45,486 nt of DNA. Origin: Paeniroseomonas aquatica. GTDB lineage: Bacteria; Pseudomonadota; Alphaproteobacteria; Acetobacterales; Acetobacteraceae. Below the pieces are notes generated by a model, which worked only from the letters and a program-made list of their open reading frames with translations, did no database searches and had not been told where the DNA came from. Below are positions 1-45,486 of the stretch, one piece after another (position 1 is the first letter of the stretch; the number at the start of each line of letters is the position of its first letter). Where the stretch lies: contig NZ_JAUFPN010000194.1 of the NCBI RefSeq assembly GCF_030409335.1, positions 1 to 45,486 on the forward strand. The letters run 5' to 3'. Made by a program: the position numbers and the translations under genes.

Positions 1-59
1 CGGCCGCGGCGCCGGGTGGCCGGGGCCGCCGCGGCCCGCCCCGCCCGCGCCGGGCTCAT
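1..59 (-). CDS. start of a leftward gene cut by the window edge
   Basis: An ATG at 57-59 on the minus strand overlaps the thyX stop codon as ATGA and opens a frame that runs off the left edge. Only about 19 codons are visible, rich in Ala, Arg and Pro, so no function can be given. The overlap style is the same as in many gene pairs in this window, which is the only support. It could equally be chance, because GC-rich frames stay open easily. Confidence 0.3.
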
Positions 60-997
60 GCCACCGGGCGCCCCAGGGTCTCCATCAGCTCCCGCCATTC
101 CCGCTTCGACAGGCCGCTGTCCGGCTGCGCCACCGGCTCCCCGGCGAGCAGCCGGCGGACCACGCCGAGCATTCCGGCCGAGAAGGTCGCGGCGCCCATG
201 CGGTAGTCCAGGAAGGCCTCGTGGCAGGCCGGGACCCAGGCCTGCACCGTGTCCAGCATCACCTCGGCATAGGCGCGGATCTCGTACTGGGCATGGGCGT
301 CGGCGCGCAGCCTGAGGAATTGGAACAGGTTGTGCAGGTCGGTCTTCCAGTACCACTGGGTATAGGTGTTCAGCGTCAGGTTCATCCGCGCCAGCTCGCG
401 CGCCAGGCCCTGGCGGCCGGGGTCGGCGGGGGTGTCGGCCGCCCCCTCGTTCAGCATCCAGGCGTAGTGGTCGTAGGTCTGCATCGCGTCCTGGCGCAGC
501 AGGTCGAGCACCCGGGCCGCCTCCTCGCCCTGCAGCGGGGCGCCGCGGCCCTGGCGGTTGTCGCTCGACTGGGCGGCCAGCTGCTCCGGCGCCGGCAGGT
601 AGAATTCCCGGTCGAGGATGGAATAGCGGGCCGAGTACTCGTTCACGTTGGCGGTGCGGTGGCGGATCCACTGCCGGGCGATGAAGATCGGCAGCTTCAC
701 GTGGTACTTGATCTCGCACATCTCGAAGGGGGTGCTGTGCCAGTGCCGCATGAGGTAGCGGATCAGCCCGCGGTCCTCGTTCGCCGCCCGGGTGCCGCGG
801 CCATAGGAGACGCGGGCGGCCTGCACCACCGCGGCGTCGTCGCCCATGTAGTCGACCACCCGGACGAAGCCGTGGTCCAGCACCGGCAGCGCCTGGTACA
901 GCAGGGCCTCCAGGGCCGGAACGGTGGGGCGGCGGGTCTGGTGCTCGGCCGCGCGGGCGGCGGCGATGTCGTCGAGCTGGGTCGGGGTGAGGGCCAT
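56..997 (-). CDS. thyX: FAD-dependent thymidylate synthase ThyX
   Basis: Makes dTMP from dUMP with methylene-tetrahydrofolate, FAD and NADPH; a cytosolic step of DNA precursor synthesis. The protein is 313 aa, somewhat longer than the shortest ThyX proteins, and carries the hallmark ThyX motif as [15 protein letters not shown] around residues 112-126, followed by the conserved REFYLP segment. The ATG at 997 is the first in frame; no strong Shine-Dalgarno is visible before it. It reads away from ssrA and is probably transcribed with the gene starting at 59. Family assignment is firm because the RHR motif is specific to ThyX and absent from ThyA. Confidence 0.96.
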
Positions 998-1150
998 GGC
1001 AGGGTTTTACCGGGCACGCCCGGATTCGGACAGGCCCGAGACGGGATGCCGCCGCCGCCGGGCGGAGTGTGTCCCGCGCGCATCGCCTGCCGCCTCTCTC
1101 GATGGTGAGCGCCGATACCCCTCGAAACCCGGCGCGGGACGCCGTACCTA

Positions 1151-1236
1151 GGGGCCGTCGCTTCGGCGACTATGGTGATAAACACGGCTTGGAATAATCG
1201 TTGCGGACCCGGGGGCAGTGCCCGGCGCCTCCACCA
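1151..1236 (+). ncRNA. ssrA: tmRNA acceptor piece
   Basis: This stretch supplies the 3' half of the tRNA-like domain, which is charged with alanine. Visible parts are a hairpin GTCGC-TTCG-GCGAC at 1157-1170, a T-arm with stem CCGGG/CCCGG around the loop GGCAGTG at 1209-1225, and the terminal CCTCCACCA ending at 1236. The GGCAGT-type T loop instead of TTCGANT matches what is known of alphaproteobacterial two-piece tmRNAs. The exact 5' end is not determined by the sequence; about 1151 is inferred from the hairpin. Confidence 0.85.
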
Positions 1237-1261
1237 TCGGCCCTGTCGCAGGGGTCTTCAT
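1237..1261 (+). other. tmRNA intervening segment removed during maturation
   Basis: This 25-nt spacer lies between the CCA of the acceptor piece and the first G of the coding piece. In permuted tmRNA genes this loop is cut out, probably with RNase P making the 5' end of the coding piece. Here it is short, with a small hairpin possible (CCCTG/CAGGG around TCG). Confidence 0.7.
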
Positions 1262-1284
1262 GGGGGCGAAACAGGCTCGACGCG
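1262..1284 (+). ncRNA. ssrA: tmRNA coding piece, 5' exon (23 nt)
   Basis: The 5' end of the coding RNA: GGGGGCG is the acceptor strand, followed by AAACAGG and CTCGACG, the D-loop-like part typical of tmRNA. It ends with CG at 1283-1284, directly before the intron's GTGCG. This short exon keeps the acceptor-stem strand, so the tRNA-like fold and RNase P site could form even before splicing (inference). Confidence 0.87.
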
Positions 1285-1880
1285 GTGCGCCGGAAGGCGC
1301 TTGTTCTTTGACTTTTTAATCTGTGAGAACTTGGTTCTCCGGGGTAGCTGACGCCGCCCCGTGGTCATTCGGCTTACCTGAGGGGGAAACCCCGAAGGGG
1401 ACCTTAGCATGCCGAAAAAGCCGTGGATGAGGCAAAACTTCCTAGCCTCTGAGCGGCGAGACCAAAACCTGCATGGTGAAAGCTGTATTGCTTCAATCCT
1501 AGTCCTAAGTGGTTGTAATCTGACGGAACCTCAGGGAAGTTCGAGGGGTTCACTCGTCCATGGAGAGGGGAATAGCTCAGTCGCCCACTCTCAGTCAGCC
1601 AGGACGGGCACACTGCCAATCGGCAGTTCACGGGACGAACGGGACACCTAAACAGGTTGGATCAGAAGGACAGGCCACTCCGGGACACCCTAAACAGGGG
1701 CAACCCTGCATGGGTGCAGAGGACTCGTACTAGCCAAATGCCCGGCGTAATGGCCGGGACAGCCAGCCGCGAGGCTGGATCACCTAGGGGATAAGTCCGG
1801 TAACTCCGGACGAAACCGCCGATGGCGAGGTGAAGGGGTCTAGGGTGCCTACAAATCCGAACATGAATGGAGGGATGCTG

Positions 1881-3713
1881 ATGCTTCCGGATACCGTTCA
1901 GAAGCGGATGGACAAGATACCGGCTCTCGTTCTGGCCGGTAAGCGAGTGAATGGCCTTCACCGACTTCTCGTGTCACCCGCCCTATGGCGAAATGCCGTG
2001 GAACGGGTGCGCAAGAACAAGGGCTCTTCCACGCCCGGCATCGACAACGAAACGTTCGACGGTCTCACGACCGCCACCGTCTCGGGTTGGGTCGATAAGC
2101 TGGTGGAGCGGCGATACACGGCGCAACCGGTCAAGCGCGTGTACATCCCGAAACCAAACGGTAAAGAAAGGCCGCTCGGGATACCCACGATTTCGGATCG
2201 CGTGTTACAAGACGTGCAACGGGTCATACTGGAACAAATCTACGAACCGGTCTTCTCAGATCGGTCCCATGGGTTTCGACCGGGACGGTCCTGCCACACG
2301 GCCCTGGAACAACTCCGCTACTGGGCTGGCACGAAATGGTTCGTCGAGGTGGACATAAAAGGATACTTCGACAACATCGACCATGACGTGCTCCTAGAAC
2401 TGATGCGCAAGCGGGTTGACGATGAGGACTTCCTCAAAATCATTCGCAAGCAACTCAAAGCGGGGGTGATGGAGAAACGGACGCTTACGCCGACCTACAG
2501 CGGTACCCCGCAAGGGGGCATCGTTTCGCCTATCCTGGCTAACGTGTACCTCCATGAGCTTGATATGCACATGGAAGCACTCATGGCCGGGTTTAATCGC
2601 GGTAAGGTCCGAAGGGCTACGCCTCTGGCGAAGAACCTCTCGGAGCTAGCGCGACATAGGCGGCGCAAAATCGACGCCCTTGGCGACGATGAAGCAAGTA
2701 CGGTTAGGAAGAAGCAACTCCTTACCGAGATCGAGGAACTGATTGCGCGACGGAACGCAGTACCTGCCTCCGACCCGCACGATCCCACCTTCCGGCGAAT
2801 GCAGTACATGCGGTATGCTGACGACTTCCTAATCGGAATGGTTGGTACCCGCGAAGAAGCACTCGCCACGCTGGAAAACGTCCGCCGATTTCTGAAAGAC
2901 ACGCTCCATCTGGACGTGGCCGAAGATAAGACGCGGGTAGTACCGGCATCCGAGGGGGTAATGTTCCTAGGGTACACGATCAAGACCAAGACGGGATCAC
3001 GAGAGACGAAGCGGGTCAGCGGGAACGCTACGTACAAAATACGTAGTCCTTCGGACCGGATCACACTCAGTGCCCCGGATTCTAAACTGCGAGCTTTTTG
3101 TCAACGACACCGATATGGGGATTACGATACGGCCATCGGTAAGGCACGACCGGAACTCCTTCATAGCTCAGACTTCGAGATCGCGGTGATCTTCAACGCC
3201 GAGTTGAGAGGTCTTGCTAACTACTATCGGCTAGACAAGCATGTGAAGCGGCACCTGAGTAAGTTACATTGGGTGTGGCAGCAGAGCTTTGCGCGGACTC
3301 TTGCTAACAAGCACCAGAGCACCGCATTGCAGCAGTTGGCCCGGTTCAAGGTGCGACCGGGGGTCTACATCGTGACGCACAGCCAAGGGGAGGGTAAGGA
3401 CCCACTCCGCGTGCAGCTATGGAACCTGTTTTCCGGTCTTCGGTACGTAGGAAGACCGGCGACAAATCGTTCGGTGGACGAGTTTCCGACTGAGCGTAAT
3501 TTCGCGTATGTCAGGACCGATATCACGACCCGCCTTGCAGCCAAGCAGTGCGAAAGCTGTGGGGAAGCCGGGGAGGTTGAGGTACACCACGTCCGCAAGA
3601 TGGCGGACATGGCGAAGGCCCCTTTCTTTAAGGGCCTGATGGCATCGCGGACCCGCAAGTCGGCCGCTCTCTGCCCTACGTGTCACCGCAAGCTGCACGC
3701 GGGCCTCTTGTAA
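1881..3713 (+). CDS. ltrA: group II intron reverse transcriptase/maturase with HNH nuclease motif
   Basis: The intron-encoded protein that helps splicing and copies the intron into new DNA sites. In order: RT blocks with NGKERPLGIP and HGFRPGRSCHTAL near the N-terminus, VDIKGYFDNIDHD, GTPQGGIVSPILAN, and the catalytic YADD at about residues 312-315. Then come a maturase X segment (FNAELRGLANYYRL) and a C-terminal HNH-type finger beginning CESCG at about residue 557 and ending CPTCHRKLH. The frame is open from a GTG at 1830. I prefer ATG 1881 because GGAGGG at 1869-1874 stands six bases before it. The length (610 aa) is normal for RT-X-En proteins. The YADDFL form and HNH tail suggest a chloroplast-like class (inference). 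Confidence 0.95.
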   Translation: MLPDTVQKRMDKIPALVLAGKRVNGLHRLLVSPALWRNAVERVRKNKGSSTPGIDNETFDGLTTATVSGWVDKLVERRYTAQPVKRVYIPKPNGKERPLGIPTISDRVLQDVQRVILEQIYEPVFSDRSHGFRPGRSCHTALEQLRYWAGTKWFVEVDIKGYFDNIDHDVLLELMRKRVDDEDFLKIIRKQLKAGVMEKRTLTPTYSGTPQGGIVSPILANVYLHELDMHMEALMAGFNRGKVRRATPLAKNLSELARHRRRKIDALGDDEASTVRKKQLLTEIEELIARRNAVPASDPHDPTFRRMQYMRYADDFLIGMVGTREEALATLENVRRFLKDTLHLDVAEDKTRVVPASEGVMFLGYTIKTKTGSRETKRVSGNATYKIRSPSDRITLSAPDSKLRAFCQRHRYGDYDTAIGKARPELLHSSDFEIAVIFNAELRGLANYYRLDKHVKRHLSKLHWVWQQSFARTLANKHQSTALQQLARFKVRPGVYIVTHSQGEGKDPLRVQLWNLFSGLRYVGRPATNRSVDEFPTERNFAYVRTDITTRLAAKQCESCGEAGEVEVHHVRKMADMAKAPFFKGLMASRTRKSAALCPTCHRKLHAGLL

Positions 3714-3746
3714 AGGACGGGGCCAAGTTCTCATTAGGCACAGTGA

Positions 3747-3843
3747 AAGCCGGATGCATCGAAAGGTGCCCGTCCGGTTTGGGGTGGGGTCTTCGTGCGG
3801 TCGAGTCGGGCAACCGGCTAGGTTCGCGGGGTACCTACACCAT
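3747..3843 (+). other. intron domains V and VI (catalytic helix and branch point)
   Basis: Domain V is 34 nt (3747-3780), with AGC at 3748-3750 near the start, a GAAA tetraloop at 3761-3764 and pairing arms CCGGA/TCCGG; this is the most conserved part of group II introns. Domain VI follows: GTG (3784-3786) pairs with CAC (3838-3840), and GGGT (3787-3790) pairs with ACCT (3833-3836), leaving A3837 bulged as the branch point. The intron ends at AT 3842-3843. Confidence 0.88.
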
Positions 3844-3998
3844 CGTGGTAAAGAGGCCGCTTTTGCCCGGCATGGTTCCGCCGTCATCGGGCCGATTCTA
3901 AGTGCGAACGATAACAGCCGTGAGGCTGTCGCACTCGCTGCCTAGGAATAGGTAAGCGCGGTTCGGGGGGCACCGGGCAACAGAAGCCCCCCACTCAG
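3844..3998 (+). ncRNA. ssrA: tmRNA coding piece, 3' exon with tag frame
   Basis: This is the rest of the coding RNA. A pseudoknot-like pair GCCCG/CGGGC precedes the tag region, as PK1 does in other tmRNAs. The tag reading frame starts at GCG 3904 and stops at TAG 3943-3945. A G6/C6 hairpin (3965-3992) follows and may double as the last pseudoknot or the terminator stem. The 3' end near 3998 is estimated. Confidence 0.87.
3904..3945 (+). other. proteolysis tag reading frame of tmRNA
   Basis: The resume codon GCG begins a 13-residue frame, ANDNSREAVALAA, followed by TAG. With the alanine carried on the tmRNA, stalled proteins would receive A-ANDNSREAVALAA. The AND start and the LAA end are the conserved parts of SsrA tags: LAA is read by ClpX, and the N-terminal part by the SspB adaptor encoded 145 bases downstream. 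Confidence 0.9.
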
Positions 3999-4006
3999 CC
4001 TTTTTT
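3965..4006 (+). terminator. rho-independent terminator after ssrA
   Basis: Six Gs at 3965-3970 can pair with six Cs at 3987-3992, and a run of six Ts lies at 4001-4006. The eight bases between stem and T-run are more than usual, so the stem may partly serve as a tmRNA pseudoknot. It separates ssrA from sspB. Confidence 0.6.
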
Positions 4007-4089
4007 CCTGCATTGATCCAAGTTAAATCTCGGCTCCCACTTCCGTGATTGATTGAGTTTGCTTTATACGTAGGGGGGGAGTTCGATTC

Positions 4090-4575
4090 ATGAGCGATTC
4101 GCCGGCCCGGCCAGACAGCCTGTTGCCCTACGCCCTCTGGACCGAGGAGGCGCTGCGCGCCGTCGTGCGGGACGCCCTCGTCCATACCGCCAAGCACGGC
4201 CTGCCCGGCGAGCACCACTTCTACCTGACCTTCCGGACCGACTTCCCCGGCGTCGCCATCCCCGGCCATCTCAAGGCGCGCTACCCGCAGGAGATGACCA
4301 TCGTCCTGCAGCACAAATTCTGGGACCTGGCCGTGGACGGCGGCGCCGGCACCTTCTCGGTCGGCCTGTCCTTCGGCGGCGTGCCCGCCATGCTCACCGT
4401 CCCCTTCGCCGCGCTGACCGCCTTCGCGGACCCGCACGTGCGCTTCGGGCTGCGCTTCCAGGCGACCGCGCCCGAGGTGCGGGCCGAGCCGGAGCCAGAG
4501 GCCGCCCCCGCCCCCGCCGCCGGGCCGCAGGTCGTCAGCCTCGACGCCTTCCGCCGCCGCCCCGCCCGCGACTGA
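4090..4575 (+). CDS. sspB: ClpXP adaptor SspB (alpha type)
   Basis: Binds SsrA-tagged proteins and delivers them to the ClpXP protease in the cytosol. The 161-aa protein has the SspB fold signature segments GEHHFYLTF, MTIVLQHKFWDL and FSVGLSFGG..MLTVPF in the first 120 residues. An acidic, Pro/Ala-rich linker follows, and then a short basic tail (SLDAFRRRP) in the place where SspB proteins carry their ClpX-binding peptide. ATG 4090 is preceded by a G-rich Shine-Dalgarno at 4073-4081. It lies directly behind ssrA on the same strand, past a terminator, and is probably expressed from its own promoter in the AT-richer stretch 4007-4072. Confidence 0.93.
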   Translation: MSDSPARPDSLLPYALWTEEALRAVVRDALVHTAKHGLPGEHHFYLTFRTDFPGVAIPGHLKARYPQEMTIVLQHKFWDLAVDGGAGTFSVGLSFGGVPAMLTVPFAALTAFADPHVRFGLRFQATAPEVRAEPEPEAAPAPAAGPQVVSLDAFRRRPARD

Positions 4576-4686
4576 CGCCACGAGGGAAGGCGCAGCGGTT
4601 GGCTTGAACCCGCGCCTGGGGTAATCCCCGCACAGCCGATTGCGCCGCCGATGCAACCCGCGGCGCCCCTGCGCGGAGACCCGCCC

Positions 4687-6386
<1,700 letters not shown>

Positions 6387-6387
<1 letters not shown>

Positions 6388-6779
6388 TGCCCCGCGTCTA
6401 CATCTCCTCGGGCTCGAGGTTCGAGGAGGAGATCGGCTATTCCCGCGCCGTGGTCGATGGCGACCATGTCTGGTGCTCCGGCACCACCGGCTACGACTAC
6501 AAGGCGATGACCATCGTGGACGACGTCGCCGGCCAGGCGGCGCAGTGCTTCGAGAACATCGCCGCCGCCCTGGCCCAGGCCGGGTGCAGCCTGGACGACG
6601 TGGTCCGCGTGCTCTTCATCGTGCCGAACCGGGCGGATTGGGAGCCCTGCTGGCCGGTGGTGAAGCGCTACCTCGGCACGGCGAAGCCCGCCTCCACCCT
6701 GATCCACGCCGGGCTGCAGACCGATGCCATGCGCATCGAGATCGAGGTCACCGCCCGCCTTCCGAAGGGATCCGCCTGA
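6387..6779 (+). CDS. RidA/YjgF family protein
   Basis: Members of this family deaminate reactive enamine/imine intermediates or have related roles. The 130-aa protein has the usual size and the family's segments: VVDGDHVWCSGTTG near the N-terminus, ENIAAALAQAG, and a PASTLIHAGLQ region followed by the IEIEVTA strand at the C-terminus. The family's conserved Arg before V/A..(I/L)..P is not obvious here, so the exact activity is open. Its ATG shares a base with the fumarase stop, and its stop overlaps the next ATG (ATGA). Confidence 0.88.
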
Positions 6780-7177
6780 TGCGATTCGCGGTCGACCGGC
6801 TGGACCACCTCGTCATCAACTGCCGGGACGTGGAGGTCATGGCCTCCTGGTACCAGCGCGTGCTCGGCATGGAGCGGGAGGATTTCGGCTCCCCCTCCCG
6901 TGTCGCGCTGAAATTCGGCGGGCAGAAGATCAACCTGCGCCCGGTCGGGGTGCCGCAGGCGGAGTGGATGGCGGCCGAGGTGCTGGCCGCCGGCACCCAG
7001 GACCTCTGCTTCATCGTCGCCGTGGCGCCCGAGGAGATCGTCGGCCAGTTCCACGCCTGCGGCGTCAGGATCGAGGCCGGGCCGGTCACCCGCATCGGCG
7101 CGCTCGGCGCGATGGGCTCGGTCTATTGCCGCGACCCCGAGGGCAACCTGATCGAGGTCTCCAGCTACTCCACCTGA
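6779..7177 (+). CDS. VOC (glyoxalase/bleomycin-resistance fold) family protein
   Basis: A single-domain vicinal-oxygen-chelate protein of 132 aa. LDHLVINCRDVEVMASWYQRVLGM at the start is the typical first beta-alpha module (residues 8-31), and YCRDPEGNLIEVSSY at the end gives the second metal-ligand strand. Candidate metal ligands are the His of LDHLV and the Glu of LIEVS. The substrate cannot be told from sequence. The start overlaps the ridA stop by four bases, making a fumarase-ridA-VOC operon; an eight-residue-class enzyme link to TCA metabolism is not shown. Confidence 0.85.
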   Translation: MRFAVDRLDHLVINCRDVEVMASWYQRVLGMEREDFGSPSRVALKFGGQKINLRPVGVPQAEWMAAEVLAAGTQDLCFIVAVAPEEIVGQFHACGVRIEAGPVTRIGALGAMGSVYCRDPEGNLIEVSSYST

Positions 7178-7256
7178 CGACCGGCGCCGCCCTGGAGCAC
7201 CCAAAGGGCCTGACTGACGTTGGGCTCTGCGACCCACATCGCAGAGGAATGCCCCG

Positions 7257-8663
7257 ATGGCCGATACCCGCACCGAAACCGACAGCCTCGGCAGCATCGA
7301 CATCGCCGCCGTGCGCTACTGGGGCCCGCAGACGGAGCGTGCCCGCCGGCTGTTCCGGATCGGCTCGGAGCATTTCCCGCCCCTGCTGATCCGCGCCGTC
7401 GGCCTGCACAAATGGGCCTGCGCCGAGGCCAACGAGCGCCTCGGCGAGCTGCCCGCCGAGCTCGCCGGCCCGATCCGCGAGGCGGCGCAGGAGATCGCCG
7501 ATGGGCGGCGGGACGCCGACTTCCCCCTGCCCGTCTGGCAGACCGGCTCCGGCACCCAGACCAACATGAATGCCAACGAGGTCATCTCGAACCGCGCCAA
7601 CGAGCTGCTGGGCTCTCCGCTCGGCAGCCGCAAGCCGGTCCACCCGAACGACCACGTCAACCGCGGCCAGTCCTCCAACGACAATTTCCCGACCATGATG
7701 CACATCGCCGCCGCCGAGGCGGTGGAGGGAAGGCTGATCCCGGCGCTGGGCGTGCTGCATGCCGCGCTCTGGCGCCGGTCGGAGGAATGGGCCGATATCA
7801 TCAAGATCGGCCGCACCCACCTCATGGATGCGGTGCCGGTTACCCTCGGCCAGGAATTCGGCGGCTGGGCGCGGCAGGTGGAGTTGGGCATCGAGCGGCT
7901 GCGGGGCGTGATGCCGCGGCTGCTCTCGGTCCCCCAGGGCGGCACCGCGGTCGGCACCGGCCTCAACCGCCACGCCGACTTCGATACGGTCTTCTGCCAG
8001 ATCCTGGCCGAGCGCGCCGGCCTCGCCTTCACCCCCAACCCGAACAAGTTCGAGGGCATGGGCGCGCATGACGCCTTCGTCGAGCTGCAGGGGGTGATGA
8101 ACACCATCGCCGTCTCGCTGAACAAGATCGCCAACGACATCCGCCTGCTCGGCAGCGGCCCGCGCTCCGGTTTCGCCGAGCTGGTGGTGCCGGCGGCCGG
8201 GCTCTCCAGCAGCATCATGCCCGGCAAGACCAACCCGACCCAGTCGGAGGCGATGACCATGGTCGCCGCCCAGGTCATGGGCAACACCACCACCGTCACC
8301 GTCGCCGGCGCCCAGGGCCACCTGGAGCTCAACGTCTTCAAGCCGGTCATCATCTTCGCCGTGCTGCAGTCGGCGACCCTGCTGGCCGATGTCGCCGAGA
8401 GCTTCGCCGAGCACATGGTCCTGAAGCTGGAGCCGAACCGCGAGCGCATCGCCGAGAACCTGGCGAAGTCGCTGATGCTGGTGACCGCGCTGAACCCGAG
8501 GATCGGCTACGACAAGGCCGTCGCCATCGGCAAGAAGGCGCTGGCCGAGAACCTGACGCTGCGCGACGCGGCCGAGAAGCTCGGCTTCGTCACGCCCGAG
8601 GATTTCGACCGCTGGGTCCGGCCGGAGGACATGGTCGCCCCCGGCGCCACGCTGGATGGCTGA
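7257..8663 (+). CDS. fumC: class II fumarate hydratase
   Basis: An iron-free homotetrameric fumarase of the TCA cycle. The 468-aa length is typical, and the family motifs are clear: GSGTQTNMNANEVISNRA (residues about 98-115), GRTHLMDAVPVTLGQEF with the catalytic His region, and the signature loop SSIMPGKTNPTQ. AGAGGAA lies just before the ATG. It stands 79 bp behind the operon holding the unrelated class I fumarase, so the strain carries both an oxygen-sensitive and an oxygen-stable enzyme side by side. The 3' end overlaps the RHH gene by eight bases. Confidence 0.97.
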   Translation: MADTRTETDSLGSIDIAAVRYWGPQTERARRLFRIGSEHFPPLLIRAVGLHKWACAEANERLGELPAELAGPIREAAQEIADGRRDADFPLPVWQTGSGTQTNMNANEVISNRANELLGSPLGSRKPVHPNDHVNRGQSSNDNFPTMMHIAAAEAVEGRLIPALGVLHAALWRRSEEWADIIKIGRTHLMDAVPVTLGQEFGGWARQVELGIERLRGVMPRLLSVPQGGTAVGTGLNRHADFDTVFCQILAERAGLAFTPNPNKFEGMGAHDAFVELQGVMNTIAVSLNKIANDIRLLGSGPRSGFAELVVPAAGLSSSIMPGKTNPTQSEAMTMVAAQVMGNTTTVTVAGAQGHLELNVFKPVIIFAVLQSATLLADVAESFAEHMVLKLEPNRERIAENLAKSLMLVTALNPRIGYDKAVAIGKKALAENLTLRDAAEKLGFVTPEDFDRWVRPEDMVAPGATLDG

Positions 8664-8925
8664 GGGCGGCCACCTGCGGAAACGCAGCTTTCAGCTCGCC
8701 GGCCACCGCACCTCGGTGGCGCTGGAGCCGGAGTTCTGGGCGGTGCTGGAGGCCGTCGCCGCCCGCCGCGCCGCCAGCCTGGCCGGGCTGGTGTGCGAGA
8801 TCGACACCGCCCGCGCCGCGGCGGGCCCGCCGCTGGCCAGCGCCCTCCGGGTCTTCGCCCTGGCGCAGAGGGCGGCGGAGGCGGAGGTGGCCGCGCCGCC
8901 GCCTCAGGGGCAGGCCTCGAGGTAG
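8656..8925 (+). CDS. small ribbon-helix-helix domain protein
   Basis: An 89-aa protein with a central RHH-like pattern: a short strand (HLRKRSFQLAGHRTSVALEP) followed by helices FWAVLEAVAARRAASLAGLV, then a variable Ala-rich tail. Such proteins (RHH_4-like) are probably DNA-binding regulators. It begins inside the last codons of fumC, which implies translational coupling and a possible link to fumarase expression (inference). Its 3' end overlaps the convergent DUF3445 gene by 22 bases. The target is unknown. Confidence 0.8.
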   Translation: MAEGGHLRKRSFQLAGHRTSVALEPEFWAVLEAVAARRAASLAGLVCEIDTARAAAGPPLASALRVFALAQRAAEAEVAAPPPQGQASR

Positions 8926-9788
8926 CCGAGGACCGCCTCCCGGAAGGGCAGCAGGCTCTTGTAGCGCTGCATCTCCGGCGGCAGCGCCAGCACCGCCTCG
9001 CGCAGCCGGGCCGCCTCGCCGGGGTGGCGCACCACCGCGGCCAGCGGGGTGAGGTGGATGCGGATGCCGAAGGCGATGGCGCCGCTGGCCGGCAGCCGCA
9101 CGAAGCTCTGCCGCTCCACCCGCAGCACCAGCGCCTCCCCGGCATTGGCCGCGGTCACCGCGGCGGCGTGGTCGGTGCGGCCATGGGCCTCGGCGCGGAA
9201 CAGGGTGGCGTCGTCCATCAGCGACCAGTTCAGCCGCATCGCCAGCCGGCCCGGCTTCAGCAGGGTGAGGAAGCGGTCCACCGGGCGTTCCAGCGTCTCG
9301 GCATAGCGCGGCACCGGCGCGTGGATCGGCCCCAGCAGCCGGCCGAGCTTCTCCGCCAGCCGCCAGCCGCTGGGGAAGCAGAGCACCGCGCCGACCAGCC
9401 GGAGGCCCCCCTCCTCCTCCCGCAGCAGGCAGAAATCCTCCTGCACCAGCCGCCCGACCAGGGGCAGCGGCGCCTCGTCGAGGTCGCAGGCCTCGCCGGT
9501 CAAGGCATTGTGCAGCCGGCGGCCGTCGCGGCGGAACCAGTCCGGATAGCGCGCCGGGAGGTGCGCCACGAGGCGATCCAGCAGCTCCCGCTGGATCGCC
9601 TCGGTGCCGGGCAGCGCGGCGACGACCTCGGCCGGGCGCTCCCGCAGCAGCCGGCGCCGCTCGGCAAGCTGGGCGGGGTACTGGTCGTCGATCTCGATCC
9701 ATGCGCCGGGCGGGATGGCGGTGAGGCCCATGGCCATGCGGAAGGGGCCGGGGCCATAGGGCAGGTGCAGGATGGGCGGCGGCAGCAT
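8904..9788 (-). CDS. heme-dependent oxidative N-demethylase family protein (DUF3445)
   Basis: A 294-aa protein recognised by the DUF3445 pattern: an early LPYGPGPFRMAMGL segment and WIEIDDQYPAQLAERRRLL, a middle VQEDFCLLRE and AVLCFPSGWRLAEKLG, then IHAPVPRYA and FL..LKPGRLAMRLNWSL near residue 200. Family members bind heme and some remove methyl groups from amines such as dimethylamine. No amine-metabolism neighbours are visible, so the substrate is open. It is the last gene of a leftward group. Confidence 0.8.
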   Translation of the reverse strand: MLPPPILHLPYGPGPFRMAMGLTAIPPGAWIEIDDQYPAQLAERRRLLRERPAEVVAALPGTEAIQRELLDRLVAHLPARYPDWFRRDGRRLHNALTGEACDLDEAPLPLVGRLVQEDFCLLREEEGGLRLVGAVLCFPSGWRLAEKLGRLLGPIHAPVPRYAETLERPVDRFLTLLKPGRLAMRLNWSLMDDATLFRAEAHGRTDHAAAVTAANAGEALVLRVERQSFVRLPASGAIAFGIRIHLTPLAAVVRHPGEAARLREAVLALPPEMQRYKSLLPFREAVLGYLEACP

Positions 9789-9842
9789 GCGGGGCTCCGT
9801 CGGGGCAGGCGGGCAGCCTAGCCGCTTATCGGCCGGGGAGGA

Positions 9843-10340
9843 TCACCGGCCCCGCAGCCGGTGCCAGATCGCCAGCCCGGCGTCGTAGGGAATGGCCGGG
9901 ACCTCCCGCAGCCGCCAGTACCAGCGCTGCGCCACGCCGGCGCCGCGGGCGGAGCCGCCGATCGGCACCGGCCGCGCCGGCAGCCCGAGCAGCCGCAGCA
10001 CCAGCAGGCAGCGCGGCAGGTGGAAGCGGCTGGTCGCGGCGAAGACCGGCCCGGCATGGCCGTGCAGCAGCCGCGCGCAGGCCCGGGCCGAGGAGAGGGT
10101 GTCGGTCCCGGTCGGCTCCTCCAGGATCCGTCCCGGCGGCACGCCGAACTCGGCCAGCAGCGCGGCCATGACCTGGCTCTCGGGCGGGCCGAAGCGGCCC
10201 TGGCCGCCGGTCGGGACGAAGAGCGGCGCCTCCAGCCCGGCGCCGAGCCGGGCGGCCGCCTCGACCCGCCGGCGCAGGGTCGGGCTGGCGCTGCCGTCCG
10301 GGCGGACGGCGGCGCCGAAGATGATGATGGCGGCGCTCAA
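9843..10340 (-). CDS. YdcF/ElyC family protein (DUF218)
   Basis: A 165-aa protein with the DUF218 pattern: AAIIIFGAAVRPDGSASPTLRRRVEAAARL at the start, FVPTGGQGR, then EEPTGTDTLSSARACARLL, and VFAATSRFHLPRCLLVLRLLG. Family members are linked to envelope or vitamin B12 related functions, mostly undefined. The start is most likely TTG at 10340, because it overlaps the stop of the upstream methyltransferase as TTGA and gives the first hydrophobic strand its normal place; no ATG is available. This codon choice implies low, coupled translation. Confidence 0.8.
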   Translation of the reverse strand: MSAAIIIFGAAVRPDGSASPTLRRRVEAAARLGAGLEAPLFVPTGGQGRFGPPESQVMAALLAEFGVPPGRILEEPTGTDTLSSARACARLLHGHAGPVFAATSRFHLPRCLLVLRLLGLPARPVPIGGSARGAGVAQRWYWRLREVPAIPYDAGLAIWHRLRGR

Positions 10341-11581
10341 GCGGGGGCGGTGATCAGCAGGCGGTTCATCGCTTCCATGCTCCGCCGCAGCAGCGGCAGG
10401 TCGCGCCAGAACGCCTCGCGGGAGACGCCGTTCGCCGCCAGCTCGTCGGCGATGGCGCCGAAGCAGCGCCTGCCGTCCACCCGCTGCAGGATGGCCCCCG
10501 CCAGACGCGGCAGCGGCAGGCTGACCCGCAGGCCGTCGAAGGTCACCCCGATGGTGCCGTCCCGCGGCAGGCCCTTGGCCAGCGCCGGGCCGTCCATCTC
10601 CCGCAGGGTCGGGACCGCGGCCGGGTCGTCCCAGGGGGGCGCGGCCTCGGGGTCGCCGGCGCGGACGCAGTAGACGATGTGGATGCCCATGTTGCCGGTG
10701 ATCGATTCCGCCAGGGCGGCGCGCTCCAGCGGGGCCATCGCCGCGGTGCGGGCGCGCAGCCGCGGGTCGGCCAGGTAGCTGTCGGGGTCGTAGCGCACCG
10801 GCTCCACCCAGCAGGCGACCCGCAGCCCGGCGGCGGCCACCAGCGCGCCGAGCTGCGGCACGGTGAAGGCGGCATCGCGCGGGTTCAGCAGCAGGTCGTA
10901 GATCCCGGCGTCGCCGCCGGAGATATGGTCTGTCAGCCAGGGGTTGCGCTTCAGCCAGGCGGTCTCCGGCACCTGCCGCCAGAGCCGCCGCGCCACCTCG
11001 ACCCGGGCGGCCGGGGCCTCCGTCGCCGGGGCCAGCTGCCGCAGCGCGTCCTGCAGCATGTAGACCCCGGTGCGGCCATGCGGGGCATAGACCATCAGCC
11101 CGAGCCCGCCGCCCGGCGCCAGCACCGAGACCAGCGACCGCAGCCCGGCCAGCGGGTCCGGCAGGTGGTGCAGCACGCCGCAGCAGTCGATGTAGTCGAA
11201 GGGGCCGAGGCCAGAGCCCGCCAGCTCGAGCAGCGAGCCCTGCTCGAAGCGGATGTTCTCCAGCTTGCGGACCGCCGCCCGGGCCTCGGCCAGCCTGCGG
11301 GCGGCACCGCTGCGGTCGAGCCAGGTGACGCTGCCGGGGCGCCCGGCCCAGGCCATCTGCTGCGCCAGCATCATGGTGCCGTCGCCGCTGCCGCCGCCGG
11401 CGAACAGCGCCTGCAGCGGCCGGCTGGCCGGGCGGCGGGCGCCGAAGATCCAGTGGTCGATCTCCCGCAGGTGGCTCGGGCTGCCGATGATCAGCCGCTT
11501 CGCCTCCTCCCGCGGGTCGCGGGCGGGATAGGGAAAGGCCTCGTACTGGGCGGCGAGGTGGCCATCGGCGGCATCGGTCAT
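10337..11581 (-). CDS. class I SAM-dependent methyltransferase
   Basis: A 414-aa protein. The N-terminus has [18 protein letters not shown], seen in large methyltransferases of this group. The SAM-binding motif I is [15 protein letters not shown], followed by the acidic strand VTWLDRS, and [20 protein letters not shown] matches motif IV/post-IV. The C-terminal 200 residues are extra to the core domain and may bind substrate. The acceptor is unknown. It is coupled to the YdcF gene through a TTGA overlap and divergent to the IalB-like gene. Confidence 0.85.
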
Positions 11582-11692
11582 GGCCGGATGGCATAAGGGG
11601 CCGGGGCGCCGACGACCAGCCCGCTTGCCGTGATGTCGCGTTTCCGGCGAAGGTCCATTGCTGGAGAGGCCGGGGGCTCGTATCTAGCGCGC

Positions 11693-12208
11693 ATGCGCGT
11701 GCTTCCTCGCCTCGCCCTGCCCATCCTCCTCCTCCTCGCCCCGGTTGCCATGGCGCAACAGCAGCAGGCTCGTCCGCGCAAGCTGGGCGATTTCCAGGCC
11801 TGGATCGCCGCGACCTACGCCGAGGGGGGGCAGAAGGTCTGCTACGCCTTCGCCAAGCCAACCCGCAGCGAGGGCGCCAGCCGCCAGGGCGTGCTGTTGA
11901 CGGTGACCCATCGGCCCAGCGGGCGGGACACGGTCACCATGTCCGCCGGCTATGCCTATCCGCGCAACGCCGAGGTCATGGCGACGGTCAGCGCCAACGA
12001 GCTGCCCTTCTACACCGCCGGCTCGACCGCCGCGGCGCGGGACGGCGCCGCCGCGGTGCGCGCCTTCCGCAGTGGCCGCGACGCGGTGCTGCGGGGGCCG
12101 GGCGCCAGTGGCCGCGGCACGGTGACCGACAGCTTCTCCCTGGCCGGCTTCAGCCAGGCCTACGACGCCATCAGCAAGGAATGCCCGCCGGGCGGGGCCG
12201 GGCGATGA
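11693..12208 (+). CDS. secreted IalB-like protein
   Basis: The 171-aa product starts with a clear signal peptide ([22 protein letters not shown], cleavage after AMA or AQ expected). The exported part has [34 protein letters not shown] and [19 protein letters not shown], resembling invasion-associated locus B proteins of Alphaproteobacteria, with two cysteines near the ends. Their biochemical role is unknown. ATG 11693 gives the signal peptide; a longer frame upstream is not supported. The stop overlaps the rlmN start as ATGA. Confidence 0.75.
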
Positions 12209-13368
12209 GCGACCTGACCGTCGCCGAGCGCGACCGCGTCCTCGCCAAGTCGGCGCTGTTCAACCCGCCGGAGGCGACGCTGCCCGACGGCCGCCGCGAG
12301 CTGGTCGGACTGACGCGGGAGGAGCTGGTCGCCGAGCTGGCGACGCTGGGCGAGAAGCCCTTCCGCGCCAAGCAGCTCTGGCACTGGATCTATCACCAGG
12401 GCGTCACCGACTTCGCCCGCATGACCAGCATCGCCGGGCCGCTGCGCGAGCGCCTGGCCGAGCGCTTCGTGGTCGGCCGGCCCACCGCGGCGGAGGTGCA
12501 GACCAGCGCCGACGAGACCCGCAAATTCCTCTTTCGCTACCGCGACGGGCAGGAGGTGGAGACGGTCTATATCCCCGACCGCCACGCCGACCGCGGCGCC
12601 GTCTGCATCAGCACCCAGGTCGGCTGCACCCTGTCCTGCCGCTTCTGCCATACCGGCACCCAGAAGCTGGTCCGCAACCTCGGCGCCGCCGAGATCGTCG
12701 GCCAGTTCATGGCGGCGCGGGACAGCTACGGCGAATGGCCGAGCCCGAAGGACGACCAGCCCCGCCTGCTCTCCACCATCGTGGTCATGGGCATGGGCGA
12801 GCCGCTCTATAACTACGAGAATACGGCGAAGGCGCTGCGGATCATCATGGACGGCGAGGGCATCGGCCTGTCCCGCCGCCGCATCACCCTCTCCACCTCC
12901 GGCGTCGTGCCGATGATGGACCGCTGCGGCGAGGAGCTGGGCGTCAACCTCGCGGTCTCCCTCCATGCGGTGACGGACGAGCTGCGCAACGAGATCGTGC
13001 CGCTGAACCGCAAGTACCCGATCGCCGAGCTGCTGGATGCCTGCCGCCGCTACCCCGGCGCCTCCAACGCCCGCCGCATCACCTTCGAGTACGTCATGCT
13101 GCGCGGGGTGAACGACAGCGAGGCCGAGGCACGCGAGCTGGTGCGGCTGCTCGCCGGCCTGCCGGCCAAGATCAACCTGATCCCCTTCAACCCCTGGCCC
13201 GGCAGCCCGTATCTCACCAGCACGCATGAGCAGACGGCCAAATTCGCCGCCATCCTCAACGATGCCGGCTATTCCAGCCCGATCCGCCGGCCGCGCGGGC
13301 GGGACATCTCGGCCGCCTGCGGGCAGCTGAAGACGGAAAGCGAGCGGGGGCGGAAGGCGGTCGCCTGA
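12205..13368 (+). CDS. rlmN: dual-specificity 23S rRNA/tRNA methyltransferase RlmN
   Basis: A radical SAM enzyme that methylates C2 of A2503 in 23S rRNA and A37 in some tRNAs. The 387-aa protein has [17 protein letters not shown] near the N-terminus, the cluster motif CTLSCRFC (Cys 141, 145, 148), [12 protein letters not shown] and CGQLKTE at the C-terminus, which supplies the second catalytic cysteine. ATG 12205 overlaps the previous stop as ATGA; a longer frame from 12181 lies inside the upstream gene and is rejected. Length is standard. Confidence 0.96.
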
Positions 13369-13482
13369 GGCCCCGGCGCTCTCGCGCTTTGGTTGCATTC
13401 CGGCAAGCATTCGGCGATAGCGGTTGCATCGCTTCGCCTTGGATATGAGTCCCGGGCGCGGCCGCATCCGGGGGATTCTGCC

Positions 13483-14715
13483 ATGCTTGCTGTCGTGTCG
13501 CGCGCCATCCTGCTGCTGGCCGGGCTCGGCCTACCCGGGATGGCGATCGCGCAGCCGGTGCGCCCCGGCCCGGCCGGCATGGCCTTCTACCAGGCGCCCA
13601 GCCCGCTGCCGGCGGGGGAGCGCGGCTCGGTCATCTGGGCCCGGCCGCTGGCCGCCGAGGCCTCCCTCGCCAGCGCCGCCCGCAATACCCTGGTGCTCTA
13701 CCACTCCACCGCCGCGGCCGGCGGCAGCACCGCCGTCTCCGGCACCATCGCCATCCCGCCCGGCACCCCGCCGGCCGGCGGCTGGCCGGTCATCACCTGG
13801 ACCCATGGCACCACCGGCCTGGCGCCGGTCTGCGCGCCCTCGCGCGATACCCCGACCGGGCCGGAGCATGCCTATCTCGCCGGCCTCCGCACCCTGCTCG
13901 ATGGCTTCGTCGCCCGCGGCTATGCGGTGGTGGCGACCGACTACGAGGGGCTCGGCACGCCGGAGCCGCATCCCTTCCTGCAGGGCCGCCCCAATGCCTG
14001 GAACGCGCTCGACATGCTGCGCGCCGCCCGGCGGGTCGAGCCCAACCTCGGCACCCGCTATGCCGTGCTGGGCCACTCCCAGGGCGGCCATGCGGCGTTG
14101 TTCACCGGGGCGCTGGGGCCGGACTACCTGCCGGAGTTCACCCATGTCGGCACCCTCGCCTTCGCCCCGGGCTCGCAGATCATGGGCCGGCTGGATGCGG
14201 TGCGGCAGGCGGCGGGTGTCGAGCTGTCGTTGCCCTACGTGCTCTACGTGCTGCAATCCTATGCCGGCACCAACCGCGCCATCAACCTCACAAAGATCCT
14301 GGCGCCGGCCGCGCTGCCGCATCTGCCGGACCTGCACGTGGGCTGCATGACCCATGCGCTGACCACCGGCTACTGGTCCACCGCCATTGCGAAGGACCAG
14401 TTCCTGCCCGCCCCCGACCTCACGGCTTTCCGCAAGATGGCGGCTGAGAACGAGCCGGGCAGCCTGCGCATCGCCGCCCCCACCATGATCATGCAGGGCA
14501 CCGCCGACAGGACCGTGCCGCCGGGCTGGACGGATAGCCTGGCCGGGCAGCTCTGCGCCAATGGCACCGGCCTCGCCTACCGGCCGGTGGCCGGGCGGGA
14601 CCATAACGGCGTGATGGTCGGCGGGGCGGAGGAGGCGCATGCCTGGGTCGCCGCCCGCTTCGCCGGGGAGGTGGCGGCGAGCAATTGCGCGGCGCTGCCG
14701 AAGGCGGGGGGCTGA
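13483..14715 (+). CDS. secreted lipase-type alpha/beta hydrolase
   Basis: A 410-aa exported esterase or lipase. ATG 13483 opens a signal peptide (MLAVVSRAILLLAGLGLP, cleavage near AIAQ), with GGGGGA upstream. The body has WTHGTTG (oxyanion region), the nucleophile elbow GHSQGG, and late TADRTVPP and GRDHNGV segments that place the acid and His of the triad. The overall pattern fits the secretory lipase (LIP) family. The substrate is unknown. It stands alone between rlmN and the convergent tetR-like gene. Confidence 0.83.
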   Translation: MLAVVSRAILLLAGLGLPGMAIAQPVRPGPAGMAFYQAPSPLPAGERGSVIWARPLAAEASLASAARNTLVLYHSTAAAGGSTAVSGTIAIPPGTPPAGGWPVITWTHGTTGLAPVCAPSRDTPTGPEHAYLAGLRTLLDGFVARGYAVVATDYEGLGTPEPHPFLQGRPNAWNALDMLRAARRVEPNLGTRYAVLGHSQGGHAALFTGALGPDYLPEFTHVGTLAFAPGSQIMGRLDAVRQAAGVELSLPYVLYVLQSYAGTNRAINLTKILAPAALPHLPDLHVGCMTHALTTGYWSTAIAKDQFLPAPDLTAFRKMAAENEPGSLRIAAPTMIMQGTADRTVPPGWTDSLAGQLCANGTGLAYRPVAGRDHNGVMVGGAEEAHAWVAARFAGEVAASNCAALPKAGG

Positions 14716-14728
14716 GCCGCCTGGGCGC

Positions 14729-15319
14729 TCAGGCCTCGACCGCCCGTGGCAGGGCAAGCCCCGCCAGGCGGGCGGTCGCCAGCAGGCGATCCAGCCCATG
14801 CCCCTCCCGCGCCATGGTGGAGAGGCCGGTCATGACCGTCACGACGTAATCGGCCAGGCGTTCCGCCGCGTCCGGCCGGGTCGCGGCGACGAAGCGGCGG
14901 ATCGCCTCCTCGGCGGTGGCGGCGATGGCGCGGGCGGCCTGCCGCGCCTCGGGGTCGTTGCAGCGCGCGCCCTCGATGACCAGGCAGCCGGCGGCGGCCG
15001 GATCGGCGGCGTAGCGGCGGGCGGCCTCCTCCAGCAGGGCGGCCAGGGCCTCGGCCACCGGGCGGCCGGGCCGCAGGATCTCGGCCAGGGGGAGGCCCTC
15101 GGCGGCACTGTAGCGGCCGAGGATGCGGGCATAGAGCCCGGCCTTGCTGCCGAAGGCGGCGTAGAAGCTGGGCGGGTTGATGCCGAGCGCCGCGGTGAGG
15201 TCGGCGACGCTGACGCCATCATAGCCGCGCGCGTGGAACAGCCGCTGGGCGGTGGCGACGGCCTGGTCCGGGTCGAAGCCCCGGGGCCGGCCGCGTGGGC
15301 GGGGTGAATTTGTAGTCAT
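14729..15319 (-). CDS. TetR family transcriptional repressor
   Basis: A 196-aa regulator. The N-terminal DNA-binding domain is typical of TetR: FDPDQAVATAQRLFHARGYDGVSVADLTAALGINPPSFYAAFGSKAGLY at about residues 15-63; the rest would be the ligand and dimer domain. The ATG at 15319 lies within an operator-like palindrome (15311-15326), so autorepression is likely. It is divergent to the SDR gene, whose promoter contains a second copy of the site. The inducer may be a substrate of the SDR enzyme (inference). Confidence 0.9.
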   Translation of the reverse strand: MTTNSPRPRGRPRGFDPDQAVATAQRLFHARGYDGVSVADLTAALGINPPSFYAAFGSKAGLYARILGRYSAAEGLPLAEILRPGRPVAEALAALLEEAARRYAADPAAAGCLVIEGARCNDPEARQAARAIAATAEEAIRRFVAATRPDAAERLADYVVTVMTGLSTMAREGHGLDRLLATARLAGLALPRAVEA

Positions 15320-15326
15320 CGATACA
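15311..15326. promoter_or_regulatory. operator-like palindrome over the tetR-type gene start
   Basis: TGTAGTCATCGATACA has inverted ends TGTA/TACA and shares TGTAGTnATnnnTACA with the site at 15358-15373. It covers the regulator's start codon, which would allow autorepression. Confidence 0.55.
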
Positions 15327-15333
15327 GAATGCC

Positions 15334-15361
15334 TTGACGGGGCCTTCGGGAGATTTATGTA
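15334..15361 (+). promoter_or_regulatory. likely promoter of the SDR gene
   Basis: TTGACG at 15334-15339 and TATGTA at 15356-15361 form -35 and -10 elements with a 16-bp spacer. The -10 box overlaps the palindrome at 15357-15374, so a bound repressor would block it. Confidence 0.5.
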
Positions 15362-15374
15362 GTGATGCCTACAT
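15357..15374. promoter_or_regulatory. operator-like palindrome in the SDR promoter
   Basis: ATGTAGTGATGCCTACAT is an inverted repeat with six-base arms (ATGTAG/CTACAT) and a six-base centre. It resembles the site at 15311-15326, about 47 bases away centre to centre, consistent with one TetR protein controlling both directions. Confidence 0.65.
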
Positions 15375-15394
15375 TGATCCTCAAGGAGGTTCCC

Positions 15395-16108
15395 ATGGCC
15401 GGTTTCCAGGGTAGGTCCGTTCTCGTGCTCGGCGGCAGCCGGGGCATCGGGGCGGCGATCGTGCGGCGCTTCGCGGCGGAGGGCGCGGCGGTGGCCTTCA
15501 CCTATGCCGGCTCCCAGGCCGCGGCGGAGCAGCTGGCGGCCGAGACCGGCGCCACCGCGGCGCTGACCGACAGCGCCGACCGCGACGCGGTGATCGCCCG
15601 GGTGCGGGACAGCGGGGCGCTCGACGTGCTGGTGGTGAATGCCGGCGTCGTCGTCTACGGCGACCCGCTGGAGCTGGACCCGGATGCGGTGGACCGGCTG
15701 ATCCGCATCAACGTGGCCGCGCCCTACCACGCGGCGGTGGAGGCGGCGCGGCGGATGCCGGAGGGCGGGCGGATCATCGTCATCGGCTCGGTCAACGGCG
15801 ACCGGTCCGCCTTCCCCGGCATCGCGGCCTATGCGATGAGCAAGTCGGCGCTGCAGGGCATGGCGCGCGGACTGGCGCGGGACTTCGCGCCGCGCGGCAT
15901 CACGGTGAACGTGGTCCAGCCCGGGCCGATCGACACCGACATGAACCCGGCCGCTGGCGGCTTCAAGGACCTCGTCTACCCCGCCATGGCCTTCAAGCGG
16001 CACGGCAGGCCGGAGGAGGTGGCGGGCATGGTCGCCTGGCTGGCGGGGCCCGAGGCGGGCTTCGTGACCGGGGCGATGCACACGATCGACGGCGGCTTCG
16101 CCGCCTGA
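15395..16108 (+). CDS. SDR family oxidoreductase
   Basis: A 237-aa NAD(P)-dependent short-chain dehydrogenase. It has the cofactor motif GGSRGIG near residue 14, NAG in VLVVNAGVV, the catalytic Ser (IGSVNG), YxxxK as YAMSK, and the C-terminal TGAMHTIDGGFAA. ATG 15395 has a strong ribosome site, AAGGAGG at 15383-15389, which rules out the ATGs further upstream. It is divergent to the TetR-type gene and probably its regulatory target. The substrate is unknown. Confidence 0.92.
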   Translation: MAGFQGRSVLVLGGSRGIGAAIVRRFAAEGAAVAFTYAGSQAAAEQLAAETGATAALTDSADRDAVIARVRDSGALDVLVVNAGVVVYGDPLELDPDAVDRLIRINVAAPYHAAVEAARRMPEGGRIIVIGSVNGDRSAFPGIAAYAMSKSALQGMARGLARDFAPRGITVNVVQPGPIDTDMNPAAGGFKDLVYPAMAFKRHGRPEEVAGMVAWLAGPEAGFVTGAMHTIDGGFAA

Positions 16109-16149
16109 TCCGCAGGGCGCCGCCCCCTTTCCCCCGAGGAGCTCCCATC

Positions 16150-16539
16150 ATGCCCAGCAACGACCCGGCGACGCCGGAGCCGGATTTCGACCATCTCCTC
16201 CGCGCCAACCTCGAGCGCGTCTTCAACGAGCGCGATCCCGCCCGTCGCGCCGCGGCCATGGCCGAGCTCTACGTCGCCGAACCCGTGATGTACGAGCCCA
16301 CCGGCGTCGTGACGGGCCGCGCGGCGATCGCCGAGGTCGCCGGGCGCCTGCTCGAGCAGTCCGGGCCGGACTTCGTCTTCCACGCCGACGGCGTGGCGGT
16401 CGGCCACCACGGCCTCGGCACCCTGCGCTGGCACGCGGGCCCGGGCGAGGCGGTTGCCGTGACCGGCACCGACGCGGCGCAGGTGGTGGAGGGGCGGATC
16501 TCCCGCCTTTGGGTCCTGCTCGACCCGCCGGCCGGGTGA
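16150..16539 (+). CDS. NTF2-like (SnoaL-type) protein
   Basis: A 129-aa single-domain protein. The pattern of an N-terminal helix (LLRANLERVFNERDPARRAAAM), the YVAEPVMYEPTGVVTGRAAI segment and alternating strands to the C-terminus fits the nuclear-transport-factor-2-like fold, used by many small isomerases and ligand-binding proteins. It follows the SDR gene by 41 bp on the same strand, with GAGGAG before the ATG, so it probably belongs to the same regulated unit. No catalytic role can be assigned. Confidence 0.8.
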   Translation: MPSNDPATPEPDFDHLLRANLERVFNERDPARRAAAMAELYVAEPVMYEPTGVVTGRAAIAEVAGRLLEQSGPDFVFHADGVAVGHHGLGTLRWHAGPGEAVAVTGTDAAQVVEGRISRLWVLLDPPAG

Positions 16540-16576
16540 TCGCGGCCCCTTCCCGCATCGGTGCCCGCCGCCCAGA

Positions 16577-17308
16577 GTGGCGCCCCGCCACGTCGCCGGA
16601 GGACGCCCCATTCTCACCCTCGATCCGCCGCCCAAGGTCATCACCTTCGACTGCTACGGCACCCTGGTCCGCTGGCCGGACGCCATGCGCCAGGCGGCCG
16701 CCGCGATCCTCGCCCGGCACCTGGGGGCGGCGGCGCCGCCGGGGCAGGCCGCCGCGATGGCGGAGCGGCTGCGGGCGGTGGCGGGGGAGGAGCAGCAGCG
16801 GCCACCCTTCCGCGCCTATCCCGCGATCCTGCAGGCCAGCCTCACCCAGGCGCTGGCCGAGGCCGGCCACGCCGCCACCCCCGACGACCTGGTCCTGCTG
16901 CGATCGATCCTCGGCAGGATCGCGCCGCATCCCGAAGTGCCCGCCGCCCTCGCCCGGCTGCGCACGCGCTACCGGATCGGCATCATCAGCAATACCGACG
17001 ACGAGCTCATCGCCGGCACCGTGGCGGCGATCGGCACGCCGGTGGACTTCGTCGTCACCGCCCAGCAGGCCCGGGCCTACAAGCCGGACCACCGCCTCTT
17101 CCTCCATGCCCATGCCGGCATGGGGGTGGCGAAGGAGGAGACGATCCATGTCGGCATGGGTCAGTTCACCGACCTGAAGGTCTGCCGCGAACTCGGCATC
17201 CGCTCGGTCTGGATCGACCGGGACAGCGAGGCCCTCGACCCGGCCTGGCAGCCCGATGCCGTGCTGCAGGACCTCGCCGGGCTGCCGGCGTTGCTGCTCC
17301 CAGGCTAA
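16577..17308 (+). CDS. haloacid dehalogenase type II-like HAD hydrolase
   Basis: A HAD-fold hydrolase related to L-2-haloacid dehalogenases. It has the nucleophile motif FDCYGTL (Asp about residue 24), IISNTDDELI for motif II, and AYKPDHRLF with the motif III Lys. The frame's first usual start is GTG 16577, which lacks a good ribosome site. A perfect GGAGGA (16598-16603) instead precedes an in-frame ATT at 16610 by six bases, giving ILTLDPPPKVITFDCYG; a rare AUU start is possible. The real substrate may be a phosphate ester or a haloacid. It converges with the next gene with a 4-bp overlap. Confidence 0.85.
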   Translation: MAPRHVAGGRPILTLDPPPKVITFDCYGTLVRWPDAMRQAAAAILARHLGAAAPPGQAAAMAERLRAVAGEEQQRPPFRAYPAILQASLTQALAEAGHAATPDDLVLLRSILGRIAPHPEVPAALARLRTRYRIGIISNTDDELIAGTVAAIGTPVDFVVTAQQARAYKPDHRLFLHAHAGMGVAKEETIHVGMGQFTDLKVCRELGIRSVWIDRDSEALDPAWQPDAVLQDLAGLPALLLPG

Positions 17309-18276
17309 TCCGCCGTCGCGCCGCTCTCCTGCACCACCTTGGTCCAGAGCGCGATCTCGCTGGTCAGGTAGGCCGTGTAGTCCGCCGGGCTGCCGCCCGT
17401 CGGGCGCGCGCCCTGCGCCGCCAGCTTGGCCCGCACCTCCGGATCGGCGAGCGCCACCCCGACCGCCGCATTCATCCGCGCCGTCGCCGCCGCCGGCGCC
17501 TTCGCCGGCGCGAGGATGCCCTGCCAAGCCCCGACATCGAAGCCCGCCGGCATCAGCCCGGCCTCGGCCATGGCCGGGACCTCCGGCAGCAGCGGCGTCC
17601 GCTCCGCACTGCTGACCGCGATCGCCCGCACCCGGTTGTCCTGGATCAGCGGCAGCGCCGTCACCACCGTGTCGCTGGTGAACTGCACGTTGCCGGCGGC
17701 GGTATCGGTCAGCGCCGCCGCGGTGCCGCGATAGGGCACGTGCACCGCATCGCCGCCGATGTGCCGCAGCACCAGGAAGCTGACGAGGTGCGAGATGTTG
17801 CCGACCCCGCCCGAGGAATAGCTGAACTTGCCCGGGTTCGCCTTCACCCAGGCGATGAACTCCGCCGGCGTCCGCGGCGGCAGGCCTGGGTTCACCACCA
17901 GCGCCAGCGGCGAGGCGGCGGTGAGCGAGACCGGCGTCAGGTCGCGCAGGAGGTCGTAGGGCAGCGTCTTGTACAGCGCCCGGCTGATGGCGATGGAGGA
18001 GGTGTTGTAGAGGTAGGTGTAGCCATCCGGCTCGGCCTTCGCCACCGCCTCGGCGGCGATGTTGCCGTTCGCCCCGCCGCGGTTCTCGACGATGATCGGC
18101 TGGCCCAGGTCGCGGCCCATGCGCTCGGCCAGGATGCGCGCCACCACATCGGTCGGCCCGCCCGGCGGGAAGGCGACCACCAGGCGGATCGGCCGGCCGG
18201 GGAAGGGCGCTTGCGCCAGGGCCGGGGCGGCAAGCGTGGCGGCGCCCAGCGCCAGCAGGGTGCGGCGGTCGATCAT
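17305..18276 (-). CDS. tripartite tricarboxylate transporter substrate-binding protein (Bug family)
   Basis: A 323-aa periplasmic receptor. The N-terminus has a twin-arginine-like export signal (MIDRRTLLALGAATLAAPALAQ). The mature part has FPGRPIRLVVAFPPGGPTDVVARI and then VENRGGANGNIAA, the Bug/TctC hallmarks around the ligand pocket. No TctA/TctB membrane genes are present in the window, so it is an orphan receptor, as is common for this family. The start overlaps the stop of the MaoC gene upstream (ATGA), so they form one operon. The ligand is probably a carboxylate (inference). Confidence 0.92.
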   Translation of the reverse strand: MIDRRTLLALGAATLAAPALAQAPFPGRPIRLVVAFPPGGPTDVVARILAERMGRDLGQPIIVENRGGANGNIAAEAVAKAEPDGYTYLYNTSSIAISRALYKTLPYDLLRDLTPVSLTAASPLALVVNPGLPPRTPAEFIAWVKANPGKFSYSSGGVGNISHLVSFLVLRHIGGDAVHVPYRGTAAALTDTAAGNVQFTSDTVVTALPLIQDNRVRAIAVSSAERTPLLPEVPAMAEAGLMPAGFDVGAWQGILAPAKAPAAATARMNAAVGVALADPEVRAKLAAQGARPTGGSPADYTAYLTSEIALWTKVVQESGATAD

Positions 18277-18749
18277 TCTGCGTTCTCTCCCGGCAGCCCG
18301 GCGAGCAGCCGGGTCACGTCGTAGTCCATTACCGCCTCCCCCCGCTGGTTGGCCACCCGCACCGCGCAGGCAACGACAGCCCGGCCGCCGCGGGAGGTCG
18401 GCCGCACCCCGGTCACCTCCACCTCGGCATGGATGGTATCGCCGACCCGCACCGGCGCCTTCGGCCGGATATGGGTCTCGAGCAGCGCCAGCCCGGTGCC
18501 ATGCACCATGCCCCGCAGCAGCATCCCCTCGATCAGCGCATGGGTCAGCGCCGCCGGCACCGGCCGGGCGCCGAGCGCGCCGGCATGGGTGGCATCGACG
18601 AACAACGGCTCCTGCATCCCGGTCAGGGCGACGAAGCCCATCAGGTCGTGCTCGGTGACGGTGCGGCCGAAGCTGCGGAAGCGTTGGCCGACGGCCAGTT
18701 GCTGCCAGTAGAGCCCGAGGCCGAGCAGGGGCGGGGTCGGGTCCGGCAT
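18273..18749 (-). CDS. MaoC family dehydratase (hot-dog fold)
   Basis: A 158-aa hot-dog protein. The early block VGQRFRSFGRTVTEHDLMGFVALTG and the later RPKAPVRVGDTIHAEVEVTGVRPTSRGG match MaoC-like enoyl hydratases. The usual hydratase Asp/His pair is not complete (DLMGF..TGMQEPLFVD), so activity is uncertain. It is the first gene of a leftward two-gene operon with the Bug receptor. A second MaoC-type gene lies 1.2 kb to the right behind the MFS gene. Confidence 0.82.
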   Translation of the reverse strand: MPDPTPPLLGLGLYWQQLAVGQRFRSFGRTVTEHDLMGFVALTGMQEPLFVDATHAGALGARPVPAALTHALIEGMLLRGMVHGTGLALLETHIRPKAPVRVGDTIHAEVEVTGVRPTSRGGRAVVACAVRVANQRGEAVMDYDVTRLLAGLPGENAE

Positions 18750-18851
18750 GGGCGTCTCCTATAACCACCCAGGCTCCGCGCCCCTGGCGTGCCTGTCAAC
18801 GCGGCGCCCCGGCTTGACGCACCGCAGCATGCGGTCCCCTATCGGCCACCC

Positions 18852-20000
18852 ATGATTCCCATACCCCTCTTCGCTCTGGCCGGATTCACCACCGGCTCCG
18901 GGATGCGCATGCTCGACCCGCTGCTGCCGCTGATCGCGGCCGGGCTCGGCATCACCGTCTCCCAGGCGACCGCCGTCATCGCCGGCTTCGTGCTGCCCTA
19001 TGGGCTGGTGCAGCTGGTCGCCGGACCCTTGGGCGACCGGCTGGGCAAGGTGCGGATCGCCTGCTTCGCGGTGCTGCTCTATGGGCTCGGCCTGCTCGGC
19101 AGCGGCTTCGCCACCGGGCTGCCGACGCTGGTGCTGCTGCGCGCCTGGTCCGGCTGCTTCGCCGGCGCCGTCATCCCGCTGCTGATGGCGCATATCGCCG
19201 ACAGCGTGCCCTATGCCGAGCGCCAGGTGGCGATCAGCCGCTTCCTCACCGGCATGGTCATGGCCCAGCTCATCACCGGCCCGGTCTGCGGCGTGGTGGC
19301 CGAGGCGGCGGGCTGGCGCATGCCCTTCCTGCTGCTCGGCGCCCTGGCCCTCGGCGTGGGCGGCATCCTCGCCTGGAAGCTCGGCGGCAACCTCTGGCGC
19401 CGCCCGGAGGATGCCGCCGCCGGCCGCGGCATGGCCGCCTATGTGGACCTGCTGCACCGGCCGATCGGCCGTTGGATGATGGGCGTTGCCTTCCTCGACG
19501 GCTTCCTGCTGTTCGGCGGCGCCTTCCCCTTCGTCGGCTCCTTCCTCATCGAGGAGTTCGGCCGCAACGCCGCGCAATCCGGGCTGGTGGTCGCCGGCTT
19601 CGGCATCGGCGCCTTCGCCTATACCCGCGGCGCCCGCGCCCTGCTGCGCCGCTTCGGCGAGGGCGGGCTGCTGGCGATCGGCGGGCTCGGCTGCGCCGGC
19701 TGCCTCGCGGTGCTGGCGCTGGCCACCGGCTGGCCGATGGTGGCGGCGGTGCAGGTGGTGCTGGGCCTCGGCTTCTACATGTTCCACGGGGTGCTGCAGA
19801 CCCGGGCGACCGAGGCGCTGCCGGAGGCCCGCGGCACCGCGGTCGGCGCCTTCGCCCTGGCCTTGTTCCTCGGCCAGAGTGCAGGATCGCTCGCCTTCGG
19901 GCTGGGGCTGGCGGTCATCGGCTATCGCGGGGACTTCGCCCTGGCGGCCTTCGGCGTGCTGGCCCTGACCGTGTACGCCAGGCGAGGAGTGCGGGCATGA
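18852..20000 (+). CDS. MFS transporter
   Basis: A 382-aa inner-membrane transporter with about twelve hydrophobic segments; the first runs from PIPLFALAGFTTGSG. The loop after the second segment, AGPLGDRLGKVRIA, is the MFS motif between helices 2 and 3. ATG 18852 is chosen over the upstream ATG 18789, which would add a Pro-rich hydrophilic tail. The last codons overlap the following MaoC gene (ATGA). The substrate could be a drug or a sugar-type compound; nothing in the sequence decides. Confidence 0.88.
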   Translation: MIPIPLFALAGFTTGSGMRMLDPLLPLIAAGLGITVSQATAVIAGFVLPYGLVQLVAGPLGDRLGKVRIACFAVLLYGLGLLGSGFATGLPTLVLLRAWSGCFAGAVIPLLMAHIADSVPYAERQVAISRFLTGMVMAQLITGPVCGVVAEAAGWRMPFLLLGALALGVGGILAWKLGGNLWRRPEDAAAGRGMAAYVDLLHRPIGRWMMGVAFLDGFLLFGGAFPFVGSFLIEEFGRNAAQSGLVVAGFGIGAFAYTRGARALLRRFGEGGLLAIGGLGCAGCLAVLALATGWPMVAAVQVVLGLGFYMFHGVLQTRATEALPEARGTAVGAFALALFLGQSAGSLAFGLGLAVIGYRGDFALAAFGVLALTVYARRGVRA

Positions 20001-20443
20001 CGGAGCTGTACCTCGAGGATTTCACCCCCGGCCAGGTCTTCCACTCCGGGCGCCTGCGGGTCACGGCCGAGGCGATCGTCGCCTATGCCGCCGAGTTCGA
20101 CCCGCAGCCCTTCCACCTCGATGACGCGGCGGCGCACGGCACCATGTTCGGCGGCCTGGCCGCCAGCGGCTGGCACACCGCGGCGCTGACCATGAAGCTG
20201 CTGGTCGGCAGCCCCTTCCGCCCCCGCGGCGGCATCATCGGCGGCGGGATGGAGGAGCTGCGCTGGCCCCGCCCGCTGCGCCCGGGCGACGAGATCCGGG
20301 TCGAGATCGAGGTGCTGGAGGTCCGCCCGAGCAAGACCCGGCCGCAGCAGGGCATGCTGCGGGTCCGCTGCACCACCCTGAACCAGGATGGGCAGCCGGT
20401 GCAGGTGATCGTGCCGAACCTGGTGGTGCCGCGGCGGCCCTAG
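19997..20443 (+). CDS. MaoC family dehydratase
   Basis: A 148-aa hot-dog protein with the full MaoC pattern: EDFTPGQVFHSGRLRVTAEAI, then AAEFDPQPFHLDDAAA, holding the catalytic Asp and His (FDPQPFH), and GGLAASGWHTAAL. The later block RPGDEIRVEIEVLEVRPSKTRPQQG is also typical. It likely hydrates an enoyl-CoA. Its ATG lies inside the end of the MFS gene, so the two are coupled. It converges with the AtzH-like gene with a 4-bp overlap. Confidence 0.9.
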   Translation: MTELYLEDFTPGQVFHSGRLRVTAEAIVAYAAEFDPQPFHLDDAAAHGTMFGGLAASGWHTAALTMKLLVGSPFRPRGGIIGGGMEELRWPRPLRPGDEIRVEIEVLEVRPSKTRPQQGMLRVRCTTLNQDGQPVQVIVPNLVVPRRP

Positions 20444-20841
20444 AGGGGCTCCGCCAACATGCTCACATGCGCCGCCACCACCTTCCACCCGGCCTCGGTC
20501 CGCACCCAGCTCTGGCTCTGCCGGCCGCGCCGGCCGTCGCCCAGCAGCACGTATTCGGTATTCGCCGTGGCGAAGTCCCGGCCGAAACTCGTGATGATGG
20601 TCTTCTCCAGCCGCCGCGCGCGGGAGGCATGCTGCGCCGGCGTCCGCCCCGCCCGGAAGGCGGCGATGGCGGCATGGCCGTACAGGTTCTCCCCCACGCC
20701 GTAGCGGAGCGTCAGCGGGTTGTCCCAGAAGCTGTCGTCCAGCACCGCCACGTCGTTCGCATCCAGCCCGGCGTCGTAGCGCTCGAAGGCGGCGCGGACC
20801 TCGGCCACCACCTCGGGAATGTTCAGCTCCAGCATCCTCAA
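20440..20841 (-). CDS. AtzH-like / HpxZ family protein (DUF3225)
   Basis: A 133-aa NTF2-like protein. The pattern PEVVAEVRAAFERYDAGLDANDVAVLDDSFWDNP and TLRYGVGENLYGHAAIAAFRAGR is the DUF3225 signature, found in HpxZ of oxalurate use and in AtzH-type proteins. ATG 20841 overlaps the stop of the amidase gene; ATG 20835 would be two codons shorter. Pairing with an amidase-signature gene is the usual context and suggests breakdown of a urea-like or amide compound (inference). Confidence 0.85.
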   Translation of the reverse strand: MRMLELNIPEVVAEVRAAFERYDAGLDANDVAVLDDSFWDNPLTLRYGVGENLYGHAAIAAFRAGRTPAQHASRARRLEKTIITSFGRDFATANTEYVLLGDGRRGRQSQSWVRTEAGWKVVAAHVSMLAEPL

Positions 20842-22010
20842 CCCTCCAGCGCGCGGGCGATGGCCACCAGCCGCTCATCGCCGCCGCGCCAGGCGATGAT
20901 CGACAACCCGATCGGCTTGCCGGCCATCTCCCCCAGCGGCAGGTTCAGCTGCGGCAGTCCCGCATGCCCGGCGAAGGAGGTCAGCAGCCCCAGCCGGTCC
21001 GAGTAGGCGTCGATCATGTGCAGCGGCATGTCCGCCCGCGGCGCGGTATAGGGCGTGGTCGGCATGCAGAGGATGGCGCCGCCCTCCAGCAAGGCACGGG
21101 CGCGGTCGCGCACCCTCTCCCGCACCACCTGCGCCACCGCCGTCTGCGCCGGGGTGATGGCCGAGGCGGCCGCCAGATTGCGCCCGACGTTGAAGGCGAA
21201 GCAGGGGTTCACCGCGTCGATCCAGGGCTGGAAGGTCTTCCAGGTCTCGCCCCGCTGCAGCACCCCGCGCTGGTCCATCCAGGCCGCCAGCTCGCCCTGG
21301 CCGAGCGACATCCGCACTGTCTCCCCGCCAAGCACCGCCGCCACCCGCGCGACCGCCGGCCGCAGCGCCTCGGCGACGCCGGCATCGCACACGTCGAAGC
21401 AGTCCTCCGCCAGCAGCAGCCTCGCCGGCGCCACCGCGGGAATCGGCACGCCCAGCATCACCTCCGCCACCCGGGCGAAGGTCGCGGCATCGCGGGCGAA
21501 CCAGCCCGGCGTATCGAAGCTCGGCGACTGCGTCACGCCGCCGGCGAAGGAGATCCGCCCATGCGTCGGCCGCAGCCCATACAGCCCGCAGAGGCTCGCC
21601 GGCACCCGGACCGAGCCGCCGCTATCCGTCCCCAGCGCCGTATCGCACAACCCGCCCGCGACGGCGGCCGCCGAGCCGGAGGAGGAGCCCCCCGGCATGC
21701 AGCCCGGCGCGCGGGGATTGTCCGGCGTCCCATAGAACTGGTGGAAGCCGAGGATGCCGAGCGAGATCTCGCAGGAGATGGTCTTGCCGATCAGCTCCGC
21801 CCCGGCATCGAGCAAGGCGCCGACCGCCCAGCTATGCGTCGTCGGCACCGGATGCGTCCGCCCCCAATCCGGGTTGCCGCCGCCGGTCACGTGGCCCGCC
21901 ACGTCGAACAGATCCTTCGCCGCGAAACTCAGCCCGCTCAGCGGCTCGCCCGGCCTGCCCGCGATATGCACCGATGTGCCCGGTACGAAGGCGCCGAAGT
22001 CTTCCCGCAT
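20838..22010 (-). CDS. amidase signature family hydrolase
   Basis: A 390-aa Ser-cisSer-Lys hydrolase of cytosolic amides. The catalytic Lys is in SFAAKDLFD (about residue 32), the cis-Ser in PGGSSSGSAAAVAGG and the nucleophile in GTDSGGSVRVPAS. It is shorter than the usual 450-500 aa amidases, resembling the compact AtzE-like or AMD-like members. The small GatC-like partner AtzG is not seen next to it. It is the first gene of a two-gene operon with the AtzH-like protein, divergent from the reductase at 22122. Confidence 0.9.
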   Translation of the reverse strand: MREDFGAFVPGTSVHIAGRPGEPLSGLSFAAKDLFDVAGHVTGGGNPDWGRTHPVPTTHSWAVGALLDAGAELIGKTISCEISLGILGFHQFYGTPDNPRAPGCMPGGSSSGSAAAVAGGLCDTALGTDSGGSVRVPASLCGLYGLRPTHGRISFAGGVTQSPSFDTPGWFARDAATFARVAEVMLGVPIPAVAPARLLLAEDCFDVCDAGVAEALRPAVARVAAVLGGETVRMSLGQGELAAWMDQRGVLQRGETWKTFQPWIDAVNPCFAFNVGRNLAAASAITPAQTAVAQVVRERVRDRARALLEGGAILCMPTTPYTAPRADMPLHMIDAYSDRLGLLTSFAGHAGLPQLNLPLGEMAGKPIGLSIIAWRGGDERLVAIARALEG

Positions 22011-22121
22011 CGCATTGTCTCCCTGAGGTGCCGTTGCCTAGGGCAAACCCGGCTCGCATACTTCCTGCAGGGATGATGCCAGCCGGGGACGCGGCGCCAA
22101 GGTGGAACACCGGAGAGGCGC

Positions 22122-23111
22122 ATGAAGGTCTGTATCTATGGCGCCGGCGCGGTCGGCTGCTATTTGGCCGGGCGGCTGCATCGCGGCGGCGCGCAGGTCT
22201 CCGTCGTCGCCCGCGGCGCCAACCTCGCCGCCATCCGCGAGCGGGGAATCACGGTCGAGACCCCGGCGCGGCGCTGGCAGTCGCCCGTGGCGGCCTCGGA
22301 CGACCCGGCCGCGCTCGGCCCGCAGGATGCGGTGATCGTCGCGGTGAAGGCCCCCGCGCTTCCCGCCATCGCGCCCGGGCTTGCCCAGTTGCTGGGCGAC
22401 GGAACGCCGGTTGCCTTCGTCATGAACGGCATCCCCTGGTGGTACTTCGCCCACCACGGCGGCCCGATGGACGGCCGCCGCCTGCCGCGGATCGACCCCG
22501 GGGATGCCATGTGGACCACCGTCGGCCCCGACCGCGCCCTGGGCGGCGTCATCCTCGCCTCCTGCGACCTGGTGGCGCCGGGCGAGGTGCATGTCGAGAC
22601 GCCGAAATCCACGCTCTACCTGGGCGAGCCCGCCGGCGGCACCGCCCGGGCCGAGGCGCTGGCCGCCCTGCTGCGCGACGACGACTTCACGGTGGCCGCC
22701 GTCGCCGATATCCGCCAGGCGATCTGGGCGAAGCTGCAGATGAACCTCTGCTCCGGCCTCTTCGGCTGCCTCTCGAACAGGGCGCCGAGCGCCACCTTCC
22801 ACATCCCCGCCGTCGCCGAGGCGGTGCGCCGGGTCGCCGCCGAGGCCGGCGCCATCGCCGCCGCCATGGGCCACCCGACGCAATTCGACGCCGAGGCGAA
22901 CATCGCCCGGGCGACGAAGCAGGTGCACCGTTCCAGCATCGTGCAGGACCTCGACGCCGGGCGGCCGATGGAATTCCACCCGACCTTCGGCACGCCGCAG
23001 GAGTGCGCCAGGATGATGGGCGTGCCGACCCCGACGATGGACCTGCTGATCGCCCTGGTCGAAGCCCGGGCCCGCGCGGCCGGCGCCTATCCGACGGAGA
23101 CACAAGCATGA
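22122..23111 (+). CDS. 2-dehydropantoate 2-reductase family protein
   Basis: A 329-aa NADPH-dependent reductase. It has the Rossmann start MKVCIYGAGAVGCYLAGRL, the catalytic-Lys region AIWAKLQMNLCSG, and EFHPTFGTP near the end. Family members reduce ketopantoate in pantothenate synthesis, but catabolic relatives exist. The stop overlaps the start of a flavin monooxygenase gene, an arrangement that points to a degradation pathway rather than coenzyme A synthesis (inference). The symbol panE is therefore not assigned. Confidence 0.85.
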   Translation: MKVCIYGAGAVGCYLAGRLHRGGAQVSVVARGANLAAIRERGITVETPARRWQSPVAASDDPAALGPQDAVIVAVKAPALPAIAPGLAQLLGDGTPVAFVMNGIPWWYFAHHGGPMDGRRLPRIDPGDAMWTTVGPDRALGGVILASCDLVAPGEVHVETPKSTLYLGEPAGGTARAEALAALLRDDDFTVAAVADIRQAIWAKLQMNLCSGLFGCLSNRAPSATFHIPAVAEAVRRVAAEAGAIAAAMGHPTQFDAEANIARATKQVHRSSIVQDLDAGRPMEFHPTFGTPQECARMMGVPTPTMDLLIALVEARARAAGAYPTETQA

Positions 23112-24412
23112 CCCAGCGCCGGATGCACCTGGTCGCCTACCTGAAGACCGGCCCGACCGCCAACCACCCCGGCGCCTGGCGCCACCCCGAAGCCGACCTC
23201 GACGACATCTTCGAGCCCGCCCGCTACGAGCACATCGCCCGCGTCCTGGAGGCCGCCTGCTTCGATGCCTGCTTCTTCGCCGATACCTTCGGCCTGCCGG
23301 ATATCCACGGCGGCAATTTCGACGCCTACCTCAGGCTCGGCGGCCAGATCAGCTACCTCGACCCGCTGATGATCCTGCCGCAGATGGCGCGGGTGACGCG
23401 GCACCTCGGCCTCGGCGCCACCCTCTCGACCACCTTCAGCAATCCCTATTACCTCGCCCGCACCCTGGCCTCGCTCGACATGGTGACCAAGGGCCGCGCC
23501 GCCTGGAACGTGGTGACCTCGGCCACCGACCTCGAGGCCCGCAATTTCGGCATGGACGGCATCCCGCCGAAGGACCAGCGCTACGACCGCGGCGACGAGG
23601 TGCTCGAGGCCTGCACCGCCCTCTGGGACAGCTGGGACGACGACCCCTTCGTCCTGGACCGGGAGAAGGGCGTCTTCATCGACCCCGCCAAGGTCCGCTA
23701 CACCGACTTCGCGGGCCGCTTCGTCCGCAGCCGCGGCCCGCTGTCGATCCCGCGCACGCCGCAGGGCCGCCCGGTCTTCCTGCAGGCCGGGGCCTCGGAG
23801 CGCGGCCGCGAATTCGCCGCGCGCTGGGCGGAGATGATCTTCTGCACGCCGCACAGCAAGGCCGACACCATCGCCTTCCACGACGACATCAAGTCCCGCC
23901 TGGCGCGGCACGGCCGCCCGCCGGAGGCCTGCAAGGTGCTGCCCTCCTTCGCCGTGGTGGTCGGCGAGACCGAGGCGATCGCCCAGGAGAAATACGCCTA
24001 CCTGCAGTCGCTGATCGACCCCGAGGCCCAGCGCATGCTGAATTCCAGCCTGATCGGCGCCGACCTCACGCGGCACCAGACCGCCGAGGAGGTCGCCAGG
24101 GCCCAGGGCAACCAGGGCATCTCCGGCTCGCACGACCGGGTGCTGCAGCTGATGGCGCAGGAGAAGCTCAGCTTCGCCGAGGCCGCCAGCAAGCCGCGCG
24201 ACCTGCTGGTCGGCACCGGCGAGGGCATCGCCGACCAGCTCGAGGACTACTTCACCGCCGGCGCCTGCGACGGCTTCATCATCTGGCCGACCGTCTTCCC
24301 CCGCATGTTCGAGGATTTCTGCCGCCACGTGGTGCCGGTGCTGCAGCGGCGCGGCCTGTACCGGACCGAATACCGGGGCGCGACCCTGCGGGAGAACCTG
24401 CGGCGCCCATGA
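23108..24412 (+). CDS. LLM-class flavin-dependent monooxygenase (NtaA/SnaA/DszA type)
   Basis: A 434-aa FMNH2-dependent monooxygenase. It resembles the NtaA/SoxA/DszA branch: MHLVAYLKTGPTANHPGAWRHP at the start, FFADTFGLPD, LGLGATLSTTFSNPYYLARTLASLDM, GRAAWNVVTSATDLEARNFG, and VFLQAGASERGREFAARWAE. Such enzymes cleave C-N or C-S bonds in xenobiotics or chelators with a separate flavin reductase, which is not visible nearby. It overlaps the upstream reductase by four bases, so the two form an operon. The substrate is unknown. Confidence 0.9.
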   Translation: MTQRRMHLVAYLKTGPTANHPGAWRHPEADLDDIFEPARYEHIARVLEAACFDACFFADTFGLPDIHGGNFDAYLRLGGQISYLDPLMILPQMARVTRHLGLGATLSTTFSNPYYLARTLASLDMVTKGRAAWNVVTSATDLEARNFGMDGIPPKDQRYDRGDEVLEACTALWDSWDDDPFVLDREKGVFIDPAKVRYTDFAGRFVRSRGPLSIPRTPQGRPVFLQAGASERGREFAARWAEMIFCTPHSKADTIAFHDDIKSRLARHGRPPEACKVLPSFAVVVGETEAIAQEKYAYLQSLIDPEAQRMLNSSLIGADLTRHQTAEEVARAQGNQGISGSHDRVLQLMAQEKLSFAEAASKPRDLLVGTGEGIADQLEDYFTAGACDGFIIWPTVFPRMFEDFCRHVVPVLQRRGLYRTEYRGATLRENLRRP

Positions 24413-24553
24413 CGGGCATCAATTCCGGGCCCGGCGGCGGAAATCACGCTGGGCAGTGAGCCAGATCACGCTGCGCTCACGTCGCCTGGGCTTCCCTCTC
24501 CTCCGAGGCATGGCGAGGTCGCCATGCCCGCCCCCCCCCGGAGGAGCTTCACC

Positions 24554-25258
24554 ATGCCCCGTGCCATACTGTTCGTCGAAGACGACACCGCGCTGCGCGC
24601 CACCCTGGCCGAACACCTGATGCAGGACGGCGAGTTCGTCACCCAGGAGGCCGGCACCGCCGCCGATGCCGAGGCGATGCTCAGCGCCGGGCAGCCGCGC
24701 TACGACGCGATCCTGCTCGATGTCGGCCTGCCCGACGCCGACGGGCGGGACTTCTGCGCCAAGCTGCGCCGCAGCGGCCACCGGCTGCCGGTCATCATGC
24801 TGACCGGCGCCGATGCGGAGCAGGACGTGATCCGCGGCCTCGATTCCGGCGCCAACGACTACATCGCCAAGCCGTTCCGGCCGGAGATCGTCGTGGCCCG
24901 ACTGCGCGCCCAGCTGCGCGCCTTCGACAGCTCGGACGACGCGACCTTCCGCATCGGCCCCTATACCTTCCGCCCCAGCGCCCGGCAGCTGGTCGATGCC
25001 GCCCGCAACCGCAAGGTCCGGCTGACCGACAAGGAAGCCAGCATCCTGAAATTCCTCTACCGGGCCGGCTCGCGGACCGTGAGCCGCAAGGTGCTGCTGG
25101 ACGAGGTCTGGGGCTACAGCAGCCAGGTCCATACCCACACCCTCGAGACCCATGTCTACCGGCTGCGGCAGAAGATCGAGGTCGACCCGGCGGAGCCGCG
25201 GCTGCTGGTGATGCAGCGCGGCGGCTATGCGCTGCGGGCCGTGCAGGGCGATGCGTGA
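24554..25258 (+). CDS. OmpR-type response regulator
   Basis: A 234-aa two-component regulator. The receiver (residues 1-120) has the acidic pair in VEDD, the phospho-acceptor Asp in ILLDVGLPD, Thr in MLTGAD and Lys in IAKPF. The winged-helix effector follows (FRIGPYTFRP..LTDKEASILKFLYR..VLLDEVWGY..TLETHVYRLRQKIE). GGAGGAG upstream supports ATG 24554. No histidine kinase is adjacent, so it is an orphan regulator here. Confidence 0.93.
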   Translation: MPRAILFVEDDTALRATLAEHLMQDGEFVTQEAGTAADAEAMLSAGQPRYDAILLDVGLPDADGRDFCAKLRRSGHRLPVIMLTGADAEQDVIRGLDSGANDYIAKPFRPEIVVARLRAQLRAFDSSDDATFRIGPYTFRPSARQLVDAARNRKVRLTDKEASILKFLYRAGSRTVSRKVLLDEVWGYSSQVHTHTLETHVYRLRQKIEVDPAEPRLLVMQRGGYALRAVQGDA

Positions 25259-25320
25259 GCCGCCCGCCGCCACGGCCGCCAGCGTGCAGGGCGGGGCCGT
25301 GCAGGGCGGGGGCGGCCGCC

Positions 25321-26271
25321 TCAGCCCTGCCGCTTCGCCTCGATCGCGTCCCAGATCGCCTGCTCGAGGTGCACGCCGTCGAAGCGGGCGATCTCCTGCA
25401 GCCCGGTCGGCGAAGTGACGTTGATCTCGGTCAGGTAGTCGCCGATCACGTCGATGCCGACGAAGATCATGCCGCGCGCCTTCAGCTCCGGCCCGATCCG
25501 GGCGCAGATCTCCCGCTCGCGCGCGGTCAGGGTGGTCCGCTCCGGCCGGCCGCCGACATGCATGTTGCTGCGCGCCTCGCCCGCCGCCGGCACCCGGTTG
25601 ATGGCGCCCATCGGCTCGCCGTCGACCAGGATGATGCGCTTGTCGCCCAGGCGGACCTCCGGGACATAGCGCTGCACCATCAGCGGCTCGCGCGAGCGCT
25701 CGGTGAACATCTCGATCAGTGAGGCGAGGTTGCTGTCGCCGGGCTTGATATGGAAGACCCCGGCGCCGCCGTTGCCGAACAGCGGCTTGACGATGATGTC
25801 GCCGTGCCTCTCCCGGAATTTCAGGATCTGCCGGCGGTCGGCGGTCACCAGCGTCTCCGGCATGAGTTCGGGGAAGTGCAGGACGAAGAGCTTCTCCGGC
25901 GCGTTGCGCACGCTGGCCGGGTCGTTCACCACCAGGGTCTTCGGGTGGATGTGCTCCAGCAGGTGGGTGGCGGTGATGTAGGCCATGTCGAAGGGCGGGT
26001 CCTGCCGCATCAGCACGACGTCGACCGTGGACAGGTCCAGCTCCTCCGGCGGGCCGAAGGCGTAGTGGGCGCCGTGCCGGCGCTCCACCCGCACCGGCTC
26101 GGCATGCGCCACCACCCGGCCGGAGGTCAGGGCCAGGTCCCGCACGTGGTAGTGCCACAGCGCATGGCCGCGGGCCTGGGCCTCCAGCATCAGGGCGAAG
26201 GTGCTGTCGGCGTCGATGTTGATGCCGGCAATGGGGTCCATCTGGACCGCCACCCGCAAGGCGCGCGCCAT
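25321..26271 (-). CDS. gshB: glutathione synthetase
   Basis: Joins gamma-glutamylcysteine and glycine with ATP; an ATP-grasp enzyme of glutathione synthesis in the cytosol. The 316-aa length is standard. Visible blocks are [26 protein letters not shown] at the start, [33 protein letters not shown], the ATP-grasp segment [15 protein letters not shown], and the final [12 protein letters not shown]. No operon partner is obvious; the next gene upstream is 91 bp away on the same strand. Confidence 0.96.
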
Positions 26272-26362
26272 GGTCGTCTCCCGTTTGGTTCGGCTGCCTC
26301 CGTGCCCCGAACCGGGGGAAAAGGCCAGCCCCTTGCGCGCCCGCCCCGGGCGGCCGTGGCGC

Positions 26363-27214
26363 TCAGTTCAGCCGGTGGCGCAGCTCCTCGACCACCATCC
26401 GCGCCCGGTTGGCGGCCGGGCCGGCCGGGTCCAGCTCGAGCGACTTCTCGAGGCAGGCCAGGGCGGCGCCGATCCGGTCCAGCCGCTGGTTCATCAGCCC
26501 GGCCTCCCGCCACAGCCCGGCCTGGCCGGGGGCGAGGCGGAGCATGTCCTCGGCGCAGGACAGCGCGCCGGGGAGGTCCTGGGCCCGCAGCCGCCGCAGC
26601 TTGAGGTTGTTCTGCAGCCGCAGCAGCACGGCCCGCTTCTCCATCAGCCGCACCAGCCCGGGCCGCAGCTCGGCCTTGTCGCCCTCGATCCGCTTGATCA
26701 GCCCGCGCAGGTCGGGGGCCTGCAGCCCGGTGCCGCCGGCGAAGACGTCGATCAGCGCCTGGCCCCGGCCGCCTTCCACCGCGAGCAGGAAATGCCCCGG
26801 GAAATCCACGCCATGCGCCGCCCAGCCGGCGGCCTCGGCGGCGTGCAGCCAGATCACCCCGAGCGCCACCGGCAGGCCGCGCCGGCGCTCGACCACCCGG
26901 ATGAGGTTGGCGTTGTCGGGGTTCTCGTAGTCCTCGGTATCGCCGGCATAGCCGAAGCGGGCGTGGATCACCTCGGCCAGGACCAGGCGGCGGCGCTCGG
27001 CATCGCCGGCATCGGCCTCCGGGTCGGCCGCGGCGGCGGCGACCATGGCCTGGGCCAGCTCGGACAGGGCGGCGGAGGCGGCCCGCCAATCCGCCTCGGG
27101 CGCATCGATCCGCGCCAATTGCAGCGCCACCGCCGCCAGGTCGATCTCCGCGTCGGGCAATTGCCCCGCGGCGGTCAGGGCGGCACGTGCGTCATCCTGG
27201 GGATTGGAAGCCAT
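26363..27214 (-). CDS. SirB1 family protein (transglutaminase-like with TPR-like tail)
   Basis: A 283-aa protein. The central block [32 protein letters not shown], followed by [10 protein letters not shown] with His, is the SirB1_N/transglutaminase-like signature. The C-terminal part ([36 protein letters not shown]) is TPR-like. Its function is poorly known. ATG 27214 is chosen over the longer frame at 27244 because the extra residues are Arg-rich and unlike the family. It is on the same strand as gshB. Confidence 0.87.
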
Positions 27215-27285
27215 GGGGGCACTCTCGCCGCGCCGCCGCTGCACTGCAAGACAAAGCGCGGGGCCGGTCCGAGGCGGCGGCGGCC

Positions 27286-27669
27286 TCAGCCGGCCGGCGG
27301 CACCATCCGCCCCAGGCGCCGGCCGCCGAAGAGATGCACGTGGAAATGCGCCACCTCCTGGCCGGCATCCTCGCCCATGTTGGACAGCAGCCGGTAGCCC
27401 CGGTCCTCGAGCCCCAGGTCGCGCGCCACCTTGGCCACCAGCCGCCAGAAGCCGGCGATGGCCGCATTCGATGCCCCCGCATGGAAGTCCGCGGCGCTCA
27501 CCCAGTCCCCCTTGGGGATGACCAGCACGTGCACCGGCGCCTGCGGGGCGATGTCGTGGAAGGCCAGCGCGTGCTCGCTCTCGTCCACCCGCTGGCAGGG
27601 GATCTCGCCGCGCAGGATGCGGGCGAAGATGTTGGCGGGGTCGTAGGGCGGCTTGCCGGAAACGCTCAT
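27286..27669 (-). CDS. HIT family nucleotide-binding protein
   Basis: A 127-aa HIT-domain protein that probably hydrolyses nucleoside phosphoramidates or related nucleotides. The start PANIFARILRGEIPCQRVDE is the usual lead-in, and the HxHxH motif appears as HFHVHLFGG near residue 112. It lies 19 bp downstream of hisE on the same strand, an arrangement often seen next to his genes in Alphaproteobacteria. Confidence 0.93.
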   Translation of the reverse strand: MSVSGKPPYDPANIFARILRGEIPCQRVDESEHALAFHDIAPQAPVHVLVIPKGDWVSAADFHAGASNAAIAGFWRLVAKVARDLGLEDRGYRLLSNMGEDAGQEVAHFHVHLFGGRRLGRMVPPAG

Positions 27670-27688
27670 GGCAGGGTCCCCTTGCAGG

Positions 27689-28240
27689 TCAGGCCAGCTT
27701 GGTGGTGCGGGCGGCACGGACGATGCCCTTGGGCCGGGCGGCCTTCTCGGCGATGCCGCTGATGCCCTCGCGCCGCTGCAGCTCGGCCCAGACCTCGTGC
27801 GGGCGGATGCCGGCGTCCACCCAGACCACGACCAGGTGGTAGAGCAGGTCGGCCGATTCCAGGATGGTCTCGGCGCGATGGCCGAGCGTCGCCTCGATGA
27901 CGCATTCGACCGCTTCCTCGCCCAGCTTCTGCGCCACCTTCGGGGTGCCGCGGCCGAGCAGCCGGGCGGAGTGGGACTGCGCCGCGTCGCCGGCGAGGCG
28001 GCGGCTCTCCACCGTGCCCCAGAGCCGGTCGAGCACCGCCGCATCGCCGCCCATCGGCCCGCCCAGCGGCGCCAGGTGGCGGGCCTCGGCCTTGCGCACG
28101 GCCTTGGGCGGCTTCGCCGGCTTCACCGCCAGGGAGGCCGGCACGGGCACGGCGGCGCGCTTCTTTTGTGGCTTCGGCTTGAGGACGTTCAGCAGCTTGG
28201 CGGTCTTGGCGGCGGGCTTCTTCTTGGTGGTCTTCGCCAT
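27689..28240 (-). CDS. hisE: phosphoribosyl-ATP diphosphatase with Lys-rich N-terminal extension
   Basis: Hydrolyses phosphoribosyl-ATP to the AMP form, the second step of histidine synthesis. The catalytic domain occupies about residues 65-165: [30 protein letters not shown] and [18 protein letters not shown], the MazG-like metal-binding helices. The first 55 residues are an unusual Lys/Ala/Pro-rich basic extension ([24 protein letters not shown]) not needed for the fold. It is separated from hisF by two bases, forming a hisF-hisE-HIT operon. Confidence 0.92.
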
Positions 28241-28242
28241 GG

Positions 28243-29019
28243 TCAGGCGGTCTCCGGGTCAGGCAGGGGGCGCACCGGCAGGCCGGCGGCGGCCAGGGCG
28301 GCCTTGGCATCGGCGATGCGGAATTCCCCGTAGTGGAAGACGCTGGCGGCCAGCAGCCCGGTCGCCCCGGCCCGCGCGCCCTCGACGAAATGATCGACCG
28401 TGCCGACCCCGCCGGAGGCGATGATCGGCACCGGCACGGCGGCCCGCACCGCCCGCAGCAGCGCCAGGTCGAAGCCCGATTTGGTGCCGTCGCGGTCCAT
28501 GCTGGTCAGCAGGATCTCGCCGGCGCCGGCGGCCGCCATCCGCTGCGCCCAGCCGATGGCGTCGATGCCGGTGCCTCGCCGCCCGCCATGGGTGAAGACC
28601 TCCCACCGGCCGGGCGCGGATTGCCGGGCATCCACCGCGACGACGATCGCCTGGCTGCCGAAGGCCTCGGCGGCGCGCGAGACCAGCGCGGGCTCCGCCA
28701 CGGCGGCGCTGTTGATGCTGGCCTTGTCGGCCCCGGCGAGCAGCAGGCGGCGCACGTCCTCGACGCTGCGGATGCCGCCGCCGACCGTCAGCGGGATGAA
28801 GACCTCGGCCGCGGTGCGGGCGATGACGTCGTACATGCTGTCGCGATTCTCGTGGGTGGCGCCGATATCGAGGAAGGTGACCTCGTCGGCGCCCTCGCGG
28901 TCGTACGTCCGGGCCTGCTCGACCGGGTCGCCGGCATCGCGCAGGGCGAGGAAATTGACGCCCTTGACCACGCGGCCGTCCTTCACGTCGAGGCAGGGGA
29001 TGACGCGGAGCGCGAGCAC
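28243..29019 (-). CDS. hisF: imidazole glycerol phosphate synthase, cyclase subunit
   Basis: With HisH it closes the imidazole ring in histidine synthesis. The 258-aa TIM barrel starts [22 protein letters not shown], has the catalytic Asp in CLDVKDG and a second Asp in [12 protein letters not shown] (here [13 protein letters not shown]), with phosphate loops VGGGIRS and ASGGVG. GTG 29019 is chosen: AGGAAGG stands six bases before it on the minus strand, and it gives the family's normal N-terminus. Other his genes are outside the window. Confidence 0.96.
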
Positions 29020-29541
29020 GGGGCACCTTCCTGGTTGAGGGAACGATCGGGGCTGCCGGCACGCGGCGGCCCCGCCATGGCGAAGAAGCGGCACCGGGTC
29101 AAGCGCCGATGCCGCGGGCGGTCCCCGGCCTGCCGGGGGCGGCACCGGCCAGCGGCCTCGTTTCAGCAGGGCAAAAGAATGAAACCACGCTCCTTCCCGG
29201 CCCGCAGTCTATAATTTTCCTCCACTCCGCTCAATATTGAGCGTCCGGCTCGACGCGCCGCACAAGACCAAGTGGAAGCACACCAAATAGGTGATATTTC
29301 CTTGACCGATGGAACTGTCCCGGTCACTGTCAAATCGTTGTTCTCGGCCGATAGTTTATTGATGTTGTAGAAAGAAATGAAAATTCTGCGCCACGGCAGC
29401 CGCGTGAATCGCCAGGCCCGATCCGGGCCGCGGGCATGACCCGTCCCTTCCTCCGGCCGAACCTCGGCGCCGCCCTTGCCGCAACCTGATACGTCCGCCG
29501 ATGCCGGCGAGGGCCGCGGCCTCGGCGGCAAGGGGCCCGCC
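29020..29541. other. divergent intergenic region with an AT-rich core
   Basis: This gap of 522 bp separates hisF (leftward) from the LOV-GGDEF-EAL gene (rightward). The stretch 29205-29390 is strikingly AT-rich for this genome and contains TATAAT at about 29213 and a perfect palindrome at 29228-29243. It probably holds promoters for one or both genes. The 126-codon minus frame across it has no ribosome site and a composition typical of chance, so no gene is called. Confidence 0.6.
29228..29243. promoter_or_regulatory. 16-bp perfect palindrome, candidate operator
   Basis: CGCTCAATATTGAGCG is a perfect inverted repeat inside the AT-rich part of the hisF/LOV-gene intergenic region. Size and symmetry suit a dimeric regulator; no matching regulator is recognised nearby. 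It is too short and lacks a T-run to be a terminator. Confidence 0.45.
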
Positions 29542-31317
29542 ATGATGAAACGACCGATTGCCGGCCTGTCGCTGCCGCCGGCGGTCCATCAGCGGCTCGC
29601 CGGGCTGACCCTCAATGTCCAGACCCTGGAAGGCCTTTCGGACGCCATCGCCATCGCCGACCTGACACAGCCCGACATGCCCCTGATCTACGTCAACAGC
29701 GCCTGTGAGCGGATCATGGGATATGCCGCGGCCGAGATCCTCGGCCGGAACTGCCGCTTCCTCCAGGGCGCCGACCGCCAGCAGCCCGAGATCGCCGACA
29801 TGGCCCGGGCGATCGCCGCCCGCCGCGAGGTGAGCGTGGTGCTGCGGAACTACCGCAAGGACGGCACCATGTTCTGGAACGAGCTGCGCCTGCGGCCGAT
29901 GCGGGACGACGACGGGACGCCGACCCACTATCTGGCCACCAGCCGGGACGTGACCGCCTGCCGCGACCGGGCCGACCGGCTGCAGCGCGCCGCGACCCAC
30001 GACGACGTCACCGGCTTACCGATCCCGCGCCGGTTCCTCGCCCGGCTGGAGGCGGAACGCGCCTGGAGCGACGCGCTGATGCTGCTGTGCTGCGACGCCG
30101 ACCGGCTGCGCGACGTGAACGGCACCTACGGCCGGGCCGCGGGCGATGCCGTGCTGCGCGAGCTCGGCCGCCGCCTGCAGGCCGCGGCGGGCAGCGAGGC
30201 GGCCTGCCGGCTGGCCGCCGGGCAATTCGCCGTCGCGCTGCGCCTGCCCTGCGGCGCCGATGCCGCGGCCGTCGCCGCCGGGCTGCACCGGGCGATCGCC
30301 GAGCCGCTCGCCCTGCCCGGCATCACCGTGGCGATGACGGTGAGCCTCGGCTGGGCGGTGGCCCAGACCCACACCGAGCCGGCCGAGGCCGTGCTGATCC
30401 GGGCGGAGACCGCGCTCTATGCCGCCAAGGCCGCCGGCCGGGGCGAGGTCCGTGCCTACGACCCGGCGACCGAACGGCAGTCGCGCCGCCGGCTGCGGCT
30501 GACCGCCGAGCTGCGCAATGCCCTGACGCAGCAGGAATTCGTGCTGCACTACCAGCCGAAGGTGGAGATCGCCACCGGCCGCATCGTCGGCCTCGAGGCG
30601 CTGCTGCGCTGGCAGCATCCGGTCTTCGGCCTGCAGTCGCCGGAGCGCTTCCTCGGCGTGGCGGAGGAGAGCGGCCTGATCGTCGAGATCGGCGCCTGGG
30701 CCCTGGCCGAGGCCAGCCGCTTCGCGGCGATGCTGCACCGGCACGGCCATGCGGTCTATGTCGCGGTCAACGTCTCCCCGGTGCAGTTCCAGCGCGACGA
30801 CATCGCCGCGCTGATGCGCCGCGTCCTCGCCGAGGCCGGCGCCGAGCCGGGCTGGGTCGCGCTGGAGCTGACCGAGACCATGCTCGCGGATTCCAGTCCG
30901 CGTACCGCCGCCTGCTTCGCCGAGCTGCGGCGCCTCGGCATCGGCCTGGCCATGGACGACTTCGGCACCGGCTTCGCCTCCCTGCAGTGCCTGCGCAGCC
31001 TGCCCTTCACGGAAATCAAGGTGGACCGCAGCTTCGTCCACGGCCTGGACCGGGACCCGGTGCAGGCCGCCATGGTGGGCGCGGCGCTGGGCGTCGCCCG
31101 TGCGCTGGGCATCGTCGTCACCTGCGAGGGCATCGAGACGGCGGCCGAGCGCGACCGGCTGGCCGAGCTCGGCTGCCCGGTGGCCCAGGGCTATTTCTTC
31201 AGCCTGCCGCTGGCCGGAGAGGATCTGGTCCGGCTCCTCGACACCCATGCGGTCCTGCCGGTTGCCGAAGCCTGCCAGCCCCTGCCGGGCGCGCGGGTCC
31301 GGCACGGGCACGGCTGA
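29542..31317 (+). CDS. LOV-GGDEF-EAL protein, probable light-regulated c-di-GMP phosphodiesterase
   Basis: A 591-aa signalling protein. Residues about 30-140 are a LOV-type PAS domain with the flavin-bonding motif GRNCRFLQ (Cys71) and [18 protein letters not shown]. The GGDEF domain (about 150-305) is degenerate: AAGQF replaces GGDEF at 225-229, so cyclase activity is unlikely. The EAL domain (about 320-570) keeps the catalytic set: EAL (Glu352), Asn410, Glu442, Asp472-Asp473 in MDDFGTG, Lys493, Glu529 and Gln549, so it should cleave c-di-GMP. The LOV glutamine that normally flips on illumination appears to be Ser134. AAGGGG before ATG 29542 supports this start; a longer TTG start is possible. 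No membrane segment. Confidence 0.92.
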
Positions 31318-31340
31318 GCCGGCGCAGGGCGGCACGCGGC

Positions 31341-32108
31341 TCAGTGGATGACGTAGCCGCCGTCCACCAGCAGGTCGTGGCCCTGGATGTAGCTGCCCGC
31401 GGCGGTGGCCAGGAAGGCCACCGCCTCCGCCACCTCCCAGGCCTCACCCATCCGCCCGGCCGGGACGCGGCCGGCCATGGTCTCCAGCTTGCCGGGCTGG
31501 CGGCCCCAGGTGTCGAGGTTGAACCGGGTGGCGATGGGGCCGGGGCTGACCGAGTTCACCTGGATGCCCTCGCGGGCCAGCTCGAAGGCCATGTTGCGCG
31601 TCAGGTGGATCAGCCCGGCCTTGGTCAGGCCGTAGAGCGCGTTCTCCTCCGCCGCGACCGAGCCCATCTGGCTGGCGATGTGGATGATGCGGCCGCCGCC
31701 CTGCGCCCGCATGGCCGGCAGCACCGCCTGGCTGGCGAAGAAGGCGGCGGCGAGGTTGACCGCGACGACCCCGTCGAAATCCGCCCGGGTGAAGCCGCCG
31801 AAGGCCTTGCGGCAGCGGATGCCGGCGTTGTTCACCAGCACGTCCACCCGCCCGAGGCGGGCCAGGGCGGCGGCGACCATGGCCTCCGCCGCCCCCGCCG
31901 CCGCCAGGTCGACGATCCCCGACGCCGCATCGGGGGCGCCGCGGCGGCGGCATTCGGCGACGGCCTCGTCCAGTTCCGCCGGCGTGCCCTCGGCGGCGAG
32001 GAACAGGCTGAAGCCCCGCCCGGCCAGCGCCCAGGCGATCTCGCGGCCGATGCCGCGCGAGGCGCCGGTGATGAGGGCGACCCGGGGGGTAATGGTGGCA
32101 TCGGTCAT
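31341..32108 (-). CDS. SDR family oxidoreductase
   Basis: A 255-aa short-chain dehydrogenase. It has TGASRGIG (residues about 14-21), VLVNNAGIR, the catalytic Ser in [15 protein letters not shown] as YxxxK and SVSPGPIAT after it, ending [12 protein letters not shown]. The pattern is close to 3-ketoacyl-ACP or sugar dehydrogenases; the substrate is unknown. It converges with the LOV-GGDEF-EAL gene and is divergent to the FKBP gene. The longer open frame upstream to 32873 is a GC-rich artefact that lies over the FKBP gene. Confidence 0.92.
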
Positions 32109-32207
32109 GGGCTGTCTCCTGCGGCGCATCGGGCGATCCGGCAGGTGCCCCCTGGCGCCGGGCGGCCGGACGTGCATGATCCGCGCCAATCGAGGAGCAC
32201 CCTTTCC

Positions 32208-32546
32208 ATGGACATGATCGACCACAAGACCGGCGCCGGCGCCACCGCGACCAGCGGGCAGAACGTCTCGGTGCACTACACCGGCTGGCTGTTCGAGCCG
32301 GGCAAGCCGGACAACAAGGGCCGCAAGTTCGACAGCTCGCGCGACCGGAGCGAGCCCTTCCAGTTCATGCTGGGCGCCGGGCACGTGATCGCCGGCTGGG
32401 ACCAGGGCGTGGCCGGCATGCAGGTGGGCGGGCAGCGGACGCTGACCATCCCGCCGGAGCTCGGCTATGGCGCGCGCGGCGCCGGCGGCGTGATTCCGCC
32501 GAATGCGACGCTGGTCTTCGACGTCGAACTGCTCGGCGTGGGCTGA
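32208..32546 (+). CDS. FKBP-type peptidyl-prolyl isomerase
   Basis: A 112-aa single-domain FKBP that speeds proline isomerisation. It has [58 protein letters not shown] and [14 protein letters not shown], with the pocket residues Tyr, Phe, Trp and Phe in place. There is no signal peptide, so it is cytosolic. CGAGGAG before the ATG is the ribosome site. It stands alone. Confidence 0.95.
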
Positions 32547-32980
32547 CCGGCCGCGGCGCGGCACGGCGGCGGTGCGGCGGTGCCGCATCCGCGCCGCGCC
32601 GCGGGCGGCAGGCGGAGGGCCTGCGTTCATCCGGCCGCGGCGCGGTCCTCCACGGCCCCGCTCCGGGCTCATCAGCAGGCATCGCCGGCGTCGCGGCCCA
32701 TGACCTGGCCGCAGGGGCGCGGGCCGTAGGCTCCGGGCTCGTCCCGGGATCGGTCGTCTGACGCTCGGCGGCGCATCGAGCGGTCGGGAAAGGCGGTGCC
32801 CGGTACAGTGGCCAGTCAAGTGCAAGAACCAGCCACAATACCCGTTTTCCCAATAGATCGAACCTGGCATCAACCCAGGGCTGTATTATTTACGTTATTG
32901 TTATTTTGCGGCGGGGGTATCGATCTATCCGTGTTGTTTCGCCTCCCTACACTCCCGTGTGTTGAACGGGAGAACGGTCG
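32547..32980. other. intergenic region, GC-rich then AT-rich
   Basis: No gene is supported in these 434 bases. The left part (to about 32800) is very GC-rich with imperfect repeats of GCGGC type; the right part (about 32820-32960) is AT-rich and probably holds the promoter for the gene at 32981. The long minus-strand frames here continue from shadow frames. Confidence 0.5.
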
Positions 32981-33663
32981 ATGCGAGGACCACAATACTT
33001 ATTTGGCTACACCAATCGTGGGGACACCCACGCGCAGTCCCGCGGCGGCGACAAGAGCGCAGTCGATCGCTTCCTGCATGACACGAAGCCACCGGCCGAG
33101 GATGTCGGGGCCTTCGATCTGGCAGACCGGATCCTGCATCGCGGCAATGCCAGGGGCGAGCAGGATGATTTCAGCTACGACAAATCCATCGACGTGAGCG
33201 ACGGGCGGGAGTCCGTCTTCTCCAACCTGGCGCGCGACCTGATCCAGCGCGGCGACGACCTCGGCGCCATTCATCCCAGAGCAGTTCGGCGCAAAGTATC
33301 AGTAGCGTCGCGCCGGCATCGGCAGCACGTTCGGCCGCACCTGCCACGACGAGTGCCCCGGCCAACGGGACGAATACCAATGGTCAGTTCGTCGTTACTA
33401 CGCAGGTGAACATCAACGGCACCGGCGGGGTCGGCGTTGCTACGTCGATATCCGGCGGCTTCACGGGCTCGACCAATTTCAACACCGGATTCGGCGGCCA
33501 GTCGCAGTCCGGTACCCAGGTGATCAGCCGCACCATGGGCCTGGCGATCAACGGCGGCAGCTTCAACGTCGGCAGCGGTGTCGTGTCCAACAACAGCGGG
33601 ACGACGACCTCCTCCTACGGCGGCCAGTTCACCACGGTCCTGAACGTACCGAAGTTTCCGTAA
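32981..33663 (+). pseudogene. probable frameshifted gene for a Gly/Ser/Asn-rich surface-type protein
   Basis: Two frames appear to form one gene. From ATG 32981, with GGGAGAA ahead of it, about 95 residues read as a normal hydrophilic protein (DRFLHDTKPPAEDVGAFDLADRILH and so on to DDLGAIH). Beyond about 33270 this frame turns Arg-rich and junk-like. The frame one base back becomes protein-like (SSQSSSAQSISSVAPASAA..) and runs through a Gly/Thr/Asn-rich region (NINGTGGVGVATSISGGFTG) to TAA 33663. It has no start of its own before GTG 33406. A one-base loss near the CCC at about 33275 would explain this; a sequencing error is the other option. No known domain is recognised. Confidence 0.55.
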
Positions 33664-33674
33664 ACCCAAGTTGC

Positions 33675-33694
33675 CGGATGAGGACCCTCATCCG
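33675..33694 (+). terminator. hairpin after the frameshifted gene
   Basis: CGGATGAG and CTCATCCG form an eight-pair stem around a GACC loop, 11 bases after the stop. There is no T-run, so it may act as a weak or rho-assisted terminator or as an RNA stabiliser. Confidence 0.4.
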
Positions 33695-33831
33695 CCCAAG
33701 CGACGCCCGAAGGGACGCCCCCTCCGGACGTGACGGGCGCCTGCGCCCTGCTGCATCGGGACCTCCCGATGTCCTGGCCACAGCAACGACTCCCGGGGAG
33801 GTCCTCCGGGAGAAATCGAGGAAGAGACGAC

Positions 33832-34131
33832 ATGCGCAAATTCGTATTCGCCGCCGCCGCCGCCATGCTCATGGCCGGTCCCGCCCTCGCCGGCTCCGCC
33901 GGAAGCGGCAGCAGCGCCGGTGCCTCCACCGGTGCGGCGGGCGGCGGCTTCATCGTCGGCGCCACCAGCCAGGCCGGGACCGTGACCGGCAGCTCGGCCT
34001 CGAAGAACTGGTTCGGGTCCACCACCATGACCGGGACCAACAGCGGCTCCAGCTCGGGCGGCTTCGCCGGGGCGGGGGTGTTCGTCACCCAGGGCATGAC
34101 CTCGGGCGGCTCGCACGCCTGGGCGCGCTGA
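33832..34131 (+). CDS. small secreted Gly/Ser-rich protein
   Basis: A 99-aa protein with a clear signal peptide (MRKFVFAAAAAMLMAGPALAG) and a mature part of about 78 residues made almost only of Gly, Ser, Thr, Ala and a few aromatics (FIVGATSQAG, KNWFGSTTMTG, FAGAGVFVTQG). GAGGAAGAG at about 33818-33826 is the ribosome site; a hairpin CTCCCGG/CCGGGAG (33790-33812) lies in the leader. The low-complexity composition resembles that of the frameshifted neighbour. It could be a structural, amyloid-like or coat protein, but no family is recognised. Confidence 0.75.
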   Translation: MRKFVFAAAAAMLMAGPALAGSAGSGSSAGASTGAAGGGFIVGATSQAGTVTGSSASKNWFGSTTMTGTNSGSSSGGFAGAGVFVTQGMTSGGSHAWAR

Positions 34132-34149
34132 GCCGGTCTGATCCAGCCA

Positions 34150-35001
34150 ATGAAGACGAAAGTCTTCTGGGGGGTGGGGGCGGTGTTTGCCGCCCTCACC
34201 TTCTCGGCCTCTGCTGATGCACAAGATGCAAATACGCAGACGATCAATCAGAATATCCGAACCGAAAGCATACAGAGGAACGAAGGCCTCCCGTCCAACC
34301 CGCGGATACCACACCAAACGCCCTCGCTTGGCCTTGGCAATATCTATGGCCTGAATCCCTGCGCCACCGGAGTATCCGTGGGAGTCACCACCCCCTTGGT
34401 TGGCATCGGCGGTGCTTTCAGCAATATCGATTCCGAATGCCAGACACGGAACAACGCTGCCGTCCTGGTATCCGGCCTTCGGGACGAAGCGGCCGCCAGG
34501 GAAGTTCTGTGCTCGATCCCTGTGATCCGGCAGGCCTTCATCCGAATTCGCCGCCCTTGCATCGAGGACGGCGGTGCGGTCGTCATATTGCCGTCGAACT
34601 ACCCCGCAGGCGCGGGCCAGGCCGGGCAGTACAATGCGGAGACCCTCCCGCCGCCCAACCTGCCCATTCCGCCCTCCGTCGTTCCCAGGGGCGGGACCAT
34701 CGACGGCGATCCCCGGCTGCGGTCGGAAGCGCCGGCATTCTGCCGGATTTCGGGGCTTGATCCGTCCCTCTATCCGGAGTGCCGGAAAGACGTGGCCACG
34801 ACCGCGGCAAATCGTACCCCGCAGGCTGCCAGGCCCCAGGTCAGGAAACAGCCGAGGGATATTGTCCAGCCGCAAGCATCACCCTCGCGCTTCTATGGAG
34901 GCACGCTCTCCATGGGAGAAGGCTGCGCGGAGGTCAGTGACATCGTTCGGCGCTTCTATCCGGACTGCAATCCACGACTGGTCGCCACGGCCTCGAGATG
35001 A
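34150..35001 (+). CDS. secreted protein of unknown function
   Basis: A 283-aa product with an N-terminal signal peptide (MKTKVFWGVGAVFAALTFSASADAQ). The middle part has NPCATGVSVGVTTPLVGIGGAF..SECQTRNNAAVLVSGLRDEAAAREVLC, a cysteine-bracketed segment seen in some uncharacterised alphaproteobacterial exported proteins. The C-terminal half is Pro/Arg-rich, with further cysteine pairs (FCRISGLDPSLYPEC, GCAEV..YPDC). Codon use is less GC-biased than the flanks. It follows the Gly/Ser-rich gene by 18 bp and probably shares its transcript. Function unknown. Confidence 0.75.
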   Translation: MKTKVFWGVGAVFAALTFSASADAQDANTQTINQNIRTESIQRNEGLPSNPRIPHQTPSLGLGNIYGLNPCATGVSVGVTTPLVGIGGAFSNIDSECQTRNNAAVLVSGLRDEAAAREVLCSIPVIRQAFIRIRRPCIEDGGAVVILPSNYPAGAGQAGQYNAETLPPPNLPIPPSVVPRGGTIDGDPRLRSEAPAFCRISGLDPSLYPECRKDVATTAANRTPQAARPQVRKQPRDIVQPQASPSRFYGGTLSMGEGCAEVSDIVRRFYPDCNPRLVATASR

Positions 35002-35152
35002 TGGGGTGGTCGCCGCCGGCGCGCGCAGGAGGGACGGCGGGTCCGCGCTGCCGCCCCTCGCCGGCCCGTTCCCCGGCGGGAGGACCGGGCGGCCGTCATG
35101 GCATCGCGGTCCCGTTTCCCGGTCCTGGCTGCCATGCTATCGTCCGGCCAGC

Positions 35153-35224
35153 GCCGGGTTAGCACAGTGGTAGTGCAGCGGTTTTGTAAACCGAAGGTCG
35201 GGGGTTCAAATCCCTCACCCGGCA
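35153..35224 (+). tRNA. tRNA-Thr (anticodon TGT)
   Basis: A 72-nt tRNA. The acceptor stem GCCGGGT/ACCCGGC closes at 35153-35159 and 35217-35223, with A35224 as discriminator and no encoded CCA. The D arm is GCACAGTGGTAGTGC, the anticodon TGT lies at 35185-35187 in the loop TTTGTAA, and the T arm contains GTTCAAATC. It reads ACA threonine codons. Confidence 0.95.
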
Positions 35225-35311
35225 TGCCCTTCGCCAAGTATCGGCCCAGTCCCGGACCCGGCATCAAGGCCGGGCAGAATACCGGAGACGGCGCCGTGCC
35301 GGCCGGCGGTC

Positions 35312-37078
35312 CTAGTCCACGGTCAGCCCGGCCAGTTGCAGCGCCGCCGGCGACGTCGGATGCACCTTGACCTTGATCCGGGCCTGCAGGCCTTCCGGAA
35401 GGAAGTCGAGCTCGACCTCGCTCCCGGCCCCCAGATCGGTCCGCAGGGCCCGCTTGAGCAAGCGCATGCCGAAGCCCTGCCGGGCCGGCGGACCGGGGAC
35501 CGCCGGTCCGCCCGTCTCGATCCAGTGGATCAGCGCGTGGTCCCCGCCCTCGCAGGCGGCGCAGGCCACCGTCACCAGCCCGTCCGGCTGCGTCAACGCG
35601 CCATGCTTGATGGCATTGGTCGCCAGTTCATGCAGCGCCAGGACCAGGGCCTGCGCCTGGCTCGGCAGGACCATGGCCGCCTCGTGGCCGCAGCTCGGAT
35701 CGATGACCAGTTGCGGCGGGGAACGTGCCGGCTCGAGCCAGGGCGTCAGCCCGGTCCGCAGCACGGCGTCCAGCGACGCGGCCTGCCAGGAGAAGGCGGT
35801 GATCAGGTCATGGGCCCGCGCCAGGCTGCTCAGCCGGGCACTGAAGACGGATTGGAAACGCTCCAGGTCCGCCTCGCCGCGTGCCGTCTGGAAGGCCAGG
35901 GCCTGCACCGTCGCCAGGACGTTCTTGACCCGGTGATTCAGCTCCGCGATGGACAGGCGAAGCCGTCGTTCGCTGTTCAACAGCGACACGGTCGCCGCCT
36001 GCCGGCGGGAGGCCTCCTGCAGGAACGCCTCGGCCACCTCATCCGCCTCGCGCAGGCCGGTGGGCGCGTAGCGCCGGGCCTCGTCCTTGCTCGCCGCGAG
36101 GTCTCGCAAGGCGGCGAAGGGACGCAGGATGCTGCTGGCCAGCCGCTGGGCAACCGCGAGGCACAGCAGCAGCAGCAGGCCGCCGATCGCCAGGGAGACG
36201 AGGGCGTGCCGCCACGCAGGCCCCGTCAGGTTGGCCACGGGGCTGCCGACCGCGACGGTCCAGCCGGTGTCGTCCAGACGCCGATAGGCCACCAGCAGCG
36301 GCACGCCCTCGGGGGAGGTGACCCGGGTCACGCCATCGGCCCTGCTGTCGCGCTCGACCAGGAATTGCTCGGGCGGCCGGGTGCCGATCAGTTCCTGACC
36401 GCCTGGCACCCGGCCGATCCGCAGGCCGGAGCGGTCGAGGACGGTGGCGGCCCAATCGGCCTGCGGCGGATACTCCCGCAGGATCGCGGAGAAGGTGTCG
36501 AGGGTGGGGTTGAGGGCCAGCACCAGCCGCGGCTGCCCGTCGGGGCCCGGGACGGGCACCTCGATGGCGATCACCGGCCGCTCGAGGCCGGGACCGGGAT
36601 AGAGATCCGACACCGAAGGCCTGCCCGAGGCGAAGACCTTCTCCTGGTTCTCGAGATACTGCCGCCTGGGCAGCGCCACGCCGGCCGGCACGACCGTGTT
36701 CAGCACCTGTTGTCCGGCCCGGTCCACGAGGACGATATTGGATCCCGGCAATTGCTTCAAAAGGACCGCTTCGGCCTGCCGGCGGAAGGCCTGCAGGTCG
36801 TTTTCGGCCAGGGCCCGTGACAGGGCCAGGACCTCGAGCGTGGCGATACGGGTGTCGAGCTCGGCCTTGATGCTGTTGGACAAGGAGCGGGCCATGACGC
36901 GGAGCTGGGCGCTGGCGGCGCTGACGTCATTCTGGAATGAAATATAAATATTGGCGCCATTCAAGGCCATAAGAAGAAAAACAGTCGAGAAGATCAACAG
37001 ATCTATTCGTCTTCTTAACGCAAGCCGTTGCATGTATTCTCTCTGAAATTCGATTTCTGAAAATATAGAAGACGGCAT
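35312..37078 (-). CDS. membrane sensor histidine kinase, HWE family
   Basis: A 588-aa inner-membrane kinase. The first membrane helix is at about 25-48 (LLIFSTVFLLMALNGANIYI), followed by a periplasmic sensor of about 230 residues resembling dCache. The second helix is at about 288-312 (LVSLAIGGLLLLLCLAVA), and a HAMP-like linker follows. The kinase has the phospho-His box ELNHRVKNVLATVQALA, the N box HELATNAIKHGAL, the WIETGGP form that defines HWE kinases, and GFGMRLLKRAL. Such kinases often act in general stress or light responses. A receiver-only gene lies 284 bp upstream on the same strand and may be its partner. Confidence 0.92.
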   Translation of the reverse strand: MPSSIFSEIEFQREYMQRLALRRRIDLLIFSTVFLLMALNGANIYISFQNDVSAASAQLRVMARSLSNSIKAELDTRIATLEVLALSRALAENDLQAFRRQAEAVLLKQLPGSNIVLVDRAGQQVLNTVVPAGVALPRRQYLENQEKVFASGRPSVSDLYPGPGLERPVIAIEVPVPGPDGQPRLVLALNPTLDTFSAILREYPPQADWAATVLDRSGLRIGRVPGGQELIGTRPPEQFLVERDSRADGVTRVTSPEGVPLLVAYRRLDDTGWTVAVGSPVANLTGPAWRHALVSLAIGGLLLLLCLAVAQRLASSILRPFAALRDLAASKDEARRYAPTGLREADEVAEAFLQEASRRQAATVSLLNSERRLRLSIAELNHRVKNVLATVQALAFQTARGEADLERFQSVFSARLSSLARAHDLITAFSWQAASLDAVLRTGLTPWLEPARSPPQLVIDPSCGHEAAMVLPSQAQALVLALHELATNAIKHGALTQPDGLVTVACAACEGGDHALIHWIETGGPAVPGPPARQGFGMRLLKRALRTDLGAGSEVELDFLPEGLQARIKVKVHPTSPAALQLAGLTVD

Positions 37079-37362
37079 TCAAGGGTTGGGGGCCGATAGG
37101 ATGGCAACGGTGGTCAGGCCCGTTCCCATGCCCGCTCCTGTCGCACGGCTCTGGCCCCGGCTCTGATTCTTCCCTGTTCGCCAACCGCCTAGTTACCAAG
37201 GCGGAGGCGCCAGCACGGTACGCTATCGTACTCTCGCGCCGGATGCCGAAGGCCGGCCGGGCAACCGGCCACGGCTTGCCAGGGCCGCGCTGCCGTGAGC
37301 CTGGCCGCGAACGCCGCCCCGCCGGCGCCAGGTCCGGCGCCCGGCCCGGAAGGTGCCGGTCC

Positions 37363-37800
37363 TCAGAGGCCGATGCCGTCGTGGCTGCCGATGACGCAGC
37401 GCAGCTTGCAGGCCAGTTCGGCCAGGTTCACGGGCTTCTCGAGGCGGGCCGTCGGGCCGCCCAGGCCGCGCAGGTCGGCCTGGGCGGATGACCTGGCGTA
37501 GCCGGTGACGACAAGGACCGGCAGCCCTGGCTGCACCGAACGGAGGCGCCGGATCAGGCTCCGGCCATCGGTCGCCGCCGCCAGCTTCAGCTCGACGACG
37601 GCGGCCACGAGATCGCAGCCCCCGATCGCATCCAGCACATCCGCGCCCGTGCTGATGCGCGCCGCAAACCCCGCGCGATGGACCGCGTCCTCCAGCTCCA
37701 GCGCCAGCAGCGCCTCATCCTCGACGATGAGGACGACCCGCCTGGCCTTCTCCGGGCCGCTGTCCGAAGTGCTCACCACCGCAGCCTCGCCGTCGTGCAT
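37363..37800 (-). CDS. single-domain response regulator with Glu at the phosphorylation site
   Basis: A 145-aa receiver-only protein. The acidic patch VEDE (27-29), Thr99 in VVTGYA and Lys122 in LEKPV are present, but the strand-3 position that should be Asp is Glu70 (AAVVELKL). Glu often mimics the phosphorylated state, so the protein may be permanently active or may not respond to a kinase. It sits upstream of an HWE kinase gene in the same direction. An effector domain is absent, as in regulators that work through protein contacts. Confidence 0.85.
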   Translation of the reverse strand: MHDGEAAVVSTSDSGPEKARRVVLIVEDEALLALELEDAVHRAGFAARISTGADVLDAIGGCDLVAAVVELKLAAATDGRSLIRRLRSVQPGLPVLVVTGYARSSAQADLRGLGGPTARLEKPVNLAELACKLRCVIGSHDGIGL

Positions 37801-37907
37801 CCCTGCCCCGAGCCCGTTGCCATCCCCCCTCTAGGCGCGAAGCCGCCAAGAATTCGTCAAGAGGCCGGCCGGGCTGCCATTCCGCGCCGCCGCCCCATAT
37901 CCCCGCC

Positions 37908-38972
37908 ATGCCCGATGCCCGCGCCGCCCCGCTCCTCGACATCCGCCGGATCTACCTGGAAGCCGCGGCCGAGGCCCATCCGCGCGGGCGGGAGATCCTG
38001 GCGCGCTTCCCCGCGGCCGAGCGCATCCCGGTCGACTCCCACTGGCGCATCCCCGCCCTGCGCGAGGCCGATCCCGGCGAGTTCCTCCGCCCCAAGCGCG
38101 AGGTGCTGGTGCTCGGCGTGAAGAAGGGGATGACCTTCCGCCCGAACGGCCGCAGCGCCGACTTCATCGCGCCCTCGACCTCGAACGGCTGCGCCATGGC
38201 CTGCGCCTATTGCTACGTCGCCCGGCGCAAGGGCCATGCCAATCCGGTCACCGTCTTCGCCAACATCGAGGCGATCGCCGCCGCCACCGCCCGCCATGCC
38301 GGCCGGCTCGGCCCCAAGCCGCCCAACCAGGTGGACCCGCGGGACTGGGTCTACGACCTCGGGGAGAACGGCGACCTCTCGGTCGATGCGCTGATCTCGG
38401 ACAACGTGCGGGACCTGGTGGCGCTGTTCCGCACCCTACCCAATGCCAAGGGCAGCTTCGCCACCAAATGGGTCAACCCGGCCCTGCTGGACTACGACCC
38501 GCAGGGCCGCACCCGCATCCGCATGTCGCTGATGCCGGCCGGGCTGGCCAGGCTGCTCGACATCCGCACCGCGCCGGTCGCCGAGCGGATCGCGGCGATC
38601 CCCGAGCTGCACCGCGCCGGCTACGAGGTGCAGGTGAATTTCTCCCCCGTCGTGCTGCGCGAGGGCTGGGAGGCGGAATGGGCGGCGCTGTTCCAGGAGC
38701 TCGACGCGGCGCTGCCGGCGGCGGTGAAGGACCAGCTCGCCGCCGAGATCATCATGCTGACCCACAACGACGCCCTGCACGCGGTCAACCTCGCCTGGCA
38801 TCCGAAGGCCGAGGCGCTGCTCTGGCGCCCCGACCTCCAGGAGGAGAAGCAGTCCGAGGGCGGCCAGACCAACCTCCGCTACCGCAGCGGCTGGAAGGGC
38901 CGCTGGCTCGGCCGCTTCCGCGACCTGCTGGCGGCCCACATGCCCTATTGCCGGGTGCGCTATGCCTTCTGA
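37908..38972 (+). CDS. spore photoproduct lyase-family radical SAM protein (first of two)
   Basis: A 354-aa radical SAM protein. The cluster motif is CAMACAYC (Cys95, 99, 102) in STSNGCAMACAYCYVARRKGH, with NPVTVFANIEAI after it, and IIMLTHNDALHAVNLAWHP near residue 290. The sequence belongs to the broad SPL-like group but is more distant from true SplB than the following gene. It may repair DNA photoproducts or have another role. Its 3' end overlaps the second SPL-type gene by 11 bp, so they are co-translated. Confidence 0.82.
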   Translation: MPDARAAPLLDIRRIYLEAAAEAHPRGREILARFPAAERIPVDSHWRIPALREADPGEFLRPKREVLVLGVKKGMTFRPNGRSADFIAPSTSNGCAMACAYCYVARRKGHANPVTVFANIEAIAAATARHAGRLGPKPPNQVDPRDWVYDLGENGDLSVDALISDNVRDLVALFRTLPNAKGSFATKWVNPALLDYDPQGRTRIRMSLMPAGLARLLDIRTAPVAERIAAIPELHRAGYEVQVNFSPVVLREGWEAEWAALFQELDAALPAAVKDQLAAEIIMLTHNDALHAVNLAWHPKAEALLWRPDLQEEKQSEGGQTNLRYRSGWKGRWLGRFRDLLAAHMPYCRVRYAF

Positions 38973-40041
38973 CGCGGGGCGTTTCGACGCGGTGCCGGCG
39001 CAGCGCCCCTGGGTGCCGAAGCGGGTGCTGGCGACGCCGGCCGCCCTCGGCTGGCCACAGGGCCTCGCCATGGTCGAACGGGCCGCCGCGCTCGGGGCCG
39101 AGGTGGTGCGGCTGAAGTCGGACCGGCTGACCGGCCTGCCCGATACCTACCGCGACGCCAAGTCGACGCTCGCGGTCGTCGTCGCGCCGCCGGGCAAGCG
39201 CCGGCCGCAGCCGATCCCGCCCAGCGCCGACTGGCGCTTCGACCTGGCCGCGGGCTGCCCGGCGCATTGCCAGTACTGCTACCTCGCCGGCTCGCTGGCC
39301 GGCCCGCCGATCATCCGCGCCTATGCCAACCTGCCGGAGATCCTGGCCGCGCTGCCGCCGCTGCTCGGCCAGGGCCAGGTGACCTCGCGGAATGCCGCCC
39401 GCGCCGGCGAGGGCACGACCTTCGAGGCCTCCTGCTACACCGACCCGCTCGGCATCGAGCACATCACCGGCGCGCTGGCCGAGACGATCCGGCAGTTCGG
39501 CGCCTGGGAGGCGCCGGTGCAGCTCCGCTTCACCACCAAATACGACGGGGTGGCGCCGCTGCTCGGCCTGGCGCATGGCCGGCGGACGCGGATCCGCTTC
39601 TCGGTCAACGCCGCGGGCGCCGAGCGCTTCGAGGGCGGCGCGCCGCGCATGGCGCAGCGCCTCGCGGCGATGCGGCAGGTGGCGCTGGCGGGCTACCGCA
39701 TCGGGCTGACCGTCGCGCCGGTCATGCCGGTGCCGGACTGGCGGGCGGGCTACGACCGGCTGCTGGCCGATTGCGCCGCGGCGCTGGCCGGCGTTCCCGA
39801 CCCGGAGCTGACGGTGGAGCTCATCACCCACCGCTTCACCGAGGGCTCGCGCCAGGTGCTGCAGGGCTGGTACCCCGGCAGCGCGCTGGAGATGGACCCG
39901 GACGAGCGCAGCCGGAAGACCACCAAATTCGGCGGGGTGAAATACGTCTTCCCGCGCGAGCGGATGGCCGAGCTGCGGGCCGCGCTGGAGGGCAGCGTCG
40001 CCCGCCACCTCCCCGCGGCCCGCCTCCTCTACTGGACCTGA
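38962..40041 (+). CDS. spore photoproduct lyase-like radical SAM protein (second of two)
   Basis: A 359-aa radical SAM enzyme. The cluster motif CPAHCQYC (Cys99, 103, 106) is followed by YLAGSLAGPPIIRAYANL, and FEASCYTDPLGIEHITGAL carries Cys158 at the place of the hydrogen-donating cysteine of Bacillus SplB (Cys141). This favours real photoproduct reversal chemistry on thymine dimers or a close variant. No sporulation genes are seen, and Alphaproteobacteria do not form endospores. It overlaps the convergent HAD gene by 13 bp. Confidence 0.85.
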   Translation: MPSDAGRFDAVPAQRPWVPKRVLATPAALGWPQGLAMVERAAALGAEVVRLKSDRLTGLPDTYRDAKSTLAVVVAPPGKRRPQPIPPSADWRFDLAAGCPAHCQYCYLAGSLAGPPIIRAYANLPEILAALPPLLGQGQVTSRNAARAGEGTTFEASCYTDPLGIEHITGALAETIRQFGAWEAPVQLRFTTKYDGVAPLLGLAHGRRTRIRFSVNAAGAERFEGGAPRMAQRLAAMRQVALAGYRIGLTVAPVMPVPDWRAGYDRLLADCAAALAGVPDPELTVELITHRFTEGSRQVLQGWYPGSALEMDPDERSRKTTKFGGVKYVFPRERMAELRAALEGSVARHLPAARLLYWT

Positions 40042-40715
40042 GCCGCCCCGCCGAGCGGCGAGGCGTCGAACTCCGCCAGCAGGTGGGCCGGGTCGCGGTA
40101 GATCGCGATGCAGCCGGCGGCCCGCAGATCCGCCTCGGGGAAGCCGCCGCAGAGCATGCCGATGGCGCGGATGCCCGCCCGGCCGGCGGCCTCGGCGTCG
40201 TAGGGGGTATCGCCGATGACGATGGTCTCGGCCGGGGTCACCCCGGGCAGCCGCGCCAGCGCCGCCTCGAAGATGTCGGGGAAGGGCTTCGAATGTTCGG
40301 CGTCGCTCGAGGAGGTCTCGGCGTCCAGCCGGTCGTCCTCGAGGCCGAGGATGCGCTTGAGCGCGGCGAGTTCCTCCTCCTTGGCGGAGGAGGCCAGGGC
40401 GCTGCGCAGCCCGGCCGCCGCCACGCGCCGCACCAGCGCCGCCGCCTCGGGGAAGGCGCGGACCCGGGGGAGGTAGCCCTCCCGGAAGATCTCGCCGCGG
40501 CGCGTCTCCAGCGCCTTGCCCTTCTCCTGCAGCGCCGCGGGCGGGAGGAAGACCGGCATGAGCTGGTCGCCGCCCTTGCCGATCTGCGCCCGCATGGTGG
40601 CGAAGGGGATGGCCTGGCCGATCTCGGCGAAGGCATCGACCCAGGCCTGGGCATGCAGGTCCACGGAATCGACCAGGGTGCCGTCGACGTCGAAAAGCAC
40701 GGCCTTGATGCGCAT
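40029..40715 (-). CDS. HAD family phosphatase
   Basis: A 228-aa HAD hydrolase of the phosphoglycolate or beta-phosphoglucomutase-like type. It has the nucleophile motif FDVDGTLVDS (Asp9), a helical cap, SALASSAKEEEL (motif II), Lys in HSKPFPDIF (motif III) and VIGDTPYDAEAA (motif IV). AGGAGAA before ATG 40715 supports the start; the longer frame to 40907 is rejected. The substrate is unknown. Confidence 0.92.
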   Translation of the reverse strand: MRIKAVLFDVDGTLVDSVDLHAQAWVDAFAEIGQAIPFATMRAQIGKGGDQLMPVFLPPAALQEKGKALETRRGEIFREGYLPRVRAFPEAAALVRRVAAAGLRSALASSAKEEELAALKRILGLEDDRLDAETSSSDAEHSKPFPDIFEAALARLPGVTPAETIVIGDTPYDAEAAGRAGIRAIGMLCGGFPEADLRAAGCIAIYRDPAHLLAEFDASPLGGAAQVQ

Positions 40716-40816
40716 GAGGACTTCTCCTGCCGGCCCGATGCGGTCCGGCTGACAGGCCAACGCGGCATCGGCGGCCTGAGGTGCCGGACGGAATCGCGCG
40801 GCGGCGGGATGCCCGC

Positions 40817-41170
40817 TCACGGGCTGCCGGCGAGGCCGGCGAACCACGCGGCATAGGGGGAATTGCGGGCGAGGTGCCGGTTGTAGTCGGGGGCGCCATC
40901 CTCCCACCAGACCGGGCCGCGCTCGCCGAGCCCCTGCTTGGCCGCCTCCACCCGGGCCCGGGCTTCCTCCCGCGCGGCGGCATCGCCCCGGCGCATCGCC
41001 TGGCCCTTGGCCCGCCGCGCCGCCATCAGCGCCTGCACCAGCGCGGCCCGCTTGGCCGGCGCCAGGCGGGGGTCGCTGCAGCGCCAGAGCCGGCCGCGGA
41101 CGACGAAGTAGCGCCCGTCCGGCGTCACCGGATGGGCGCCGGCCTGGGACTCGGGCGGCGGGGGCGTCAT
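40817..41170 (-). CDS. conserved protein of unknown function
   Basis: A 117-aa basic, soluble protein. Recognisable blocks are GRYFVVRGRLWRCSDPRLAP, a helical KRAALVQALMAARRAKGQAM stretch, and the C-terminal GERGPVWWEDGAPDYNRHLARNSPYAAWF, which recurs in a family of short bacterial proteins without known function. ATG 41170 fits the family start. It is divergent from arsR across an AT-rich operator region, but a link to arsenic is not shown. Confidence 0.75.
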   Translation of the reverse strand: MTPPPPESQAGAHPVTPDGRYFVVRGRLWRCSDPRLAPAKRAALVQALMAARRAKGQAMRRGDAAAREEARARVEAAKQGLGERGPVWWEDGAPDYNRHLARNSPYAAWFAGLAGSP

Positions 41171-41229
41171 GCCCGAGCCTCGCACGGACCTGCCCAGGGA
41201 CGGAACGCCGCCGCCCCGCTAGGCAGCAG

Positions 41230-41257
41230 CATATATATCTGTAAATCTGGATATATG
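41230..41257. promoter_or_regulatory. probable ArsR operator over the arsR start codon
   Basis: CATATAT and ATATATG form a perfect inverted repeat with 14 bases between; the right arm includes the arsR start codon. Sites of this AT-rich form are typical of ArsR repressors, and the region stands out in the GC-rich surroundings. It would give autorepression. Confidence 0.65.
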
Positions 41258-41632
41258 GAAAAAAACCTGGCCATCGCCGGCCTGGGGGCGCTCGCCCAGG
41301 GCACCCGCCTGGACGCCTTCCGCCTCCTGGTGGCAGCGGCGCCGGAGGGGCTGCCCGCCGGCACGGTCGCCCGCCGGCTGGCGGTGCCGCAGAACACCCT
41401 GTCGGCGCATCTGGCCATCCTGGCCCGGGCCGGCCTGGTGCGGTCGGCGCGCCAGGGCCGCTCCGTCATCTATGCCGTCGACCTCGACCGGCTGCGGGCG
41501 CTGATGCTGTTCCTGGCCGAGGACTGCTGCGGCGGCCGGACCGAGCTCTGCGCCCCGCTGATCGCCGCCCTGGCGCCCTGCCGCGGCGCGGCCCCGGAGC
41601 CGTGCCGCGCCGCGGGGACGGTGCCGCCCTGA
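41255..41632 (+). CDS. arsR: ArsR-type metalloid-responsive repressor
   Basis: A 125-aa winged-helix repressor. The DNA-binding part is GTRLDAFRLLVAAAPEGLPAGTVARRLAVPQNTLSAHLAILARAGLV (about 14-60), and the metalloid site is probably the cysteine cluster in DCCGGRTELC near residue 90, with more Cys in the tail. There is no Shine-Dalgarno before ATG 41255, and the operator overlaps the start, so the message may be leaderless or nearly so. It is the first gene of the arsR-arsB-arsO unit. Confidence 0.9.
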   Translation: MEKNLAIAGLGALAQGTRLDAFRLLVAAAPEGLPAGTVARRLAVPQNTLSAHLAILARAGLVRSARQGRSVIYAVDLDRLRALMLFLAEDCCGGRTELCAPLIAALAPCRGAAPEPCRAAGTVPP

Positions 41633-41698
41633 CACCGACGCCCGCGGCCCGCCGGGCCGCCACGCAACTGCCCGCGCCGCCGCGGGCCGAGGAGACCC

Positions 41699-42994
41699 AT
41701 GCTCGCCCTGCTCATCTTCCTGGCCACCCTCGCCCTCGTCATCTGGCAGCCGCGCGGCCTCGGCATCGGCTGGAGCGCCATCGGCGGCGCCGTCCTGGCG
41801 CTGCTGACCGGGGTCATCGGCTGGGCCGACGTGCCGGTGGTCTGGCAGATCGTCTGGGACGCCACCTTCACCTTCGTCGCGCTGATCGTCATCTCGCTGC
41901 TGCTGGACGAGGCCGGCTTCTTCCAATGGGCGGCGCTGCACGTCGCCCGCTGGGGCGGCGGCAGCGGCCGGCGCCTGCTGCCGCTGGTGGTGCTGCTCGG
42001 CGCCGGCATCGCCGCCGTCTTCGCCAATGACGGCGCGGCGCTGCTGCTGACGCCCATCGTGGTGGCGATCCTGCTGCGGCTCGATTTCCCGCCGGCCGCC
42101 ACCCTGGCCTTCGTGGTGGCCACCGGCTTCGTCGCCGATACCACCAGCCTGCCGCTGGTGATCTCCAACCTCGTCAACATCGTCTCGGCCAATTACTTCG
42201 GCATCGGCTTCAACCGCTACGCCGCGGTGATGGTGCCGGTGAACCTGGTCTCGCTCGCCGCCACGCTGGGCGTGCTGTGGCTCGCCTACCGCCGCGTGGT
42301 GCCGGCCCGCTATGCCCTGGCGCAGCTCGCGCCGCCGGCCAGCGCCATCCGCGACCCGTTGATCTTCCGCGCCGCCTTCCCGCTGCTGGGGCTGCTGCTC
42401 GTGGCCTATGTGGTGCTGGCGCCGCTCGGCGTGCCGGTGGCGGCGGTGACCGGCGCCGCCGCCCTGGCGCTGCTCGGCCTGGCGCTGCGCGGCGGCCGGG
42501 TGCCGGTGGGCCGGGTGCTGCGCGGCGCGCCCTGGCAGATCGTGGTCTTCTCGCTCGGCATGTACCTCGTGGTCTACGGGCTGCGGAACGCCGGGCTGAC
42601 CGGTTACCTGGCCGGCGCCCTGGCCTGGCTGGCCGGGCAGGGCCCCTGGGTCGCCACCATCGGCACCGGCTTCGGCGCGGCGCTGCTCTCCTCGGTGATG
42701 AACAACATGCCCGGCGTGCTGGTGGGCGCGCTGTCGATCGAGGCGGCGCCGGGCATCCCGGCGGTGACGCGCGAGCTGATGATCTATGCCAATGTCATCG
42801 GCTGCGACCTCGGCCCCAAATTCACCCCCATCGGCAGCCTGGCGACGCTGCTCTGGCTGCACGTGCTCGGCACCAAGGGCATTCGCATCACCTGGGGCCA
42901 GTACATGCGCATCGGCCTCGCCATCACCCCGCCGGTGCTGCTGCTGGCCCTCGCCGCCCTGGCGCTGTGGCTGCCGCTGCTGGGGCCGGCATGA
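41699..42994 (+). CDS. arsB: arsenite efflux permease ArsB
   Basis: A 431-aa inner-membrane exporter of arsenite and antimonite with about 11-12 hydrophobic helices. It has [17 protein letters not shown], the loop [30 protein letters not shown] and [11 protein letters not shown], and [19 protein letters not shown] near the end, all typical of ArsB. GAGGAG precedes the ATG. It stands 66 bp behind arsR and overlaps arsO by four bases. Confidence 0.95.
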
Positions 42995-44067
42995 CCCCGG
43001 TCCGCCGCCGCGTCGTCGTCATCGGCGGCGGCCAGTCGGGCCTCGCCATCGGCTATTTCCTGCGCCGGGCCGGGCTCGATTTCGAGATCCTGGATGCGTC
43101 CGGGAGGCCGGGCGGCGCCTGGCCGGCGGCCTGGGACTCGCTCCGCCTGTTCTCCCCGGCGCAGTGGAGCTCCCTCCCCGGCTGGCCCATGCCGCCGGTC
43201 CCCGGGGCGTACCCGGGCCGCGACGACGTGGTCGCCTACCTCACCGCCTATGAGCGGCGCTACGCGCTGCCGGTCCGCCGCCCGGTCGAGGTGGTGGCGG
43301 TCGAGGCCCGGGCGGAGGGGCTGCTGGTGCGCGGCACCGATGCGGCCTGGCTGGCGCAGGCCGTGGTCAGCGCCACCGGGAGCTGGCGGCGGCCGGTCAT
43401 CCCCGCCTACCCCGGGCAGGAAAGCTTCCGCGGCCGCCAGCTCCATTCGGCCGGCTACCGCGCCCCGGAGGCCTTCGCCGGCCAACGCGTGCTGGTGGTC
43501 GGCGGCGGCAATTCCGGGGCGCAGATCCTGGCCGAGCTGTCGCAGGTCGCCATGACGACCTGGGTGACCGAGACCGAGCCGCGCCTCCTGCCCGACGAGG
43601 TCGACGGCCGCGTGCTTTTCGCGCGCGCCACGGCACGGCTGCGGGCGCAGCAGGAGGGACGCGCGCCCGAGGCCCCGGCCAGCGGCCTCGGGGAGGTGGT
43701 CGCGGTCCCCCCGGTGCGGGCGGCGCGCGACCGCGGCGCGCTGCGCAGCCGGCGGCCCTTCCTGCGCTTCGAGCCGGATGGGGTGGTATGGCCGGACGGC
43801 AGCCGCAGCGCCGTGGATGCGGTGATCTGGTGCACCGGCTTCCGCCCCGCCCTGGACCACCTGGCGCCGCTCGGCGTGCTCGACGCCGCGGGCCGGGTGG
43901 CGGTGCGGGAGGGCCGGGCGGTGGGCGAGCCGCGGCTCTGGCTGCTCGGCTACGGCGACTGGACCGGCCTCGCCTCCGCGACCCTGGCGGGGATCACCCG
44001 CACGGCGCGGGAGGTGGCGAAGGACATCGCCCGCAGCCTCGGCGAGGACCCGAGGGACGGTCCCTAG
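42991..44067 (+). CDS. arsO: ArsO-type flavin-dependent monooxygenase
   Basis: A 358-aa FAD/NAD(P)-dependent enzyme. The FAD Rossmann motif is [22 protein letters not shown] at the N-terminus and the NAD(P) site is [17 protein letters not shown] in the middle, with WCTGFRPAL near the end. It is found in arsenic clusters as ArsO, whose exact reaction is unsettled; oxidation of organoarsenicals or use of a quinone-type substrate has been considered. ATG 42991 overlaps the arsB stop. It converges with the dioxygenase gene with a 4-bp overlap. Confidence 0.88.
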
Positions 44068-44951
44068 GCCGCCTGCTCCAGGGTCGGCGCCACGTCGGCC
44101 ACCGTCGTCCGGTGCAGGTCGCGCGGCTGCTCCGCCGCGTAGCGCCGCGCCCGGTGCATGGTCGCCCGGTTGTCCCACATCACCAGGTCATGCGGCTGCC
44201 AGACATGGGCATGGACGAACTCCCGCTGGGTCGCGTGCTCGGTGAGGTCCCGCAGCAGGGCGCGGGCTTCCGGCACCGGCATGCCGTGGATCGCCCCGGC
44301 ATGCGCCGAGAGGAACAGCGAGAGCCGCCCCGAGCCGGGGTGGCGGCGGACCAGGCGCTGCGGCACGGGGGTCCATCTCGCCAGCTCCGCCGCGGTGAAG
44401 TCGGTGAAGCCGAGCACGCCGCGGGAGTAGATCTGGCTGTGGTCGCAGACCATGTCGCGGACCAGCGCCTGGGTTTCCGCGTCGAGTGCGTCCCAGGCGG
44501 CGCGCATGTCGGCGAATTCGGTGTTGCCGCCGGTGGCCGGGATGACCCGGGCCGAGAGCAGCGAGTACATCGCCGGCGTCGGCTTGAAGGAGCTGTCGCT
44601 GTGCCAGAGCATGTTGCCCAGGCTGAACAGCCGCTTGCGGTCGTCCCGCGCCAGCGGCTTCAGGTCGCGGTCTAGGTTGGAGATGTCGTTGACCTCCATC
44701 GCCAGGCGGCGGGCCTCGCCCTGGACGATGTCGCCGGTCGCCAGCTCCAGTTCGCCGAAGTGGCGGCTGAAGGCGATCTGCTGGGTGTCGTCGATGCGCT
44801 GGTCGCGGAAGACCAGCACGGCGTAGCGGTCCATGCCGGCGCGGATGGCGGCGGCCGTCGCGGCCTCGATCGGCTGGCGGAGGTCGATCCCGGCGACCTC
44901 GCCGACGAAGCCGGGGCGCGCGGGATTGGCGGGGCGGATGGACAGGGTCAT
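44064..44951 (-). CDS. TauD/TfdA family Fe(II)/2-oxoglutarate dioxygenase
   Basis: A 295-aa non-heme iron oxygenase. The iron ligands are His117 and Asp119 in LWHSDSSF and His266 in [11 protein letters not shown], and the following Arg region binds 2-oxoglutarate. The family includes taurine, sulfonate and 2,4-D dioxygenases; the substrate is not defined here, and no transporter for sulfonates is adjacent. It may be part of general organosulfur or xenobiotic use. Confidence 0.92.
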
Positions 44952-44998
44952 CGGCGGGGTTCCCTCGTCGGGGCTTCCGATGCCCCGTTGCCGCCAGC

Positions 44999-45486
44999 CT
45001 AATCCCGGGCCGCCGGCTTGTCAGCGGCGGGCTCGGCCAGCAGCCGCACCGCCCCGGCGCCGAGCAGGGCGGCGCCGAGCAGCGGCAGCCGCAGCGGCTC
45101 CCCCAGCAGCGGCACCGCGGCCAGGGCGGTGACCGGCGGCACCAGGAAGAACAGGCCGGTGACCCGGCCGGCGGCGCCGCGCGCCAGCAGCCAGAGCAGC
45201 AGCAGCGTGGCGCCGACCGAATTGGCCAGCACCGTCCAGGCGAAGGCGAAGCGGAAGGCCGGGTTCGCCCAGTCGATGCCCGGCCCGGGCTGGCCCCGTT
45301 CCAGGCCGAGCCAGCAGAGGCCCATCACCGCCGTGCCCGCGGCGAGCTGGACGGCGGCCGCGGGCAGCCCCGCCCCGCCGGCGCCGAAGCGCTTCTGCCA
45401 CAGCGCCGCCCGGGCCCCGCCGGCCAGCGGCAGGGCCGCCAGGGCCGGGGTGGCGGCGCCCGGGCCGAAGCCGACCCGGTTGCCGG
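44999..45486 (-). CDS. EamA/DMT family transporter, N-terminal part outside the window
   Basis: The frame stays open from the right edge to the stop at 44999. About 162 residues are visible, the C-terminal half of a drug/metabolite transporter: an ALWQKRFG and LPAAAVQLAAGTAVMGL helix, FRFAFAWTVLANSVGATLLLLWLLARGAA and VTGLFFLVPPVTALAAVPLLGEPL, typical of EamA repeats, ending in LGAGAVRLLAEP. The start is beyond the window, so total length is unknown; the substrate is unknown. Confidence 0.88.
   Translation of the reverse strand, partial: GNRVGFGPGAATPALAALPLAGGARAALWQKRFGAGGAGLPAAAVQLAAGTAVMGLCWLGLERGQPGPGIDWANPAFRFAFAWTVLANSVGATLLLLWLLARGAAGRVTGLFFLVPPVTALAAVPLLGEPLRLPLLGAALLGAGAVRLLAEPAADKPAARD

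Follow-up and report, generated by a model that had tools for sequence, protein, structure and literature searches.

The window, by which we mean the whole 45,486-nt stretch analyzed, occupies the first half of a 91-kb contig in a 6.5-Mb draft genome of Paeniroseomonas aquatica (313 contigs, 98.65% complete, 1.95% contaminated). On its + strand lies a gene for tmRNA, the RNA that releases stalled ribosomes, laid out as acceptor piece, spacer of 25 nt, first 23 nt of the coding piece, intron, and remaining coding piece. The acceptor piece (about 1157–1236, +) forms the 3' half of the tRNA-like domain, is covered by a match to RF01849, and is near-identical in six congeners; its CCA is at 1234–1236 and its mature 5' end is approximate. 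The spacer (1237–1261, +), placed by alignment with the same congeners, is followed by exon 1 (1262–1284, +; Rfam and alignment), whose 23 nt comprise the 5' acceptor strand, the D-loop, and the first part of helix P2. Exon 2 (3844–3995, +), delimited by RF01849 and by ARAGORN run on the joined exons, contains the rest of P2, P5, a pseudoknot, the tag, and the final pseudoknot. According to ARAGORN, the tag reading frame (3904–3945, +) encodes ANDNSREAVALAA followed by TAG, and it lies wholly in exon 2, uninterrupted by the intron. The alphaproteobacterial tmRNA model RF01849 gives two + strand matches, at 1157–1313 (111.6 bits) and 3792–3995 (74.1 bits), and the permuted tmRNA model RF04321 matches 1177–1305 on the same strand with 75.9 bits; all Rfam matches at the locus, including that to RF00029 described below, exceed their gathering scores. 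Following the Rfam pairing line, the insertion point falls inside the 5' strand of P2 in the tRNA-like domain, after four of its six paired bases. The gene adjoins sspB (4090–4575, +; Pfam SspB PF04386, E 2e-42), whose E. coli counterpart passes tmRNA-tagged proteins to ClpXP, and thyX lies upstream on the opposite strand.

The boundaries of the intron are defined by comparison with empty sites. All six congeners carry an uninterrupted tmRNA gene, seen as single-piece RF01849 matches of 225.6–232 bits. When position 1284 is joined to 3844, the window aligns with all six without a gap at the site, reading CTCGACGCG followed by CGTGG. The letters flanking the two intron ends differ, so a boundary shift of even one base breaks the match to the congeners; by eye, no alternative boundary near the intron ends restores their sequence. 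ARAGORN recognizes the joined exons as a permuted tmRNA with the tag that all six congeners encode, and calls no tmRNA in the unspliced sequence, whether given the locus stretch or the whole window. The intron boundaries are therefore exact, and joining restores the tmRNA. An eighth genome of the genus (G006, 75% complete) is without a tmRNA match, and among the genus's eight searched genomes the intron occupies the tmRNA gene only in the window's own. These results bear on the initial annotation of this DNA, which had described a permuted tmRNA broken after 23 nt of its coding piece by a sense group II intron and had proposed the 1284/3844 splice junction: the Rfam matches and the empty-site alignment confirm the former, the gap-free join to six intron-free relatives the latter, and the covariance models RF01849, RF04321, and RF00029 all score above their gathering thresholds. 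Its locus, set at 1262–3998, was right as to coding piece and intron and wrong as to the start, since the acceptor piece with its CCA lies upstream. It also had the tag frame continuing after the intron; the frame does lie downstream, but the tag is not interrupted, as it is P2 that the intron splits.

The intron (1285–3843, +, sense orientation) is 2559 nt long and ML/IIA-like, as traced by the empty-site alignment, RF00029, and a GTGCGCC start and domain I blocks shared with its relatives. It opens with GTGCG at 1285 and closes at 3843 with CCTACACCAT, the final letters being AT. With its ends fixed by the empty-site alignment, it has both the GUGYG 5' end and the AY 3' end of group II introns. 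The Intron_gpII model RF00029 matches 3745–3843 with 52.8 bits against a gathering score of 40. Within this match, domain V spans 3745–3779 (+; RF00029 alignment and fold, end approximate), and domain VI with the 3' splice site spans 3780–3843 (+; Rfam alignment and fold). A3837, unpaired in the Rfam alignment, is a tentative branch point; in the minimum-energy fold it is paired, whereas A3839 is not. Alignment of the 5' region with 17 relative loci shows the GTGCGCC start in 16 and GCGCGCC in the other; the domain I blocks and domain V also align with relatives. Near-identical intron 5' regions occur in the family genomes L040 and L041 and on a Komagataeibacter plasmid (L072). One copy of the window's intron was found in the genome, a second match being only 38 bases long.

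The intron encodes a 627-residue protein (1830–3713, +) with reverse transcriptase, maturase, and HNH regions, assigned by Pfam-type domains and TIGR04416; the GTG start is that of a mechanical list of open reading frames, and a start further in is possible. The frame is intact and carries RVT_1, Intron_maturas2, and an AI2M-like HNH domain, and the NCBIfam model TIGR04416 (group_II_RT_mat) is matched with 313.2 bits against a cut-off of 300. The empty-site alignment, RF00029, and these matches together substantiate the GTGCG start, domains V and VI, and the intact protein initially read from the sequence. The closest solved structure is LtrA (5g2x, E 6.3e-105; next best 3.3e-45), and this search score points to a putative ML-class intron with IIA RNA; the link between the ML class and IIA RNA is given in the available part of PMC4424553. 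Relatives of the protein are distant. None in 299 family genomes exceeds 48% identity at full length, a partial relative (L044) reaches 53% over 275 residues, and at E 1e-100 none besides the window's own protein appears in 385 class genomes. Plasmid relatives are 42.6–46.5% identical among the 40 listed from a search limited to 5000 records, and viral contigs contain three distant ones. Several of the plasmid relatives whose loci were inspected adjoin or sit between ArdC/zincin-type genes. Most bacterial group II introns are located outside housekeeping genes, according to the available part of PMC4424553.

A search of the genome with RF01849 returns the window locus as its sole match. The standard-type model RF00023 yields nine matches of tRNA size, the best at 35 bits against a cut-off of 47 and none above it. 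The split gene is thus the only tmRNA gene found in this 98.65%-complete genome, and a second, uninterrupted copy, which the initial annotation had named as the point to check, did not come to light with either model. The partners of tmRNA are present: SmpB (an intact frame of 162 residues) and SspB both have intact frames. The genome also encodes a 141-residue ArfB-like protein with a GGQ motif, its third RF-1-domain protein, so loss of tmRNA could be survived.

Exon integrity was assessed against the six congeners over 259 positions, made up of 255 in the mature pieces and four in the spacer. The window differs from all six at four of these, two of which are spacer letters; at the other two private positions the window has a T and an A, as six outgroup tmRNAs do, and by eye these two seem to be pairing partners in the final pseudoknot stem. 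The mature pieces contain no derived private substitution, in a count that excludes changes shared with some congener. Pairwise differences between the window and the congeners number 6 to 12 over the 259 positions, and 1 to 11 separate the congeners from one another. The four-fold sites of the neighboring sspB are 51–61% identical to those of the six congeners (39–49% different); if these sites are taken as the neutral rate, an unconstrained gene should have gathered about 85 changes over the entire time that this lineage has been separate. The absence of derived changes implies that constraint ended, if ever, within roughly the last 4% of lineage time, an order-of-magnitude figure. Exons this clean despite 39–49% four-fold divergence mean that the intron is either spliced or very recently arrived.

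Recognition of the exons by the intron gives a less favorable picture. The choice of 5' splice site is directed by EBS1/IBS1 pairing. Candidate EBS1 (1576–1583, with a bulged A1579) and the candidate delta base G1575 lie in the aligned hairpin loop (1575–1583, +), an equivocal assignment, and a weak candidate EBS2 (AGUU, 1538–1541, +; alignment register by eye) may pair with the exon at positions -11 to -8. In 15 relatives, EBS1 from the aligned loop pairs with its own IBS1 at four to six of six positions, against a mean of 2.7 in 198 mismatched relative pairs (43 of the 198 reach at least four); the window intron pairs at three of six in the delta-fitting register, which is chance level. A register with one bulged A, set by hand, brings EBS1 to six of seven pairs plus delta, and a bulge at the same place is apparently needed in two relatives (one base in L042, three in L040; by eye). 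The energy of this bulged duplex is equaled by 15.6% of 10,000 random sites, in a test that is itself weak, since it gives 0.6% to 50% in 12 relatives, four of them above 10%. For EBS2, 77% of 20,000 random sites score as well; for EBS1 and EBS2 combined, 35% of 20,000 are as good, and the true site ranks 69th of the 285 scored in the joined tmRNA region. Elsewhere in the intron, 1285–1860 contains no uninterrupted stretch of five or more pairs with IBS1 at either offset tried (0 and 1). Six positions in 1285–1830 pair at five of six without a bulge, two of them with a fitting delta, and none of the six lies in the aligned EBS1 hairpin. The delta base fits exon position +1 (G-U allowed) in the 13 relatives with both noted, although loops and registers of the relatives were set by eye, partly using the delta rule, so that this fit is no independent test. 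At the exon, EBS1 could pair only by way of a bulged helix that does not outscore random sites, a result compatible with efficient as well as with poor splicing.

The arrangement was then sought in other genomes. A pattern scan of genome contigs for the same site, which needed the exact exon letters and possibly left out the window's own genome, returned 20 stretches; by eye, 17 are uninterrupted tmRNA and three (L019, L032, L033) other DNA, and tblastn at 1e-5 found the intron-encoded protein in none of the 20. A tmRNA match is present in 279 of 299 family genomes and in 370 of 387 class genomes at least 90% complete, the window's own included in each. A renewed search covered 15 family genomes with low, double, or missing matches (six of the 15 have a match; 11 of the 20 matchless genomes were left out) and 14 class genomes (12 of the 14 have one; 14 of the 17 matchless were left out). 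Among the matches listed for these 299 and 387 genomes, no other tmRNA split like the window's was seen. Both surveys cover the best E-value of every matching genome, and their reading leaves out the weak or second matches of G283, G142, G226, G355, G380, G570, G598, G642, G393, G681, and G735. Five low scorers are cut by contig ends (G058 and G116 at base 1; G088; and G421 and G705, whose loci stop at the match end), and the sequence of all five was judged only up to those ends; G421 and G705 read through the insertion site. G639 has a long, repeat-filled spacer, and G578 is a full-length match of 114.6 bits.

From these data, the cell either splices the intron to make a working tmRNA or lost the gene only very recently. 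We favor the former, with a probability of roughly 0.6: a mobile intron, probably of the ML class, would sit in a single-copy permuted tmRNA gene and splice out to restore the two-piece tmRNA. Splicing is favored by the intact RT/maturase/HNH protein, the retained SmpB, and exons free of visible decay. In the proposed course of events, an ML-class (IIA-like) group II intron would have inserted in sense orientation into helix P2 of the permuted gene. The whole locus from acceptor piece to exon 2, spacer and intron included, would be transcribed as one RNA, and a maturase translated from this same precursor would aid the intron ribozyme. The intron would then remove itself, joining 1284 to 3844; tRNA-processing enzymes would excise the spacer, in a maturation order that we infer; and the two mature pieces would pair as in other Alphaproteobacteria. 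Trans-translation in this host would rely on intron splicing. On a broader proposal, for which we see the odds as about even from the sequence evidence, the gene would be a fourth tmRNA form, in which the permuted coding piece would exist only after group II self-splicing, the main ribosome-rescue RNA would be reliant on a ribozyme and a maturase from its own precursor, and slow or conditional splicing might set the tmRNA level.

Three observations stand against the splicing model: the EBS pairing is at chance, an ArfB-like protein is encoded, and one of eight genomes of the genus has the intron. Given the first two, the host's dependence on splicing, as initially suggested, is no more than a possibility, because the EBS1/IBS1 pairing is no better than random and a back-up rescue factor is available. 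The retained SmpB and the undecayed exons fit splicing and very recent insertion equally well. It is possible, though we lean against it, that the intron is a very recent ectopic insertion, spliced poorly or not at all, with tmRNA lost or strongly reduced and ArfB covering rescue. Such an event would account for EBS1 and EBS2 pairing no better than chance, could draw on the 141-residue GGQ protein, agrees with an intron that the six tmRNA-bearing congeners lack and that was not seen in the family and class surveys, and would leave the exons intact merely for want of decay time. It has to accommodate, on the other side, an intron and a protein that look complete, the retention of SmpB, and a loss confined to roughly the last 4% of lineage history, with the genome caught just after the event. 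We think it improbable that splicing is partial or conditional, with the intron as a control element and the active tmRNA set by the maturase or by conditions: weak exon pairing and an intact maturase on the same transcript could give slow, maturase-dependent splicing, but the arrangement is unseen in any other species searched. An assembly or binning artefact, which a draft genome in 313 contigs might invite, is hardly credible with the first junction 1.3 kb inside a 91-kb contig, exons that are complementary halves of one gene, an insertion that conforms to the boundary rules for group II introns, and a downstream sspB relative in all six congeners as well.

Under the splicing reading that we prefer, the locus would be a natural test of bacterial group II splicing when the host needs the product, and would unite permuted order, maturation into two pieces, and splicing in a single RNA; should the intron fail to splice, the locus would record tmRNA loss as it happens in a large genome. 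With a group II intron lodged in the sole tmRNA gene found, it would show that structural RNA genes under strong selection can be settled by retroelements. The locus also exposes a blind spot in tmRNA annotation, since ARAGORN misses the gene and Rfam gives two fragments.

The available text of the survey by Nawrocki, Petrov and Williams (2025, PMC11915505) distinguishes three tmRNA forms among 97,179 sequences: standard, group I intron-containing, and permuted. The group I introns, in 883 unique sequences, all lie in the T-psi-C loop and define a form separate from the permuted one; the main text nowhere uses the term 'group II', and the survey concedes that it could have overlooked introns located elsewhere. 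Set against that text, with group I introns only and in one loop, a group II intron in tmRNA has no counterpart. The group I form is ruled out for the window, where the intron is group II and in P2, and the T-arm stretch is as in the congeners. No description of a tmRNA gene with a group II intron appears among the titles and opening lines of abstracts listed, in a search with subscription literature mostly outside it, or in the available parts of PMC4131195, PMC4524492, PMC8919778, PMC4424553, and PMC3984707. That a group II intron in a split, permuted tmRNA is not known to have been described, as the initial annotation put it, holds within the literature searched, and the insertion is real, precise, and so far unmatched.

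The locus can be placed among three known systems. First: it shares with the permuted alphaproteobacterial tmRNAs (RF01849/RF04321) the acceptor-spacer-coding order, the CCA end, and the ANDN tag start. It differs in a coding piece divided by a 2559-nt intron and in the spacer, 25 nt here against a length of 4 to 6 nt among the six congeners. Second: like the group I introns in tmRNA genes, this is a ribozyme intron whose splicing would be needed for a working bacterial tmRNA; the known cases are group I in the T-psi-C loop, in contrast to a group II intron with an RT/maturase, in P2, within a permuted gene. Third: the intron resembles the Ll.LtrB/LtrA-type ML (IIA) introns in its LtrA-like RT-maturase-HNH protein, GTGCG start, domains V and VI, and EBS1 hairpin position, and its closest full-length protein relatives, on alphaproteobacterial plasmids and in genomes of the family, are about 42–48% identical.

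Relatives of the group II intron that splits the tmRNA coding piece occur at four loci on sphingomonad-type plasmids (L074, 1–5833; L076, 1–5860; L079, 1–5860; L083, 1–5851), and genes for ArdC or zincin-like metallopeptidases lie close to the intron relative in these settings. At L079, the intron relative is flanked by two ArdC/zincin-like metallopeptidase gene pieces. This placement, close to such genes and in one case between two pieces, suggests that they are a recurrent target of the intron's plasmid relatives. The window's own genome carries a further, distant group II-like RT (G000:C246:99610–100170), which has 41% identity over 181 residues to the window's intron protein and lies in an open frame of 568 aa.

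Among other tmRNA loci in the surveys, two from draft genomes of different families (L109 and L110) have 3' ends that break off at the identical tmRNA position, ...GTAAAG. This shared stop is probably a contig end and may mark repeats or integrated elements at the gene. Two further genomes, G226 (L099) and G735 (L115), each have one extra tmRNA match above the cut-off, at 168.4 and 216.8 bits, respectively.

The spacer between the acceptor and coding pieces of the window's tmRNA gene (1237–1261) is 25 nt long, compared with 4 to 6 nt in the alignment of six congeners with an uninterrupted gene. In the permuted tmRNA of G639 (L106, about 1620–2170), repeats, as judged by eye, fill a spacer of several hundred bases, which resembles the repeat-bearing spacer mentioned in a 2025 tmRNA survey (PMC11915505).
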